A stretch of DNA of 64,000 nucleotides from NCBI RefSeq assembly GCF_002797895.1, contig NZ_PGES01000001.1:372001-436000 (forward strand), read 5' to 3'. The notes under the pieces are model-generated. The model was not told the origin of the DNA. It was given only the letters and a program-made list of their open reading frames with translations, and searched no databases. The first letter of the stretch is position 1. Each line of letters begins with the position of its first letter. Shown one piece after another: positions 1 through 64,000 of this stretch. The translations under genes were made by a program, and so were the position numbers. The stretch comes from Janthinobacterium sp. 67 (GTDB taxonomy: Bacteria; Pseudomonadota; Gammaproteobacteria; Burkholderiales; Burkholderiaceae_D).

Positions 1-205
1 TTATGCTTTTTGCTTGGCAATACCAATTTTTCTGTGCGCAGGCCGTTTGACCTTAAGTTACCTGCCGCACGGCTGGCTTGCGCGGATTCCGCTATGATGG
101 GAAAAAGTCATCGGCAAAGGCGCCCGCAGACCGCTGCGGCAGGGCGGCGCGCCCGGTGGCCGCCCGTGCAAGCCCTTCGTGAACCTTGATAGACGACGCC
201 AGCCC
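1..205. other. Non-coding region upstream of egtD
   Basis: No convincing gene is seen here. A TATGAT hexamer at 93-98 could be the -10 box for egtD, but no good -35 lies 16-18 bases upstream. A GC-rich inverted repeat (GGGCGGC at about 144 and GCCGCCC at about 160) could form a hairpin in the 5' untranslated region. The window begins inside this intergenic region, so the promoter context may be incomplete. Confidence 0.4.
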
Positions 206-1198
206 ATGACCATGCCACTTGCGCAACAGCAGTCCGATTTGTATCCCGCCAGCAACGCCGAAGCGGCCAGCGCCACTCCTGCCACGATAGCCGAGATCAG
301 CGCGGGCTTGCTGGCGCGCGATGCCTGGACTTCGCCCAAATACCTGTACGACGCGCTGGGCTCGAAACTGTTCGAAGCCATCTGCGCCTTGCCCGAGTAC
401 TATCCGACGCGCACCGAGGCGGCCATCTTCGCCCGCCATGGCGCCGAGATCGCCCATGCCGTGGGGCCGGGCAGCACCCTGATCGACCTGGGCGCGGGCA
501 ATTGCGCCAAGGCCGCCAGCCTGTTCCCTTTGCTGCACCCGGCGCAATATGTGGCCGTGGATATTTCCTATGAGTTTCTCAGCGAATCCTTGAGCCGGCT
601 GCAGCAGCGCTTCCCGCACATCGAGATGACGGGCCTGGGCCTGGATTTCTCCAGCCGCCTGGACTTGCCGGGCAGCGTGCGCGAGGCGCGGCGATTGTTC
701 TTTTATCCCGGCTCGTCCATCGGCAACTTTGCCCCCGAGCAAGCGACCGCCTTCTTGCGCCGCCTGCGCGCGAATGCGGACGGCGATGGCGGCCTGCTGA
801 TCGGCGTCGACCTGATCAAGGATGACGCCATCCTCGACGCGGCCTATGACGATGCGCTGGGCGTCACGGCCGCCTTCAACCTGAACATGTTGCGCCACGT
901 GAACGGGCTGATCGGCGCCGACTTCGACGTGCGCGCGTGGCAGCACCATGGCTTTTTCAATGCCGACGAGCGCCGCGTCGAGATGCACCTGGAAGCGCGC
1001 AGCGAGCAGCTTGTCCATTGGCAAGGCGGCCAGCGGCGCTTCGCGAAAGGCGAGCGCATCCATACGGAAGACAGCTACAAATACACGCGCGCCACCTTCG
1101 TCGGCTTGCTGGAACAGGCCGGGTTTTCCACCGTGCAAGTCTGGACGGACCCGCAGCAGTGGTTTGCCGTTATCTACGCCCGTGTAATTAGAGACTAA
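206..1198 (+). CDS. egtD: L-histidine N-alpha-methyltransferase EgtD (ergothioneine)
   Basis: EgtD adds three methyl groups from S-adenosylmethionine to the alpha-amino group of histidine to give hercynine, the first step of ergothioneine synthesis in the cytoplasm. The product from ATG 206 is 330 residues, normal for the family. The SAM site DLGAGNCAKA, the FYPGSSIGNF segment and LIGVDLIKD are visible, and the C-terminal YKYTRATFVGLLEQAGF matches the family. A GTG at 179 in the same frame is possible; neither start has a strong ribosome binding site. egtB follows after 8 bases, so the two should be one transcript. Identification is confident from the pair and the motifs. Confidence 0.93.
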   Translation: MTMPLAQQQSDLYPASNAEAASATPATIAEISAGLLARDAWTSPKYLYDALGSKLFEAICALPEYYPTRTEAAIFARHGAEIAHAVGPGSTLIDLGAGNCAKAASLFPLLHPAQYVAVDISYEFLSESLSRLQQRFPHIEMTGLGLDFSSRLDLPGSVREARRLFFYPGSSIGNFAPEQATAFLRRLRANADGDGGLLIGVDLIKDDAILDAAYDDALGVTAAFNLNMLRHVNGLIGADFDVRAWQHHGFFNADERRVEMHLEARSEQLVHWQGGQRRFAKGERIHTEDSYKYTRATFVGLLEQAGFSTVQVWTDPQQWFAVIYARVIRD

Positions 1199-1206
1199 AG
1201 GCGACG

Positions 1207-2439
1207 ATGCTGATCGATCACTACAACAAGGTGCGCCAGCACTCGCTGCTGCTGGCCGAACCGCTGTCCGACGAGGATTGCGGCGCGCAGTCGATGCCGG
1301 ACGCCAGTCCCGTGAAATGGCATCTCGCGCATACGACCTGGTTTTTTGAAACGTTTATCCTGGAAAGCATGGAAGTGGCGTTCGCGCCCTTCCACCCGGC
1401 CTTCCGCGTGCTGTTCAACTCGTATTACAACGGCGTGGGCGAGAAGCACCCGCGTGCCCAGCGGGGCTTGCTGACGCGCCCCGGCATGGCGCAGGTGCGC
1501 GCCTACCGGGCCAACGTCGATGCACGCATCGCGCGCCTGCTGGCGGGCGAACTGGCGCGCGACGAGCGCGAACGGCTGACCATGCTGCTGGCGCTGGGCC
1601 TCGAGCACGAGCAGCAGCACCAGGAGTTGCTGTTGACGGACGTCAAGCACCTGCTGGCGCAGAGCGCCCTGTTTCCCGCTTACCTGGACAACGCCGCGCC
1701 ACCAGCGCCGCAAGCTGCGCAGCCCACGGCCTGGCTCGCCTTTGACGGCGGCCTGGCGCAGATCGGCCATGCGGGCGACGGCTTTTGTTTCGACAATGAA
1801 TTGCCGCGCCACCCGCAGTACGTGGCGCCGTTCGAACTGGCCAGCGCGCTGGTGACGAATGGCGAATATCTCGCCTTTATCGAGGCGGGCGGCTACCGCA
1901 CGGCGCATTGGTGGCTGGCCGAAGGCTGGGACTGGGTGCGCGGCCAAAGCTTGCAGTGCCCGCTGTACTGGCAGCGCGACGAGGCCGGCCGCTGGCAGGA
2001 GTTCACTTTATATGGCTTGCGCCCGCTTGATGCGGCTGCGCCGGCCACGCATCTGTCGCTGTTCGAGGCGGACGCCTATGCGCACTGGGCTGGCGCGCGC
2101 CTGCCGACGGAAGCGGAGTGGGAGCTGGCGGCGCAAGGCACCGCCGTGGAAGTGGGCCAGCTGCATCCGGCCGCTGGCGCGCCGGGAACGGGATTGCGGC
2201 AAATGTTCGGCCACTGCTGGCAATGGACCAGCAGCAGCTACGCGCCGTATCCGGGCTACCGCACGGCGCCCGGGGCGCTCGGTGAATACAACGGCAAGTT
2301 CATGCTGAACCAGTATGTGCTGCGCGGCTCGTCCTGCGCCACGCCGGCCGGCCATGCGCGCGCCAGCTACCGCAATTTCTTCCCGGCCGGCGCGCGCTGG
2401 CAATTTTCCGGCGTTCGCCTGGCGCGCCAGGTGGAATAG
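1207..2439 (+). CDS. egtB: Hercynine oxygenase / sulfoxide synthase EgtB
   Basis: EgtB is a non-haem iron enzyme that joins hercynine to a thiol donor (cysteine or gamma-glutamylcysteine) using O2. The 410-residue product has an N-terminal DinB-type half carrying the iron ligands: His42 in HLAHTTWFFE and His134/His138 in HEQQHQE. The C-terminal half is of the formylglycine-enzyme type, with FGHCWQWTSSSYAPYPGY, VLRGSSCATP and a FSGVRLAR end. It sits 8 bases after egtD. The thiol donor cannot be told from the sequence, and no egtA, egtC or C-S lyase gene is nearby, so a lyase must be encoded elsewhere if ergothioneine is completed. Confidence 0.93.
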   Translation: MLIDHYNKVRQHSLLLAEPLSDEDCGAQSMPDASPVKWHLAHTTWFFETFILESMEVAFAPFHPAFRVLFNSYYNGVGEKHPRAQRGLLTRPGMAQVRAYRANVDARIARLLAGELARDERERLTMLLALGLEHEQQHQELLLTDVKHLLAQSALFPAYLDNAAPPAPQAAQPTAWLAFDGGLAQIGHAGDGFCFDNELPRHPQYVAPFELASALVTNGEYLAFIEAGGYRTAHWWLAEGWDWVRGQSLQCPLYWQRDEAGRWQEFTLYGLRPLDAAAPATHLSLFEADAYAHWAGARLPTEAEWELAAQGTAVEVGQLHPAAGAPGTGLRQMFGHCWQWTSSSYAPYPGYRTAPGALGEYNGKFMLNQYVLRGSSCATPAGHARASYRNFFPAGARWQFSGVRLARQVE

Positions 2440-2444
2440 CCCGT

Positions 2445-4046
2445 TTAGTTCAAGCGCGGGAGGGACGGGGCAGGGCGGGCCGGCGCCTTGGCGCTGGCGC
2501 TCTGTTCCAGCTTGAACTGGCTGACGAGGGTTTCCAGCTCGCCCGCCTGCTCATGCATGGCCGCCGCCGCCGCGGCCGCTTCCTCGACGAGGGCCGCATT
2601 CTGCTGCGTCGTCTGGTCCATCTGCATGATGGCGGCATTGATTTGCTCGATGCCTTCGCTCTGCTCGTGGTTGGCGACGCTGATTTCACCGACGATGGCG
2701 CTGACCCGCCCCACGCTGGCCACCACTTCATCCATCGTGGCGCCCGCCTGGCTGACCAGTTGCGCGCCTTGGCCGACCCTGTCGACGGAGTCGGCGATCA
2801 ATTCCTTGATTTCCTTGGCCGCCGCCGCCGACCTTTGCGCCAGGTTGCGTACTTCGGATGCGACCACGGCAAAGCCGCGTCCCTGCTCGCCGGCGCGGGC
2901 CGCCTCGACGGCCGCGTTCAGGGCGAGGATATTCGTCTGGAAGGCGATGCCGTCGATGACGGCGATGATGTCGACGATCTTGCGCGACGACGCGTTGATG
3001 GCGTCCATGGTGCCGACCACTTCCGCCATGGCCGAGCCGCCGCGCTGGGCGATTTCCGACGCCGAGCGGGCCAGGTTATCGGCCTGGCGCGCATTGTCGC
3101 TGTTGCTGCGCACGGTACCGGTCAGTTCGATCATCGACGAGGCCGTTTCTTCCAGCGCGCTGGCCTGTGCTTCCGTGCGGGCCGACAGGTCGGCATTGCC
3201 GCTGGCGATCTGGCTCGACGCCACGGCTATCGTGCCCGTGCCGCCGCGCACTTGTCCCACCAGGGTGGCCAGGTTGGTATTCATGTCGCGCAGCGCCTGC
3301 AGCAGCTGGCCCGCTTCATCCTTGCCGTCGGCCACGATCTTGCTGCTCAGGTCGCCGCCGGCCACGGCTTGCGCCACGCGCAGGGCATACGCGATCGGCG
3401 TCGTGATCGAGCGCGTGACCCGCCACGCAAAGAGCACGCCCAGCAGCAGGGCGGCCGTGCCCAGGCTGGCCATCAGCATATTGGCTGCGGAAATATTCTG
3501 CTGGATTTGCTGGCCGCCATGCACGACGACGTCGCGCTGGATATCGTTCAGGCGGTTCACCGTCTTTTGCAACTGGTTCAGGGCGGGCAGGGTATCGTCG
3601 CGCACGTGCTTGGCCGCTTCCGCACGCTGTCCCGCCACCAGCAGCTTGTCGGCCTGGCTGAACGAGACGACATAGGCCTTGCGCTGCTGCTTCAAGATGG
3701 ACAGCAGTTCCTTGCCTTCAGGCAGTACGATCAGGCGCTCGAGGATGGCCAGCGCATCGGTGATGGTGGCCTTGTTGGCGTCGATTTCGCCGTGGATGGC
3801 GCTGGCGCGGGCCGGATCTTCATGGATGAACAGTTCCAGCACCAGTGCCGCGTTCGACCGCGTCGTGCTGCGGATGGTGGCGATGGCGTCGGCCTTGGCC
3901 CAGTCTTTCTCGATGATGGCTTCGCTGAGCGCGCCGATCTTGTCCAGCCGGAACAGGCCCGTGCCTACCAGCACTGCCATCAGCAGCAGCACCACGCCAA
4001 AACCCGCACCCAGGCGCGTGCCTATCTTCATGTCCGTCAATTTCAT
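2445..4046 (-). CDS. Methyl-accepting chemotaxis protein
   Basis: A 533-residue transmembrane chemoreceptor. The N-terminus ([20 protein letters not shown]) is the first membrane segment. A roughly 160-residue periplasmic region looks like a four-helix-bundle ligand domain, followed by a second membrane segment near 190-210, a HAMP linker, and a cytoplasmic signalling hairpin with the conserved core [20 protein letters not shown]. The end is proline-rich ([13 protein letters not shown]) with no obvious CheR-tethering pentapeptide. The start ATG has GAGGGA 7 bases upstream. It converges with egtB (5 bases between stops) and is probably monocistronic. The ligand is unknown. Confidence 0.93.
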
Positions 4047-4099
4047 ACTGATTCCCTCGGTAGCTAATGATCTGTCTCCGGTGGTCTTGTTATGAAACG

Positions 4100-4128
4100 A
4101 TTATACGGTCGGTGATACCTGATTTGCA
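4100..4128 (-). promoter_or_regulatory. Probable promoter of the chemoreceptor gene
   Basis: On the minus strand TGCAAA (4128-4123) is followed after 17 bases by a perfect TATAAT (4105-4100), about 55 bases upstream of the chemoreceptor start. The -35 matches the sigma-70 consensus at only three of six positions. Confidence 0.5.
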
Positions 4129-4151
4129 CTACTAATTGCCCAATAGAAATG

Positions 4152-4187
4152 AAAAAGCGGCACGGCGATCAAGCCGTACCGCTTTTT
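4152..4187 (-). terminator. Intrinsic terminator of leuA
   Basis: Arms at 4152-4165 and 4174-4187 form a 14-bp stem with one G-T pair (read on the minus strand) around an 8-base loop, flanked by A5/T5 runs. It lies about 30 bases after the leuA stop and could also work in the other direction. Confidence 0.85.
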
Positions 4188-4215
4188 CTCCCTATGAAGG
4201 ATGCTTGATCCGTGC

Positions 4216-5922
4216 TCAGGCGGCGCTGGCGGTCACGTCGGCCGCTGTTGTTTTTTCGGCGTCCGTCTGCTTGATGCGGCGGTTCACGGCCGACAGGACG
4301 GCCTTGAACGAGGCGGTGACGATATTGCTGTCGATGGCGGCGCCGAACAGGGTAGGGCCGTTATCGAGGCGCAATTCCACATAGCAAGCCGCTTGCGCAT
4401 TGGCGCCGGAACCGATCGAGTGTTCATGGTAATCCATCAGCTTGATGTCGAGACCGAGCGCATTGACGAAGGCATCGATGGGACCGTTGCCGCCGCCTTG
4501 CAGGGCCAGCGGCGTCTGGCGGTGCGACAGGCTGATGTCGATCTGCACGGATTCGTCGCTGCTCGTGTCTTCCACCATGCGGTGCGAAGCGTAGGCGTAC
4601 GGCGCCGTCTGCTCCAGGTATTCCTTCTGGAAGATGTCATGGATATCCTGCGCGGCGATCTCGCGGCCCGTCGCGTCGGCCACGGCTTGCACGGCGCGCG
4701 AGAATTCGATCTGCAGGCGGCGCGGCAAGACCAGGCCGTACTCCTGTTCCAGCAAGTACGCCATGCCACCCTTGCCGGACTGGCTGTTGACGCGGATCAC
4801 GGCGTCGTAGCTGCGGCCCAGGTCGGCCGGGTCGATCGGCAAGTACGGCACTTCCCAGATGCTGTCCGGCTGTTGCTTGGCGAAACCTTTCTTGATTGCA
4901 TCCTGGTGCGAGCCGGAGAAGGCCGTAAATACCAGGTCGCCCGCATACGGGTGGCGCGGGTGGACGGGCAACTGGTTGCATTCCTCCACGCACTTGCGCA
5001 CGCTGTCGATGTCGGAGAAATCCAGGCCCGGGTGCACGCCCTGCGTGTACAAATTCATCGCCAAGGTCACCAGGTCGACGTTGCCGGTGCGCTCGCCATT
5101 GCCGAACAAGCAGCCTTCCACGCGGTCGGCGCCCGCCATCACGGCCAGTTCGGCCGAGGCGACGGCCGTGCCGCGGTCGTTATGCGGGTGCACGCTGATG
5201 ATGATGGAATCGCGGCGCGCCAGCTTGCGCGACATCCATTCGATCTGGTCCGCATACACGTTCGGCGTGCTGCATTCCACGGTCGACGGCAAGTTGATGA
5301 TCATCTTGTTGGCGGGTGTCGGCTTCCAGATGGCGCTGACGGCGTCGCAGATATGCTTGGAGAAATCGAGTTCCGTCGTCGAGAACGATTCCGGCGTGTA
5401 TTCGAAGCCCCATTCCGTTTGCGGATGCTGGGCCACCAGCTGTTTGACGAGGGTGGTGCCGGTGGTGGCGATATTCGTGATTTCCTCGCGCGACATGCCG
5501 AACACGACCTTGCGGAACACGGGCGCCACGGAGTTGTACAGGTGGACGATGGCGCGCTTGGCGCCGACAACGGATTCCACGGTGCGGCGGATCAGCTCTT
5601 CACGCGACTGTGTCAGCACGATGATGGTGACGTCGTCCGGGATGCGGCCTTCATCGACGAGCTTGCGCACGAAATCGAAATCCGTCTGCGATGCCGATGG
5701 GAAGCCCACTTCGATTTCCTTCAGGCCGATGGCGATCAGCATCTCGAAGAAACGCAGCTTCTTTTCCGCGCTCATCGGCTCGATCAGAGACTGGTTGCCG
5801 TCGCGCAAGTCGGTGCTCATCCAGATAGGCGGTTTGCTGATGATCTGGTTCGGCCATTGACGGTCGGTCAATTTAACTGGAGGAAAGGCGCGGTATTTGG
5901 AAGCTGGGTTTTGCAACATCAT
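4216..5922 (-). CDS. leuA: 2-isopropylmalate synthase
   Basis: LeuA condenses 2-oxoisovalerate with acetyl-CoA, the committed step of leucine synthesis. From ATG 5922 the product is 568 residues, the long form common in proteobacteria and actinobacteria. The TIM-barrel catalytic part has [10 protein letters not shown] near the N-terminus, metal ligands in SVHPHND, and GNGERTGN. The last ~130 residues are the LeuA dimer domain that binds leucine for feedback inhibition. An in-frame TTG at 5955 would add 11 residues, but AGGAG nine bases before ATG 5922 and the family-typical start [13 protein letters not shown] favour 5922. Upstream lies a leucine-rich leader peptide with its own promoter, suggesting control by leucine supply. 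Confidence 0.96.
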
Positions 5923-6158
5923 GATCGGGTACTCCTGAAGATAGGGGGAAATCAATGGTTGTGGCGCAAGCTTGCCGGGCGGCCACGAGACACTAGGCCA
6001 GGCAAGCGATCGGTAGCGGTAGCAGAGCGGCTGCGATGCCAGCGGGGGCGGTCGCAGTGGGAATTACGTGTACGAATGGGGATGGTGCAAACATCATCAA
6101 ACCTTCCAGGGTTTTTGAAACATGCCGGCGTGTGGCCAGGCGAAGCAAAGCGGCAAAC

Positions 6159-6227
6159 TTATGCGCGTGCTAGGTGTAGTCGCGATAGCGACAGCAGGGA
6201 AGGGGATGGATGTTTGAAGGAGGACAT
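6159..6227 (-). CDS. Putative leucine leader peptide (leuL-like)
   Basis: A 22-codon reading frame lies about 240 bases upstream of leuA on the same strand. Its second half reads SLLSLSRLHLARA: five leucines within nine codons, three of them CTA, a codon that is rare in this GC-rich genome. This is the pattern of a translated leader whose ribosome stalls when charged leucine tRNA is scarce. No ribosome binding site is seen, but a strong promoter ends six bases before the ATG, so transcription should begin at or very near the A of the start codon (a leaderless message). No clear U-tract terminator was found between it and leuA, so the downstream mechanism is open. Confidence 0.6.
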   Translation of the reverse strand: MSSFKHPSPSLLSLSRLHLARA

Positions 6228-6233
6228 ACACTC

Positions 6234-6263
6234 AATGTAAGGGAAGTCGGGCCTGGCTGTCAA
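6234..6263 (-). promoter_or_regulatory. leuL-leuA promoter
   Basis: Minus-strand TTGACA (6263-6258, perfect -35), an 18-base spacer and TACATT (6239-6234, four of six for -10). The ATG of the leader peptide begins at 6227, six bases after the -10. The promoter sits directly downstream of the barstar-like gene stop, which separates leuA transcription from that gene. Confidence 0.75.
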
Positions 6264-6274
6264 GCGTTTCCGTT

Positions 6275-6571
6275 CTACAGGTAATGCACGTGTGTCGCTC
6301 CGTCCGGCGCATCTTGCGTATCCTGCGCCATGCGCGTCAGGATGCGCTGCAGGGTGGCCGCTTCGTGGGGCAGGCGCGCGGCGAAGGCCGGCCAGCCGCG
6401 CAGCTCGATCCGTTGCGGCATGTCCACCAGGCCCGTGATGGCGTCCCAGAATGCATCCCAGTTCATGCCGTAGAAGGATGGGAAAGCCAGCGCGGCCGCC
6501 AAGGCCGCATGCAGCTGGCGCGGCGAGCTGATCTCGCTCAAGTCGATTGTTACAAGGGCTTGTCGATTCAT
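6275..6571 (-). CDS. Barstar-family protein
   Basis: A 98-residue protein of the barstar fold. FPSFYGMNWDAFWDAITG is the family hallmark: the helix-loop carrying the acidic and aromatic residues that barstar uses to plug the active site of barnase-type ribonucleases. The N-terminal strand (ALVTIDLSEI) and spacing also fit. No barnase-like or other toxin gene lies next to it, so it is either an orphan immunity protein or one of the chromosomal barstar relatives of unknown target. It precedes leuA on the same strand, but leuA has its own promoter. The RNase T2 gene at 42990 is unrelated to barnase and is not an obvious partner. Confidence 0.85.
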   Translation of the reverse strand: MNRQALVTIDLSEISSPRQLHAALAAALAFPSFYGMNWDAFWDAITGLVDMPQRIELRGWPAFAARLPHEAATLQRILTRMAQDTQDAPDGATHVHYL

Positions 6572-6766
6572 GCTGTTTGATGTTCTGACTTAGTGGGAGC
6601 AAGTAAATAAACCAGGCGCCAGTCTAGCAGCAGGGGCGGCGCGCACGCTTCTCCTGGACCTTGTCACCATCAACATTTAAGACCGCCTTCAGTGCCGGTG
6701 GTCCCGCTTGCGCTACAATCGGCTCTCCTTTATTGCCACTGCCGCGCGCGGTTCCCACTCTCCACC

Positions 6767-7678
6767 ATGTTCCCTAAACGCCTGACCCTGCTTGCCCTGG
6801 CCGCCTTTGTGCTGGCCGGCTGCGATACCACCGCCCCGAAACCCGTCCAGGTGCTGACGCCTCCCGAACCGATGGCCGTGACGCCGCGCAAGATCAAGAT
6901 CGGCCTGGCGCTGGGCGGCGGCGCGGCGCGCGGTTTCGCCCATATCGGCGTGATCAAGGCGCTCGAATCGCAGGGCATCCAGGCTGACATCGTCACCGGC
7001 ACGAGCGCCGGCAGCGTGGTGGGCGCCATGTATGCGGCGGGCAATTCCGGCTTCGCCCTGCAAAAGATGGCCTTCGACATGGACGAGGCGGCCATTTCCG
7101 ACTGGGCCTTGCCCCTGTTCGGCAAGTCGTCCGGCGTGCTGAAAGGCGAGGCGCTGCAAAGCTATGTCAACAAGGCCGTCGGCGGCGTCCCGCTGGAAAA
7201 ACTCAAGATTCCATTTGGTGTGGTGGCGACCGACCTCAAGAATGGCCAGCCGATCCTGTTTCAGCGCGGCAATACCGGCATGGCCGTGCGCGCCTCGTCG
7301 GCCGTGCCCGGCGTATTCCAGCCCGTGACGATCGCCGGTCACACTTATGTAGATGGCGGCCTCGTCGCTCCCGTGCCCGTGCGCTTTGCCCGAGACATGG
7401 GCGCCGATTTCATCATCGCCGTGAATATTTCGTCGCAAACGGATACCCAGAAGGCCATCAGCTCGATGGAGGTGCTGATGCAGACGTTCGCCATCATGGG
7501 CCAGCGCATCAACCAGTTTGAACTCAAGGATGCCGACGTGGTGATCCAGCCCAGCCTGGGCACCATGAAGGGCAACGATTTCAACAGCCGCAACCAGGCC
7601 ATCCTGGCGGGCGAGCAGGCGACCTTTGCCGTGATGGCGCAGCTCAAGCAAAAGCTGAAAGCGAAGCGCGAGCAGTAA
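6767..7678 (+). CDS. Patatin-like phospholipase, lipoprotein (RssA-like)
   Basis: A 303-residue serine hydrolase with the patatin fold. From ATG 6767 the protein has a lipoprotein signal (TLLALAAFVLAGC), so it is expected to be lipidated and face the periplasm. The oxyanion motif is GLALGGGAARGFAHIG, the nucleophile is the serine of GTSAGS, and the catalytic aspartate lies in DGGLVAPVPV. It is close to the RssA group but carries a lipobox. The frame extends upstream to 6692, but that would destroy the signal peptide. A TACAAT at 6713-6718 may be its -10 box. The gene is single; the substrate is unknown. Confidence 0.88.
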   Translation: MFPKRLTLLALAAFVLAGCDTTAPKPVQVLTPPEPMAVTPRKIKIGLALGGGAARGFAHIGVIKALESQGIQADIVTGTSAGSVVGAMYAAGNSGFALQKMAFDMDEAAISDWALPLFGKSSGVLKGEALQSYVNKAVGGVPLEKLKIPFGVVATDLKNGQPILFQRGNTGMAVRASSAVPGVFQPVTIAGHTYVDGGLVAPVPVRFARDMGADFIIAVNISSQTDTQKAISSMEVLMQTFAIMGQRINQFELKDADVVIQPSLGTMKGNDFNSRNQAILAGEQATFAVMAQLKQKLKAKREQ

Positions 7679-7737
7679 GCGATAGCGCCACCGCGCATTT
7701 CGTATACAATTTTGTTTCAACATAACAAGGATGCACC

Positions 7738-8145
7738 ATGCAATCGAAACCGATTTTGACACTGGACGACGTAAAGAAAATCGCTGCCGCCGCCGAAGCG
7801 GAAGCGGTCAAGAATAACTGGGCGGTCACGATCGCCATCGTCGACGACGGCGGCCATCTGCTGTGGCTGCAGCGCATGGATGGCGTGGCGCCGATCTCGT
7901 CGCACATCGCTCCATCGAAAGCGAAGACGGCCGCACTGGGCCGCCGCGAATCGCGCATCTATGAAGAGATGATCAATGGCGGCCGCGTGTCCTTCCTGAG
8001 CGCACCGGAAATCGACGGCTTGCTCGAAGGCGGCGTGCCTATCGTGTACGAAGGCCACTACGTGGGCGCCGTCGGCGTCTCGGGCGTGAAATCGGCGGAA
8101 GATGCGCAAATCGCCAAAGCGGGCATCGCCGCTCTGACGGCCTAA
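7738..8145 (+). CDS. GlcG/HbpS-family (DUF336) protein
   Basis: A 135-residue protein of the GlcG/HbpS family, small cytoplasmic alpha/beta proteins often found near haem, glycolate or diol metabolism genes; some bind haem. Family signs are the N-terminal LTLDDVKKIAAAAEAEA helix, VTIAIVDDGGHLLWLQRMDG and the C-terminal VGAVGVSGVKSAEDAQIA. There is no signal peptide. It has its own probable -10 (ATACAAT near 7703) and an AAGGA before the start, and a terminator behind it, so it is a one-gene unit. No neighbour indicates a specific role. Confidence 0.85.
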   Translation: MQSKPILTLDDVKKIAAAAEAEAVKNNWAVTIAIVDDGGHLLWLQRMDGVAPISSHIAPSKAKTAALGRRESRIYEEMINGGRVSFLSAPEIDGLLEGGVPIVYEGHYVGAVGVSGVKSAEDAQIAKAGIAALTA

Positions 8146-8168
8146 GTAGTAACCGATATTGCTTTGCA

Positions 8169-8199
8169 AGCCGCTCCGCGCAAGCCGGGCGGCTTTTTT
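8169..8199 (+). terminator. Intrinsic terminator after the GlcG-like gene
   Basis: AGCCGC (8169-8174) pairs with GCGGCT (8189-8194), followed by a run of six T. It lies about 25 bases after the stop codon and separates this gene from the carA promoter. Confidence 0.8.
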
Positions 8200-8260
8200 C
8201 ATGGGGCGGGGGATTTATGCTGCTGTGCAAAAAAATGCCGGGGCTTCTGTATTTTCTTCC

Positions 8261-8289
8261 TTGTGGAAAAGCTTCCTTTTGGTTATAAT
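8261..8289 (+). promoter_or_regulatory. carAB promoter
   Basis: TTGTGG (8261-8266), a 17-base spacer and a perfect TATAAT (8284-8289). Transcription would start near 8296, leaving a leader of about 145 bases before carA. Confidence 0.7.
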
Positions 8290-8295
8290 TCAAAG

Positions 8296-8440
8296 GTTTA
8301 GCCAATCACACATATACCGTAGCGACTACCCATCCCCTCATTCAAAATGACCGTTGAAACACCCTGAGTGCATCTGGCTCGGGTATCTAGGCGGTCGGTC
8401 TGACGTGGCGCAGCTACGGTAACTTTATCAGGAGTTGCCC
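8296..8440 (+). promoter_or_regulatory. Structured 5' leader of carAB
   Basis: The predicted leader is enclosed by a perfect 8-bp long-range pairing: ACCGTAGC at 8316-8323 with GCTACGGT at 8413-8420, which ends just before the ribosome binding site. Inside it TACCC (8327-8331) can pair with a downstream GGGTA, and GACCG (8349-8353) with CGGTC. A six-codon frame (MTVETP, 8347-8367) lies within, without a ribosome binding site. carAB is commonly controlled by pyrimidines, arginine or purines, so a cis-acting RNA here is plausible, but no ligand can be named. Confidence 0.5.
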
Positions 8441-9611
8441 TTGCCGCCATTTTTTTCTGGCCCTGCCGTTCCAGCCATATTAGCGCTTGCTGATGGAACG
8501 ATCTTTAAAGGTTTTTCGATCGGTGCCGCCGGTCATACTACGGGCGAGGTTGTTTTCAACACCTCGATGACCGGGTATCAGGAAATCCTTACCGACCCAA
8601 GTTATTGCCGCCAGATGGTCACCCTGACCTATCCCCATATCGGCAATACGGGCGTCAACCCGGAAGACGTCGAATCTTCCAAGGTACACGCCGCCGGCCT
8701 CATCATCCGCGATCTGCCATTGCTGGCATCCAGTTTCCGTTCCACGCTCTCCCTGTCCGATTACCTGAAAGCTGAAAATATCGTCGCCATCGCCGGCATC
8801 GATACACGCAAGCTCACGCGCATCCTGCGTGAAAAAGGTGCGCAGGGCGGCGCCATCCTCGTCGGCACGCAAGGCAACGAGCCATCCGCCGCGCAAGCGC
8901 TGGAACTGGCCCGCTCCTTCCCCGGCCTGTCCGGCATGGACCTGGCCAAGGTGGTATCGAGCAAGGATGCCTACGAATACCGCGAAACGGAATGGACCCT
9001 GGGGGCAGGCTATGGCCAGCTGGCCGACGCCGACGCGAAATACCACGTGGTCGCCTTCGACTACGGCGTCAAGCGCAACATCCTGCGCATGCTGACGGCG
9101 CGCGGCTGCAAGGTCACCGTGCTGCCCGCGCAAGCGACGGCCGCCGACGCCCTGGCGTTGAACCCGGACGGCATCTTCCTGTCGAACGGTCCCGGTGACC
9201 CGGAGCCGTGCGATTACGCGATCGCGGCCACCAAGGAACTGATCGAGAAGGGCATCCCGACCTTCGGCATCTGCCTCGGCCACCAGATCATGGCCATCGC
9301 TTCCGGCGCGAAAACCTTGAAGATGAAGTTCGGCCACCACGGCGCCAACCACCCGGTGCAAGACCTGGAAACGAAACAGGTCCTGATCACCTCGCAAAAC
9401 CACGGTTTCGCAGTCGACGCGGCAACCTTGCCCGCGAACTGCCGCGTGACCCATGAATCGCTGTTCGACGGTTCCCTGCAGGGCTTCGCCCGCACGGACA
9501 AGCCGGCCTTCTGCTTCCAGGGCCACCCTGAAGCGTCGCCGGGCCCGATGGATGTTGCTTACCTGTTTGACCGCTTCATCAACCTGATGGCTGCGGAGGA
9601 GAAAAAGAAAA

Positions 9612-9619
<8 letters not shown>
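8441..9619 (+). CDS. carA: Carbamoyl-phosphate synthase small subunit
   Basis: CarA hydrolyses glutamine and channels ammonia to CarB for carbamoyl phosphate, the precursor of arginine and pyrimidines. The product is 392 residues. The start is a TTG at 8441 (MPPFFSG), chosen because AGGAG at 8430-8434 is six bases upstream; a second in-frame TTG at 8435 overlaps that site. The N-terminal small-subunit domain includes [20 protein letters not shown]. The class I amidotransferase domain has the catalytic cysteine in [10 protein letters not shown] and the His/Glu pair in [13 protein letters not shown]. It overlaps carB by 8 bases, implying coupled translation. Confidence 0.96.
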
Positions 9620-12848
<3,229 letters not shown>

Positions 12849-12903
12849 CAGCCCGCGTGTCATTTGCAGTGGCCGCCGTTAGGCGGTACACTGCATGCTT
12901 ATC

Positions 12904-12949
12904 AACCACAGAGTTCCGTGCAGAGCAGCGCGCGGCCTCTGTGGTTTTC
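12904..12949 (+). terminator. Intrinsic terminator of carAB
   Basis: A perfect 10-bp stem, AACCACAGAG (12904-12913) with CTCTGTGGTT (12937-12946), followed by a short T-rich tail, about 55 bases after carB. A smaller CCGCC-GTTA-GGCGG hairpin precedes it. Confidence 0.75.
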
Positions 12950-13019
12950 ACTTGGTAAGGCCGTTAAACGTGGCAACACGCTGCAACGGCGCCGATAACT
13001 AGCAGATAGTAGAGATAAC

Positions 13020-13496
13020 ATGACCTCAGTCCCATTGACCAAATACGGCGCAGAACTCTTGAAAGAAGAGCTGCATCATTTGAAGACCAAGGAACGCCGC
13101 ATCGTCATCGATGCGATCGCCGAAGCGCGTTCGCACGGAGACCTGTCGGAAAACGCCGAGTACGATGCCGCCAAGGAGCGCCAGGCTTTCGTGGAAGGCC
13201 GCATCGCCGAACTCGAAGGCAAGCTGGGTGCGGCACAGATCATCGACCCGACCACGCTCGACGCGGAAGGCCGCGTGGTGTTTGCCTCGACCGTGAACCT
13301 GGAAGACCTGGAGTCGGGCCAGAAAGTCACGTACCAGATCGTCGGCCTCGATGAAGCGGACCTGAAAATGAACAAGGTGTCCGTGACGTCGCCGATCGCC
13401 CGCGCGCTGATCGGCAAGTATGCCGGCGACGTGGTGGAAGTGCAGGCGCCGTCCGGTCCGCGCGAATACGAAATCCTGGAAGTGCTGTACATCTGA
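13020..13496 (+). CDS. greA: Transcript cleavage factor GreA
   Basis: GreA enters the secondary channel of RNA polymerase and stimulates cleavage of backtracked RNA. The 158-residue length is standard. The N-terminal coiled coil ([17 protein letters not shown] onward) carries the acidic tip in [15 protein letters not shown], and the C-terminal FKBP-like half ends with [18 protein letters not shown]. Placement after carAB is common in betaproteobacteria, but a terminator separates them here. The next gene starts in the greA stop codon (TGATG). Confidence 0.96.
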
Positions 13497-13945
13497 TGCT
13501 CGCCCGCGTGCGCCTCCTCGTTGCCACCCTGTGGGCTGGCAGCCTGTGGACTATCGGCTTCATCGTGGCGCCCACCTTGTTCGGCACCTTGAGCGACAGA
13601 GTGCTGGCAGGCAATATCGCCGGCAGCATGTTCCGCGCCGAAGCGTGGCTGTCCATCGCCTGCGCCTTGATACTGCTGGCCTTGCTGCAATGGGCGCCCG
13701 GCGCGCTGGAACTGAAGCGCCGCCGCCTCTTGGGGGCGCTGGTGCTGTCGATGCTGGTGTGCGCGTTGATCAGCCATTTCGGCATCTCGCCGCTGATGGC
13801 CGAACTCAAGGCGCAAGCCCAGGGGGCATCCGGCATCATGGACGAGGCCATGCGCAGCCGCTTCGGCATGCTGCATGGCGTGTCGACCGTGATCTTTGCC
13901 GTGCAGAGCTTGCTGGCGGGCGTGCTGATCTGGAAGCAGCAGTAA
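13496..13945 (+). CDS. DUF4149 membrane protein
   Basis: A 149-residue integral membrane protein with about four membrane segments (RVRLLVATLWAGSLWTIGFI; LSIACALILLALLQWA; LLGALVLSMLVCALISHFGI; a final segment near TVIFAVQSLLAGVLIW). The N-terminal LWAGSLW and the overall pattern fit DUF4149, which often follows greA in this bacterial group. It overlaps the greA stop by one base, so it is translated from the same message. The function of the family is unknown. Confidence 0.85.
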   Translation: MLARVRLLVATLWAGSLWTIGFIVAPTLFGTLSDRVLAGNIAGSMFRAEAWLSIACALILLALLQWAPGALELKRRRLLGALVLSMLVCALISHFGISPLMAELKAQAQGASGIMDEAMRSRFGMLHGVSTVIFAVQSLLAGVLIWKQQ

Positions 13946-13959
13946 TTGTTGCCGTGTGT

Positions 13960-14057
13960 GTCGGATTACGCGTGGCCTGCGGCCCCGCTAATCCGACCTA
14001 CGGACGTTGGCGGTAACAGCATCGTAGGTCGGATTAGCGCGCAGCGCGTAATCCGAC
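13960..14057. repeat. Paired REP-like palindromic repeat, copy 1
   Basis: Two palindromic modules in opposite orientation. The first begins GTCGGATTACGCG at 13960 and ends CGCTAATCCGACCTACG. The second is its mirror, CGTAGGTCGGATTAGCGC running to GCGTAATCCGAC at 14057. Each module can fold into a hairpin and the pair into a longer one. A second copy with compensating base changes is at 28847-28947. This is the arrangement of bacterial REP/BIME elements; no RAYT transposase is in the window. Confidence 0.85.
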
Positions 14058-14076
14058 AAGCGCAATTGCAATAAAA

Positions 14077-14108
14077 AAGCGGAGCAGGGAAGATCCCTTG
14101 CTCCGCTT
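14077..14108 (-). terminator. Intrinsic terminator of yhbY
   Basis: Arms 14077-14090 and 14094-14108 form a long stem with one bulged base. On the minus strand it is followed by a run of six T (14078-14073). It lies about 40 bases after the yhbY stop. Confidence 0.85.
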
Positions 14109-14145
14109 CTTGTTTCAACAGCCTTGCGGCTGCTGAACGACAGGC

Positions 14146-14616
14146 TTACTTGCTGCCCAGTGCGCTTTTCTTGGCGCTTTTCTGACGTGGCTTGGCACGC
14201 TTGATGGAACCGCCTTCGGTAACGCGCTCATTGCCCTTGATCATGACTTTCGTCACGCTGGGGCGCTTGGTGCCGCTGGCGCTGGCCTTGACGATGGTCA
14301 CTTCGCGCATGCCTTTGCCGGCGCTGACCTTCTCCTTAACCACTTCTTTTTTCGGACGGTAGATTACCAGCAGTTTGCCAATATGTTGTACCGGGGCGGC
14401 GCCGAGATTGCCGCAAATCGTATCGTACATTCCGACGCGGGCTTCGCGGTCGTCGCCGAACACGCGGACTTTAATCAGGCCGTGCGAATCCAGGCCAAGG
14501 TCGATCTCTTTGAGGACAGCAGGTGTCAAGCCCGCTTCGCCAATGATGACGATAGGCTTCAGCGCGTGTGCTTCGGCGCGCAGTGCGCTGCGCTCTACGG
14601 GTGTAAGTTTTAGCAT
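14146..14616 (-). CDS. yhbY: YhbY-family RNA-binding protein with basic tail
   Basis: A CRM/YhbY-domain protein thought to act in ribosome assembly by binding pre-50S particles. The first ~95 residues match YhbY: LTPVERSALRAEAHALKPIV, IGEAGLTPAVLKEID, and the strand before KVRVFGDDREAR. At 156 residues it is longer than the ~97-residue E. coli protein; the extra C-terminal ~60 residues are rich in lysine and arginine (RAKPRQKSAKKSALGSK) and look disordered. It is divergent from the rRNA methyltransferase rlmE with 42 bases between starts, the classical yhbY/rlmE arrangement. Confidence 0.92.
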   Translation of the reverse strand: MLKLTPVERSALRAEAHALKPIVIIGEAGLTPAVLKEIDLGLDSHGLIKVRVFGDDREARVGMYDTICGNLGAAPVQHIGKLLVIYRPKKEVVKEKVSAGKGMREVTIVKASASGTKRPSVTKVMIKGNERVTEGGSIKRAKPRQKSAKKSALGSK

Positions 14617-14658
14617 AATAATATTTAGTAATTCCCTTAAAAGCAGTATTCTACGCGA

Positions 14659-15342
14659 ATGGCAAAGAAGAAATTAAACAAAAACTGGTTGCACGACCAC
14701 ATAAATGATCCTTATGTGAAGTTGGCGCAAAAAGAGGGCTACCGCGCCCGGGCAGCATACAAGCTCAAAGAAATCGATGAAGACGAGAAACTGATCAAAC
14801 CTGGCCAGGTGATTGTCGACCTTGGTTGCACTCCCGGCAGCTGGGCCCAGTACACGCGGCGCAAGCTGGCCGGCAAGGACGGCGGCGGGGTCAATGGTAC
14901 CCTGATTGGCCTGGACATGCTGGAAATGGAGCCGATCGCCGATTTCCACTTCATCCAGGGCGACTTCCGCGAGGCGCGCGTGCTGCGCCAGCTGGAAGTG
15001 GTGTTGCAAGGCCGCAAGGTCGACCTGGTCCTGTCGGACATGGCGCCCAACCTGTCGGGCATCGCCACGGCGGACGCCGCGCGCATGGAGCATCTGATCG
15101 ACCTGGCCATCGAATTTTCGCAATTGCATTTGAAACCATCGGGCGTCTTGCTGGTGAAATGCTTTAAGGACATGGGTTTCAGCCAGATCGTGGAGAAATT
15201 CCGCGCTGAATTCAAGGTCGTGGTGCAGAAAAAGCCCAAGGCCAGCCGCGATAAATCATCGGAAATCTTCCTGATGGGCCGTGGAATCAAGAATCCGCTG
15301 AAAAATGCCGTAGAAGAAGATGATCCCGCCCTTGATATTTAA
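14659..15342 (+). CDS. rlmE: 23S rRNA 2'-O-methyltransferase RlmE (RrmJ/FtsJ)
   Basis: RlmE methylates the ribose of U2552 in 23S rRNA, a late step in 50S assembly. The 227-residue product shows the SAM site [29 protein letters not shown] with the catalytic aspartate, and the catalytic lysine in [10 protein letters not shown]; the basic start [17 protein letters not shown] is typical. A 20-residue acidic tail ([13 protein letters not shown]) follows. TATTCT (14647-14652) lies exactly six bases before the ATG and there is no ribosome binding site, so the message may be leaderless. ftsH follows after about 200 bases, as in many proteobacteria. Confidence 0.96.
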
Positions 15343-15545
15343 GCGGGAATCCGCACATGGGAACGAGAAGTGCAGTAGCGTCTGATGGCATAAAAGCCTA
15401 AATTGTTTATACTGCATTTTTTTTGCGTGAACGCGGTTTTTTCGCGCGCACGGATCGGCGGGCTTTGGCACGGCCCGCTTATTGCGAGTAAAATCGTGTT
15501 TCTAGCTATAGGTAAAGAGATGCGCACTGCATCCAAGGAGTCTTC

Positions 15546-17426
<1,881 letters not shown>

Positions 17427-17540
17427 GAAGGGCCGCCCTGACGGGCGGCACGCAAGGGTATGACAAGAACGAGGGTAAGGAGCGATCCTTGCCCTTTTTC
17501 GTTGGCGCACCAGATTTCCCTGACGACTACAAAGATTCAC

Positions 17541-18374
17541 ATGCGACACTATTTGCAATTCGGCCGTTTCGGCTTCAACCTGTCCGGCGCGCAGGCGCTG
17601 GTGATGGGCATTCTGAACATCACGCCCGACTCGTTTTCCGATGCTGGCCAGTATCAGCACCTGGAATTTGCCCTGTCGCGCGCCGAGCAGATGATGCTCG
17701 ACGGTGCCGACATCATCGATATCGGCGGCGAATCGAGCCGCCCCGGCGCGCCGCCGCTGCCGCTGCAGGACGAGCTTGCGCGCGTCATGCCGGTGCTGTA
17801 CGCCTTGCGCGACTGCGGCAAGCCCCTGTCCGTCGACACGTACAAGCCTGAAGTGATGCGCGAAGCCATCCTGGCGGGCGCCGACATGATCAACGACATC
17901 AACGGTTTCCGCGCGCCGGGCGCCATCGACGCCGTGCGCGACAGCGATTGCGCGCTGTGCATCATGCACATGCAAAGCGTGCCGCAAACCATGCAGGACC
18001 AGCCGCAATACGACGACGTGGTGCGCGAAGTCATCGACTTCCTGCGCGAACGCATAGCGACGCTGACGGCGGCCGGCATCGCCCGCGAACGCCTGTGCGT
18101 CGATCCCGGCTTTGGTTTCGGCAAGACGTTGGAACAGAACTACGCTTTATTGCGCGCCACGCGCCAGCTGCGCAGCGAACTGGACCTGCCTGTGCTGGCG
18201 GGCCTGTCGCGCAAGTCGATGATCGGCGCCGTGACGGGGCGTCCCGTCGAGCAGCGCCTGGCCGGCAGTGTTGCCGGTGCGCTTGCTGCGGTAGCGCAAG
18301 GGGCAGAAATTATCCGTGTGCATGATGTAGCAGAAACCGTCGATGCCCTGAAGATCTGGCGCATGGCGCATTGA
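17541..18374 (+). CDS. folP: Dihydropteroate synthase
   Basis: FolP joins 4-aminobenzoate to hydroxymethyl-dihydropterin pyrophosphate in folate synthesis and is the target of sulfonamides. From ATG 17541 the product is 277 residues. The signatures MGILNITPDSFSD, GADIIDIGGESSRPGA and LAGLSRKSMIGAVTGR are present. The frame is open to 17460, but that extension is not like the family, so the internal ATG is chosen. It lies between ftsH and glmM, as in E. coli, and probably shares their transcript. Confidence 0.95.
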   Translation: MRHYLQFGRFGFNLSGAQALVMGILNITPDSFSDAGQYQHLEFALSRAEQMMLDGADIIDIGGESSRPGAPPLPLQDELARVMPVLYALRDCGKPLSVDTYKPEVMREAILAGADMINDINGFRAPGAIDAVRDSDCALCIMHMQSVPQTMQDQPQYDDVVREVIDFLRERIATLTAAGIARERLCVDPGFGFGKTLEQNYALLRATRQLRSELDLPVLAGLSRKSMIGAVTGRPVEQRLAGSVAGALAAVAQGAEIIRVHDVAETVDALKIWRMAH

Positions 18375-18413
18375 AGCTGTAAGATTCATTATAAACAACA
18401 AAAAGAGAAATTT

Positions 18414-19751
18414 ATGACGCGTAAATATTTTGGCACCGATGGCATCCGCGGCCTCGTGGGCACCGCTCCGATCACCCCCGACTTCGTCATGCGCCTCGGT
18501 TATGCGGCCGGCAAGGTGCTGGCCAAGTCGCAGGGCGGCAAGGCGCGCCCGACGGTGCTGATCGGCAAGGACACGCGCATTTCCGGCTACATGCTGGAAG
18601 CGGCGCTGGAAGCGGGCCTGTCGGCCGCCGGCGTGGACGTGATGCTGGCAGGTCCCATGCCGACGCCGGCAATCGCTTACCTGACGCGGGCGTTGCGCCT
18701 GTCGGCCGGCGTGGTCATTTCCGCCTCGCACAATCCCTACCATGACAATGGCATCAAGTTCTTTTCCGGCCAGGGCACCAAGCTGCCCGACAGCGTGGAA
18801 CTGGAAATCGAAGCGGCGCTCGACGAGCCCATGGCTTGCGTGGCATCGGAAAAGCTGGGCCGCGCCAAGCGTCTCGACGATGCCCAGGGCCGCTACATCG
18901 AATTTTGCAAGAGCACCTTCCCGAACGAGCTGGACTTGCGCGGCCTGAAGATCGTCGTCGATTGCGCGCATGGCGCCGCCTACCATATCGCGCCGCACGT
19001 CTTCCATGAGCTGGGCGCGGAAGTCATCGCCATCGGTAACAAGCCTGATGGCTTCAATATCAATGCGGGCTTTGGCGCCACGGCGACCAAGGCCATGGCC
19101 GAAGCCGTCGTCGAGCACGGCGCGGACCTCGGTATCGCCCTCGATGGCGACGCCGACCGCCTGATCATGTGCGACGCCACGGGCCGCTTGTACAACGGCG
19201 ACGAGCTGTTGTACGTCATGGTCAAGGACCGCCTGGCGACGGGGCCCGTGGCCGGCGCCGTCGGCACCCTGATGACGAATATGGCGCTGGAAGTGCTGTT
19301 CAAGCAGCAGGGCATCGGTTTCGCGCGCGCCAAGGTGGGCGACCGCTACGTGCTGGAAGTTATGAAGGAAAAGGGCTGGATATTGGGCGGCGAAGGTTCC
19401 GGCCACCTGCTGTGCCTGGACCGGCACACGACGGGCGACGGTATCGTATCCGCGCTGCAAGTATTGTCCGCACTCAAGCGCAGCGGCCAGAGCCTGCAGC
19501 AGTGTCTGGCCGAACTGGTGCTGTTCCCGCAAACCCTGATCAATCTGCGCGTGGCGCCCGGTTTCGACTGGCAGAAAAATGCCGCCATGGTGGCCGAGAA
19601 AGAGCTGGTCGAGGCGGAACTGGGCGACACGGGCCGCGTGCTGATCCGCGCTTCGGGCACCGAACCGCTGATCCGCGTGATGGTGGAAGCCAAGGACAAG
19701 GAAAAGGCCGAGAGCATGGCGCGCCGCATCGCCGATAAAGTCGGCGCTTGA
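18414..19751 (+). CDS. glmM: Phosphoglucosamine mutase
   Basis: GlmM converts glucosamine-6-phosphate to glucosamine-1-phosphate, feeding UDP-GlcNAc for peptidoglycan and lipopolysaccharide. The 445-residue length is normal. The phospho-serine loop is [19 protein letters not shown] (near residue 103), the metal loop ALDGDADRL, the substrate loop GGEGSGHL, and the phosphate-binding loop [15 protein letters not shown]. The start [10 protein letters not shown] is diagnostic. It lies 39 bases after folP. Confidence 0.97.
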
Positions 19752-19805
19752 GGGTATGCAAGGGGCAGGGACGATAGTTATTTCCATCTAATTCGCCTGG
19801 GGCAA

Positions 19806-19834
19806 TTGACGAAATTGGGTGGAGGCGTTATTAT
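19806..19834 (+). promoter_or_regulatory. Promoter of the tRNA-Pro gene
   Basis: TTGACG (19806-19811), a 17-base spacer and TATTAT (19829-19834), each five of six matches. Transcription would begin within one or two bases of the mature tRNA 5' end at 19843. Confidence 0.8.
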
Positions 19835-19842
19835 CTTGTCTT

Positions 19843-19919
19843 CGGAGTGTGGCGCAGCCCGGTAGCGCACCTGGTTTGGGACCAGGGGGTCCAAGGTTCG
19901 AATCCTTGTACTCCGACCA
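19843..19919 (+). tRNA. tRNA-Pro (anticodon UGG)
   Basis: A 77-base cloverleaf. The acceptor stem CGGAGTG pairs with the 3' segment before ACCA; the D-loop contains CAGCCCGGTAGCGC; the anticodon stem CCTGG/CCAGG encloses the loop TTTGGGA, giving anticodon TGG; the T arm contains GGTTCGAATCC. CCA is encoded. An intrinsic terminator follows. Confidence 0.97.
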
Positions 19920-19929
19920 AAGTCATAAG

Positions 19930-19958
19930 CGGGCTGTCAGAGATGACAGCCCGTTTTC
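19930..19958 (+). terminator. Terminator of tRNA-Pro
   Basis: A perfect 10-bp stem, CGGGCTGTCA (19930-19939) with TGACAGCCCG (19944-19953), a 4-base loop and a TTTTCT tail. Confidence 0.92.
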
Positions 19959-19972
19959 TATTGTGCGGCGCC

Positions 19973-20002
19973 TTGGCATTGTCGGCGCGCATGGACTAAA
20001 AT
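19973..20002 (+). promoter_or_regulatory. Promoter of the tRNA-Arg gene
   Basis: TTGGCA (19973-19978), an 18-base spacer and TAAAAT (19997-20002), 11 bases before the tRNA. It lies just after the terminator of tRNA-Pro, so the two tRNA genes are separate units. Confidence 0.65.
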
Positions 20003-20013
20003 GCTGCACCTTT

Positions 20014-20088
20014 CCGCCCATCGTTCAACGGATAGGACAACGGTCTTCTAAACCGTGAATGGGGGTTCGATTCCCTCTGGGCGGACCA
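20014..20088 (+). tRNA. tRNA-Arg (anticodon UCU)
   Basis: A 75-base cloverleaf. The acceptor arm CCGCCCA pairs with TGGGCGG, then discriminator A and encoded CCA. The anticodon stem ACGGT/ACCGT encloses CTTCTAA, giving anticodon TCT, which reads AGA and AGG. The T arm has GGTTCGATTCC. Confidence 0.95.
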
Positions 20089-20158
20089 GTCCTTGCTGGT
20101 CATCTGCGCGACAGCCTGTCGCATTCCATCACCTTCCATCGTTCGCCTGCAGGCCGCC

Positions 20159-20347
20159 TCACGGCTGCGCAAACAGTACCACGCCCAGCAAATACAACAG
20201 CGGCGCCGCGCACAGCAGCGCAGACAATAGCGATACGATTTTCTTGCTGGCCAGCCGGGCCAGCCGGGCCAGGCGCAGCCGTTCCCCTACGGGCAGGTGC
20301 TGGCGGATCACGCTGCGCGCGCGTGGCTGAAACGGTTGTTCGTGCAT
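20159..20347 (-). CDS. Small single-span membrane protein, unknown function
   Basis: A 62-residue protein from ATG 20347, supported by GAGGG seven bases upstream. A basic N-terminal part (PRARSVIRQHLPVGERLRLA) precedes one hydrophobic segment (SLLSALLCAAPLLYLLGVVL) near the C-terminus. No family is recognised. It lies between the tRNA-Arg gene and the PEP-CTERM gene, 160 bases after the latter on the same strand. The clear start signal and membrane pattern favour a real gene. Confidence 0.55.
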   Translation of the reverse strand: MHEQPFQPRARSVIRQHLPVGERLRLARLARLASKKIVSLLSALLCAAPLLYLLGVVLFAQP

Positions 20348-20507
20348 GATGATTCCCTCTTCGGTCAGCAGTGGATGCCGTCGAGCATAGCGAGGGAAGT
20401 CTAAAGATGGTGTAAAAAGCGGGTCTTGCGCCGCAAGCGCGGTGTAAAGATGCGGTTGGCATGGAAAGCGGCAGCGGGCGCTGGTGCGCCGCTGCCGCCG
20501 ATGATGC

Positions 20508-21074
20508 TTACTTTCCCTGGCGGCGGCGTGCCAGGAAGCCCAGCAGGCCCAGGCCGGCGAGCAGCATGGCATAGGTTTCAGGTTCCGGCACGGCGGAAGT
20601 GAAGGCCCTGTAATTGCTCAGATCCTTGGGCAGGCCTGCCACCGTGAAGGTGGTGCCGGCAGCCACAGGGGCGGCCCAGTGGAACACGAGTTCTCCCTGC
20701 CCGAAGTGGATGGCCAAGTAGTCATAGGCGGCCGCGCTCGTATAAGAGTTGACGCCGCCGCTCAAGCCTCCCGTGGTGCCGGCGCTGCAGCCCGAGGTGG
20801 GGTTGTCGCAAATCGAGACGGCGGCGCCCAGGGTGGTGCCGAACACGCCATTGATGTAACCCTGGATGTCCGAGGGGCTCTGTGGCACCAGATTGTCGTC
20901 ATAATATTTCACCTGCAGTGCCGGCGACGGCGAATAGGTGACGGTGCTGCCGGCGATGACGAAACCGCTGGCCGGCCCCACGTCCACCCACGTGGCAGCC
21001 TGTGCTGCGCCAGCCAGTACCGTTACGGCAGCCAGCATGGATGCCTTGATGGCAATGCTCTTTACGCTTTTCAT
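20508..21074 (-). CDS. PEP-CTERM sorting-domain exported protein
   Basis: A 188-residue exported protein. It has an N-terminal signal peptide (SMLAAVTVLAGAAQA, cleavage near residue 27) and a C-terminal PEP-CTERM tripartite signal: VPEPETYAMLLAGL, a hydrophobic stretch and the basic end ARRRQGK. Such tails are cut and anchored by exosortase in bacteria that make extracellular polysaccharide. The middle part is of low complexity (Gly, Ser, Thr), with a likely disulfide pair in SICDNPTSGC, and matches nothing I recognise. No exosortase gene is in the window. Confidence 0.85.
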   Translation of the reverse strand: MKSVKSIAIKASMLAAVTVLAGAAQAATWVDVGPASGFVIAGSTVTYSPSPALQVKYYDDNLVPQSPSDIQGYINGVFGTTLGAAVSICDNPTSGCSAGTTGGLSGGVNSYTSAAAYDYLAIHFGQGELVFHWAAPVAAGTTFTVAGLPKDLSNYRAFTSAVPEPETYAMLLAGLGLLGFLARRRQGK

Positions 21075-21371
21075 GAAAATCCCCTTGTGCTTGAGACAGT
21101 CGCTTCATCGTGTTGGGACGCGTCCCTACATGCCGGGGAAGTCATCCCATTGCCCGTTTTTATCTATTTCCTGTGCGTAGAGAGTACGCAAATGCAAGCT
21201 TACTCTTGATATAAATTAATACAATTTAAATAATACTATTGGTTCAGTTGACAACATCGCATACGGCTATGTATGGCTGTGCTAGTAATGGTCAACATGA
21301 CGTGGGGAAATGGCGTGACAAGGCGCGCCAGCTTGTGCTGGCGGCGTCCCGGTTGTGGCGAGGGGAGGGCT
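21075..21371. other. Intergenic region, AT-rich in part
   Basis: 297 bases between the start of the PEP-CTERM gene and the end of the GbsR-like regulator. The part at 21200-21250 is markedly AT-rich and probably holds the PEP-CTERM promoter, but I cannot fix its -35/-10 boxes. No convincing small gene or RNA is seen. Confidence 0.4.
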
Positions 21372-21944
21372 TCAGTCGCTGTTGTTGCTGACGCCAAACA
21401 GGCGATCCTTGGCGTTGAGCAGCTTTTGTACCTTGGCGCCCATTTTCATCAGTTGCGCCATCGATTCGGGCGACAGGCGCTGCAAGTCGTCGAACCAGGT
21501 GTTGGCCAGGTCGACCAGTTCATACATTTCGCGCATGCGTTCCTGCGCATACTGGTCGACTGGCTCCGTGGCCGGCGCCAGCAGCGATTCGCGCAGCACC
21601 GTCAGGGTGGGCGCCACTTCGCGGCGGCGGCGCTCGGCGGCCACGACGCGGAAGATTTGCCACACGTCGCCCAGCGAGGAGAAATACTCGCGCCGGTCGC
21701 CAGGTATACGCGACTGGCGTATCAAGCCCCAGCCCTGCAATTCCTTCAAGCCGATGCTCACGTTCGAGCGCGAAAAACTCAGGTGTTCGGCGATTTCATC
21801 CGCGTGCAAAGGGTGCTCCGCGACAAATAACAAGGCGTACACTTGTCCCACCGTACGGTTAAAGCCCCAGCGGCTGCCCATCTCGCCGAAATGGCTGACG
21901 AAGGTCAGGATCAGCGGCGTCATTTGGATATGTTGAGTTTTCAT
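21372..21944 (-). CDS. GbsR/MarR-family transcriptional regulator
   Basis: A 190-residue winged-helix regulator from ATG 21944. The DNA-binding part is clear: VGQVYALLFVAEHPLHADEI, then the recognition helix in LSFSRSNVSIGLKELQGWGL and the wing RQSRIPGDRREYF. The C-terminal half is helical and probably dimerises. It is of the GbsR/YvaV type within the MarR superfamily. It is divergent from cydD with about 118 AT-rich bases between, so it probably controls the cydDCABX operon and itself. The signal it senses is unknown. Confidence 0.82.
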   Translation of the reverse strand: MKTQHIQMTPLILTFVSHFGEMGSRWGFNRTVGQVYALLFVAEHPLHADEIAEHLSFSRSNVSIGLKELQGWGLIRQSRIPGDRREYFSSLGDVWQIFRVVAAERRRREVAPTLTVLRESLLAPATEPVDQYAQERMREMYELVDLANTWFDDLQRLSPESMAQLMKMGAKVQKLLNAKDRLFGVSNNSD

Positions 21945-22029
21945 AATTATCTGAATTTTTTCACGCCATACTGGTGGGGTCAATTGATATATGTCATGTT
22001 TCGCAGTATTATACAAAATATCGAATTTA

Positions 22030-22041
22030 CAGAAAATTCTG
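22030..22041. promoter_or_regulatory. Short inverted repeat before cydD, possible operator
   Basis: CAGAAAATTCTG, two 5-bp arms around AA, 22 bases before the cydD start in the AT-rich gap between the divergent regulator and cydD. A related TCTGAATTTT lies just upstream of the regulator start. Position suggests a binding site for the GbsR-like protein; this is inference. Confidence 0.35.
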
Positions 22042-22062
22042 AAAACTCAAGAAGTATAGAAG

Positions 22063-23748
22063 ATGCCGACCACGCCCTTGTCTCTGCCCCGCTTTATTCT
22101 TCCCCGTGCCGCCAGCCTGGCGCAAGGCGGTGCCGCCTTGCTGTGGCTGCCGCAAGCGGCTTTGCTGGCCTGGGCCGTGCAAGCCATGCTCGATGGCGCC
22201 GGCTGGCGCGCCGCGCTGGCGCCGGCCGCCGGCGTGCTGCTGCTGGGCGTGCTGCGCGCCGTCTGCGAAGCGTGGGGCGCGCGGCGCATGTATGCGGCGG
22301 CGCGCGCGCACCTGTCCACCTTGCGCGCGCAAGTGGCGCAAGCGCTGGCGCGCCGTTCGCCGCTGGACCGCCAGCGCGCCCAGTCGGGCCAGGCGGCCAG
22401 CGTCATCGCCGAACAGGCCGAAGCCATCGTGCCGTATCTGGTGCGCTACAAGCCCGCGCGCTGGAAGGTGATGCTCGTGCCGTTCGTGATCCTCGCCGTG
22501 GTGACGCCGCTGTCGTGGATCGCCGCGCTGATCCTGCTGATCGCCGCGCCCCTGATTCCTGTCTTCATGGCCCTGGTGGGCATGGGCGCGCAAGCGGCCA
22601 GCCGCGCGCAGATGGTGGAAATGGGCAGCATGAACGCCTTTCTGCTGGACCGCCTGCGCGGCCTGGCCACCTTGCGCGCGCTGGGCGCCGTCGACGCCAC
22701 GGCCGAACGGCTGGACGCCTCCTCGCAATCCGTGCGCCGGCGCACGATGGTGGTGCTGCGCATCGCTTTTTTGTCGTCCGCCGTACTGGAATTGTTTTCC
22801 GCGCTCGGTGTCGCCATGGTGGCCGCCTTCATCGGTTTCTCCTTGCTGGGCAGCATCAATTTCGGCACCTGGGGCCGGGAACTGACCTTGGGGCAGGGCA
22901 TGTTCATCCTGCTGCTGGCGCCCGCCTTCTTCGAGCCGCTGCGCGAACTGGCCGCCGTCTGGCACGACAAGGCGGCCGGCGAAGCGGGTCTGGCCAGCTT
23001 GCACGACCTGGCGGCCGATGGCGTGCCCCTGCCTGGCGCTGGCGTGGAAGTGGCGGCCGTCTCGACCGCCGCCATGGCCGTGGCGGCGCCCGCCGTGGAC
23101 CTCCAGCAATTGCGCTTTGCCCATCCGGGCGAAGCGCCCGTGTTCGACGGCTTCGACCTGGCCGTGCGCGCGGGCGAACACGTGGCCCTGCTGGGTGCCA
23201 GCGGCGCGGGCAAGACCACCTTGCTGTCCCTGCTGGCCGGCCTGCTGCCCGCCAGCGGCGGCGAGATCCGCATCGGCGGCGTGCGCCTGACCAACAGCAC
23301 CGTCAATACCTTGCGCCAGCGCATGGCGTGGATGGGCCAGCGCCCCCACGTGTTTGCCGCGTCCGTCAGCCAGAACGTGACCCTGGGCCGCGTGGGCGCC
23401 AGTGCCGCGCACGTGACGCAGGCGCTGCACCTGGCCGACCTGGCTGCCGTGGCGCAGGCGCAGCCGGCCGTCATGCTCAGCGATGGCGGTCAGGGCTTGT
23501 CCGGCGGCGAAGCCGTGCGCCTGGCCCTGGCCCGCGTGGCCATGCATCCGCATGCGGATTTGCTGCTCGTCGATGAACCGACGGCCCACCTGGATAGCGA
23601 AACGGCGGCGCGTGTGACGGACGCCCTGCTGGCACTGGCGCAAGGCAAGACGATGATCGTCGCCACGCACGACCCCGTGCTGGCTGGCCGCCTGCAGCGC
23701 ACGGTGCAGGTCGATGCGCATGCCCAAGTGCAGGAGTTGCGCGCATGA
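22063..23748 (+). CDS. cydD: Heterodimeric ABC exporter CydD (cytochrome bd assembly)
   Basis: CydD and CydC form an inner-membrane ABC exporter of cysteine/glutathione (and haem-linked in later work) needed to assemble cytochrome bd. The 561-residue product has a six-span membrane domain (about 1-310) and an ATPase domain: Walker A GASGAGKTT near residue 383, signature LSGGEAVRLALAR and Walker B DLLLVDEPTAHLD. It is the first gene of the cyd operon and overlaps cydC by 4 bases. The ribosome binding site is weak (GAAG). Confidence 0.93.
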   Translation: MPTTPLSLPRFILPRAASLAQGGAALLWLPQAALLAWAVQAMLDGAGWRAALAPAAGVLLLGVLRAVCEAWGARRMYAAARAHLSTLRAQVAQALARRSPLDRQRAQSGQAASVIAEQAEAIVPYLVRYKPARWKVMLVPFVILAVVTPLSWIAALILLIAAPLIPVFMALVGMGAQAASRAQMVEMGSMNAFLLDRLRGLATLRALGAVDATAERLDASSQSVRRRTMVVLRIAFLSSAVLELFSALGVAMVAAFIGFSLLGSINFGTWGRELTLGQGMFILLLAPAFFEPLRELAAVWHDKAAGEAGLASLHDLAADGVPLPGAGVEVAAVSTAAMAVAAPAVDLQQLRFAHPGEAPVFDGFDLAVRAGEHVALLGASGAGKTTLLSLLAGLLPASGGEIRIGGVRLTNSTVNTLRQRMAWMGQRPHVFAASVSQNVTLGRVGASAAHVTQALHLADLAAVAQAQPAVMLSDGGQGLSGGEAVRLALARVAMHPHADLLLVDEPTAHLDSETAARVTDALLALAQGKTMIVATHDPVLAGRLQRTVQVDAHAQVQELRA

Positions 23749-25427
23749 AAACTTCACTCATATCGAACCCCGTCTTGCGGCAATTGCTGCTGGCCCAGCC
23801 CTGCAAGCTGATCGGCGGCGCCTTGCTGGCGGCGCTGACGGCGGTGGCCGGCATGGCATTGCTGGGCTTGTCCGGCTGGTTTATCACGGCCACCTCGATT
23901 GCCGGCCTGCACGCCTCCACCGCCATTGTCTTTGACGTGTTCGGCCCGTCGGCCGGCATCCGCCTGCTGGCCATCGGCCGCACGGGCTCGCGCTATGCGG
24001 AGCGGCTCGTCACGCACGACGCCACGTTTGCCGCGCTGGCCAGCATCCGCGTGCGGCTGTTCCGCGGCTGGTCGCGCCCGCAAGCGGCGAGCCGCCTGCT
24101 GCGCCAGCCGGCCAAGCTGCTGTTCCGCCTGACGGCCGATATCGACGCGCTCGAATCGCTGTACTTGCGCCTGCTCGTGCCCGCCTTCACGGCCCTGTGC
24201 GCGGCCTTGCTGGCCGGTGTGGCGCTGGGCGCGATGCAGTGGCAGCTGGGCCTGGGTCTGGCCGTGTGGCTGCTGGCCGCCGGCGGCGGCATCGGCTGGA
24301 TCGTCGCGCTACGCGCCCGCCGTCCCTCCATCGTGCGTTCGCGCGCCATCGAAAAATTGCGTTCCGGCGCCATCGACCTGGTGGCCGGCCAGACGGATCT
24401 CGTGATGGCAGGCCGCATCGACGCCCAATGCGCGGCGCTGGGGCAGATCGACCGTTCGCTGGCGCAAGCCGATTTTGCCCTGCTGCGCCTGGAAACGGCG
24501 GCCGGCGCCGCGTATGGCGTGGCCGGCAGCGCGACCCTGGCTGGCGTGCTGCTGGCCGTGGCCGCGCTGGTGGAACAGCAGACGATGAGTTTGCCGCTGG
24601 CGGCCCTGGCTTTGCTGATCGCCCTGACGGCCGTGGAACCGTTTGCGGGACTGCGCCGCGGCACCCTGGAAGCGGGACGCATGCTGCTGGCCATGCGCCG
24701 GCTGGCGCCGCGCCTGGAGGTTGAAGAGATCGCCGCGCCGCCGGCTGACTGCGTACCGGGCTTGCGCCTGGACCACGTCAGCGCCGCCCATGCGGGCAGC
24801 CATGCCGCCATCTTGCATGATATTTCCCTGCACATCGCGCATGGCGAGCGCGTGGCCTTGATCGGCCCCAGCGGCGCGGGCAAGTCGACCTTGCTGGCCA
24901 TCACCGCGCGCGAACTGGCGCCCCTGTCGGGCAAGGTGGCCGCGCCGCGCGCCTGCCTGTTCATGCAGAAGACGGAATTGTTCCAGGACAGCTTGCGCGA
25001 CAACCTGCGCCTGGCCGACCCGTCCGCCAGCGATGCGCAGCTGTGGGCGGCGCTGCAATCGGCCGGTCTGGATGACGAGGTGCGCGCGTTTGCGGGCGGC
25101 CTTGACACCATGCTGGGCGAGGGCGGCCTGGGCCTATCGGGCGGCCAGGCGCGGCGATTGGCGCTGGCGCGGCTGTTCCTGCATGAATCGACCTTGTGGC
25201 TGCTGGACGAAGCGACGGAAGCGCTCAATGCCCAGACGGCGATCGACGTCCTGCGGCGCCTGCGCGCGCGCAGCGAAGGACGTACCTTGCTGATTGCAAC
25301 CCACTTGCGGCGCGAAGCGGCGCTGGCTGACAGGCTGGTCAGCCTGCGCGATGGCCGTATCGTGGGCGACGCGCGCCGTGGCACACCGGCCTTCGACACG
25401 GCCATGGCGGGATTGCGCGGAGATTAA
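23745..25427 (+). CDS. cydC: Heterodimeric ABC exporter CydC (cytochrome bd assembly)
   Basis: The partner of CydD. The 560-residue product has a membrane domain beginning GGALLAALTAVAGMALLGLS and containing WFITATSIAGL, which is typical of CydC, and an ATPase domain with Walker A IGPSGAGKSTLL, signature LSGGQARRLALARLF and Walker B STLWLLDEATEALN. The start overlaps the cydD stop (ATGA), so synthesis is coupled. cydA follows after 115 bases containing a possible promoter. Confidence 0.93.
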   Translation: MKTSLISNPVLRQLLLAQPCKLIGGALLAALTAVAGMALLGLSGWFITATSIAGLHASTAIVFDVFGPSAGIRLLAIGRTGSRYAERLVTHDATFAALASIRVRLFRGWSRPQAASRLLRQPAKLLFRLTADIDALESLYLRLLVPAFTALCAALLAGVALGAMQWQLGLGLAVWLLAAGGGIGWIVALRARRPSIVRSRAIEKLRSGAIDLVAGQTDLVMAGRIDAQCAALGQIDRSLAQADFALLRLETAAGAAYGVAGSATLAGVLLAVAALVEQQTMSLPLAALALLIALTAVEPFAGLRRGTLEAGRMLLAMRRLAPRLEVEEIAAPPADCVPGLRLDHVSAAHAGSHAAILHDISLHIAHGERVALIGPSGAGKSTLLAITARELAPLSGKVAAPRACLFMQKTELFQDSLRDNLRLADPSASDAQLWAALQSAGLDDEVRAFAGGLDTMLGEGGLGLSGGQARRLALARLFLHESTLWLLDEATEALNAQTAIDVLRRLRARSEGRTLLIATHLRREAALADRLVSLRDGRIVGDARRGTPAFDTAMAGLRGD

Positions 25428-25485
25428 GACAGAACGGAGACACAGGCGCTGCCGTCCGCCGGCATGAGGGGCGGTAGCAATCGAA

Positions 25486-25514
25486 TTACATCAGATAGAT
25501 ACCAAGTCTACAAT
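25486..25514 (+). promoter_or_regulatory. Possible internal promoter before cydA
   Basis: TTACAT (25486-25491), 17 bases, then TACAAT (25509-25514). The -10 matches five of six, the -35 is poor. It could allow cydABX to be made apart from cydDC. Confidence 0.35.
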
Positions 25515-25542
25515 TACATTAGGGAAACACCAAGGAAATCAT

Positions 25543-27120
25543 ATGGACTTCGATATTGTCGCTTTATCCAGACTGCAGTTCGCGCTGACAGCTCTGTACC
25601 ACTTTATATTCGTTCCGCTGACGATAGGCCTGTCAGTGCTGCTCGCCATCATGGAGACGGTCTACGTGATGACGAACCGTCCCATCTGGCGCGACATGAC
25701 CAAGTTCTGGGGTGTCTTGTTCGGCATCAACTTCGCCATGGGCGTGGCGACGGGTGTCGTCATGGAATTCCAGTTCGGCATGAACTGGAGCTATTACAGC
25801 CATTACGTGGGCGACATTTTCGGCGCGCCGCTGGCCATCGAAGGCTTGATGGCCTTCTTCCTGGAAGCGACCTTCGTCGGCCTGTTCTTCTTCGGCTGGG
25901 ACAAGCTGTCAAAGCGGGGCCATCTGGTCACGACCTGGCTGGTGGCCATCGGCTCGAACTTCTCGGCGTTGTGGATCCTGATCGCCAACGGCTGGATGCA
26001 AAATCCCGTCGGCGCGGCCTTCAATCCGCAGACCATGCGCATGGAAGTGACGGATTTCGGCGCCGTGCTGACGAACCCGGTGGCGCAGGCGAAATTCGTG
26101 CACACGGTGTCGGCCGGTTACACGGCGGCGGCCATCTTCGTGCTCGGTATTTCCGCCTGGTATCTGCTGAAGGGCCGCCACGTACAGCTGGCCAAGCGTT
26201 CGATGACGGTGGCCGCCTCGTTCGGTCTGGCCGCCACCTTGTCGGTGGTGGTGCTCGGTGATGAAAGCGGCTACCTGTCGTCGGAACATCAAAAGATGAA
26301 ACTGGCCGCGATTGAGGCCATGTGGACGACGGAGCCGGCCCCGGCCGCCTTCACGGCCATCGGTTTTCCCGACGCCAAAGCGCGCGAGACGCATTACGCC
26401 GTGCACATCCCGATGGTGATGGGCTTGATCGGCACGCGTTCGCTGACGACGGAAATCCCCGGCATTGAGCAGCTGGTCGACCGTGGCGAGCTGCTGATCC
26501 AGGACGGCATCAAGGCGTATGACGCGCTGCAAACCATCCGCAGCGTGGCGCCGGGCAGCCCCGTGCCGCAGGACGCGAAGGATATGTTCGAATCGAAAGG
26601 CCAGTCCATGGGCTATGCCTTGCTGCTCAAGCGCTATGTCGACGATCCGCGCCAGGCCACGCCCGAGCAGATCCGCAAGGCCGCGCTCGATACCGTGCCG
26701 CCCGTGGGGCCGTTGTTCTGGTCTTTCCGCGTGATGGTGGGCCTGGGCATGTTCTTTATCCTGTTGACCGGCACCTTCTTCGTGCTGTCGACGCGCCGCA
26801 CGCTGGACAAGCACCGCTGGCTGCTGAAGCTGGCCGTGTTCGCCATCCCGCTGCCGTGGGTGGCCATCGAGGCGGGCTGGATCGTGGCCGAAGTGGGCCG
26901 CCAGCCGTGGGTCATCGAAGGCGTGCTGCCGACGGCCGTGGCCGTCTCTAACCTGGGCGCTTCGACCCTGTTGATCACCATTGCCGGCTTTGCCGCCATC
27001 TACACCGTGCTGTTGATTATTGAAATGAAGCTCATGCTCAAGGCCATCCGCAAGGGGCCGCAAGAGACGGCGCCGGCCCCCGTGCCAGCGGCCGCAGCCA
27101 TTCATACTCAACGCGCCTGA
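25543..27120 (+). CDS. cydA: Cytochrome bd ubiquinol oxidase subunit I
   Basis: CydA carries haems b558, b595 and d and oxidises ubiquinol while reducing O2 with high affinity. The 525-residue length is that of the L-type enzyme. LSRLQFALTALYHFIFVPLT holds the early conserved histidine; the Q-loop between GDESGY and PLFWSFRVMVGLG is long (about 130 residues), and KLAAIEAMW keeps the conserved lysine and glutamate of quinol oxidation. GRQPWVIEGVLPTA is the family signature. AAGGA precedes the start. cydB follows after 13 bases. Confidence 0.97.
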   Translation: MDFDIVALSRLQFALTALYHFIFVPLTIGLSVLLAIMETVYVMTNRPIWRDMTKFWGVLFGINFAMGVATGVVMEFQFGMNWSYYSHYVGDIFGAPLAIEGLMAFFLEATFVGLFFFGWDKLSKRGHLVTTWLVAIGSNFSALWILIANGWMQNPVGAAFNPQTMRMEVTDFGAVLTNPVAQAKFVHTVSAGYTAAAIFVLGISAWYLLKGRHVQLAKRSMTVAASFGLAATLSVVVLGDESGYLSSEHQKMKLAAIEAMWTTEPAPAAFTAIGFPDAKARETHYAVHIPMVMGLIGTRSLTTEIPGIEQLVDRGELLIQDGIKAYDALQTIRSVAPGSPVPQDAKDMFESKGQSMGYALLLKRYVDDPRQATPEQIRKAALDTVPPVGPLFWSFRVMVGLGMFFILLTGTFFVLSTRRTLDKHRWLLKLAVFAIPLPWVAIEAGWIVAEVGRQPWVIEGVLPTAVAVSNLGASTLLITIAGFAAIYTVLLIIEMKLMLKAIRKGPQETAPAPVPAAAAIHTQRA

Positions 27121-27133
27121 GGAGGACCAGACC

Positions 27134-28288
27134 ATGATTTTGCATGAAATGATTTCGTATGAAACCCTGCGCCTGATCTGGTGGCTGCTGATCGGCATCC
27201 TGCTGGTGGGCTTTGCCATCACGGACGGCTTCGACCTGGGCACGGGCATCCTGCTGCCGTTCGCCGGAAAGACGGACCTCGAGCGCCGCGTCATCATCAA
27301 CAGCATCGGCCCCGTGTGGGAAGGCAACCAGGTATGGCTGATCCTCGGCGGCGGCGCCATCTTTGCCGCCTGGCCGCAGTTGTACGCCGTCTCGTTCTCG
27401 GGCTTTTATTTGGCCATGTTTGTCATCCTCGTGGCGCTGATCGTGCGTCCCGTGGCGTTCAAGTTCCGCAGCAAGCGCGAAGACCCGCGCTGGCGCGCCC
27501 GCTGGGATGCGGCACTGTTCGTGGGCGGCTTCGTGCCGGCCCTGATCTGCGGCGTGGCGATCGGCAACGTGCTGCAAGGCGTGCCGTTCCGTTTCTCGCC
27601 GGACATGCATATCTTCTATGACGGCAGTTTCTTTGCGCTGCTCAATCCGTTCGCCCTGCTGTGCGGCCTCGTCTCGGTGGCCATGCTGGTGATGCACGGC
27701 GCCACCTGGCTGCAAGTGAAAACGGACGGCCCCGTGGCTGAACGCTCGCGCCGCTACGGCAGCGTGGCGGCGCTCGCCACCGTCGTGCTGTATGCGCTGG
27801 CCGGCGTGGCCCTGTGGCTGTGGGTCGATGGCTACCGCGTCACCAGCGCCGTCGTCGTCGACGGTCCGTCGAACCCCATGCTGAAAACGGCGCAGGTACA
27901 CGTGGGCGCCTGGTTCCTTAACTTTGCAGCCCATCCGTGGACCTGGATCGCCCCTGCGCTGGGTTTACTTGGCCCCTTGCTGGCGTTTGCCTTGCTGCGC
28001 GCGCGCCGCGAAGTGCCTGCCTTGCTGGCCAGCGCGGCGGCCATCGCCGGCATCATCCTCAGCGTGGGCGCGGCCATGTTCCCGTTCATCCTGCCATCGT
28101 CGATCGACCCGCGCGCCAGCCTGACGGTGTGGGATTCCTCGTCCAGCCACATGACCCTGTTCATCATGCTGGTCGTCACGGCCGTATTCATTCCCCTCAT
28201 CGTGGCGTACACGACGTGGGTATATAAAGTGCTGTGGGGTAAGGTCGACGGCAAAGCCATCGAAGACGACAGCGGTCACGCCTACTAA
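27134..28288 (+). CDS. cydB: Cytochrome bd ubiquinol oxidase subunit II
   Basis: CydB is the second large subunit of cytochrome bd and supports the proton pathway. The 384-residue product shows WWLLIGILLVGFAITDGFDL, GTGILLPFAGKTD, NSIGPVWEGNQVWLILGGGA and FPFILPSSIDP, all characteristic, and eight to nine membrane segments. GAGGA lies before the start. It is followed 22 bases later by cydX. Confidence 0.97.
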   Translation: MILHEMISYETLRLIWWLLIGILLVGFAITDGFDLGTGILLPFAGKTDLERRVIINSIGPVWEGNQVWLILGGGAIFAAWPQLYAVSFSGFYLAMFVILVALIVRPVAFKFRSKREDPRWRARWDAALFVGGFVPALICGVAIGNVLQGVPFRFSPDMHIFYDGSFFALLNPFALLCGLVSVAMLVMHGATWLQVKTDGPVAERSRRYGSVAALATVVLYALAGVALWLWVDGYRVTSAVVVDGPSNPMLKTAQVHVGAWFLNFAAHPWTWIAPALGLLGPLLAFALLRARREVPALLASAAAIAGIILSVGAAMFPFILPSSIDPRASLTVWDSSSSHMTLFIMLVVTAVFIPLIVAYTTWVYKVLWGKVDGKAIEDDSGHAY

Positions 28289-28310
28289 GAATTTACGAAA
28301 GGAATTAACT

Positions 28311-28436
28311 ATGTGGTATTTCGCCTGGATACTGGGTCTGCCGCTGGCGGCGACCTTCGCCGTGCTCAATGCGATGTGGTATGAAATCGCCGATGGCGAC
28401 ACGACGCCCGAGCAGTACCGCGACACGCCGAACTAG
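28311..28436 (+). CDS. cydX: Cytochrome bd small subunit CydX
   Basis: A 41-residue single-span protein beginning MWYFAWILGLPLAATFAVLN, the known CydX pattern, with a soluble tail EIADGDTTPEQYRDTPN. CydX stabilises the haem environment of cytochrome bd. AAAGGA lies seven bases before the ATG. It is the last gene of the cyd operon; a terminator follows 19 bases after the stop. The gene is short and easily missed. Confidence 0.92.
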   Translation: MWYFAWILGLPLAATFAVLNAMWYEIADGDTTPEQYRDTPN

Positions 28437-28454
28437 TCGCAGTACGGACTGAAC

Positions 28455-28488
28455 AGCCCCGCCCGGCGCAATGCCCGGCGGGGCTTTT
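28455..28488 (+). terminator. Terminator of the cyd operon
   Basis: AGCCCCGCC at 28455 pairs with GGCGGGGCT ending near 28484, with further GC pairs inside (CGGGC/GCCCG), followed by TTTT. Confidence 0.85.
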
Positions 28489-28493
28489 GCTTG

Positions 28494-28718
28494 CTACAGC
28501 AAGATGAATTCGCCGCGGATGCGCAGCTTCATGCCACGCGGCGCGTCGGCACCCGCCGCCACGGCCCAGGCGGTAAGCCAGCGTGCACAGCGTTCGCGCG
28601 CCGCCGCATCGGCCAGCGCCTCGTTCAGCCGCCGCAGGCGCGCATCGGCACGGTCGATGCGCTGGGCCAGGTACAGGCGCTGGTCCATGGGATCCGTCTT
28701 TTTGCTGTAATGCTGCAT
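28494..28718 (-). CDS. Small hypothetical protein
   Basis: A 74-residue, mostly helical soluble protein (RLYLAQRIDRADARLRRLNE, then ALADAAARERCARWLTAWAV). GGGAAAG lies upstream of the ATG. It converges with cydX and ends close to its terminator. No family is recognised. The charged heptad-like helix suggests self-association or partner binding, but that is inference. Confidence 0.5.
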   Translation of the reverse strand: MQHYSKKTDPMDQRLYLAQRIDRADARLRRLNEALADAAARERCARWLTAWAVAAGADAPRGMKLRIRGEFILL

Positions 28719-28805
28719 GGCTTTCCCTTTCCGCGTGGTAACAAATCAGGTGATGGCATAGCCATCTACGCACGGGAGCGTCATTTGGATGTGGTGCAGG
28801 CATAA

Positions 28806-28842
28806 CCACCATGGCGGTGGCTTTGCAAGCTTGCAATGGTGG
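28806..28842. repeat. Inverted repeat next to the REP-like element
   Basis: CCACCAT (28806-28812) and ATGGTGG (28836-28842) enclose a second self-complementary core GCAAGCTTGC. It adjoins the repeat at 28847 and may be part of the same mobile structure or an old terminator. Confidence 0.5.
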
Positions 28843-28846
28843 CGTC

Positions 28847-28947
28847 GTCGGCTTACGCGCTGCGCGCTAAGCCGACCTACGGGCTGGCGGATGGGGTGCT
28901 GGCGGTGGGGAGGTAGGTCGGATTAGCGCGCAAGCGCGTAATCCGAC
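28847..28947. repeat. Paired REP-like palindromic repeat, copy 2
   Basis: The same layout as 13960-14057: an inverted pair of modules. Module one reads GTCGGCTTACGCGC ... GCGCTAAGCCGAC, module two GTAGGTCGGATTAGCGCGC ... GCGTAATCCGAC. In module one GGATTA/TAATCC of copy 1 has become GGCTTA/TAAGCC, a paired change on both arms. A collapsed third half-module (GTCGGCTTACGACCTACC, about 28974-28991) lies just beyond. Confidence 0.85.
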
Positions 28948-28980
28948 AATATTGTTGGCCGCGACGGTGGTGTCGTCGGC

Positions 28981-29169
28981 TTACGACCTACCGGCAGGTG
29001 GCTTGCTCGGCGGTTTGGGTGTTGCAATGGCAATCGGGTCGCTGGCCGGAAAGCTTTCCTTGAGCGCTTCATCAAGGATTTCCTCTGCGTGGCTTTCGCT
29101 GGCCGGGGTGGGTGAATCGCGCTCCGGTGGCGGCGCGGGTGCGGTGGCGGCGTTGGTGCTGGAATGCAT
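28981..29169 (-). CDS. Small conserved-looking protein with SFPASDP motif
   Basis: A 62-residue protein from ATG 29169 (GAGGGG about seven bases upstream; an upstream in-frame start at 29205 lacks one). It is rich in Ala and Pro, with a central acidic helix and the motif ILDEALKESFPASDP, which I know from many short unannotated proteobacterial proteins of unknown function. The last codons and the stop fall inside a partial REP-like repeat (about 28974-28991), so the C-terminus was probably reshaped by the repeat. Confidence 0.6.
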   Translation of the reverse strand: MHSSTNAATAPAPPPERDSPTPASESHAEEILDEALKESFPASDPIAIATPKPPSKPPAGRS

Positions 29170-29344
29170 GATGATCCCCTCGCAGTAATGGTTCGGCAAC
29201 GCCATGCGGCCGGGATGGCCATGGCGCGGGTTGATGCTTCCAGCCTAGCACATCGCCTGAAAACGGCGCGCCCGCTGCGCCAGCCACGGTGCTGGTCAGG
29301 CCGGGTCTGCTACACTGCGCTCCACTTTTCTCGATGGAACCGCC

Positions 29345-30058
29345 ATGACTTCCTTATCCCTGCCATATCGCGCCACCGTACTTGAAGCCTGTGCCTGGCT
29401 GGAGCAACAGACGGGCACGCCCTGGACCCTGGCGCGCCTGCTGGAGCAGGGCGGCTTGCCGTACGTCTGGCTCGATTACAGCGAAGCATGGGCCGAGCTG
29501 TTCCATGACGGCGTGACGCGCTATGCGGCGCCCGTCGTGTTCATCGGCGACAAAGAGCATCTGGCCTCGGGCGCCGATGACGTGTGGCTGCGGTTTACGC
29601 GCGATTCAAGCAACATCGCCATCGAATTGAAGGCGCCGGGCTTGCGCGTGCCGGTCGATGGCTTGCATTTCCAGGAGCGCGATCTGCTGCGCTTGCTCAA
29701 GGAGCTGCAGCAGCCGGCCGGGGAAACGCTGGAGAAGGCGCCTGTCGTTCTGCCCAGCGCCCTGAAGGGTCTGGGGCGCGAGCAGATTCTGATGGCCTTT
29801 GCCGGGGTGGGCAAGGTCGACCTGGACCAGGGACTGGCCAGCGGCGTGGGCATCTTTGGCGACGATGGGGCGCGCGTGCGCAAGAATTCGCGCGGCGGCA
29901 AGAACAGCCACCTGTGGCATCCGGTGACCCTGGCGTTCGGCTTGCACGACGTGCACCGCGTGCCGATGGCGCATCTGAAAAAGGCGTTCGCCACGCAGCC
30001 CTTGCTGCGCGAATGGAAGGCGGATTGGCTGGAATCGTTGCGCTTGCTGGGCGAGTGA
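29345..30058 (+). CDS. Hypothetical protein, 237 residues
   Basis: A soluble 237-residue protein with no signal peptide. The N-terminal part (VLEACAWLEQQTGTPWTLAR) could be a helix-turn-helix-like segment. A middle block LHFQERDLLRLLKELQ and a conserved-looking C-terminal block HPVTLAFGLHDVHRVPMAHL precede a basic and aromatic end. I do not recognise the family; similar frames occur in accessory regions of betaproteobacteria. A TACACT about 33 bases upstream may be the -10 box. There is no cotranscribed neighbour. Confidence 0.65.
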   Translation: MTSLSLPYRATVLEACAWLEQQTGTPWTLARLLEQGGLPYVWLDYSEAWAELFHDGVTRYAAPVVFIGDKEHLASGADDVWLRFTRDSSNIAIELKAPGLRVPVDGLHFQERDLLRLLKELQQPAGETLEKAPVVLPSALKGLGREQILMAFAGVGKVDLDQGLASGVGIFGDDGARVRKNSRGGKNSHLWHPVTLAFGLHDVHRVPMAHLKKAFATQPLLREWKADWLESLRLLGE

Positions 30059-30116
30059 CAAGGAAGCTAGCCTGTCGCGCCGGCGTCTTGTTCGGCGGCA
30101 AATGCTTTTCAACCGT

Positions 30117-30515
30117 TTATTGGCTCTCCTCGATCCTGCCGCCGCACTGCGTATAGCATGCTCTGTAGTCGGCGTCGCATTGCCATGTCGACGCGCTGGA
30201 TGAACAATACTGGCGTTTTTTCGAGCATGATTCGCGGTCCGCATCTGTTTTCGCCACGGCCAGGCAGAGTGAAACGGTACTGACGTTTCGCATCTCGCAA
30301 GCCTGTGCCTGGCTCGCCGCAATCTGCTCTTTGCCGGCAATGCATATTTGCTGATTGGTCCCGCAGCTCGTCACGCACTGGCGGCCCGCATCCGAATCCG
30401 GAGGAATATAGCGATAGCTTGTGCAGCCGGCCAAGGTGATTGCGAAACCAATCGCAACAGCAAGGCGTGACAAGAAGAAGTTATGTATGTGTGAAGTGCG
30501 ATGTGAAGTGCGCAT
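30117..30515 (-). CDS. Cysteine-rich putative lipoprotein
   Basis: A 132-residue protein with a lipoprotein signal (AVAIGFAITLAGC, cysteine near residue 31). The mature part holds about ten cysteines in spaced pairs (CVTSCGTNQQIC, CEMR, CLAV, CSKKRQYC, CDADYRACYTQC), which in the envelope would form disulfides. The nearby C-x3-C and C-x6-7-C spacings suggest short helical hairpins. No family is recognised and there is no partner gene. Confidence 0.65.
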   Translation of the reverse strand: MRTSHRTSHIHNFFLSRLAVAIGFAITLAGCTSYRYIPPDSDAGRQCVTSCGTNQQICIAGKEQIAASQAQACEMRNVSTVSLCLAVAKTDADRESCSKKRQYCSSSASTWQCDADYRACYTQCGGRIEESQ

Positions 30516-30638
30516 GGCCGAAAAGTGCTTTCCCGTGTCGATGAATTGGCTTGAATGCCGGAGATATTGATATTCTGACAGGCGATCTTTTCACCTACAA
30601 CGCGCCGCAATAACTGTTACATTTTCGCTGCTGCGGTT

Positions 30639-31013
30639 TTACAGCTCGATGGGCGCCACCTCGGTGCCGATATCGGGCGCCGCGTAATGCATGCTGAAAT
30701 ACACGAAAGCGCCGATATTGATGGCGACCGTGATCCAGAACAGCACGCGGAACGAGCGCTTGCTGGACTTGTGGCGCAGCCATTGCTGGGCCAGCACGGC
30801 GCCGGGCCAGCCGCACAACAATCCCAGCAGCAGCAAGGTGCGTTCCGACGTGCGCCAGCGGCCTTCCTTGGCGGCCGACTTGTCGATCGCATAGGCAACG
30901 AAGCAGCCCAGGCTCAGCACGCCATACGCGAGGGCGACAACGACGGGGATGTGGAAAAAGAACGTGGCCAGCAAATACAGAACGACAAAGAACAGGATGA
31001 CAAGGTAGGGCAT
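30639..31013 (-). CDS. DUF1294 membrane protein
   Basis: A 124-residue membrane protein from ATG 31013. Segments PYLVILFFVVLYLLATFFF and VVALAYGVLSLGCFVAYAID are followed by DKSAAKEGRWRTSERTLLLL and GLLCGWPGAVLAQQWLRHKS, the DUF1294 signature, and a last span. The function of the family is unknown; it is sometimes fused to a cold-shock domain, not here. It lies 59 bases after ogt on the same strand and may share its transcript. Confidence 0.85.
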   Translation of the reverse strand: MPYLVILFFVVLYLLATFFFHIPVVVALAYGVLSLGCFVAYAIDKSAAKEGRWRTSERTLLLLGLLCGWPGAVLAQQWLRHKSSKRSFRVLFWITVAINIGAFVYFSMHYAAPDIGTEVAPIEL

Positions 31014-31072
31014 AGGATGTGTTGGCTTGAGCGAGGGGCGTGAGTATCCCACAAGTGGCGCCATGCCGCAGC

Positions 31073-31639
31073 CTAAAACAGACAGCCTTGCGCCGTATCG
31101 ACGTGCACGGCGCGGCGCCGGGCATGGCCCGTCTTCAGCGCTTCGCGGTCGCTGGACAGGGAAATGCCTTCCAGCGCCAACAAGGTTTCCTTCGCATGCA
31201 GGCCGCCCGCAAAGCCCGTCAGTTCGCCCGTGGCGCCGATGACCCGGTGGCAGGGGGCGATGATGGAGATGGGATTCTTGCCGTTGGCGGCGCCCACGGC
31301 GCGCACGGCGGCGGGGCGGCCGATCTGGCGCGCGATCTCGCCATAGCTGCGCGTCTGGCCGTACGGTATCGTCAGCAGCGCGCGCCACACTTCCTGCTGG
31401 AATGGCGTGCCGGCAAAGTCGAGCGGCACCTCAAAACGCTGGCGCGTGCCGGCGAAATACTCGCGCAGCTGGCGCGCCGTTTCCTGCAGCACGGCGCAAC
31501 CGTCATCGACGCGCATGGCGCCCAGGCGCACCCGGTTCGGCTTGTCGTTTTCCCACAGGATGGCGGTCAGGGCTTCCCCGCGCGCCACCAGGGTCAGCTC
31601 GCCCACGGGCGAGGGCACCACGATGCAGTCGTATTCCAT
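31073..31639 (-). CDS. ogt: Methylated-DNA--[protein]-cysteine S-methyltransferase
   Basis: A suicide repair enzyme that moves the methyl group from O6-methylguanine to its own cysteine. The product from ATG 31639 is 188 residues. The active site IIAPCHRVIGATG and the preceding GTPFQQEVWRALLTIPYGQT and AVGAANGKNP are typical. The ~25 residues after the family end (SLSSDREALKTGHARRRAVH onward) are an extra basic tail. GAGGAAC lies before the start. It is divergent from the nucleotidyltransferase gene. Confidence 0.94.
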   Translation of the reverse strand: MEYDCIVVPSPVGELTLVARGEALTAILWENDKPNRVRLGAMRVDDGCAVLQETARQLREYFAGTRQRFEVPLDFAGTPFQQEVWRALLTIPYGQTRSYGEIARQIGRPAAVRAVGAANGKNPISIIAPCHRVIGATGELTGFAGGLHAKETLLALEGISLSSDREALKTGHARRRAVHVDTAQGCLF

Positions 31640-31732
31640 GTTTGTTCCTCGATCAGATGGCGCCAGTGTAGCAGGATGGCGGCAGCATGTATCTTGCGTG
31701 TAGGATGGCGTTTTCGGCATGGAGCACAGGCT

Positions 31733-32491
31733 TTGACGACGATCCCTACTTATGACGCCATCCGCGCGATTGCCCTGCGGCTGGTGCACGAGCACTATCC
31801 CTCGGCCGTGGCGGCCATCATCGGCGGCTCGTTCGCCACGGGCCGGCAAACGGCCACTTCCGATATCGACTTGCTGCTGCTGTTCGACCACGTCGACTGC
31901 GCGTGGCGCGACACCCTCGTCGCCGAGGGGCGCACGGTGGAGCTGTTCGGGCACGACATGGCCACGTTCACATATTTTTGCAAGGAAATGGATGCGCCCG
32001 GCGGCAAGGTGCCGCTGGCGATGATGGTGGTGGAAGGGGAAAACATCCTCGCCGCCGGCGATGCCTGCGCGCGGCTGCATGCGCTGGCGCACGCCATCGT
32101 CGAGGCCGGTCCGCCCGTGCTCGACGCGGAAAACCTGCAGCGGCGCCGCTACGCCATCACCACGGCGCTGGAAGACCTGGTCGACAGCACGCACCCGGGC
32201 GAGGCGCTGGCCGTCGCTTGCCAGCTGTACGAAGCGCTGGCCGACCTGCGCTTGCGCGCGGCCGGCGAATGGAGCGGCGGCGGCAAGCACCTGTTCCGGC
32301 GCCTGCAGGCATTCGACGCCGCCATCGCCGTCCAGCTAGACGGCGCGCTGCGCCTCGTCGCCAGCGACTTGCCGGCCGGCCAGCGCACCTTCGAGCAGGT
32401 CGCCGCCGCCGTGCTGGCGCCGGTCGGCGGTCCCTTGCTCGATGGTTTTACCTTGCCGGCGCCTGCGCACTGGCGCAGCGACCTAGGATGA
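31733..32491 (+). CDS. Nucleotidyltransferase-domain protein
   Basis: A 252-residue protein with a polymerase-beta-type nucleotidyltransferase domain near its N-terminus: IIGGSFATGRQTATSDIDLL, the GS-x-DxD metal motif. The rest is helical, like aminoglycoside-adenylyltransferase or HEPN-type accessory regions. A TTG at 31733 is the likeliest start, with GGAG about nine bases before; the frame stays open far upstream, but that region is the antisense of ogt. The substrate is unknown. It ends three bases from the convergent glycosidase-like gene. Confidence 0.75.
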   Translation: MTTIPTYDAIRAIALRLVHEHYPSAVAAIIGGSFATGRQTATSDIDLLLLFDHVDCAWRDTLVAEGRTVELFGHDMATFTYFCKEMDAPGGKVPLAMMVVEGENILAAGDACARLHALAHAIVEAGPPVLDAENLQRRRYAITTALEDLVDSTHPGEALAVACQLYEALADLRLRAAGEWSGGGKHLFRRLQAFDAAIAVQLDGALRLVASDLPAGQRTFEQVAAAVLAPVGGPLLDGFTLPAPAHWRSDLG

Positions 32492-32494
32492 GTC

Positions 32495-34330
32495 TTACTG
32501 TTGCGGCCAGCGCTGTGGCTGCTTGCTCTTGATGAAGTCAGCGACTTTCTTGACGTTGGCGTAGCCATCCACGTCTTTCCACGTCGTGTACATGAAGCCT
32601 TTGACGCTGTTAACGCCATTGGCTTCCGCTGCCGTCAACGCATCGAGCCATGATTTGAGGGCATCGAGCTCCGTGCTTTCATCATCATAGTAGCCGGCAA
32701 TCATTTGCTGATGGCCCAGCGCATGGAAAAATTCCAGCGACTTTTTTTTCAGTGCCAGCGTATTCGTATATTCCTTTTCCGAACCTCCTGTCCAGTTGAC
32801 CACGGTGGTGCTGGATTTCAATCCTTTCCACGAGTCGGTTAGATCTCCATTGACTGCCCAGTATTTGGGAATCGCGTTCATCTTTGGGTCGAACATATCA
32901 TTCCAGACATACAGCTCCACGTTGGGGTAAACGTCCAGGAGTACCTGTTGATGCCGTGCGATTGTATTGGCCAGATATTTCCCGCCTGTTATATTGCCGC
33001 AAGCTGGGTCCCAATTCATGACCCGATTCTCGTCGTAGTAAAGAAAGAACTTCTGTGGCGCCGATAAGAGCGCGTAAGTTTTGTCGAAGTATCTTTTTTG
33101 AATATCAAAGAATTTTTCGTGACAGGCGCTGGCCGGCGTTGACCACATCGACGTCATATTCTGGCCAGATTGATAGGAGGATACGCGGAGTATCTGGCCT
33201 TCCCGGATCGTGCTATTGGCCGGAATTGACAAGGACTCCATGCCGACGATGTAATCTGCCGGTGTCTGGGCGTCGCTATTCCACTCGGCGTAGCTGATGC
33301 TACCGTCAGCGGACGTCACGCTGATTGGCAGTGATTGTGGATCGCGTCTGATCGTGTGGGAAAGGCCGATTTCGCGGATTTCGACATCGTCGAGCCAGGC
33401 AAGGCCATCTGAGTTGCTGCCATTGCCCTCGTTCATGAAATATAACTTCAAGCTGGAATTGTTGCCGCTATTAAAATCCAGATTGTATTGCTTCCAGCCT
33501 TGGGTAGTCGCGATGATATTTTCGTCGGAATTCCACAGGCCGTTGCTCGTGCCCCAACCCAGGCGCGCATTCGGATTGGAGTACATGGGCGTTGCACCCT
33601 CGCCATAAATGCGTATGCTGAGAGGCGCATTGTAGTTTTTTGTTGCGATCCAGAAGGACATGCGATATGCCGCATGCGGTCGTATATTCGACAGGGTGCG
33701 CAGCAGGCGCGCGCGATTGGTCTGGCTTGCTTGCGTGAATTTGACGGAAGTCTGGCCCGAGTGCGCTTCAATGGTGTCGTAAGCAAGGCCGCCGACATTT
33801 TTTTCGATCAGATCCCACGCCGCATCGCGATTTTCAAAGCTGCTGTCGCTATTGATGATCTGGCCCTGCGGAACGGCGTGTCCATCGTGCACGATGAAAA
33901 GAGTGTCTTTGACAGGCAAGGCTTCGATCAAGTCAGGCGCGACTTTGGCTGGCATTTCCGGGCCGCCGCCAACTGGAATCAGCTCGATACCGTTTTCTTT
34001 GGCCACTCGCACGATTTCCGCGTAGTTCGGATAATAATCAGGGGGAGGGGCAGTTGCGCTTAACATGCTGGCGAACGATCCATTGGCACCAGGATTGAAT
34101 GCAATGCCATTGTAGCCTTCGGCCTTGGCGACGTGGATCAGTTCCAGCAGCTTCTTGTGGCGGGCATCCGCAGAAGTTGGAGCCCTGGTGATATTGCCGC
34201 TAAAATAAATCCAGCGTTTTTCAAAGCAGTTCGTGCACGAGGGCGTTGTCGCGTTGGCGGAAAGTACCGGCAGCACACTGGCGCATAAGAGCGCAAGCGC
34301 CGTCCACAACATTGTCTTTTTCATTTTCAT
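32495..34330 (-). CDS. Secreted glycoside-hydrolase-like protein
   Basis: A 611-residue exported protein with a Sec signal (TMLWTALALLCASVLPVLSANA). It starts like a TIM barrel (KRWIYFSGNIT, LLELIHVAKAEGYNGIAFNP, IVRVAKENGIELIPVGGG). Residues about 170-320 look like an inserted jelly-roll carbohydrate-binding module (DSSFENRDAAWDLIEKN, SGQTSVKF, YRMSFWIATKN, AWLDDVEIREIG). The barrel then resumes (KFFLYYDENRVMNWDPACGN, VELYVWNDMFDP, QMIAGYYDDES). It resembles GH20-like or uncharacterised glycosidases, but no exact family is recognised. Codon use is more AT-rich than its neighbours, suggesting transfer. Confidence 0.65.
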   Translation of the reverse strand: MKMKKTMLWTALALLCASVLPVLSANATTPSCTNCFEKRWIYFSGNITRAPTSADARHKKLLELIHVAKAEGYNGIAFNPGANGSFASMLSATAPPPDYYPNYAEIVRVAKENGIELIPVGGGPEMPAKVAPDLIEALPVKDTLFIVHDGHAVPQGQIINSDSSFENRDAAWDLIEKNVGGLAYDTIEAHSGQTSVKFTQASQTNRARLLRTLSNIRPHAAYRMSFWIATKNYNAPLSIRIYGEGATPMYSNPNARLGWGTSNGLWNSDENIIATTQGWKQYNLDFNSGNNSSLKLYFMNEGNGSNSDGLAWLDDVEIREIGLSHTIRRDPQSLPISVTSADGSISYAEWNSDAQTPADYIVGMESLSIPANSTIREGQILRVSSYQSGQNMTSMWSTPASACHEKFFDIQKRYFDKTYALLSAPQKFFLYYDENRVMNWDPACGNITGGKYLANTIARHQQVLLDVYPNVELYVWNDMFDPKMNAIPKYWAVNGDLTDSWKGLKSSTTVVNWTGGSEKEYTNTLALKKKSLEFFHALGHQQMIAGYYDDESTELDALKSWLDALTAAEANGVNSVKGFMYTTWKDVDGYANVKKVADFIKSKQPQRWPQQ

Positions 34331-34443
34331 CAGATATCCCTGTTTTAAATTTTTGATAATATCAAAAAATCATCAAAACAAGCGCATGTTCATCGATAAT
34401 AGTTGGCTATTTCAATGCCATATCAATCAATGCGCTATCGCGC

Positions 34444-34470
34444 CACTGCGGACAGGGGCCGTCCGCAGTG
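34444..34470 (-). terminator. Hairpin after the TonB receptor gene
   Basis: A perfect 10-bp inverted repeat, CACTGCGGAC (34444-34453) with GTCCGCAGTG (34461-34470) around a 7-base loop, 23 bases beyond the receptor stop. There is no T run, so it may only stabilise the 3' end of the message. Confidence 0.5.
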
Positions 34471-34492
34471 CATGCGTTGGAGACGAAATTAT

Positions 34493-36730
34493 TTAAAACG
34501 CCGTGCGCACGCTCAGGCTGATGTTGCGCGGCTCGCCCCAGAACACGCCGTCGAAGAAGCCCACGTTGCGGTAGTACTTTTTATCGAGCAAGTTATTCAC
34601 GTTCAGCTGCACGCTGGCGTGGCGGTTGAGCGCGTAGCTGGCCATGGCGTTGAACAGCGCGTAGCCCGCTTGCGGGATATTCGTGATCTTGTTCGATGGC
34701 GGGCGGCCGTACCACGACTCGCTATAGGTGGCGCTTTGCGCCGTCATGCTGGCGCCCGCCCGCAAGCCGGCCAGCTTGCCGTCGAAACGGTAACTGGTGG
34801 CCAGGCGCAGCAAGTGGCGCGGCTGCGTGGTGGCGGCGCGGCGGCCATCGGCCTCGGCCGCGTGCAGATAGGTATAGCCGCCGCTCGCTTCCCAGGCGGG
34901 CGTGATCTGGCCGGAGACGTCGAACTCGACGCCCTTGGCCGTCACGCCGGCGCCATTGGCCACCATGGCCTGGCCGCCATCGGGCAGCAAGAAGCCGGGC
35001 GGTACCGTGCGGTCGAGTTCCGCCAGGTTTTTTTTCTTCGTGTGGAACAGGGCGGCCGATGCGTTCAGCTTGCCTTCATAGAATTCACCCTTGATGCCCA
35101 GCTCCGCATTGTCGCCCGTCTCCGGCGCCAGGAACTGGTTGTTGCGGTCCTTGCTCGATTGCGGGTTGAACAGCTGCGTGAAGCTGGCATAGGCCGAATA
35201 TTGCTTGTTGATGTCGAACACGGCGCCCACATAGGGCGTCACTTCATTGCGCGTCTCGGCAAAGTCGCTATTGTCCGTGTGCACGCCCCGTGTATCGTAG
35301 TTGCGCGTATCCGTGCGGTAAGTGCTCGTGCGCGCGCCGATGATCACGTGCAGCGGATCGGCCAGGCTCAAACGCGTGGCGACATAGCCGCCCGCCAGGC
35401 GCGTGACGGCTTCCGTGTGCGAGCCGTCCGGGTGGAAAACGGGGCGGGGAATGTTGCCCGTCCAGCTGCGGTAATCGGGAACGAAGGCCGGGTAATCGAT
35501 GTCCGCCTCGCCGCCGAGCGAGCGGGCGCGCTGGTTGCCGCCGTTCCAGCCGACGATGGCCGTATGCTTGCGCCCCAGCAAGGTGAACGGGCCGCTGGCG
35601 TACAGGTCGAAATTGTCGTTGGTGGTCTTGCCCGGGCCATAGGCGCCCGTCCACAGCAGCATGCCTTTGCCCGTGGCCGGGTCGGGATGGCCGCCACCCG
35701 CATAGGCGACCGTGGTGCGGTTCGTGCTTTCCGTACGGGCATAACCGAGATGCATATTCCAGTTGCCGGGCAGGCGCTGGTCCAGCGAGGTGAACAGCGT
35801 GTGCTGCTTGTTGGCCCAGGTACTCCATGGCGTCGTGAGGCTGGTATTGCGCGGCAAGTTGGCCAGGCTGCCGTCCGCGTTCCAGTAGGGCACGGCGCCC
35901 CAGGTGGCGCCCGTGGGCTTGTTGTCCTGGAAGTCGACACCTGCCGTCAGCAGGGTGCCGGGACGCAAGTCCGCTTCGACGATGACCATGCCGACCGTCT
36001 TGCGTTCGTGATACATGTCCAGGTAGGAATCGCGTTTTTGCCAGGCCAGGGCCGTGCGGGCGCGCACGCTGCCCTCCGCGTTCAGCGGCGTGGACAGGTC
36101 GGCTTCGAAGCGCTGGTCATCCCAGCGGCCCATGATCAGGCCGGCGCTGGCCTGGAAGGTTTTCGTCGGCCGCTTGCGTATCATGTTGATGGTGGCCGAC
36201 GGGTCGCCCTTGCCGCCCATCAAGCCCGTGGCGCCGCGCACGACTTCGATGCGGTCGTACAAAATCGTGTCTTGCAGCGGCGCATTGCCGCCGCGCTCCA
36301 TGCCGTCGATCTGGAGATTGTTGATGCCGAAGCCGCGCGCATAAAACCGCGTGCGTTCCGTGTCGTTCTGGCCCACCTGGATGCCCGTCGTCTGCGCCAG
36401 CGCCTGGTCCAGCCGTACGGCCCCCAAGTCATCGAGCAGTTGGCGCGTGATGACGCTGACCGATTGCGGCGTTTCGCGCAAGGTCAGCTCCATGCGCGTG
36501 GCGCTGCGCGCTTCGCCCGCCGTGTACGATTGCGTGCCTTCCGTGGTCGCCGTCGACTGGCCCAGCACGGTGACGGCCGGCATGGTGACGTCGGCCGCGG
36601 CGGCGTCGGCTGCCTGTGCCGGCAAGGCGACGCCAGCGGCAAGGCCGAGCAGGGCGATGTGTAATAAACGGGGGAGGGGGCGCAAGGCGGGCCGGCGCGA
36701 AGAAGTAAGGACTGTCGGTGATTGCATCAT
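34493..36730 (-). CDS. TonB-dependent siderophore receptor
   Basis: A 745-residue outer-membrane receptor that imports a ferric siderophore using TonB energy. It has a signal peptide (LLHIALLGLAAGVALPAQA), a TonB box region near VTVLGQS, a plug domain (RETPQSVSVITRQLLDDLGA, GNAPLQDTILYDRIEVVRGA, LMGGKGDPSATINMIRKRPT) and a beta-barrel ending with RNISLSVRTAF, the terminal phenylalanine typical for insertion. The plug is of the FhuE/FoxA-like ferric-hydroxamate group, but the ligand cannot be assigned. AGGA precedes ATG 36730/36727. A Fur-like box lies about 175 bases upstream. Confidence 0.92.
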   Translation of the reverse strand: MMQSPTVLTSSRRPALRPLPRLLHIALLGLAAGVALPAQAADAAAADVTMPAVTVLGQSTATTEGTQSYTAGEARSATRMELTLRETPQSVSVITRQLLDDLGAVRLDQALAQTTGIQVGQNDTERTRFYARGFGINNLQIDGMERGGNAPLQDTILYDRIEVVRGATGLMGGKGDPSATINMIRKRPTKTFQASAGLIMGRWDDQRFEADLSTPLNAEGSVRARTALAWQKRDSYLDMYHERKTVGMVIVEADLRPGTLLTAGVDFQDNKPTGATWGAVPYWNADGSLANLPRNTSLTTPWSTWANKQHTLFTSLDQRLPGNWNMHLGYARTESTNRTTVAYAGGGHPDPATGKGMLLWTGAYGPGKTTNDNFDLYASGPFTLLGRKHTAIVGWNGGNQRARSLGGEADIDYPAFVPDYRSWTGNIPRPVFHPDGSHTEAVTRLAGGYVATRLSLADPLHVIIGARTSTYRTDTRNYDTRGVHTDNSDFAETRNEVTPYVGAVFDINKQYSAYASFTQLFNPQSSKDRNNQFLAPETGDNAELGIKGEFYEGKLNASAALFHTKKKNLAELDRTVPPGFLLPDGGQAMVANGAGVTAKGVEFDVSGQITPAWEASGGYTYLHAAEADGRRAATTQPRHLLRLATSYRFDGKLAGLRAGASMTAQSATYSESWYGRPPSNKITNIPQAGYALFNAMASYALNRHASVQLNVNNLLDKKYYRNVGFFDGVFWGEPRNISLSVRTAF

Positions 36731-37052
36731 TTTCCTGGAATATTTTTAGTCGTGAGTGTTCCTATCTCGTCTGGCGAGGTGCGCAGTAGCTGGGGGGATG
36801 GCTTGACGCTGGCCCGTGGTCTGGCTTGGATAGCAGTTCCACCGCAAGGCCCGGCGCGGACGGGCAGTGGAAAAGAAGGGCGCGCGATTCTCGTCATTTT
36901 TGTAAATAAGAATCATTATCAATATAAGCGAAATTTGCCAAATAATCAAGCGCGCGCACCAAAATAGTGCGGAAGGGCCAAGGGCGGCGCATCGCCCGGC
37001 CTTCTGCGATAATGCAGGCGCTGACAAATATTTTCCTCTTTGAAAGAAATGC
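36731..37052. promoter_or_regulatory. Divergent promoter region with Fur-like box
   Basis: 322 bases between the divergent TonB receptor and the 37053 gene. A 19-base Fur-like box, AATAAGAATCATTATCAAT, lies at 36905-36923, the only strongly AT-rich part. It should make the receptor iron-repressed and may act on the other gene also. No small gene is seen. Confidence 0.6.
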
Positions 37053-37892
37053 ATGCGTACATGGATCGCCTGTGCCGGATGGTTGTGTGTCGTATCTCTG
37101 GGCCAGGCCCAGGAACACGCGCCGCCGCCGGCTGTTCCCGCGCCGCTGCAAAGCGCCAGCGCGCCGCCCGCCGCCGATGCCGTGACACCGTCCGTTACAC
37201 CGGCCCCGACCGCCGCGCCAGCGGAGGAGGCGCAGCCTTCGCAAACGGTGACGATCACGGCGAGCAACGACGCCAAGGCGCCGCGCGTGCGGTTCACGTC
37301 CTACCGTGAAAGCTATCTGACGGCCAGGAAAGTGTGGCAAGTGTCGAGCGGCAGCGTGGTCATGGCCCTGCGCCTGATTCCTGCCAAGCTGAGCGCTACC
37401 ATCGACGACGTGCGCGTGGCCTTGCAAGGCAATGGCGCACCCATGCCGATCAAGGTATCCGATGGCGGCGTGTTTGTCGTGCCGCTCAACGATGATATCG
37501 CCGCGCAGGATGGCACTTTTCTCGTGAACAAGGGCAAGGGCGAGCTGACGGCGAATATCGTGCTCCAGCCGTCCGTGGCGCGCGATGCGTGGAACGTCAC
37601 GCGCGTGGGGCAAGTCCTGCACGATGCGCGCCGTGCCGTGCGGGCCATCACGCCGTGGTACAAGCGGCCATTCGCCAGCGACGTGCAATCGCTGGCCTTT
37701 TGCGCGGCCGAGCGGGGCAGCGCCTTGCGCTTGATGGATGGCGAGCAATTGATTGCCACCTTGCCCATGAACGAGGCGGCCGTCAACGACATCAACCAGC
37801 CCGTGTTTTGCAAGATTTTCGACGGCGAAGACAAATATCCGGGACACTACCGCGTCGTCTTGCCCGAGCAGGCGACGGTGTTGCTGCTGTAG
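37053..37892 (+). CDS. Hypothetical exported protein (Pro/Ala-rich N-terminus)
   Basis: A 279-residue protein with a signal peptide (RTWIACAGWLCVVSLGQA), then ~50 residues of low-complexity Pro/Ala linker, then a folded domain with strands such as VRFTSYRESYLTARKVWQVS and FVVPLNDDIAAQDGTFLVNK, and two or three cysteines (FCAAE, FCKIFDGED). No family is recognised. It is divergent from the TonB receptor across a Fur-like box and converges with the hemerythrin gene (3 bases between stops). A periplasmic role in iron-limited cells is possible but only inferred from position. Confidence 0.65.
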   Translation: MRTWIACAGWLCVVSLGQAQEHAPPPAVPAPLQSASAPPAADAVTPSVTPAPTAAPAEEAQPSQTVTITASNDAKAPRVRFTSYRESYLTARKVWQVSSGSVVMALRLIPAKLSATIDDVRVALQGNGAPMPIKVSDGGVFVVPLNDDIAAQDGTFLVNKGKGELTANIVLQPSVARDAWNVTRVGQVLHDARRAVRAITPWYKRPFASDVQSLAFCAAERGSALRLMDGEQLIATLPMNEAAVNDINQPVFCKIFDGEDKYPGHYRVVLPEQATVLLL

Positions 37893-37895
37893 CGT

Positions 37896-38294
37896 CTAGT
37901 TGGGCTGGCGCTGTACCAGTTCCAAAGCGGCCGCCAGGGCCAGGTCCATGGTGGCCTGGTGAAAGATCAGCCATTGCGGCAACAGCGACAGCGCATGGCG
38001 TCCCTGCTCCAGGTCGCCTTCATCGACGGCGGCCCAGGCATGGTGCAAGCCGCTGAGTACGCGGGCATGCTGTTCGCGGTGGTTGGCCAACGAGGGAAAG
38101 GCGATTTGTTCCATCAAATCTTCTTCCTCGCGGAAATCGCGCTCGACGGCCGCGATCAGCTCGCGAAACGCCACGCTGAAATGCTGGTCGCTCAGTTGCT
38201 GCAGCCGCGCCAGCTCCTGAAACAGCGCCTCATGCGCCTCGTCGATGACGGGAACACCCAGCGCCATCTCATCCTTCCAATGCGATTTACCCAT
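37896..38294 (-). CDS. Bacteriohemerythrin
   Basis: A 132-residue single-domain hemerythrin with a diiron O2-binding site. From ATG 38294 (GGGAG upstream) it shows the ligand set of the family: histidine and aspartate/glutamate in VIDEAHEALFQE, an acidic EEDLMEQIAFPSLANHREQH with the two histidines, and WLIFHQATMD. The upstream frame to 38456 is not part of the protein. Such proteins store or sense O2, often in motile microaerophilic cells. There is no cotranscribed chemotaxis gene. Confidence 0.9.
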   Translation of the reverse strand: MGKSHWKDEMALGVPVIDEAHEALFQELARLQQLSDQHFSVAFRELIAAVERDFREEEDLMEQIAFPSLANHREQHARVLSGLHHAWAAVDEGDLEQGRHALSLLPQWLIFHQATMDLALAAALELVQRQPN

Positions 38295-38516
38295 GCCGAT
38301 GCTCCCGGTTAAGTCCGTCGCGGTGCGAAGCGGACTGTTCCAGTGTGGACGCAGCCACGCTTCAAATCCATGACCTGGATCAAAAATATGGTGAAGAGGG
38401 GGAAGGCTAAGAGAGCGAGAAATGAAGGAAAAGGGGGAACAAATCCCCATCCGCAATAAAGCGGTTTTAATAACGATGCGCTTCGTTACCCAGCGACGTT
38501 TTCTCAGCCGCGCGTA

Positions 38517-38672
38517 TTAACGCTTGGGCCAATGACTCCACATGGCTTGCGCATCGACATTCGGTACTTGCAACTGCTGCCCGGCCGATGTCTGCATCGT
38601 ATCCCTGAGCACGAGGGGCACGAGCAGCAAGGCCGACAGGGCGAGGCAGGCCAGCACTTTGAGCGTCAACAT
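38517..38672 (-). CDS. Small membrane-anchored protein, unknown
   Basis: A 51-residue protein from ATG 38672 with GGGAGA eight bases upstream. One hydrophobic N-terminal segment (LKVLACLALSALLLVPLVL) is either a signal anchor or an uncleaved leader, followed by a short polar tail ending MWSHWPKR. The frame is open to 38726 without a better start. No family is recognised. Confidence 0.5.
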   Translation of the reverse strand: MLTLKVLACLALSALLLVPLVLRDTMQTSAGQQLQVPNVDAQAMWSHWPKR

Positions 38673-38812
38673 GGTCGTCTCCCGGTGTCCCGGCGGCGGC
38701 GCGAGGATGCGGCGCCTGCCGGTCACTTCCTATGTACTACCATGCTTGCAGTTTAGTTCATCTGATTGAAACTTCAACTAGTTGCTGTGACGCACTGCAC
38801 CAGTTACGCCTC

Positions 38813-38998
38813 TTATTTGGCCTTGCGGCTGCGCCGTGGCTTGCCTGCGGGAGGCAGCAAGGAATCGAACCACACTTGCGTCAACTGCCGCGTATTTTTT
38901 GCCGCTTCGCGCTTGACGGCGGCCGTCGCGTGGCCGCGCGCCGTGTTGGCGATGCGGTTGGCGGCGCTCAGGTACATGCTCATCCAGGGGTTTTTCAT
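38813..38998 (-). CDS. Small basic hypothetical protein
   Basis: A 61-residue helical protein from ATG 38998, preceded by GAGG. MSMYLSAANRIANTARGHAT and AAVKREAAKNTRQLTQVWFD form an amphipathic stretch like the start of phasins or other granule-associated proteins, and the end (PAGKPRRSRKAK) is strongly basic. The phasin resemblance is weak and based only on pattern. It lies between two iron-related loci with no obvious partner. Confidence 0.5.
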   Translation of the reverse strand: MKNPWMSMYLSAANRIANTARGHATAAVKREAAKNTRQLTQVWFDSLLPPAGKPRRSRKAK

Positions 38999-39109
38999 GG
39001 ACAGCCTCGCAGATAGTGGGTGGGAATGCCTCCACTCTAAACTGATCGCCAGCGCTGACCGTGCGCCTGCCCACATAGCCGGGCGGTGCTGGCGATGGGC
39101 TGAGCCAGA

Positions 39110-41665
39110 TCAATACACGTCGCGGCGGTAGCGTCCCGCCGCCAGCAGGGCGTCGACGCCCTCCTGGCCCAGCACTTCTTGCAGTACAGCATCGATTCCT
39201 GCCGCCATGCCTTGCAGGCTGCCGCACACGTAGACGATGGCGCCTTGCGCCAGCCACGCGCGCAACTCGCCGGCGTTGGCGCGTAAGCGGTCCTGCACGT
39301 ATTGCCGTGCTTCGCCATCGCGCGAAAAGACCTTGTCCAGGCGCGCCAGGTGGCCAGCGTCGAGCCAGCCTTGCAACTCTGTGCCGCAGATGCTGTCAAA
39401 AGCTTGCTGGCGTTCGCCGAACAGCAACCAGTTGCGGGCCAGCCCCGCCCGCTGGCGCGCGCGTAGATGCGCACGCAAGCCGGCCAGGCCGGAACCGTTG
39501 CCGATATAAATACAGGGCACGTCGACGAGAGCGGGCGCGAAGGCGGGATTGGCTTGCAGGCGCAAGCGGATGGGGCTGCCCAGCGGGGCGAAACGCGTGA
39601 GCCAGCCGGAACAGACGCCAAATCCCTGATTGTCCTCGCCCGCATGGCGTTCCTGGCGCACCAGCAACTGCAGTTCGCCATCGGAGGGCAGCGAAGCGAG
39701 TGAATAGCTGCGGGGCGCGTGGCGGGCATTGTCGGGGTGGCTACCCTCGCTGCCGTCCGCGTTGCATGGAATGATTTCGGCCAGCGCGCCCGCTTCCCAG
39801 ATGGCGTCGGCCGGGCCCGTCAAGGTGATTTCATGCAATTCTCCACCCTGGCTGCCCGGGTTGAGCAGCACGCGGCGCGCCAGGCGCCACTTGGCATACG
39901 ACGCTTCTTCCTGCACGCCGATGGCATCGATGGCGCTGCCGCTGCAGCGGGCCAGCGCTGTGGACCAGTCGGCCAGGGCGGCAGGGTCGTGCTTGTCCAC
40001 TTCGATCAGCGGGAATAATGGATGGGCGCCCAGCGCTTGCAATTGCCGCGCCAGCGCATGGCCAAAGCCGCAAAAGGCGCTGTAATGGCGGTCGCCCAGG
40101 GCCAGCATGCCGAACTCCAGGCCCGCCAGCGGCGTGCCGGCTGTTGTTTGCAGCAGGCGCGCAAAGCGGCGCGTGCCGTCCGGCGCCTCGCCTTCGCCAA
40201 AGGTGCTGGCGACGATCAGGGCCCGTTCGTACTGGCACAATTGGGCGGGATCAAACCGGTCCAGCGACTGCACGGCGACGGCCACCCCCGCCTGCTGCAG
40301 GGCGCGCGCGCTTTCCAGGGCCAGGCGCTCGGCCTGACCCGACTGGCTGGCGTAGGCGACGAGCGTCGGCAAGCCGGTATTTGGCTTGTCCGCTGCGCCG
40401 GCGCCCAGCATGGCGCGCTGCGCCTGGACTGCCTGTTTTGCCTTGCGGCGGCCCAGGTACAGCATCCAGCCCGTGACGGCGAACAGGGGCAGGCCCAGGC
40501 TGGCCAAGGTAACGACGATGCGCCCCGGCAAGCCGAAATACGTGCCCATGTGTAGCGGATAAATGATGTTGACGAGGCGCGCACCGAGCCCCTGCTGGCT
40601 GTACGGCTCGTTTTCCGTGACCGTGCCGTCGGCCGGTGCAATGCTCATGCGGCTGCGCGCCCGTTCATGCGGCGCATCGCCGGCCAGCCACGTGAATTGC
40701 ACGGCTTCGCCGGCGCGCGTGGGCAGGCGCACGCTGGCCAGGGTCCAGCCGGCGGCGTGCTGCTGGAAGCGGGTCCAGGCCAGGCTGATGTCGACGACGG
40801 GCGCCTGCTCCTTGCCGCCGCCTTTTTTCGCGGGCGCCTGTGCCATCCTTGGCGGCTTGCCGGCCCAGGCGTCGATGTTGTCGCGCACCACGTCGTAGCT
40901 CCAGTAAATGCCCGTCAGGGTCAGCGCCACGTAGACGAGCAGGCACCAGGTGCCGGCCACGGCGTGCAGATTCCACAAAAAAGAGCGGCCCTTCAAGGCG
41001 GGATCGAAGGTCAGCCACGTGCGCCAGTCCAGAGGACGGCGGGGCCAGCGCAGATACAGGCCCGACAATGCCAGACCCAGCAGGCACAGGGCCAGTGCGC
41101 CCGCCACTTGCCGGCCCGGATCGCGGGGCAGCAGCAGCCAGCGGTGCAGCGATTCCGTCCACTCGAAAAATTCCGCACCCGTCAAAGCAGGCTGGGTCGC
41201 GCCCGTGTACGGATGCGCGTAGATGGACTCGCCGCGCCGCTGCCCATTCCTGGGCGCGAAGAACAGCCGTGGCGCCGCGCCCGCTTGCGCATACACGGTG
41301 ACCGAGGCCACGCGCTGGCCGTGTTCGGCGCCAGCGATGCTGCTCAGCTGGGCCGGCGTCAGAGGCGCCCGGGTTTCTACGGTTACATGGCGCACGCCGG
41401 GGTTCATGACATCAAGTAACTCATCCTTGAAGGCCAGGGTAGCGCCGCTGAGACCAATGATCACCAGCACCGTACCGGCCGTGATGCCGATAAACCAGTG
41501 CAATTGAAACCACACCTGCTTCCAGTTCCAGTGCCAGCGCCGTTGTTTTGGCGTAGCGGCAAGCTGGCGCACCGCGCACACGTCGTCGGTGCTGGCGCGC
41601 AACTGGGGGAGGGAAGAAGTGGTCATGGCGGCTTTCGATAGCGCCGCCATGCAGGTATCAGGCAT
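39110..41665 (-). CDS. PepSY-transmembrane / flavodoxin / NADPH-flavin reductase fusion
   Basis: An 851-residue fusion. Residues ~40-400 are a PepSY-associated membrane domain with four spans (QLHWFIGITAGTVLVIIGLS; ALALCLLGLALSGLYL; GRIVVTLASLGLPLFAVTGW), as in ferric-siderophore reductases. Residues ~430-560 are a flavodoxin-like FMN domain (PTLVAYASQSGQAERLALES). Residues ~600-851 are a CysJ-like FAD/NADPH reductase (PRSYSLASLP, IYIGNGSGLAGL, VYVCGSLQGMAAGID), ending GRYRRDVY like sulfite-reductase flavoproteins. It probably moves electrons from cytoplasmic NADPH across the membrane, for example to a ferric siderophore. A Fur-like box lies upstream. Starts at 41665 or 41626 are both possible. 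Confidence 0.85.
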   Translation of the reverse strand: MPDTCMAALSKAAMTTSSLPQLRASTDDVCAVRQLAATPKQRRWHWNWKQVWFQLHWFIGITAGTVLVIIGLSGATLAFKDELLDVMNPGVRHVTVETRAPLTPAQLSSIAGAEHGQRVASVTVYAQAGAAPRLFFAPRNGQRRGESIYAHPYTGATQPALTGAEFFEWTESLHRWLLLPRDPGRQVAGALALCLLGLALSGLYLRWPRRPLDWRTWLTFDPALKGRSFLWNLHAVAGTWCLLVYVALTLTGIYWSYDVVRDNIDAWAGKPPRMAQAPAKKGGGKEQAPVVDISLAWTRFQQHAAGWTLASVRLPTRAGEAVQFTWLAGDAPHERARSRMSIAPADGTVTENEPYSQQGLGARLVNIIYPLHMGTYFGLPGRIVVTLASLGLPLFAVTGWMLYLGRRKAKQAVQAQRAMLGAGAADKPNTGLPTLVAYASQSGQAERLALESARALQQAGVAVAVQSLDRFDPAQLCQYERALIVASTFGEGEAPDGTRRFARLLQTTAGTPLAGLEFGMLALGDRHYSAFCGFGHALARQLQALGAHPLFPLIEVDKHDPAALADWSTALARCSGSAIDAIGVQEEASYAKWRLARRVLLNPGSQGGELHEITLTGPADAIWEAGALAEIIPCNADGSEGSHPDNARHAPRSYSLASLPSDGELQLLVRQERHAGEDNQGFGVCSGWLTRFAPLGSPIRLRLQANPAFAPALVDVPCIYIGNGSGLAGLRAHLRARQRAGLARNWLLFGERQQAFDSICGTELQGWLDAGHLARLDKVFSRDGEARQYVQDRLRANAGELRAWLAQGAIVYVCGSLQGMAAGIDAVLQEVLGQEGVDALLAAGRYRRDVY

Positions 41666-41699
41666 GGCGGGGAAGAAGGAAGGCTGACATATTAACGCA

Positions 41700-41718
41700 A
41701 ACGAGAATCATTCGCAAA
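41700..41718 (-). promoter_or_regulatory. Fur-like box before the PepSY reductase
   Basis: AACGAGAATCATTCGCAAA, close to the Fur consensus core GAGAATCATT, 35-90 bases upstream of the possible starts of the fusion reductase. It predicts induction when iron is scarce. Confidence 0.6.
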
Positions 41719-41821
41719 TGATGGCAGCCTGTTTTCACGTGGCGGGGGCCATCCCCGTTTGCCTGATCGGGCACTATAGGCGCTACAATAGGGATACTGT
41801 TCACTAGTTCCCATTGCTGCC

Positions 41822-42922
41822 ATGACCACTTCCACACCGAATCTCGTCGTCACCCCGTCCGCCCACCCCTTGTCCGACGCCGAGCGCGCCGCGCGCATGG
41901 TCAACCCCGCTTTCGGCCGCATCTTCACCGACCACATGGTGGTGATTCCTTACCGTGACGGCAAGTGGCAGCAGGGCGAACTGAAGGCTTACGGCCCGCT
42001 GATGCTGGACCCGTCCGCCTCATCCCTGCACTACGGCCAGGCCATCTTCGAAGGCTACAAGGCGTTTGCCCAGCCGGACGGCAGCATCAAGACTTTCCGC
42101 CCGGAACAAAACGCCGAGCGCTTCAACCGCAGCGCCGCGCGCCTGGCCATGCCGGCCATTCCAGTCGAGCTGTTCCTGGAAGCGGGCGACGCGCTCATTT
42201 CGCAAGACCGCAACTGGGTGCCGAAGAACACGGGCGAAAGCCTGTACATGCGTCCGCTGATGATCGCCACGGACCCGTACCTGGGCGTGCGTCCGTCGGA
42301 AGAATACCTGTTCGTGCTGTTCGCCTCGCCGGCCGGCGCCTACTTCCCGAAAGGCGTGAAACCCGTCACCGTGTGGATCAGCGAAGACTTCGTGCGCGCC
42401 GCGCCGGGCGGCACCGGTGAAGCCAAATGCGCAGGCAACTACGCGGCCAGCCTGATGGCCCAGTCGCAAGCGCAAGAAAAGGGCTGCGACCAGGTCGTGT
42501 GGCTGGACGCCGTGCACCGCGAATTCATCGAGGAAATGGGCGGCATGAACCTCTTCTTCGTGTATAAAGATGGCGAAAAGATCACCGTCGTCACGCCGGA
42601 ACTGACGGGCACCTTGTTGCCAGGCATCACCCGCCGCAGCCTGCTGGAAATGGCGAAGGACCTCGGCTATGCGACGGAAGAGCGTAAATTGTCCGTCCAG
42701 CAATGGCGCGACGACATCGCCTCGGGCCGCATGACCGAAGTGTTCGCCTGCGGCACGGCCGCCGTCATCACGCCGGTGGGCGTGGCCAAGGCCAACGGTT
42801 TTGAAATGACGATCAACAACAATGAAAACGGCGCCGTCACCCTGGCCCTGCGCGAAGCGCTGCTGGGCTTGCAGCATGGCACGGCGGCCGATACGCATGG
42901 CTGGATGCATAAAGTTTGCTGA
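41822..42922 (+). CDS. ilvE: Branched-chain amino acid aminotransferase
   Basis: IlvE exchanges the amino group between glutamate and the keto acids of valine, leucine and isoleucine, using pyridoxal phosphate. The 366-residue product belongs to the longer BCAT (type II) group. It shows SSLHYGQAIFEGYKAF, YMRPLMIATDPYLGV, GEAKCAGNYAASLMAQ with QVVWLD downstream, and EVFACGTAAVITPVG. The PLP lysine is in GEAKCAGNY. A terminator follows. It is a single gene far from leuA but in the same pathway. Confidence 0.95.
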   Translation: MTTSTPNLVVTPSAHPLSDAERAARMVNPAFGRIFTDHMVVIPYRDGKWQQGELKAYGPLMLDPSASSLHYGQAIFEGYKAFAQPDGSIKTFRPEQNAERFNRSAARLAMPAIPVELFLEAGDALISQDRNWVPKNTGESLYMRPLMIATDPYLGVRPSEEYLFVLFASPAGAYFPKGVKPVTVWISEDFVRAAPGGTGEAKCAGNYAASLMAQSQAQEKGCDQVVWLDAVHREFIEEMGGMNLFFVYKDGEKITVVTPELTGTLLPGITRRSLLEMAKDLGYATEERKLSVQQWRDDIASGRMTEVFACGTAAVITPVGVAKANGFEMTINNNENGAVTLALREALLGLQHGTAADTHGWMHKVC

Positions 42923-42944
42923 TGTACACGTTTGACTGATACCG

Positions 42945-42971
42945 CGCCGGCACCCAGTTGCCGGCGTTTTT
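42945..42971 (+). terminator. Terminator of ilvE
   Basis: A perfect 8-bp stem, CGCCGGCA (42945-42952) with TGCCGGCG (42959-42966), followed by five T. It lies 23 bases after the stop. Confidence 0.9.
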
Positions 42972-42989
42972 ATATCTTGAAGGAATACG

Positions 42990-43706
42990 ATGAAAATTCG
43001 CTCTGTCTTGCCCGCGCTGGCCGCCGTTTTCCTCAGCCTGTCCGCTGGCGCCGTCCATGCGGCCGACGCCAGCTGCGCCATTCCGCGCAACGTCAGCTAT
43101 TACGATTACGATGTGAAGCCGTCGGACGAGAAAAACACGTGCTACAAGCAAAGCACCAACGTGCCCACCGATTACTTCATGCTGGCGCTGTCGTGGTCGC
43201 CGGGCTTTTGCGACAGCCAGCACCGCCGTGGCGCCGTGTCGAAAAAGGCAGCCTTCCAGTGCGCCGAGAGCAACCACTTCGGCTGGATCGTGCATGGCCT
43301 GTGGGCGCAGTCGAACAATCCCGCCACGTGCGAAGATATTTCCGTGACGCCGCCGCGCAAGACGGACATGCATCCGCGCTACTGCAAGGGCAATTTGCCG
43401 AAACTGGCGCCGTCGGACATCCTGCCCTATATGTGCATGCAGCCGGGCGAAGCCTTGCTGCAGGGCGAATGGGAAAAGCATGGCGCCTGCGATTTCGATA
43501 CGGCCAAGCAGTATTTCGAGAAGGAGCGCGAACTGTTCCTGGCCTTGAAGTTGCCGGACTCCACTATGCCGAAAAACGCGCTGTTCCAGTGGATGAAACA
43601 GCACAACCCGCAGCTCAAAGGCCGCTGGCTCGGCTATGAAAAGCATTCGGGCGAGTTGCGCATCTGTTATTCGAAAGATTTTAAAGTGATCGACTGCCAG
43701 AAGTGA
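42990..43706 (+). CDS. Ribonuclease T2 family protein, secreted
   Basis: A 238-residue periplasmic or secreted RNase of the T2 family. It has a signal peptide (SVLPALAAVFLSLSAGAVHA) and the two active-site blocks: WIVHGLWAQ (first histidine) and GEWEKHGACDFD (the glutamate-lysine-histidine set). FMLALSWSPGFCDS is the strand before the first block. Cysteines suitable for the family disulfides are present. Cleaves single-stranded RNA through a 2',3'-cyclic phosphate. An AAGGA lies before the ATG. It is a lone gene. Confidence 0.93.
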   Translation: MKIRSVLPALAAVFLSLSAGAVHAADASCAIPRNVSYYDYDVKPSDEKNTCYKQSTNVPTDYFMLALSWSPGFCDSQHRRGAVSKKAAFQCAESNHFGWIVHGLWAQSNNPATCEDISVTPPRKTDMHPRYCKGNLPKLAPSDILPYMCMQPGEALLQGEWEKHGACDFDTAKQYFEKERELFLALKLPDSTMPKNALFQWMKQHNPQLKGRWLGYEKHSGELRICYSKDFKVIDCQK

Positions 43707-43786
43707 TGGACCTTGCCTGCCGGCAGAGTCCGCCCATCCATGCTAGTGTATTGCCCGGATCAGCAAGATGAACAGGTAGTGTATTT

Positions 43787-45202
43787 ATGCAGCAGACTAG
43801 GCAGCGGCACACGCAAGCCCTCATGGTAGGCGAGGACGGCTTGCCGCCCGGCGCCCGTTTATGGGCCATGCTGGCGCTGGCCATCGGCGTCGGCATGGCC
43901 TCGCTCGATACGGCCATTGCCAACACGGCCTTGCCGGCCATCGCCGGCGAGCTGCACACGACACCGGCCGCTTCGGTCTGGATCGTGAACGTGTACCAGC
44001 TGGCCATGGTGGCGACCCTGCTGCCGTTTTCCGCGCTCGGCGAAATCGCCGGCTACCGGCGCGTGTTTATCTCCGGCATGTTCCTGTTTTCCTTGGCCTC
44101 GCTTGCCTGCGCGCTGGCCTGGTCCTTGCCCTCGCTGGTGGTGGCGCGGCTGTTCCAGGGCGTCGGCGCCAGCGCCATGATGAGCGTCAACACGGCGCTG
44201 CTGCGCGCCCTGTATCCGAAACACTTGCTGGGCCGCGCGTTCGGCAACAATGCGCTGGTGGTGGCCGTCGCGTTCGCCATCGGGCCCACGGCCGCCTCGC
44301 TGATCCTGGCGACGGCATCGTGGCCGTGGCTGTTCGCCATCAATGTGCCGCTGGGCGTGGCCGGATTTTTCCTCGCCAGCCGCATGCTGCCGGCGACAAA
44401 ACTGTCCGGTCACACCTTGGATGCGCGCACGGCGCTGTACAACGTGGGCGCCTTCGGTTTGCTGATCTTGTTGTTCGGCGACGCGGCCCATCACGCGGCC
44501 CTGTCGACCTTGCTGCCGGAACTGGTGGCCGTCGTGATCTTTTTTGTGTTGCTGTTGCGCCGCCAGGCGGGGCACGCGGCGCCCATGCTGCCGATCGACC
44601 TGTTTCGCCGTCCATTATTTCTGCTGTCGTCGCTGACGGCCATCTGCACGTTCGCCGCGCAGGGGCTGGCGTTTGTCTCGCTGCCATTCTATTTTGAAGT
44701 GACACTGGGCCGTTCGCCCGTCGAGACGGGTTTCCTGATGACGCCATGGGCCGTGCTGGTGGCCGTGATGGCGCCCGTGGCCGGGCGCCTCAGCGACCGG
44801 TATTCGCCGGGCGTGCTGGGCGGCATCGGCCTGGCGGCGCTGGCCGGCGGCTTGCTGACACTCGTGTGGATACCGGCCCACCCCAGCGTCGTTGACATCG
44901 GCTGGCGCATGGCCTTGTGCGGTATCGGCTTCGGCTTTTTCCAGGCGCCCAATCTGAAAGCCATCATGGGCAGCGCGCCGCCCGAGCGGGCCGGCGGCGC
45001 CAGCGGCGTGGTGGCCACGTCGCGCCTGATCGGGCAAGCCACGGGCGCGGCGCTGGTCGCGTACTGCTTCACGGTCTCGGCCAGCCGGGGCACGACGTAT
45101 GCGCTGTGCCTGGCGGCAGGGTTCGCCGCCGTGGCCAGCATCGCCAGCTTCTCGCGCCTCGTGGTGGCGCAGCCGGCGTGGCTGCAAGGCAAAGGCAGTT
45201 AA
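43787..45202 (+). CDS. MFS transporter (DHA2/EmrB-like drug efflux)
   Basis: A 471-residue membrane transporter of the major facilitator superfamily. The first segments carry IGVGMASLDTAIANTALPAI, the EmrB/QacA-type motif in helix 1, and the loop GEIAGYRRVFISGM; motif C (AIGPTAASLILATASWPWLF) marks it as a drug:proton antiporter. 12 to 14 spans are expected. There is no cotranscribed EmrA-like adaptor, and it converges with the acyl-CoA synthetase gene. The substrate is unknown. Confidence 0.88.
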   Translation: MQQTRQRHTQALMVGEDGLPPGARLWAMLALAIGVGMASLDTAIANTALPAIAGELHTTPAASVWIVNVYQLAMVATLLPFSALGEIAGYRRVFISGMFLFSLASLACALAWSLPSLVVARLFQGVGASAMMSVNTALLRALYPKHLLGRAFGNNALVVAVAFAIGPTAASLILATASWPWLFAINVPLGVAGFFLASRMLPATKLSGHTLDARTALYNVGAFGLLILLFGDAAHHAALSTLLPELVAVVIFFVLLLRRQAGHAAPMLPIDLFRRPLFLLSSLTAICTFAAQGLAFVSLPFYFEVTLGRSPVETGFLMTPWAVLVAVMAPVAGRLSDRYSPGVLGGIGLAALAGGLLTLVWIPAHPSVVDIGWRMALCGIGFGFFQAPNLKAIMGSAPPERAGGASGVVATSRLIGQATGAALVAYCFTVSASRGTTYALCLAAGFAAVASIASFSRLVVAQPAWLQGKGS

Positions 45203-45206
45203 GCGC

Positions 45207-46841
45207 CTAGACGTCGATGGCCTTGTCCGATTGCATGCGCTTGCGCAATTCGAACTTCTGGATCTTGCCCGTCGACGTGCGGGGCAGGGGACCGAAATAA
45301 ATGGCTTTCGGCACCTTGAAACCGGCCAGGTTGTTCTTGCAGAACGCGATCAATTCCGCTTCCGTCACCGTGCCGCCTTCGCGCAATTCGACGAAGGCGC
45401 ACGGCGTCTCGCCCCATTTTTCGTCCGGCTGGGCGATGACGGCGGCGGCCAGCACTTGCGGGTGGTGGTAGAGCGCATCTTCCACTTCTACGCTGGAAAT
45501 GTTTTCGCCGCCGGAAATGATGATGTCCTTGCTGCGGTCCTTCAGCTTGATATAGCCGTCCGGATACATGACGCCGAGGTCGCCCGTGTGGAACCAGCCA
45601 CCGGCGAACGCTTCCTGCGTCGCCTTTTCATTTTTCAGATAGCCCTTCATGCAGATGTTGCCACGGAACATGATCTCGCCGATCTGTTCGCCGTCGGCCG
45701 CCACGGGCTGCATCGTTTCCGGGTCGAGCACGGCGACGGCGCTTTGCAAGTGGTAGCGCACGCCCTGGCGCGATTTCAATACGGCCCGCTCTTCCTGCGA
45801 CAGCGCGGCCCACTCGTCCTGCTCGGCGCAGATGGCGGCCGGGCCATACACTTCCGTCAAGCCATACGAGTGGATCAGGTCGAAACCCATGGCTTCGATC
45901 TTCGCCACCATGGCCGCCGGCGGCGGCGCGCCAGCCACCATGCCGCGCACGGTCCAGCTTATGCCGTCGCGCCAGTTGGCCGGCGCGTTGGCCAGGGCCG
46001 CATGCACGATGGGCGCGGCGCAATAGTGGGTGATGCGCAATTCGCGCATCAGGTCGAACACGAGCTTCGGTTCGAACTTGCGCAGGCACACGTTGACGCC
46101 GGCGCGGGCGGCGACCGTCCACGGGAAGCACCAGCCATTGCAGTGGAACATGGGCAAGGTCCACAGGTAGACCGCATGCTTGGGCATGTCCCACTCTAAT
46201 ATGTTCGACAGGGCATTGAGGGCCGCGCCGCGGTGGTGGTAGACGACGCCTTTCGGGTCGCCCGTGGTGCCGGACGTGTAGTTGAGGGCGATGGCGTCCC
46301 ATTCGTCCGCCGGCGGCTGCCAGTCGTACTCGGGGTCGCCGCCGGCCAGCAGGCTTTCATAGTCGAGGTCGGAAAAAGCATCCACTTCCGGTCCCAGCAG
46401 GTCGTTGACCTGGATCACGCGCAAGCCGGGAATCTGCGCCGCCATCTGGCGCGCCAGTTCCGCAAATTCCGTGTCGGCCAGCAAGACTTTCGCCTGGCCG
46501 TGGCGCAGCATGAAGGTCAGCGACGCCAGGTCGAGGCGGATGTTGAGGGCATTGAGGACGGCGCCGGCCATGGGAACGCCAAAGCTCGCTTCCACCATGG
46601 CGGGCGTGTTCGGCAACATCACGGCGACCGTATCACCCGTGCCCACGCCCAGCTTGACGAGGCCGGACGCCAGGCGGCGCGTGCGCGCATACGTTTCGCG
46701 CCACGTCTGGCGCAGGCTGCCATGTGCAATTGCCAGGCGATTGCCATATACTGCGGCTGCCCTGGCGATATAGTCGAGCGGGGTGAGGGCGGCGTAGTTG
46801 GCGCTGTTCTTGCCGAGGCCGGTGTTGAAATCAGGTGTCAT
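45207..46841 (-). CDS. Acyl-CoA synthetase (AMP-binding, medium/long chain)
   Basis: A 544-residue ATP-dependent acid--CoA ligase from ATG 46841 (AGGAGAC upstream). It shows the AMP-binding motif NYTSGTTGDPKGVVYHHRGA, the middle region YGLTEVYGPA, the hinge GWFHTGDLGVMYPDGYIKLK and the catalytic lysine region in LPRTSTGKIQKFELRK. It resembles fatty-acyl ligases of the AlkK/FadD3 kind with broad medium-chain use. It is divergent from a Crp/Fnr regulator gene, which may control it through the inverted repeat between them. Confidence 0.9.
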   Translation of the reverse strand: MTPDFNTGLGKNSANYAALTPLDYIARAAAVYGNRLAIAHGSLRQTWRETYARTRRLASGLVKLGVGTGDTVAVMLPNTPAMVEASFGVPMAGAVLNALNIRLDLASLTFMLRHGQAKVLLADTEFAELARQMAAQIPGLRVIQVNDLLGPEVDAFSDLDYESLLAGGDPEYDWQPPADEWDAIALNYTSGTTGDPKGVVYHHRGAALNALSNILEWDMPKHAVYLWTLPMFHCNGWCFPWTVAARAGVNVCLRKFEPKLVFDLMRELRITHYCAAPIVHAALANAPANWRDGISWTVRGMVAGAPPPAAMVAKIEAMGFDLIHSYGLTEVYGPAAICAEQDEWAALSQEERAVLKSRQGVRYHLQSAVAVLDPETMQPVAADGEQIGEIMFRGNICMKGYLKNEKATQEAFAGGWFHTGDLGVMYPDGYIKLKDRSKDIIISGGENISSVEVEDALYHHPQVLAAAVIAQPDEKWGETPCAFVELREGGTVTEAELIAFCKNNLAGFKVPKAIYFGPLPRTSTGKIQKFELRKRMQSDKAIDV

Positions 46842-46922
46842 GCTTGTCTCCTGGTAAAAGAATCTTGTAGCTCCCTGTTTCGGGATTGATGGGGCCAGCA
46901 TAGCACCGGCGCTGTAAAATCA

Positions 46923-46940
46923 CTGTCATCTTAGTGACAG
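46923..46940. promoter_or_regulatory. Inverted repeat between the ligase and Crp/Fnr genes
   Basis: CTGTCA (46923-46928) and TGACAG (46935-46940) around a 6-base spacer, 15 bases before the regulator start. The spacing and TGACA-like arms fit a binding site for a Crp/Fnr-type dimer, probably the adjacent regulator. Confidence 0.5.
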
Positions 46941-46954
46941 GTCTGAAGGATGGA

Positions 46955-47656
46955 ATGGATAGCAACGATAGTGTAGACCGTGCCGTGCCCGAACTCGACA
47001 GCCACGACTGGTTCGCGGCCCTCGATGCGCGGCACCAGACCCTGTTGCGCGCCGGCAGCGTGGTCCGGCATGTCGAGGCGGGCGCCTTCATCACGCGGCG
47101 CGGCGAACCGTCCGCGCACTGGATCGGCGTGCACACGGGCTTGATCAAGCTGGCCGTCTACAACGCCGATGGGCGCGGTGCCACGTTTTCCGGCGTGCCG
47201 GCCGGCGGCTGGTGCGGCGAGGGCAGCGTGCTCAAGCGCGAACTGCGCCGCTACGACGTGGTGGCCGTGCGCGCCGCGGACATCATCCTCGTGCCCGCGG
47301 ACCTGTTTCATCTGCTGCTGGCCGAGAGCCTCTCCTTTAACGCCTTCGTCATCCGCCAACTGAACGAACGCATGGGGCAATTCATCGCCACCATCCAGAA
47401 CCAGCGCCTGCTCGCCGTCGACGCGCAAGTGGCGCAAGCCATCGCGCAGCTGTTCCACCCCATGCTATATCCGCGCACTTCCCGCGTGCTTGAGCTGTCG
47501 CAGGAAGAAATCGGCTTGCTGACCGGCATTTCGCGCCAGCGCGTGAACCAGGCGCTGGGCCATCTGGCCGAACTACAGCTCATCAGCATTGCCTATCAGT
47601 CGATTCGCGTCGTCGACCTCGACGGCTTGCGCCATTACGGCGTAGCGTCGCTGTGA
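46955..47656 (+). CDS. Crp/Fnr-family transcriptional regulator
   Basis: A 233-residue regulator from ATG 46955 (AAGGA four bases upstream; a GTG at 46934 is the alternative). The N-terminal cyclic-nucleotide-binding-like domain runs from LLRAGSVVRHVEAGAFITRR to VRAADIILVPADLF; the Crp phosphate-binding arginine motif is altered, so a cAMP ligand is unlikely. The C-terminal helix-turn-helix is EIGLLTGISRQRVNQALGHL. It lacks the cysteine set of Fnr. It is divergent from the acyl-CoA synthetase gene, which suggests control of fatty-acid use. Confidence 0.86.
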   Translation: MDSNDSVDRAVPELDSHDWFAALDARHQTLLRAGSVVRHVEAGAFITRRGEPSAHWIGVHTGLIKLAVYNADGRGATFSGVPAGGWCGEGSVLKRELRRYDVVAVRAADIILVPADLFHLLLAESLSFNAFVIRQLNERMGQFIATIQNQRLLAVDAQVAQAIAQLFHPMLYPRTSRVLELSQEEIGLLTGISRQRVNQALGHLAELQLISIAYQSIRVVDLDGLRHYGVASL

Positions 47657-47718
47657 TGACAGACTGCCTGCGCGATGTATGGCATGCTGGCGGCTCGTTC
47701 ACCACATTGACCTGACGC

Positions 47719-48312
47719 ATGGCCCTCGTTTCCGATCATCCCTTGCACTTGCTGGGCTTGCGCTTTCCGCTCCGGCTGCGCGTCACCGTGCGCCAGGGTT
47801 TTGTGACCTTGCACAATGAAATCACGACCAAGAAGCTGGCCAGCGGCGACAGCTTCGTCGTGCCCGCCTTTTTGCGCTTCGCTTGCGACGTGATGCCGGG
47901 GCGGGGCAAGCCGGCCGTGTTTACCTTGGCGCTGGAAGACGACGAGCCCGATGGCGGCCACGGCGGCGGCAAGCGCTGGAGCCAGGCGCTGGCCCAGCAT
48001 ATCTTTGATACGCCGCAAGGCAAATGGACGGCGGCGCGCCTGGCGGCCCTGTGGCAAGTGACGCCGCACAAGGCCAGGGCACGATTGTTTTCCGAAGGCG
48101 AGGCATTGCTCAGCCTGGTGCGCGAACAGCGCTTGGCGCACGCGCTGCACACGGCGGCGCAAGCGGATGCCGATGGCGAACACGGCGAGCGCGACCTGGC
48201 GCAAGTGGCGGCCGGCTCGGGCTTTGCCTCGATCCCCGCGTTTTGCGACGCTTGCGTGGATGTGGCCGGCGTGCGCCCCAGCCTGTTCCTGCGCGGCCAG
48301 GCGCCCGGATAG
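47719..48312 (+). CDS. AraC-type helix-turn-helix protein
   Basis: A 197-residue putative regulator. The N-terminal ~80 residues resemble a small cupin-like sensor (VTVRQGFVTLHNEITTKKLA, GDSFVVPAFLRFACDVM). The C-terminal part has the double helix-turn-helix of AraC proteins in weak form: WTAARLAALWQVTPHKARAR and LAQVAAGSGFASIPAFCDAC, ending VAGVRPSLFL. It lies directly upstream of the DUF2946-SCO-PCuAC genes, but they have their own likely promoter, so a role in controlling them is only a guess. Confidence 0.7.
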   Translation: MALVSDHPLHLLGLRFPLRLRVTVRQGFVTLHNEITTKKLASGDSFVVPAFLRFACDVMPGRGKPAVFTLALEDDEPDGGHGGGKRWSQALAQHIFDTPQGKWTAARLAALWQVTPHKARARLFSEGEALLSLVREQRLAHALHTAAQADADGEHGERDLAQVAAGSGFASIPAFCDACVDVAGVRPSLFLRGQAPG

Positions 48313-48335
48313 CCAGACTCCGTTATAATCGGGCC

Positions 48336-48734
48336 ATGGGATCTTTATTGAAGCGCAAACAGTGGCCTATGTGGTTCGCCTGCCTGGCGATACTGCTCAA
48401 TGCGCTGTCGCCATCCCTGTCGTATGCGTTTGCCTCGCAGCACGCGAACGCGAACAATGCCGCCGTCGAGATCTGCTCGGCCAGCGGCGCCGTCTACACG
48501 CAAGCGGACCTGGCGCCCGCCGCCACATCCACCACCGGTTCCGTGCTGCACCACATCGAGCATTGTCCGTTCTGCATCAGCCATGCGGGCAGCGTGGGCC
48601 TGCCGCCGCCGTCTTCAGTGCCGTTGCCCGTCATCACGGGCCACGACGACTATCCACCCTTGTTTTACCAGGCGCCGCGAGCCCCGTTCGCGTGGCTGGC
48701 CGCCAGCCCGCGCGGTCCGCCTTTGGCTGCCTGA
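48336..48734 (+). CDS. DUF2946 protein (copper-related)
   Basis: A 132-residue exported or membrane-anchored protein. The first ~30 residues (PMWFACLAILLNALSPSLSY) are hydrophobic, and HHIEHCPFCISHAG is the family Cys/His motif. DUF2946 proteins often sit near copper uptake and cytochrome oxidase assembly genes, and here SCO and PCuAC follow. A perfect TATAAT (48324-48329) lies exactly six bases before the ATG and no ribosome binding site is seen, suggesting a leaderless message. The exact function is unknown. Confidence 0.82.
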   Translation: MGSLLKRKQWPMWFACLAILLNALSPSLSYAFASQHANANNAAVEICSASGAVYTQADLAPAATSTTGSVLHHIEHCPFCISHAGSVGLPPPSSVPLPVITGHDDYPPLFYQAPRAPFAWLAASPRGPPLAA

Positions 48735-48796
48735 ACGCCCAGTCACGCCTTCCACGTCTTAACTGTATCCACTACGCCCATCGGGCCGGAATTATC

Positions 48797-49393
48797 ATGA
48801 AACGTCGTCTTTTCCTTCTCGCCGGCACGGCGGGATTGCTTACGCTTGCCGCTTGCGAACAAGCGCCGAAACCCCATTACAACGGCCTCGACTTGACGGG
48901 AGGCGATTACAAGCCCGACTTCAAATTGAGCGGCCCCGACGGCAAGATGTACACCCTGGCCGACTTCAAGGGCAAGTATGTGATGGTCTTCTTCGGCTTC
49001 ACGCAATGCCCGGACGTGTGCCCGACAGCATTGTCGCGCGCACTGGAAATCCGCCAGAAGCTGGGGCCGGATGGCGACAAGCTGCAAGTGATCTTCATCA
49101 GCATCGATCCCGAGCGCGATACACCCGAGTTGCTGGGCGAGTACATGCGCGCCTTCGACCCCAGCTTCCTCGGCTTGCGCACGGATCCGAAAAACACGGC
49201 GCAGACGGCCTTCAATTACAAGGTCTTCTACCGCCGCGTGCCGAGTGGCAGTTCGTACACGATGGACCATACGGCCATCAGCTATGTGCTCGATACCGAG
49301 GGCCGCATGCGCCTGGGCTTGAAACACCAGTTGACGGGTGACGAGTGCGTGCAGGACATCAAGACCCTGATGAAATCGAAATACACCTTATAA
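48797..49393 (+). CDS. SCO/SenC-family copper chaperone lipoprotein
   Basis: SCO proteins carry copper and reducing power to the CuA centre of cytochrome c oxidase. From ATG 48797 the product is 198 residues with a lipoprotein signal (FLLAGTAGLLTLAAC). The thioredoxin-like domain has the copper cysteines in CPDVCPTALSRAL and the copper histidine in MDHTAISYVLD. It lies in the cluster DUF2946-SCO-PCuAC with short gaps, which supports a role in copper delivery at the membrane. Confidence 0.92.
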   Translation: MKRRLFLLAGTAGLLTLAACEQAPKPHYNGLDLTGGDYKPDFKLSGPDGKMYTLADFKGKYVMVFFGFTQCPDVCPTALSRALEIRQKLGPDGDKLQVIFISIDPERDTPELLGEYMRAFDPSFLGLRTDPKNTAQTAFNYKVFYRRVPSGSSYTMDHTAISYVLDTEGRMRLGLKHQLTGDECVQDIKTLMKSKYTL

Positions 49394-49412
49394 CCACACC
49401 GAGGAAATAATC

Positions 49413-49883
49413 ATGACCCATCTGAAAACCCTGCTGGCCACGGCCCTGGCCGTGCTGTCCTTCTCCGCCGTTGCCCAGACTTCCGTGCAGATCAGCGACC
49501 CGTGGGTGCGTGCCACCGTGCCGCAGCAAAAAGCCACGGGCGCCTTCATGCAGATCACGGCACCGAAAGCCATGCGCCTGCTGGAAGTGCGCTCGTCCGT
49601 GGCCGGCGTGGCGGAAATCCATGAAATGAGCATGGCGGACAATATGATGCGCATGCGCCAGGTCAAGGAAATCGCCTTGCCAGCCGGTAAAGCCGTCGAG
49701 CTGAAGCCGGGCGGCTACCATGTGATGCTGCTGGACCTGAAAGGACAAGTGAAGGCGGGCGACAAGATTCCGCTGACCCTCGTCGTCGAAGGCGAGGACA
49801 AGCACCGCGAAACGATCGAAGTCAATGCCGTGGCGCGTCCGCTGGGCGCGACTTCGAGCCCGATGCCGGCGATGAAGCACTAA
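49413..49883 (+). CDS. Periplasmic copper chaperone PCuAC
   Basis: A 156-residue periplasmic protein of the PCuAC (DUF461) family that passes Cu(I) to SCO or directly to the CuA site. It has a signal peptide (LLATALAVLSFSAVAQ) and the metal motif: histidine and methionines in EIHEMSMADNMMRMR, then GGYHVMLLDL with the second His-x-Met. GAGGAA precedes the ATG, 19 bases after the SCO stop, so the two are surely cotranscribed. Confidence 0.93.
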   Translation: MTHLKTLLATALAVLSFSAVAQTSVQISDPWVRATVPQQKATGAFMQITAPKAMRLLEVRSSVAGVAEIHEMSMADNMMRMRQVKEIALPAGKAVELKPGGYHVMLLDLKGQVKAGDKIPLTLVVEGEDKHRETIEVNAVARPLGATSSPMPAMKH

Positions 49884-49900
49884 GCTGCGGCAGAGCTTGT

Positions 49901-49927
49901 AAAAAGCCCGGTACGCCTGGCTTTTTT
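49901..49927 (+). terminator. Terminator of the copper cluster
   Basis: AAAAAGCC (49901-49908) pairs with GGCTTTTT (49919-49926), then one more T; 18 bases after the PCuAC stop. Confidence 0.8.
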
Positions 49928-49942
49928 GCGTCCGTCTGAAAG

Positions 49943-49991
49943 TTAAACGAGTGTTTGATATAATTCCATACAATATTAAACGGTTGTTTAA
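49943..49991 (+). promoter_or_regulatory. Twin operators and promoter of the TetR-MFS unit
   Basis: Two 16-base palindromes of the same design, TTAAAC-N4-GTTTGA (49943-49958) and TTAAAC-N4-GTTTAA (49976-49991), 33 bases apart (three helical turns). A TATAAT at 49959-49964 and a TACAAT at 49969-49974 lie between them, 15 bases before the TetR start, as expected for self-repression. Confidence 0.75.
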
Positions 49992-50005
49992 CCAATGGGT
50001 ATGAC

Positions 50006-50680
50006 ATGAGGCAAGACAAGGGAAACGAAAGAGAAAGCGAACCGGCGCGTGCGCGCATCCTGCAAGTGGCGGCGGAACTGTTTGCCGACGATGGCTACAA
50101 GAACACCTCCGTGCGCCGCATCTGCGAGGCAGCCAGGGTGAATGTGGCGATGGTCAGCTATTATTTTCATGGCAAGGAAGAGCTGCACCTGGCCGCCTTC
50201 GACCATGCGCGCGACCTGGCGCGCGCCTCGGCCGCGGAGGTGGCTGCCGCCAGCGCGCAGGCGCAGCTGCCGCCCGTGGAGCAATTGCGCCTGGCCATCG
50301 AAGCGCTCGTCTCCGACATGTTGCGCTCTGGTCCCGCTTCGCTGTTCAGCCGCCTGGTGGCGCGCGAGCTGATCGAGCCGACGGCGGCCATCCACAAGCT
50401 GGCCGAGCGCAATGTGCGTCCGCAGCACGCGCTGTTCACCAGCCTGATCCGTGGCGTCGTGGGGCCGGCCATGCCCGCCGACGTGGTGCAGAAATGCGTG
50501 TTCAGCGTGATAGGCCAGGTGGTGTTTTATGCCCGTTCGCGCATCGTGCATGAACTGGTGGTGCCCGAAATCACCTATGACGAGGCAGGCATCGCCGATA
50601 TCGCCCGGCATATTGCCGCCTTCTCGCTGGCGGCCCTCGACGGCTTGCGCCGCCAGTACGCCGCGCAGGAGCTTGCATGA
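50006..50680 (+). CDS. TetR-family regulator with CecR/DUF1956-type C-domain
   Basis: A 224-residue repressor. The N-terminal helix-turn-helix (ARILQVAAELFADDGYKNTS then VRRICEAARVNVAMVSYYFH) is clear. The C-terminal domain (SRLVARELIEPTAAIHKL and VVGPAMPADVVQKCVFSVIG) is of the CerR/CecR kind, which senses drugs or toxic metabolites. It overlaps the MFS gene by 4 bases, and two operators precede it, so it most likely represses itself and the exporter until an inducer binds. Confidence 0.9.
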   Translation: MRQDKGNERESEPARARILQVAAELFADDGYKNTSVRRICEAARVNVAMVSYYFHGKEELHLAAFDHARDLARASAAEVAAASAQAQLPPVEQLRLAIEALVSDMLRSGPASLFSRLVARELIEPTAAIHKLAERNVRPQHALFTSLIRGVVGPAMPADVVQKCVFSVIGQVVFYARSRIVHELVVPEITYDEAGIADIARHIAAFSLAALDGLRRQYAAQELA

Positions 50681-51885
50681 AGACCAGAAACCTGACCCTC
50701 GTGCTGGCCGGACTGGCCATGCTGGGCCCGTTCGCCACGGATACCTTCCTGCCATCGTTTCCCGCGATCGGCACGCATTTCGACGTCAGCAGCGTGCTGG
50801 TGCAGCAGACCCTGAGCGTCTACCTGGCTGCCTACGCCTTCATGACCTTGTTCTACGGCACCTTGTCCGACTCGTTCGGCCGCCGGCCCGTGATCCTCGC
50901 TTCGCTGCTGATCTTTGCCGCCGGCTCCATCGGCGCGGCGTTCGCGCCCAGCTTTGGCTGGCTGCTGTTCTTCCGCGGCATGCAGGGCGCCTCGGCGGGC
51001 GCGGGCAGGGTGATCGGCCAAGCCATCGTGCGCGACAGCTTGTCGGGCGCGGCCGCGCAAAAGATGCTGGCCAATATCATGATGGTGTTCGGCATCGCGC
51101 CGGCCATCGCGCCCATCATCGGCGGCTGGCTGCATGTGGCGTATGGCTGGCAATCGACGTTCGTGTTCACCTTTTCTGTCACCGTGCTGCTGGCGCTCGC
51201 TTGCCTGAAAGGCTTGCCGGAAAGTTTAGCTGTCGAGCAACGTCAGCCTTTCCATCCGAGCAACATCGCGCGCAATTACTGGCTGGCCTTGCGCCACCGG
51301 GCGTTCCTGCTGCGCTCGCTGGCCGTGGCTTTCGCCTTTGGCGGCTTCGCCCTGTACATCGCATCGGCCCCGCATTTCATCCTGGAACTGCTGCGCTTGC
51401 CGGAAACGGCGTTTGGCTGGATGTTCATTCCCATGGTGGCGGGCCTGGTGGGCGGCTCGGCCCTGTCCGGCAAGCTGGCCCATGCGGTGAAAAGCACCGT
51501 GCTGGTGCGCTGGGGCTTGCTGGCCATGGCGGCCACGGGCGCGCTCAATATGGCTTACAACCACTGGTTCGCGGCCAGCATCCCGTTCGCCGTCGTGCCC
51601 GTGATGCTGTACGCGTTCGGCATGTCGCTGGCCTTGCCGGGCATGACGATGTCGACGCTCGATATATTCCCGCAGATGCGGGGCCTGGCCGCCTCCTTAC
51701 AGAATTTCGTGCAAATGCTGGTGTTTGCGCTGGTGTCCGGTTTTGTCGCACCGTTGCTGTTCGACAGTGCATTCAAGCTGGCCCTGGGACAGGCTTCGGC
51801 CGTCGTGCTGGCCGGCATGTTCTGGTGGTTGGGTAGCCGTCAGGGGGTGGAGAAGGGCGCAACGGTGCTTGTCAAGACGATATGA
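50677..51885 (+). CDS. Bcr/CflA-family multidrug MFS transporter
   Basis: A 402-residue, 12-span proton-driven exporter. It begins LTLVLAGLAMLGPFATDTFL with the family motif PSFPAIGTHFDV, has the loop GTLSDSFGRRPVILASLLIF between helices 2 and 3, and motif C in APAIAPIIGGWL. It is the second gene of the TetR unit and shares the ATGA overlap, so export is switched on together with loss of repression. Substrates of the family include bicyclomycin, sulfonamides and florfenicol; the one used here is unknown. Confidence 0.9.
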   Translation: MKTRNLTLVLAGLAMLGPFATDTFLPSFPAIGTHFDVSSVLVQQTLSVYLAAYAFMTLFYGTLSDSFGRRPVILASLLIFAAGSIGAAFAPSFGWLLFFRGMQGASAGAGRVIGQAIVRDSLSGAAAQKMLANIMMVFGIAPAIAPIIGGWLHVAYGWQSTFVFTFSVTVLLALACLKGLPESLAVEQRQPFHPSNIARNYWLALRHRAFLLRSLAVAFAFGGFALYIASAPHFILELLRLPETAFGWMFIPMVAGLVGGSALSGKLAHAVKSTVLVRWGLLAMAATGALNMAYNHWFAASIPFAVVPVMLYAFGMSLALPGMTMSTLDIFPQMRGLAASLQNFVQMLVFALVSGFVAPLLFDSAFKLALGQASAVVLAGMFWWLGSRQGVEKGATVLVKTI

Positions 51886-51995
51886 CGGGCCTTGGAAAAG
51901 GATGGCATGCATTCTGCTTTGTTACACTGTGACAATCAGACCTTGCCGCAGGCAGTGCGGGTCTAAGCAGTTTTGCAACTTTACCTTTGGCTATC

Positions 51996-53336
51996 ATGCA
52001 CTTGATTAACTCCAGTTTGAACCACGCCTTGCGCGTGCCGCTGGCTGCGGAAATCCACTCGCGGCCGTTCTTGCAGCTCGACGCCCCCGAGCTGATCACC
52101 CATCTGGCCGTCTACAAAGACGACAGCGCGGCGCCCGGTGCGTCGAATATGGCGGCCCAGCACGCCACCCTGGCGGCCCTGTGCACGCATTTCGGCGTCA
52201 CGCCCCCTAGTTCCGAAGCCAAGTATTTTTATTACGACTTTGGCCGCTTCCGCCTGAAATGGGAATGCCACACGGAATTTGCCACGTTTACCTTTGCCGA
52301 GCATCCGGGCCAGGCCTTGCCCCTGGAACAGGCGTTCGAACGCATGCCGCTGGAGCAATTGCCGCAGCAGTGGCTGGTGGGCTTGAAGGGCAAGCTGATG
52401 GTGGCGGCGCACGTGGTGCTGGAGCAGGCGACCGAACCGGCCGAGATCTTCATGCAGGGCTTGTCGCGCGTATTCGAGGGCAATACCCTGGCCGGCAGCA
52501 AGGTGCTGCAGGGCGGCGAATTGTGGACGGATTTCACGATCCAGTCGGACGGCTTCAGCCGTTTCGTCATCCGCGACGCGGGCATGCGCTCGCAGCAGTC
52601 GGGCCGCCTCGTGCAGCGCGTGCTGGAAATCGAAACCTACCGCATGATGGCCTTGCTGGGCTTGCCCTACGCCATGCAGGCGGCGCCATCGTTGAACGCC
52701 ATCGAGAACGAACTGGCCACCTTGGCCGCCGCCATGGTCGATACGGACGACGCGCCGGGAGCCAGCGACGAGGGCGTTTCCGAGCAAGCCTTGCTCGACC
52801 GCATCACGCGCCTGGCGGCCCGCATAGAAAAGCTGTCGCTCGACAATAGCTACCGTTTTTCCGCCTCGAAAGCCTACATGGGCCTCGTCAAGGCGCGCAT
52901 CGACGAGTTGCGCGAAGTGCGCATCGAAGGCATCCCGACGGTCGAGGAATTCATGGATCGCCGTTTGACGCCGGCCATGAATACCTGCGCAGCGATGGCC
53001 AGCCGCCAGGAAGCGATGGCGCAGCGTATCGCCAACACGAATGACTTGCTGCGCACGCGCGTGGGCATCGTGCAGGAATTGCAGAACCGGCAAATCCTGC
53101 AATCGATGAACGCCCGCGCTGCCCAGCAGCTGCGCTTGCAGCAAGCGGTGGAAGGCCTGTCGGTTGCCGCCATTTCCTATTACGTGATCGGCCTGTTCAG
53201 CTACACGGGCAAGGCGGCCAAGGTGATGGGGCTGCCCGTGAATCCGGAAATCCTCGTCGGCGTGCTGGTGCCCTTCGTGGCCGCCGCCGTGTGGCTGGGC
53301 TTGCGTCGCATGCACCACAAGCTGCACGCGGACTGA
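51996..53336 (+). CDS. DUF3422 membrane-anchored protein
   Basis: A 446-residue protein of the DUF3422 family from ATG 51996 (a TTG at 51987 is in frame). Family blocks are HALRVPLAAEIHSRPFLQLD and YDFGRFRLKWECHTEFATFT near the start; LSLDNSYRFSASKAYMGLVK and RTRVGIVQELQNRQILQSMN later form long helices, and two C-terminal membrane spans (SVAAISYYVIGLFSYTG and ILVGVLVPFVAAAVWLGL) end the protein. The overall layout resembles CorA-like channels, but the role is unknown. It is common in proteobacteria. Confidence 0.88.
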   Translation: MHLINSSLNHALRVPLAAEIHSRPFLQLDAPELITHLAVYKDDSAAPGASNMAAQHATLAALCTHFGVTPPSSEAKYFYYDFGRFRLKWECHTEFATFTFAEHPGQALPLEQAFERMPLEQLPQQWLVGLKGKLMVAAHVVLEQATEPAEIFMQGLSRVFEGNTLAGSKVLQGGELWTDFTIQSDGFSRFVIRDAGMRSQQSGRLVQRVLEIETYRMMALLGLPYAMQAAPSLNAIENELATLAAAMVDTDDAPGASDEGVSEQALLDRITRLAARIEKLSLDNSYRFSASKAYMGLVKARIDELREVRIEGIPTVEEFMDRRLTPAMNTCAAMASRQEAMAQRIANTNDLLRTRVGIVQELQNRQILQSMNARAAQQLRLQQAVEGLSVAAISYYVIGLFSYTGKAAKVMGLPVNPEILVGVLVPFVAAAVWLGLRRMHHKLHAD

Positions 53337-53409
53337 ACAGGACGACGCTGCGCTGTCATATTTGCTATCTTTCAACATTCGACCGTCAGGTGTTTTGAAA
53401 GGAAGTTGC

Positions 53410-54918
53410 GTGCTACTGAATGTTGGCGATGTTTACAGTGTGTTTTCGTCCGAGCTGCAGCAGTACGTGGCTTGCCAGATCACCCGCATCAAGGACGTTT
53501 CATCGTCCAGGCCGGTAGCTGCCGTGCTGGAGCTGGACTGGACCGGTGACGCTTTGCCTGATGCGGCGGCCGTGCAAGCCATGCGGCCGCTGCTGTGCGA
53601 CTATTTCTTCTGGAATAACCGCCACGACCACTGCTATGCCACGGCAAACGTGCCGCCTGGCCATACCCTCGTGGGCAATATCGCGCCTTTGGTCGATGTG
53701 GAAGTCAACAGCTACCGCAGCGGCTGGAACGTGGGCGACAGCGTGCTGCGCCAGCGCAACTGGGAGCGCATCGACCCGTTGCGGCGCCAGCAATTCAAGG
53801 CCGCGTCGGACGAGCGTGAAGTAACCGTCGGCGGTCAGGTTTTCCGGCAGGACACGACGAAAATCAATGACAGCGTCTTGCAGGCGCTGGGCGACATATC
53901 CGAGTTGGAACAACTGCCTTGCCTGATGTCCATCGAGACCAGCAATGGCACGCAGGCCCTGATGGAGTTTATCCAGGGCAATCCCTTCATCAATGAGCTG
54001 CACTGGCAATCATCGACGGTGCATGCGCTCGATTTCAGCGCCAGTGGCTTGAACCGGCTGATCCTGCAGCCCGATGGCGTTACCAGCCTGGTCTTGAACG
54101 AAGGCTTGAGCCTGCTCGCGCTGCGCGGCGCGTCATCGCCGGCGCTGCGCATCGACGACGGCGCCGATGGCCGCCATCTGACACTGCAGTGCACGCAGAC
54201 GCTGCCGCCGTTCCACGGTCTCGGCCAACTGGGCGGCCTGTCGCTGGTCAGCATGAAAGAGGTCGACCTGGCGCAAGTGGCGCGGCGCTTTCCCTATCTG
54301 ACGGCCTTGCGCATCTGGGGCAAGCCGGGGCTGGCGTCGCAGATGGCCAGCCTGGCGCAACTGAGCCAGCTGCGGATGTTCACCGCCTATGACCTGTTCG
54401 GTTACACGGCGGAGGAGTTTCCATCGGCCACGCAATTGCCGCAGCTGTCGGCCTTGTGGCTGACCAGCTTGCCCGCCGATGTGGCCAAGGCCATCAAGAC
54501 CGGCTACAAGAGGGCGGCGGCGCTGGGACTGGACTTGTCGGTGACCAAGGCGCGCAAGCCGGAATGGCTGGCGGACAACCTGCTCAACCCGTTCCGCGAC
54601 TGGGATGGCCGCGAACATATTTCCCCCGCGTATGCGAAAAAGGCGGCGCTGGCCTACAAGAACATGCTGGCCGTGACGCGCGGCATTGATGCCGCCATGG
54701 ACGCAACGGCGGCCGCCGACGCGCTGGAGGCGATGGTCGCCGCCTATGTCGATGCATTCAACAAGATCGAGCGGCGCGCGAGCATCATCGAGACGGTCGA
54801 GCGCGAGGAAATCTACTCGGTGCTGGCGGAACTGCTGGCGCAGCTGGCCGGGCAGGGGACGGTGCTGGTCGATGAGGCGGCCTTGCTGGACCTGTTCGAT
54901 CGCTTGCGGGAATTCTAA
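53410..54918 (+). CDS. Large leucine-repeat-like hypothetical protein
   Basis: A 502-residue soluble protein. The start is GTG 53410, chosen because AAAGGAAG lies just upstream; the longer frame from TTG 53362 has none. The middle part (~190-370) has irregular leucine-rich repeats (LHWQSSTVHALDFSASGLNR, LRGASSPALRIDDG, FPYLTALRIWGKPGLASQ, LPQLSALWLTSLP). The C-terminal ~120 residues are helical with AYAKKAALAYKNMLAVTRGI and FNKIERRASIIETVEREEIY, blocks I associate with proteins annotated as gliding-motility-like in diverse bacteria. No enzymatic motif is seen. It sits alone between DUF3422 and the beta-lactamase locus. Confidence 0.65.
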   Translation: MLLNVGDVYSVFSSELQQYVACQITRIKDVSSSRPVAAVLELDWTGDALPDAAAVQAMRPLLCDYFFWNNRHDHCYATANVPPGHTLVGNIAPLVDVEVNSYRSGWNVGDSVLRQRNWERIDPLRRQQFKAASDEREVTVGGQVFRQDTTKINDSVLQALGDISELEQLPCLMSIETSNGTQALMEFIQGNPFINELHWQSSTVHALDFSASGLNRLILQPDGVTSLVLNEGLSLLALRGASSPALRIDDGADGRHLTLQCTQTLPPFHGLGQLGGLSLVSMKEVDLAQVARRFPYLTALRIWGKPGLASQMASLAQLSQLRMFTAYDLFGYTAEEFPSATQLPQLSALWLTSLPADVAKAIKTGYKRAAALGLDLSVTKARKPEWLADNLLNPFRDWDGREHISPAYAKKAALAYKNMLAVTRGIDAAMDATAAADALEAMVAAYVDAFNKIERRASIIETVEREEIYSVLAELLAQLAGQGTVLVDEAALLDLFDRLREF

Positions 54919-54943
54919 TCTCGTTGCCAATCCAGAAAAAAAG

Positions 54944-54975
54944 TTCTAGACATAGAGTTCTAGAATCGGTATTCT
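54944..54975 (+). promoter_or_regulatory. BlaI-type operator and promoter of the bla locus
   Basis: Two copies of TTCTAGA (54944-54950 and 54958-54964), 14 bases apart; TTCTAGA is itself nearly palindromic. TAGACA (54947-54952), 17 bases and TATTCT (54970-54975) make a promoter that overlaps both copies, so a bound repressor would block it. The -10 ends six bases before the blaI ATG and no ribosome binding site is present. Confidence 0.7.
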
Positions 54976-54981
54976 GGCGGC

Positions 54982-55374
54982 ATGTTAAAAAATACCTCCA
55001 CTCCCCATCCCACGGCCGCCGAACTGGACCTGCTGCGCATCCTGTGGCAGCGCGGTCCGTCCGACGCGCGCGCCGTGTACGAGGCCCTGGCCGCCGAGCG
55101 TGCCGACGCCAGTTACGCCACCGTGCTGCGTCAGTTGCAGCTGATGCATGGCAAGGGCTTGCTGAGCCGCGACGAAAGCCAGCGTCCCCAGCTGTATGCG
55201 GCCGTCGAAGCGCAGGAAAAGTTGCAGACCAGCTTGCTCAAGGACTTGATCGGCAAGGTGTTTTCCGGTTCCGGCAAGGCGCTCGTGCTGACGGCGCTGC
55301 GCGAGCACGTGAGCGACGCGGAGCGCCTGGAAATTGAAAAAATCCTGCGCAGCAAGGATGGCAAGGCGCCATGA
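54982..55374 (+). CDS. blaI: BlaI/MecI/CopY-family repressor
   Basis: A 130-residue repressor with an N-terminal winged helix (AAELDLLRILWQRGPSDARA, then ADASYATVLRQLQLMHGKGL, RDESQRPQLY) and a helical dimer tail (LKDLIGKVFSGSGKALVLTA). In known systems BlaI holds the lactamase operon silent and is cut when the BlaR1 sensor binds a beta-lactam. It overlaps the M56 sensor gene by 4 bases and has repeated TTCTAGA sites at its promoter. It may be translated from a leaderless message. Confidence 0.92.
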   Translation: MLKNTSTPHPTAAELDLLRILWQRGPSDARAVYEALAAERADASYATVLRQLQLMHGKGLLSRDESQRPQLYAAVEAQEKLQTSLLKDLIGKVFSGSGKALVLTALREHVSDAERLEIEKILRSKDGKAP

Positions 55375-57134
55375 ACCTGGACATCAGCTTGGGCAAAGAG
55401 TTGGGCAACCTTGTCCCGGCGCTGGGCTGGGTCCTGCTGTATTTTGTCTGGCAGGGCGTGATCGTCGGCGCCGTGTCCGCTGTCCTGCTGTGGCTGCTGC
55501 GCCATGCCAGCGCCCGCTGGCGCTATGCCGTCTGCGCGCTGGCGCTGCTGCTGTGCCTGTGTATTCCCTCGGCCCACCTGCTGTCTCTGCTGTCGGGCAT
55601 TTCGCCGGCCCAGCTGCCCTTGGCCGCGCCGCCCGCCTGGCGCGCCGCGCTGCAAGCGTGGATGCCGGCCCTGGTGCTGGCCTGGGGCGCCGGCGTTGGC
55701 TTGATGAGCTTGCGCCTGTGCCTGGGCCTTGCCTGGGTCGGCAAGCTGCGCCGCCAGGCGGTGGCCGCCCCGGCCATCTGGCAGGCGCGCCTCGATGCGC
55801 TGGCGCGGCGCATGGGCCTGCGCGGCAGCCAGCAAGTGCCGCTGAAGCTGCATGCGGGCCTGGCCAGCCCCGTCACGGTGGGCTTCTGGCGCCCCGTCAT
55901 CCTTCTGCCGGCCGCCTTGCTGAGCGGCATGCCCGTCGCCTTGCTCGAAGCGCTGCTGGCGCATGAGCTGGCCCACGTGCGGCGCTGGGATTACCTGGTC
56001 AATCTGTTGCAAAGCGTGGCCGAGGCGCTGCTGTTCTTTCACCCCGTCGTCTGGTGGCTGTCGGCGCGCATGCGGACCGAGCGCGAACAGGTGGCCGATG
56101 CCCTGGCCGCGCAAGCGCTGCAAGACCCGCAGCAACTGGCCACGGCGCTGCACGCCTTGTCCCTGCAGACGGCCGCGCCAAACCATTCCGGCTTGCTGAT
56201 GTCGGCACGGGGCGGGGCCTTGCTCGCACGCATAGAACGCTTGATGGCGCCCGGCCCTGACACCGGCGGCTGGAAGATGGCCGTGCCCGCCTTGCTGCTG
56301 GCCTGCGCCACCTTGCTGCTGCAGATGCAGGGCAAGCCTGAAGTCAATGGGGCGACCCTGGCCGAGGCCGCCGCCGGCATGCTGGACTTGCCCGTCAGCG
56401 CGAAACACATGCTGGTGTTCGATGACGCCAGCGGCAAGGTGCTGATGGCGAAAGATGCGGACGCCGTCGTGCCCATCGCCTCGATCACCAAGCTGATGAC
56501 GGCCATGGTGGTGCTCGACGCGGGGCAGGATCATGACGAGCAGGTGCGCATCGTGCGCGCCGACGGCGAGGCGTCCTTGCAGCGCCACAGCCTGCTGGCC
56601 GATGGCGTGGCCGTGTCGCGCGGCGCGCTGTTGCAACTGGCGCTGCTGCCGTCCGAAAACCGCGCCGCCGCCGCGCTGGCGCGCACCTATCCGGGCGGCC
56701 GCGGGGCTTTTAATAACGCCTTGCAAGCGAAAATCCGCAGCCTGGGCTTGCGCCGCACCAGCCTGACGGACCCTGTCGGCAGTTCGCCGGCCAATACCTC
56801 CACGGCCAGCGAGGTGGCGAAGATCGTCGCGGCAGCCGCGCGCTATCCGGACATCGCGCGCATCACCAGCCACCCGCAAGCGAGCGTGGCCGTCAATGGC
56901 AAATGGCGTACCTTGCACAACACCAACCCGCTGGTGGGCAGCAAGGGCTGGGACATTGTGCTGTCGAAGACGGGCAGCAGCCACGAGGCGGGCAGCTGCC
57001 TGACCATGCGCATGCGCAGCGGCGGCAAGCACGTCACCGTGGTACTGCTGGACGCCGACGGCGCGCAGCGGCGCTCGCTCGACGCCGGACACATCCGCGA
57101 CACCCTGGCCGACAGGACCGGCCGCATGTATTGA
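55371..57134 (+). CDS. BlaR1-like M56 metalloprotease fused to a PBP7-type sensor domain
   Basis: A 587-residue membrane sensor protease. Three N-terminal spans and the M56 protease loop carry the zinc site HELAH (residues 198-202) followed by RRWDYLVNLLQ; a further span (MAVPALLLACATLLLQM, ~302-318) places the rest in the periplasm. The C-terminal part (~335-587) is not the class-D-lactamase-like sensor of staphylococcal BlaR1 but a PBP7/PbpG-like D-Ala-D-Ala endopeptidase fold: SITK (Ser371, Lys374), SEN (428-430) and KTG (533-535), with SSENRAAAALARTYPGG like PBP7. All three penicillin-binding motifs are intact, so it could be acylated by beta-lactams. Coupled to blaI; the lactamase gene follows. 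Confidence 0.88.
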   Translation: MNLDISLGKELGNLVPALGWVLLYFVWQGVIVGAVSAVLLWLLRHASARWRYAVCALALLLCLCIPSAHLLSLLSGISPAQLPLAAPPAWRAALQAWMPALVLAWGAGVGLMSLRLCLGLAWVGKLRRQAVAAPAIWQARLDALARRMGLRGSQQVPLKLHAGLASPVTVGFWRPVILLPAALLSGMPVALLEALLAHELAHVRRWDYLVNLLQSVAEALLFFHPVVWWLSARMRTEREQVADALAAQALQDPQQLATALHALSLQTAAPNHSGLLMSARGGALLARIERLMAPGPDTGGWKMAVPALLLACATLLLQMQGKPEVNGATLAEAAAGMLDLPVSAKHMLVFDDASGKVLMAKDADAVVPIASITKLMTAMVVLDAGQDHDEQVRIVRADGEASLQRHSLLADGVAVSRGALLQLALLPSENRAAAALARTYPGGRGAFNNALQAKIRSLGLRRTSLTDPVGSSPANTSTASEVAKIVAAAARYPDIARITSHPQASVAVNGKWRTLHNTNPLVGSKGWDIVLSKTGSSHEAGSCLTMRMRSGGKHVTVVLLDADGAQRRSLDAGHIRDTLADRTGRMY

Positions 57135-57143
57135 TACCCCCCC

Positions 57144-57174
57144 GGGCGCGCCAGTGCGGGCGCCCTTCTTTTTT
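57144..57174 (+). terminator. Terminator between the sensor and lactamase genes
   Basis: GGGCGC (57144-57149) pairs with GCGCCC (57160-57165), followed by TTCTTTTTT. It ends 17 bases before the lactamase start, leaving no room for a separate promoter behind it, so the lactamase would depend on read-through or on a promoter inside the sensor gene. Confidence 0.75.
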
Positions 57175-57191
57175 ACACTCTGGAGATGAAG

Positions 57192-58142
57192 ATGACACTA
57201 TTGGCGAAGTTGATGCTGGCTACGGTTGCGACCATGGCGGCTGCTACGGTGCAGGCGAAGACGCCGGCGACCGTGCAGGATAAACCGGTAAATTGCGACA
57301 ATTGCAAGGAATGGAACGCGCCCGTCAAGCCGTTCAATGTCTTTGGCAATACCTGGTATGTGGGCACGGCCGGCCTGTCCGCAGTGCTGGTGACGAGTCC
57401 GCAAGGCCATATCCTGCTCGACGGCGCGCTGCCCCAATCGGCGCCCCTGATCATCGCAAATATCAAGGCGCTGGGCTTTCGTATCGAGGACGTAAAATAC
57501 ATCCTCAATTCGCACGCCCATTGGGACCATGCGGGCGGCATCGCCGCGCTGCAACGGGCGAGCGGCGCCACCGTGATGGCCAGCGCGGCGGCCGCTCCCG
57601 TGCTGCAAAGCGGCACCAACGGCAAGGACGATCCGCAGTACCAGGCCGATCCCGTCGTGCACGTCGCCAAGGTAAGCAAGGTCAGCCTGGTAGGCGAGGG
57701 CGATACCGTCAAGGTGGGACCGTTGACCCTGACGGCCCACATGACGCCGGGCCACACTCCCGGCGGCACGACGTGGACGTGGACCTCGTGCGAAGGCCAG
57801 CGCTGCCTGGACGTCGTGTATGCGGACAGCCTGAACCCGTATTCGAGCGGCGATTTCACTTACACGGGCAAAGGCGGCACGCCCGATATTTCGGCCTCGT
57901 TCGAAGCGAGCATCGCCAAGGTGGCTACCTTGCCATGCGACATCATCATCCCCGTGCATCCGGGCACGACGGACGTGCTGGGCAAGGCCGCCAGGCGCAG
58001 CGGTCAAGACAATCCCCTGATCGACGCCAACGCCTGCCGCGCCTATGCGGCCGAAGCGGGCGGCTTGCTGGCCAAGCGCCTGGCGAAAGAGCGGGGCGTG
58101 GCCTTGCCTGCCGAAGCGAAGGGCGCGGCGCACGCGCATTAA
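57192..58142 (+). CDS. Subclass B3 metallo-beta-lactamase, THIN-B-like
   Basis: A zinc enzyme that opens the ring of penicillins, cephalosporins and carbapenems in the periplasm. From ATG 57192 (GGAG six bases upstream; ATG 57186 sits on that site) the product is 316 residues with a signal peptide (KLMLATVATMAAATVQA). The first zinc site is HAHWDH and the loop GHTPGGTTWTWTSCEGQRC holds the next histidine, with a C-terminal HPG for the third, the B3 pattern. From memory it is close to THIN-B of Janthinobacterium lividum. It follows blaI and the PBP7-type sensor, so it is probably induced by beta-lactams. Confidence 0.93.
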   Translation: MTLLAKLMLATVATMAAATVQAKTPATVQDKPVNCDNCKEWNAPVKPFNVFGNTWYVGTAGLSAVLVTSPQGHILLDGALPQSAPLIIANIKALGFRIEDVKYILNSHAHWDHAGGIAALQRASGATVMASAAAAPVLQSGTNGKDDPQYQADPVVHVAKVSKVSLVGEGDTVKVGPLTLTAHMTPGHTPGGTTWTWTSCEGQRCLDVVYADSLNPYSSGDFTYTGKGGTPDISASFEASIAKVATLPCDIIIPVHPGTTDVLGKAARRSGQDNPLIDANACRAYAAEAGGLLAKRLAKERGVALPAEAKGAAHAH

Positions 58143-58147
58143 GCTTT

Positions 58148-58471
58148 TTACTCCGCCGCCTGCCGCTGTTTTTGCAGGCGTTTCAGAAACACCGTCATTT
58201 CCTTGCCGGCTTGCAGGTCGCCTTGCTGCCGGGCCACCGTCACGCCGGTGGCCCAGGCGGCCTGCGCTTCATCCAGCCGGCCCAGCTGGTGCAAGGCCTT
58301 GCCCAGCAGTTTCCAGGCGGCGGAATAGCCGGGCTGCTGCACCGTGGATTGCGCCAGGTGCAGGGCAGCTTGCTCGGCGTCATGATCTTTCAGACAGGCA
58401 TCACCCAGGCCAAAGCGCAGCAGCGCGCTGTCGCGCCCCTGCGCCAGCAGGTTTTCCAGCTTTTCACGCAT
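58148..58471 (-). CDS. TPR-repeat protein
   Basis: A 107-residue protein of about three tetratricopeptide-like repeats (LLRFGLGDACLKDHDAEQAA, AAWKLLGKALHQLGRLDEAQ, AAWATGVTVARQQGDLQAGK). The start ATG 58471 has GGAG seven bases upstream; in-frame ATGs further upstream lie inside a perfect inverted repeat. TPR proteins serve as binding scaffolds; no partner is evident. It converges with the lactamase gene (5 bases between stops). Confidence 0.8.
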   Translation of the reverse strand: MREKLENLLAQGRDSALLRFGLGDACLKDHDAEQAALHLAQSTVQQPGYSAAWKLLGKALHQLGRLDEAQAAWATGVTVARQQGDLQAGKEMTVFLKRLQKQRQAAE

Positions 58472-58480
58472 CAAGAGCTC

Positions 58481-58514
58481 CGTTAATATGCAAGTTAATT
58501 CTTGCATATTAACG
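58481..58514. repeat. Perfect 14-bp inverted repeat upstream of the TPR gene
   Basis: CGTTAATATGCAAG (58481-58494) and CTTGCATATTAACG (58501-58514) around TTAATT. The arms match with no error. On the minus strand it ends at the first base of the GGAG site of the TPR gene and lies 27 bases after the quinone oxidoreductase stop. It is AT-rich, so it is an operator or translation-controlling hairpin rather than a normal terminator. Confidence 0.85.
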
Positions 58515-58541
58515 TTTGATCGTGCAGGAAACAAGCGGCGT

Positions 58542-59528
58542 TCAATCCTCTACCTCCACCACCAACTTGCCGCGCGCACTGCCGTCCATCTGCGCCGCGT
58601 GCGCTTCATGCGCCGTGCGCAGGGTAAAGCGGCGAGGATCGAGCCGCACCTGCAGCTTGCCCGCCTCGATTAATTTGTTGGCTTCGCGCAAGATGGCCCC
58701 ATGGCGCGCGTGATGCTCACCGCTCAACAGGGGCAGCAGGGTGAACACGCCCGAGTACGTCGCCGCGCGCGCCGTCAGCGGGCTCAGCGCGAACGTGCCC
58801 CAGCCCAGGCAGCTGACGACGTGACCGCCATAGAGGCGTGCCGCCTGGAAGCTGGCGTCCAGGGTGGCGCCGCCCACCGTGTCGTAGACGATGTCGAAGC
58901 CGGCGCCGCCCGTATGTTCGGCCACGTAATCGTCCACCGTGCTGGTCCGGTAATCGATGAAACGGGCGCCCAGTGCTTCGATGGCGTCGCGGCTGGCCGC
59001 GCTGCCCGTGGCAAACACCGTGGCGCCAAGGGCGACGGCGAGCTGCACGGCCATGTGGCCCACGCCGCCCGCGCCGCCATGCACGAGCACGCTGTCGCCC
59101 GCCTTCACGCGGGCGCGATCCACTAAACCTTCCCAGGCCGTGATGAAGACGAGGGGCAGGGCGGCCGCCTCGCGCATGCCCAGCGCTGGCGGCACGGACG
59201 CCAGCAGTGCTGCGTCGAAGACGCCGTACTCGGCCAGCGAGCCTTGGATGCCGGCTATGCCGCCCGCCATGCCATACACTGTTGCGCCAACGTGAAAAGT
59301 CGTCACGCCATCGCCGACGGCCTCCACCGTGCCGGCCACGTCGATGCCGAGGATGGCGGGCAGGCGGGGCCGGGCGTGCGGGGCGGCGCCGGCGGCGATT
59401 TTCGTGTCGAGCGGATTGACGCCGCTGGCGGCGATGCGCACGAGGACTTGCCCGGGGCCGGGCTGCGGCACGGGCAGGTGTGCGATGCTCATGGGGGCGG
59501 CAAAGCTGGTGAGGACGAGGGCTTGCAT
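58542..59528 (-). CDS. Quinone oxidoreductase / MDR-family zinc-free dehydrogenase
   Basis: A 328-residue NADPH-dependent oxidoreductase of the medium-chain (QOR) group. GVNPLDTKIAAGAAPHARPR and ILGIDVAGTVEAVGDGVTTF form the catalytic half; the nucleotide loop is VHGGAGGVGHMAVQLAVALG, with the NADPH part YDTVGGATLDASF. The zinc cysteines are missing, as in QOR. It is divergent from the LysR gene with a gap of about 118 bases, a typical regulator-target pair. The substrate is probably a quinone or reactive carbonyl. Confidence 0.9.
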   Translation of the reverse strand: MQALVLTSFAAPMSIAHLPVPQPGPGQVLVRIAASGVNPLDTKIAAGAAPHARPRLPAILGIDVAGTVEAVGDGVTTFHVGATVYGMAGGIAGIQGSLAEYGVFDAALLASVPPALGMREAAALPLVFITAWEGLVDRARVKAGDSVLVHGGAGGVGHMAVQLAVALGATVFATGSAASRDAIEALGARFIDYRTSTVDDYVAEHTGGAGFDIVYDTVGGATLDASFQAARLYGGHVVSCLGWGTFALSPLTARAATYSGVFTLLPLLSGEHHARHGAILREANKLIEAGKLQVRLDPRRFTLRTAHEAHAAQMDGSARGKLVVEVED

Positions 59529-59646
59529 GGGATTCTCCTGTGGTTGATGCCCCAGTCTGGGCGGGGATGGCGCAAAGAAAAACGGGGCGCGGCCCCATGC
59601 ACTATTTCAGTATCGTGGATAATCATAGTCAAACAGGAGGAAATGC

Positions 59647-60567
59647 ATGGACAGGCTGGAAGCGATGCAGGTGTTTTGCGCCGTGGTCGAGGCGGGCGGT
59701 TTCAGCAAGGCGGCGCAGCGCCTGGGTATTTCGACCTCGTCCGTGACGAACCAGGTGGCGGCGCTGGAAAAACACTTCGGCGTGCGCCTCTTGCAGCGCA
59801 CCACGCGCAGCATGTCGCTGACGGCGGAAGGCCGGCAGTGCCACGCGCAGGCGCGCCAGATGCTGGCCGATATGGCCGCGCTGGAATCCAGTCTTGAACA
59901 AGCGGCCGGGAAACCGTCGGGCAGCTTGCGCGTGGATATGCCCAGCAGCATCAGCCGCAACCTGGTGGCGCCCGCCTTGCCCCGTTTTACTGCCGCCTAT
60001 CCCGACATTTCCCTGCGCCTGACCGTCAGCGACCGCCTGGTCGACATGGTGGAAGAGGGCATCGACGTGATGCTGCGCATCGGCGAGCCGCAGGATTCAT
60101 CGCTGGTGGCGCGCAGCCTGCTGAAGATGGATTACCTGTGCTGCGCCTCGCCCGTCTTTGTTGCGCGGCATGGCCTGCCGCGCACGCCGCAGGAACTGGA
60201 CCAGTTTGCCTGCCTGCATTTCCTCTATCCGAAATCGCGCCAGGTGCGGCCGTGGCTGTTCCAGGCCAAGGAGGCAGAGGCGGGCGCTGCCGCGTATGCG
60301 CACACGCCGCCGGCCGCCCTGGCCTTCGACCATATTGAATCGATGATTGCCGCCGCCCAGGCCGGCTGCGGCATCGTGCAGGCGCTGTCCGTTTCCGTGC
60401 TGCAGCCGCTGCGTGAAGGCAGTCTCGTGCCCGTGCTGCAACCGTTCCGCACGCGGGGGCCGGACCTGTGGGCGCTGTTCCACCCGCGCCAGCTGCGCGC
60501 GGCCAAGGTGCGGGTGTTCGTGGAGTTTTTGGCGCAGATTGTTGAGGAAGGCTTTAATGAGAATTGA
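59647..60567 (+). CDS. LysR-family transcriptional regulator
   Basis: A 306-residue LysR regulator. The helix-turn-helix is FCAVVEAGGFSKAAQRLGIS then SVTNQVAALEKHFGVRLLQR, and the sensor domain runs from LRVDMPSSISRNLVAPALPR onward. AGGAGG lies close before the ATG. It is divergent from the quinone oxidoreductase gene, which it most likely controls. It ends inside the Fur-like box of the next gene. Confidence 0.92.
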   Translation: MDRLEAMQVFCAVVEAGGFSKAAQRLGISTSSVTNQVAALEKHFGVRLLQRTTRSMSLTAEGRQCHAQARQMLADMAALESSLEQAAGKPSGSLRVDMPSSISRNLVAPALPRFTAAYPDISLRLTVSDRLVDMVEEGIDVMLRIGEPQDSSLVARSLLKMDYLCCASPVFVARHGLPRTPQELDQFACLHFLYPKSRQVRPWLFQAKEAEAGAAAYAHTPPAALAFDHIESMIAAAQAGCGIVQALSVSVLQPLREGSLVPVLQPFRTRGPDLWALFHPRQLRAAKVRVFVEFLAQIVEEGFNEN

Positions 60568-60576
60568 TTATCAATT
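60562..60576 (+). promoter_or_regulatory. Fur-like palindrome before the second TonB receptor
   Basis: AATTGATTATCAATT is a perfect 7-1-7 palindrome, preceded by GAG as in Fur boxes, and overlaps the LysR stop codon. It lies 46 bases before the receptor start and predicts repression by iron. Confidence 0.65.
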
Positions 60577-60621
60577 ATAATGCAAGCCTATTGCATTGAA
60601 TTGCCTATCGTCAGGAATCCC

Positions 60622-62724
60622 ATGTCCGTATTTTTACGCCGCCCCGTGGCGCTTTTGCTGGCCGCCGCCAGTCCCCTGGCGCTGGCAGCTGACCCTGCCG
60701 CCGACACGCTCGACGCGCAGGACGTCGTCACCGTCAAGGCCGAGCGCCAGCATTACCGCAGCCTGTCCGCCACGGGCGCGACCAAGACGGACGCCTTGCT
60801 GATGGACTTGCCGCAAAGCGTGCGCGTGCTGACCGGCGATCTGCTGCGCGACGCGGGCGTGACGACTTTGGCCGGCGCGCTGGACCTGGCCAGCGGCATT
60901 GCAAAACAAAGCCCGCTGGGGGGCCTGTGGGACAGCTATGCCATGCGCGGCTTTACGGGCGACCCGAATTTCGGTTCCGACTACATGGTCAACGGTTTCA
61001 GTTCCAGCCGCGGCTACAACGGCATGCGCGACGGCGGCAACACGCAGGCCGTGGAAGTACTGAAAGGCCCGGCCTCCGCCCTGTACGGCCGGGGCGAGCC
61101 AGGCGGCACGGTGAACATCACGACGAAAAAGCCGAAGTTCGCGCCCGAAGCCAGTGCCGATGTATCGCTCGGCAGTTTCCAGGCGCGCCGCGCCGCCGTC
61201 GACTTGACGGGACCGTTGAGCGGCACCATCGCCTACCGCCTGAACGCGGCGCATGAGGAAGGGCACAGCTTCCGCGATACGGTGAAAGTCGAGCGCAGCC
61301 TGTTTTCTCCGTCCTTCCTCTGGCTGTTGGGCGAGCACACGACCGTGTCGTATGAAATCGAGGCGGTGCGCCAGCGCGCGCCGTTCGACCGCGGCGTCGT
61401 CGCCGTGAATGGCCAGCTGGGACTTGTCCCCGTGTCACGCTTTCTGGGCGAGCCGGGAGACGGCCCCGTGACGGTCAAGTCGCTGGGGCAGCAGCTGTTC
61501 ATCCACCACGCGCTGTCCGACGCCTGGACGGTGCAGGCGGGGGCGTCCTACCGTGACAGCGAATTGCGCGGCTATTCGACCGAGGCGAGCAAGCTGCTGG
61601 CCGATGGCCGCACCTTGAACCGCCAGCGCCGCCACCGCGATTTTTCGGCCACCGACGTGTCGGCACGCGTTGAAGTGCTGGGCAAGTTCACCACGGGCAC
61701 GCTGGCGCACGAGGTGCTGGCCGGCGTCGATGCCTATCATTTCGATGACCACCGGGTGCAGCTGCGCCGCAATCCCTCGGCCGCGAATGCCTATGCCATC
61801 GATATTTTCAATCCCGTGTACGGCGGCAAGGCCGATCCGCTGGCCCTGTCCATCGATACGCAGGAAGGGCAAAGGGCGCGGGGACTGTATGCGCAGGACC
61901 AGATCGACCTGGGTGCGCAATGGAAGGCGCTGGTCGGCGTGCGCCACGATACGTACACGCAGGACGTGACGAATAATCGCCTGCGCGTGAGCAACCGCCA
62001 GTCGCTGTCGGCCACCAGCCCGCGCGCGGGCGTCGTTTACCAGCCGACGAAGGCGTGGTCGCTGTATGCGAGCGCGGCCAAGGGCTTCCGGCCCAACAGC
62101 GGCATCAGCATAGCCAACCAGGCGTTTCCGGCCGAGCGCAGCCGCTCGTATGAGCTGGGCGCCAAGCTGGAAACGGGCAAGCTGACGGGCACCGTGGCCG
62201 TGTATGACATCCGCAAGAGCAATGTGCTGACGACGAATCCCGCCAACACGGACTTCGCCATCCCGGCGGGCGAGGTGGGCAGCCGGGGCCTGGAGCTCGA
62301 CGTGTCGGGCGAAATGGCGCGCGGCTTGCGCGTCTCGGGCGCCTATGCCTACACCAACGCCACCGTCACGCGCGGCGACAATACGATCGCCACGGGCAGC
62401 CGCTTCGCCAACGTGCCGCGCCACAGCGCCAACCTGCTGGCCACGCAGCAATTCGCGCTGGGTACGGGCACGGCCAGCGTGGGCGGCGGCCTGCAATACG
62501 TGGGCGAGCGCCTGGGCGACGTCGCCATCAGCAGCAGCTTTACCCTGCCAGCCTATACGACGGCCAAGCTGCTGGCGTCTTACTCTCCCAACGCCAAACT
62601 GCGCCTGGCTTTGAACGTGGAAAACCTGTTCAACCGCAGCTACTATGCGAGTTCCTACAGCCAGCTGTGGGTGGCGCCGGGGGCGGAGCGCACGGTGACG
62701 TTGAATGCGCATTACAGGTTTTGA
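60622..62724 (+). CDS. TonB-dependent siderophore receptor (second)
   Basis: A 700-residue outer-membrane ferric-siderophore receptor. ATG 60622 (AGGA upstream) gives the signal peptide RRPVALLLAAASPLALAA; the in-frame ATG at 60580 would disturb it. The TonB box is near DVVTVKAERQ. The plug has MDLPQSVRVLTGDLLRDAGV, SYAMRGFTGDPNFGSDYMVN and EVLKGPASALYGRGEPGGTV, and the barrel ends ERTVTLNAHYRF with terminal phenylalanine. It is unlike the first receptor in plug detail, so it probably has another ligand. Confidence 0.92.
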   Translation: MSVFLRRPVALLLAAASPLALAADPAADTLDAQDVVTVKAERQHYRSLSATGATKTDALLMDLPQSVRVLTGDLLRDAGVTTLAGALDLASGIAKQSPLGGLWDSYAMRGFTGDPNFGSDYMVNGFSSSRGYNGMRDGGNTQAVEVLKGPASALYGRGEPGGTVNITTKKPKFAPEASADVSLGSFQARRAAVDLTGPLSGTIAYRLNAAHEEGHSFRDTVKVERSLFSPSFLWLLGEHTTVSYEIEAVRQRAPFDRGVVAVNGQLGLVPVSRFLGEPGDGPVTVKSLGQQLFIHHALSDAWTVQAGASYRDSELRGYSTEASKLLADGRTLNRQRRHRDFSATDVSARVEVLGKFTTGTLAHEVLAGVDAYHFDDHRVQLRRNPSAANAYAIDIFNPVYGGKADPLALSIDTQEGQRARGLYAQDQIDLGAQWKALVGVRHDTYTQDVTNNRLRVSNRQSLSATSPRAGVVYQPTKAWSLYASAAKGFRPNSGISIANQAFPAERSRSYELGAKLETGKLTGTVAVYDIRKSNVLTTNPANTDFAIPAGEVGSRGLELDVSGEMARGLRVSGAYAYTNATVTRGDNTIATGSRFANVPRHSANLLATQQFALGTGTASVGGGLQYVGERLGDVAISSSFTLPAYTTAKLLASYSPNAKLRLALNVENLFNRSYYASSYSQLWVAPGAERTVTLNAHYRF

Positions 62725-62732
62725 TGTATTCA

Positions 62733-62831
62733 CCCAACAGCAAAGTGCCGGGGTCGGACCCGCCGGGGGAATATGCCCCAATGGGGCATATTCCGATTCC
62801 GAAGGAACTGACCCCAGTTTCTGCTGTTGGG
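62733..62831. repeat. Nested palindromic element
   Basis: Three nested inverted repeats in 99 bases: outer CCCAACAGCA (62733-62742) with TGCTGTTGGG (62822-62831); middle GGGGTC (62750-62755) with GACCCC (62810-62815); inner GGAATATGCCCC (62768-62779) with GGGGCATATTCC (62783-62794). All arms match exactly. It lies between a TonB receptor and the next gene on the same strand and may be a dispersed element of this bacterial group and also act as terminator. Confidence 0.85.
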
Positions 62832-62871
62832 GTACGCACGCTACTCTTATCCTTACATTTAAAATGAATAA

Positions 62872-64000
62872 ATGACCGTTCCCACTCCCCTGACTTCCAC
62901 TACCACCCTGCGCACCCGCATCGCCGTCATCGACGTCATGCGCGGCCTCGTCATGCTGATCATGCTGTTCGACCATGTGCGCGAAACGGTATTCCTGCAC
63001 CACCAGGTGGGCGACCCCATGGATGCGGCCCACGTCGATCCGGCCCTGTTCTTCACGCGCCTGGCCGCCCACGTGTGCGCGCCCATGTTCGTCTTTTTGA
63101 CGGGTTTGTCGGCCTGGCTGTATGCGCATCCGGCCGCCGGCCCGCGCAGCGCGGCCGGCTTTTTGTTCAAGCGGGGCCTGCTGCTCGTCGTGCTGGAACT
63201 CGTGTTCGTCAACTTTGCCTGGATGGGCACTTTCATGCCGGCGATCCTGTATCTGCAGGTGATCTGGGTCATCGGCCTGGCCATGATGGCGCTGGCCGTG
63301 CTGCATAAACTCCCGTTGAAAGCGCTGGTCGTGCTGGGCGTGGCGATCATCGCGGGACAGCATTTGTTTACCTGGCTGCGCGCGGAAGAGGGCAGCCTTG
63401 GCTACTATCTGCTGACGGTGCTGCTGCAACGCGGTTATCTGGTCGCCGATGGCGCCATGAAGATCAAGGTCAGCTATCCGCTGCTGCCGTGGATAGGCGT
63501 GATCGTGCTCGGTTATGCTGCCGGGCCCCTGTATGCGCGCGGGCTGTCCGCCGAAAGCCGTCGCCGCTGGCTGCTGGCGCTGGGCGGCGGCAGCTTGCTG
63601 CTGCTGGCCGTGCTGCGCGGCTTGAATATTTATGGCGAAACCCTGCCGTGGGTGGCCGGCGACACGGCCTTGCGCACGGCCATGAACGTGCTGAACTTCA
63701 CCAAATATCCGCCATCGCTGGACTTTTTGCTGTTCACCCTGGGCCTGGGCTTGCTGGGCATGGCCTGGCTGGAAAGCGTCGATAACTGGTTTACGCGCGC
63801 TTGCGCCACCTTCGGCGGCGCGCCCATGTTCTACTATCTGCTGCACCTGTACCTGCTGCTGGTCATCCGTATCGCCTTGACGGCCGCGCTGGGTGCCAAC
63901 CATGGCGACCGTTATGGCGTCGAGCACATCTGGCAAGTGTGGCTGATCGCACTGGCCCTGATGCCCGTGCTGTATTTTCCTTGCCGCGCATTTGCCAATT
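62872..64000 (+). CDS. DUF1624 / heparan-alpha-glucosaminide acetyltransferase-like membrane protein, 3' end cut
   Basis: The first 376 codons of a membrane protein, open to the window edge. It begins with IAVIDVMRGLVMLIMLFDHV, the DUF1624 hallmark, and continues with many spans (LFFTRLAAHVCAPMFVFLTG; GLLLVVLELVFVNFAWMGTF; LPWIGVIVLGYAAG; FGGAPMFYYLLHLYLLLVIR). Members are related to acyltransferases that move acetyl groups across membranes onto sugars. A TAAAAT (62860-62865) lies six bases before the ATG with no ribosome binding site. The end, including the stop, is outside the window. Confidence 0.85.
   Translation, partial: MTVPTPLTSTTTLRTRIAVIDVMRGLVMLIMLFDHVRETVFLHHQVGDPMDAAHVDPALFFTRLAAHVCAPMFVFLTGLSAWLYAHPAAGPRSAAGFLFKRGLLLVVLELVFVNFAWMGTFMPAILYLQVIWVIGLAMMALAVLHKLPLKALVVLGVAIIAGQHLFTWLRAEEGSLGYYLLTVLLQRGYLVADGAMKIKVSYPLLPWIGVIVLGYAAGPLYARGLSAESRRRWLLALGGGSLLLLAVLRGLNIYGETLPWVAGDTALRTAMNVLNFTKYPPSLDFLLFTLGLGLLGMAWLESVDNWFTRACATFGGAPMFYYLLHLYLLLVIRIALTAALGANHGDRYGVEHIWQVWLIALALMPVLYFPCRAFAN

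What the first reader, a model, noticed from the sequence alone, without database searches (positions are those of the whole stretch)
54944..58142. BlaI / M56-PBP7 fusion / B3 lactamase: a beta-lactam sensor built from an endopeptidase
The sensor at 55371 keeps the BlaR1 membrane protease (HELAH at 198-202), but its periplasmic half matches PBP7/PbpG (SITK 371, SEN 428, KTG 533) instead of the class-D-lactamase-like sensor of BlaR1/MecR1. The gene is coupled to blaI and precedes a THIN-B-like B3 metallo-beta-lactamase. If real, the sensor is a penicillin-binding protein of the S11 family that could report either beta-lactam acylation or peptidoglycan fragments. Chromosomal metallo-lactamases are usually thought to be constitutive or AmpR-controlled, so this would be a distinct inducible circuit. 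I know of no description of it, but could not search.
Basis: partly seen in the sequence, partly recalled or inferred. Interest (0 to 1): 0.8.

Follow-up and report, generated by a model that had tools for sequence, protein, structure and literature searches.

The report
Endopeptidase-type sensor beside a beta-lactamase
In Janthinobacterium a gene pair resembling the staphylococcal penicillin-sensing switch, but with a cell-wall endopeptidase as its sensor half, sits directly in front of a metallo-beta-lactamase gene; in related bacteria the same pair, under the same DNA control site, is wired to other genes, among them two other, unrelated kinds of beta-lactamase.

Summary
Confirmed: blaI (54982-55374), a 587-aa membrane protein (55371-57134) joining a BlaR1-type M56 metalloprotease to an S11 domain closest to PBP7-type DD-endopeptidases, then a subclass B3 lactamase (to 58142). 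A class-D-like sensor half is not supported. Catalytic residues of both halves are invariant in 54 aligned sequences. New: (1) an operator, GTTCTAGACAnnnnGTTCTAGAAC, over the blaI promoter, once in this genome; (2) the same operator and gene pair in other Burkholderiales with changing downstream genes. In 63 distinct loci, 30 have a lactamase behind the sensor: B3 in 20 of 20 Janthinobacterium loci, class A in two Herbaspirillum, class C in eight others; the rest have a D-amino-acid-oxidase-like gene, TonB receptor, esterase or none of these; (3) in one genome a second perfect operator precedes a class C lactamase; (4) four sensorless Janthinobacterium genomes lack operator and THIN-type gene. 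Three lactamase classes tied to one repressor make a beta-lactam signal the best reading (0.77). A peptidoglycan signal stays open, because 33 loci show no lactamase. Caveats: no expression data; a terminator-like hairpin precedes the lactamase here; most literature searches failed. A new variant of the BlaR1/BlaI kind, not BlaR1 in the strict sense.

The parts
54943..54966 (+). BlaI-type operator GTTCTAGACA-4-GTTCTAGAAT (19 of 20 to the consensus), overlapping the blaI promoter; a third, degenerate half-site just upstream (about 54932-54938)
   Evidence: one copy in the genome at up to 3 mismatches, the backwards control pattern also giving one chance match
54947..54975 (+). sigma-70-type promoter of the operon: TAGACA, 17, TATTCT
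   Evidence: at the same spacing 60 of 64 sequences have a -10 with 4 or more of 6 and 59 of 64 such a -35
54982..55374 (+). blaI: Penicillinase_R (BlaI/MecI) repressor, 130 aa
55371..57134 (+). sensor: N-terminal M56 membrane metalloprotease (HELAH 198-202, E239) and C-terminal PBP7-like S11 domain (S371/K374, S428/N430, K533-T534-G535), 587 aa
57144..57174 (+). terminator-like hairpin and T-run between sensor and bla (main Janthinobacterium clade; L021, L023 and L050 have only 9-17 bases here)
57186..58142 (+). subclass B3 metallo-beta-lactamase of THIN type (start probably 57192)

Best explanation
A BlaR1/BlaI-like switch with a different sensor. Inferred mechanism: BlaI dimers sit on the TCTAGA half-sites over the -35/-10 region of the blaI promoter and hold the operon blaI-sensor-bla low. 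The sensor lies in the inner membrane with its S11 domain in the periplasm. A beta-lactam acylates Ser371 of that domain; the change passes to the M56 metalloprotease (HELAH, E239), which removes BlaI by proteolysis, so the operon including the B3 lactamase is induced; hydrolysis of the drug resets the system. Shown here by sequence: genes, domains, intact catalytic residues, conserved operator-promoter, co-occurrence with lactamases. Inferred: acylation, proteolysis of BlaI, induction, read-through into bla. In related genera the same cassette drives other gene arrays, several of which also end in a lactamase.
For: Domains and fold. Catalytic residues of both halves invariant in 54 sequences, the window included. 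Operator 14-20 of 20 positions in all 66 sequences compared against 9-13 in one shuffle of each. One operator in the own genome. Of 63 distinct loci 30 have a lactamase behind the sensor on the same strand: B3 20 (all loci titled Janthinobacterium), class A 2 (Herbaspirillum; NF033103 274 and 285 bits, cut-off 200), class C 8 (three Paucibacter behind an oxidase-like gene, four of 13 genus-g7 genomes behind a TonB receptor, one directly behind the sensor; NF033085 497-529 bits in seven, cut-off 415, and 216 bits for the eighth, which is cut by a contig end). In G337 a second, perfect operator-promoter stands directly before a class C lactamase (520 bits). Four sensorless Janthinobacterium genomes have no THIN ortholog (best 47-51% against 68-95% in four sensor-bearing ones) and no operator at up to 2 mismatches. 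In L021, L023 and L050 bla follows the sensor after 9-17 bases. Members of the S11 fold are solved as beta-lactam complexes (titles). Precedent: M56/class-D BlaR1-type sensors beside lactamases in the same family (PMC5967600, passages).
Against: 33 of 63 distinct loci show no lactamase of classes A, B3 or C behind the sensor (class D and others not searched): 12 only the oxidase-like gene, 12 only a TonB receptor, 3 an esterase, 6 none of these, one of them cut within the sensor. A hairpin with T-run before bla in the window's clade could cut expression, though its folding energy is barely better than shuffled (z -0.5 to -2.7 in 8 main-clade sequences). On the sensor tree presence of a lactamase needs 6 changes and the four states (A, B3, C, none) 7, so gains and losses are not resolved. 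No expression or binding data. G337 is an 87% complete, 7% contaminated assembly, so its class C contig could be foreign, although its two operators are nearly identical.
Confidence: 0.77

Rival explanations
1. The cassette reports peptidoglycan state, not the drug: the S11 domain is a live DD-endopeptidase whose occupancy by stem peptides (or released D-amino-acid peptides) gates the M56 protease; outputs are salvage or envelope genes, and lactamases are induced indirectly, by wall damage.
For: Non-lactamase genes are the nearest output in many loci: D-amino-acid-oxidase family 15 of 63 (best solved relatives D-aspartate and D-amino acid oxidases), TonB receptors 16 of 63, esterase 3 of 63. 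The own genome also has a BlaI-M56-M23 pair, M23 being another wall-peptidase family, followed by a TonB receptor. The S11 catalytic set is fully kept.
Against: Three lactamase classes behind the cassette, some of them at the end of the very oxidase and TonB arrays, and a class C gene behind a free-standing operator. A D-amino-acid oxidase or an esterase could also act on the D-aminoadipyl or acetoxy groups of natural cephalosporins (recalled chemistry, untested).
Confidence: 0.15
2. In the window's clade the switch controls itself, but bla is effectively uncoupled: the hairpin ends the blaI-sensor transcript and bla is expressed at a low constitutive level by read-through or an unrecognised promoter.
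For: Terminator-like hairpin and T-run between the genes; by eye an inverted repeat and T-run in all 16 sequences with a 48-55 base gap, the window among them; 8 of these were folded.
Against: No promoter-like site other than that of blaI in 54800-58300 on either strand (one consensus only); 11-17 bases between T-run and the possible bla starts; sensor and bla are present or absent together in the 8 genomes tested and adjacent in 20 of 20 loci.
Confidence: 0.06
3. The protein is an ordinary membrane-anchored endopeptidase with an inherited M56 anchor and no signalling role.
For: Databases name some members endopeptidase or carboxypeptidase.
Against: M56 catalytic residues invariant, a blaI gene upstream in the loci with both domains that were examined, and the conserved operator.
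Confidence: 0.02

Closest known systems
BlaR1/MecR1 with BlaI/MecI (staphylococci, Bacillus)
   Same: BlaI-type repressor gene next to a membrane M56 protease with a C-terminal periplasmic serine domain of the penicillin-recognising type; lactamase nearby. Catalytic layout HExxH ... FFHP turn ... ExxxD resembles that given for MecR1 (HELSH, FWFNP, EKVCD: PMC6925264, passages).
   Different: Sensor domain is S11 (PBP7-like), not the class-D-like domain; the lactamase here is a subclass B3 metallo-enzyme; Gram-negative host; TCTAGA-type operator; outputs vary between genera.
Class-D BlaR1-type sensors beside LRA-13-type bifunctional lactamases in Duganella, Massilia and Janthinobacterium sp. HH01 (PMC5967600, passages seen)
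   Same: Related bacteria, M56/BlaR1-type sensor genes next to lactamase genes.
   Different: Their sensor half is class D; ours is S11; the lactamase there is a class C-class D fusion.
PBP7/PbpG DD-endopeptidase (solved relatives 6muq, 6azi)
   Same: S11 fold, SxxK/SxN/KTG, 38-40% identity.
   Different: Ours is fused behind an M56 protease; the NCBIfam PBP7 model scores 199.9 bits against a cut-off of 294; the genome has a separate PBP7-like gene at C1:505009-505749.
THIN-B subclass B3 metallo-beta-lactamase of J. lividum
   Same: Best NCBIfam family hit, 609.5 bits.
   Different: Below that family's cut-off (700); described here with its regulator pair.

Membership tests
BlaR1/MecR1 sensor-transducer | N-terminal M56 gluzincin membrane protease with HExxH and downstream Glu | tested here: met
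   PF05569 81.4 bits, cut-off 31; H198 E199 H202 E239 invariant in 54 sequences
BlaR1/MecR1 sensor-transducer | C-terminal class-D-like transpeptidase sensor domain | tested here: not met
   Pfam gives S11 (8.8e-45) and no transpeptidase-family hit at E 0.01; the BlaR1 model matches only residues 101-254, 54 bits against a cut-off of 400; best fold matches are S11 enzymes
BlaR1/MecR1 sensor-transducer | cognate BlaI/MecI repressor encoded next to it, with an operator at the promoter | tested here: met
   PF03965 65.8 bits, cut-off 22.6; operator-like site. Binding itself not tested
BlaR1/MecR1 sensor-transducer | acylation by beta-lactams and proteolytic loss of the repressor | not testable with these tools
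   needs bench work
PBP7 (PbpG) DD-endopeptidase | S11 serine-peptidase motifs SxxK, SxN, KTG | tested here: met
   SITK 371, SEN 428, KTG 533; S371, K374, S428, N430, K533, T534, G535 invariant
PBP7 (PbpG) DD-endopeptidase | passes the curated PBP7 equivalog cut-off | tested here: not met
   NF008668 199.9 bits against 294
subclass B3 metallo-beta-lactamase | B3 model above cut-off and zinc motif HxHxDH | tested here: met
   NF033105 357.5 bits, cut-off 240; HAHWDH at 110 (motif recalled)
THIN family of B3 lactamases | NF000440 above cut-off | tested here: not met
   609.5 bits against 700

The most novel reading that the evidence does not exclude
The blaI + M56-S11 pair is a portable wall-status module: a DD-endopeptidase domain that keeps its catalytic set serves as receptor, reporting its own occupancy (by a beta-lactam or by stem peptides) to an M56 anti-repressor protease. 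Burkholderiales have wired it, through one operator-promoter unit, to three lactamase classes (A, B3, C), to enzymes that could attack D-amino-acid or ester side chains of natural beta-lactams or of peptidoglycan, and to TonB receptors, so that some arrays would be whole beta-lactam uptake-and-degradation or wall-salvage operons. M56 proteins with other wall-peptidase domains (M23 in the same genome) would be further receptors of the same kind.
Probability: 0.3. Interest if true: 0.8.

Novelty: new variant of a known kind. Interest (0 to 1): 0.64.

Why it matters
It would be an inducible, BlaI-controlled circuit for a chromosomal subclass B3 metallo-beta-lactamase, with a sensor that is itself a cell-wall endopeptidase. 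It makes two questions testable: whether M56 receptors can read a low-molecular-mass PBP of the S11 family, and whether such receptors see the drug or the wall. The recurrence of one operator-promoter and sensor unit before lactamases of classes A, B3 and C shows how lactamase genes of environmental bacteria come under a ready-made sensing module.

Tried and rejected
Class-D-like sensor half: rejected. Chance placing of lactamases: judged unlikely because different classes recur behind the same cassette; no probability was computed. First count of downstream genes had no class C query and stopped at 2.6 kb, so it missed eight class C genes; the recount replaces it, and I raised the best explanation from 0.70 to 0.77 and lowered its rivals for that reason. 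Wider regulon in the own genome: no second operator at up to 3 mismatches; the two further B3 genes of the genome (C1:293121, C1:4701961) are far from every BlaI and M56 match of the genome. Presence outside Burkholderiales: in 369 genomes drawn from the class only the own genome has a match over both domains at E 1e-95, at most 3 candidates a genome being scored; in 399 of the order 4 have such a match. A single origin of the S11 fusion was not settled: standalone PBP7 rows are not one side of the S11 tree (2 changes), with long branches. Hairpin: shape similar in 8 folded sequences, energy not clearly beyond shuffles. BlaR1 (8exs) was matched by sequence over the M56 part only; it is not among the 50 rows shown, which says nothing against it. 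Papers: one search found 32 papers and listed 20, none of whose titles describes this sensor; one search found 0 papers with both Pfam names; later searches failed, so absence from print is not shown. The 2001 paper on the J. lividum lactamase could not be opened, nor a BlaR1 structure paper.
Full report

CONTROL REGION. Over the promoter of blaI lies GTTCTAGACA-4-GTTCTAGAAT (54943-54966); the -35 (TAGACA) and -10 (TATTCT) hexamers are 17 bases apart. At up to 3 mismatches it occurs once in the 6.45-Mb genome; the same pattern read backwards also has one chance match. Upstream of blaI in 66 sequences (window and 65 loci, two of which repeat others) the best site matches 14-20 of 20 positions; one shuffle of each gives 9-13. 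In 60 of 64 a -10-like hexamer stands at the same spacing. The genome has two further BlaI-M56 pairs: M56 with a TonB-like C-terminus by eye (L081) and M56 with an M23 peptidase (L082, Pfam), the latter followed by a TonB receptor.

WHO ELSE HAS IT. In 294 genomes of the window's family, 39 have a match at E 1e-125: 23 of the 27 shown as own or same genus, 13 of genus g7, 2 of g6, 1 in g8 that covers only profile positions 4-416 at a contig end. In 399 genomes of the order 4 have a match over both domains. In 369 of the class only the own genome has it. So it is patchy and so far seen only in Burkholderiales. The catalytic residues (H198, E199, H202, E239; S371, K374; S428, N430; K533, T534, G535) are invariant in 54 aligned sensors.

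WHAT FOLLOWS THE SENSOR. A first count lacked a class C query. The recount looks at up to about 5 kb behind the sensor, same strand, six query proteins, E 1e-15. Of 63 distinct loci: B3 lactamase 20; oxidase-like gene alone 12; TonB receptor alone 12; TonB receptor then class C lactamase 4; oxidase-like gene then class C lactamase 3; esterase 3; class A lactamase 2; class C lactamase directly 1; none of the six 6. By group: 20 of 20 Janthinobacterium loci have B3; both Herbaspirillum loci class A; of 13 g7 loci 4 have TonB plus class C and 9 TonB alone; of 25 Roseateles/Pelomonas/Paucibacter-type loci 12 have the oxidase alone, 3 oxidase plus class C (all three titled Paucibacter), 1 class C, 3 esterase, 2 TonB, 4 none; L173 has TonB, L172 none, L043 ends within the sensor. 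Some contigs or fetched stretches end early (L033 650 bases, L036 1434, L173 2331 behind the sensor), and class D lactamases were not searched. Family calls: class A NF033103 274 and 285 bits, cut-off 200; class C NF033085 497-529 bits in seven, cut-off 415, and 216 bits for the fragment in L033; oxidase PF01266 and best solved relatives D-aspartate and D-amino acid oxidases; TonB receptors; esterase PF00756, solved relatives siderophore esterases. In L034 and L036 the oxidase gene begins 4 bases inside the sensor gene, which suggests one transcript.

ONE OPERATOR, THREE LACTAMASE CLASSES. In G337, whose sensor is followed by a TonB receptor, a second perfect operator with the same -35/17/-10 lies about 20 bases before the first possible start of a class C lactamase ORF (520 bits); the assembly is 87% complete and 7% contaminated. 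In G308 a second operator (2 mismatches) precedes an esterase 45% identical to the one behind the sensor in L026. In the other genomes scanned most sites at up to 2 mismatches are those at blaI; of the few others two (G613, G651) precede further BlaI-M56 pairs and the rest were not all examined. L024, L037 and L045 lie in genomes without a match at that threshold; their sites have a shorter spacing. On the tree of 61 sensors the B3 rows form one side of a branch (99) and the two class A rows another (100); lactamase present or absent needs 6 changes, class C alone 5, all four states 7, so whether a class C gene was ancestral and lost, or gained several times, is open.

JOINT ABSENCE. Four of 27 Janthinobacterium genomes have no sensor match at E 1e-125. 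Their best B3 relatives are 47-51% identical, in the range of the paralogs (43-51%) of sensor-bearing genomes; four sensor-bearing genomes have 68-95% relatives next to the sensor. The four also have no operator at up to 2 mismatches, only 3-mismatch matches at a rate like that of the control pattern.

THE WEAK POINT. In the main Janthinobacterium clade a hairpin with T-run lies between sensor and bla. In L021, L023 and L050 the gap is 9-17 bases; L023 and L050 were folded and show no stable structure. No other promoter-like site was found by one consensus scan. The likeliest reading is a partial terminator that sets the sensor-to-lactamase ratio; this is inference.

MECHANISM. By analogy with BlaR1/MecR1 (PMC6925264, passages): acylation of the periplasmic serine, passed to the M56 site, loss of BlaI, induction. 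Order of genes, intact sites and operator are shown; acylation, proteolysis and induction are inferred. The rival is a peptidoglycan-state sensor, favoured by oxidase and TonB outputs and by the M56-M23 sister pair. Recalled chemistry offers a bridge: D-amino acid oxidase and acetylesterase can act on cephalosporin C side groups; this was not tested. That some oxidase and TonB arrays end in a class C lactamase speaks for the drug.

KNOWN OR NEW. M56 sensors with class D halves beside lactamases are in print for related bacteria (PMC5967600, passages). Databases list the fusion as 'M56 family metallopeptidase' or 'D-alanyl-D-alanine endopeptidase'. I found no description of the S11 variant, but only two paper searches ran. 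I file it as a new variant of the BlaR1/BlaI kind that fails one defining feature of BlaR1 proper (the class-D-like sensor).

Noticed in passing
54970-54982: The -10 hexamer of blaI ends 6 bases before its ATG, so the blaI transcript may be leaderless in Janthinobacterium (spacing rule recalled).
   Followed up: no
L025 6725-7852: The oxidase-like gene behind the sensor looks circularly permuted: its residues 39-92 match the C-terminal part (320-373) of a D-amino acid oxidase chain and residues 100-320 match the N-terminal part of another.
   Followed up: partly
L082 4707-8785: The same genome has a BlaI / M56-M23 fusion pair followed by a TonB receptor, with a different dyad (GCGACAGCTGTCGC) upstream by eye: a second M56 protein with a wall-peptidase domain.
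   Followed up: partly
L103, L105, L189, L250-L252: Other M56 proteins carry a shared C-terminal region rich in 'LGKQM' repeats instead of a known sensor domain; L250-L252 have TCTAGA-type operators.
   Followed up: no
L160, L161, L163, L164, behind the TonB receptor: In these genus-g7 loci the TonB receptor is followed by an alpha/beta-hydrolase ORF that by eye resembles proline iminopeptidase.
   Followed up: no
L158, L159, L167, between sensor and TonB receptor: A short inverted repeat TTGCGCC...GGCGCAA is seen by eye between sensor and receptor genes.
   Followed up: no
G000 C1:293121 and C1:4701961: Two more subclass B3 lactamase genes above the NF033105 cut-off in the same genome, far from any BlaI or M56 gene.
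   Followed up: partly
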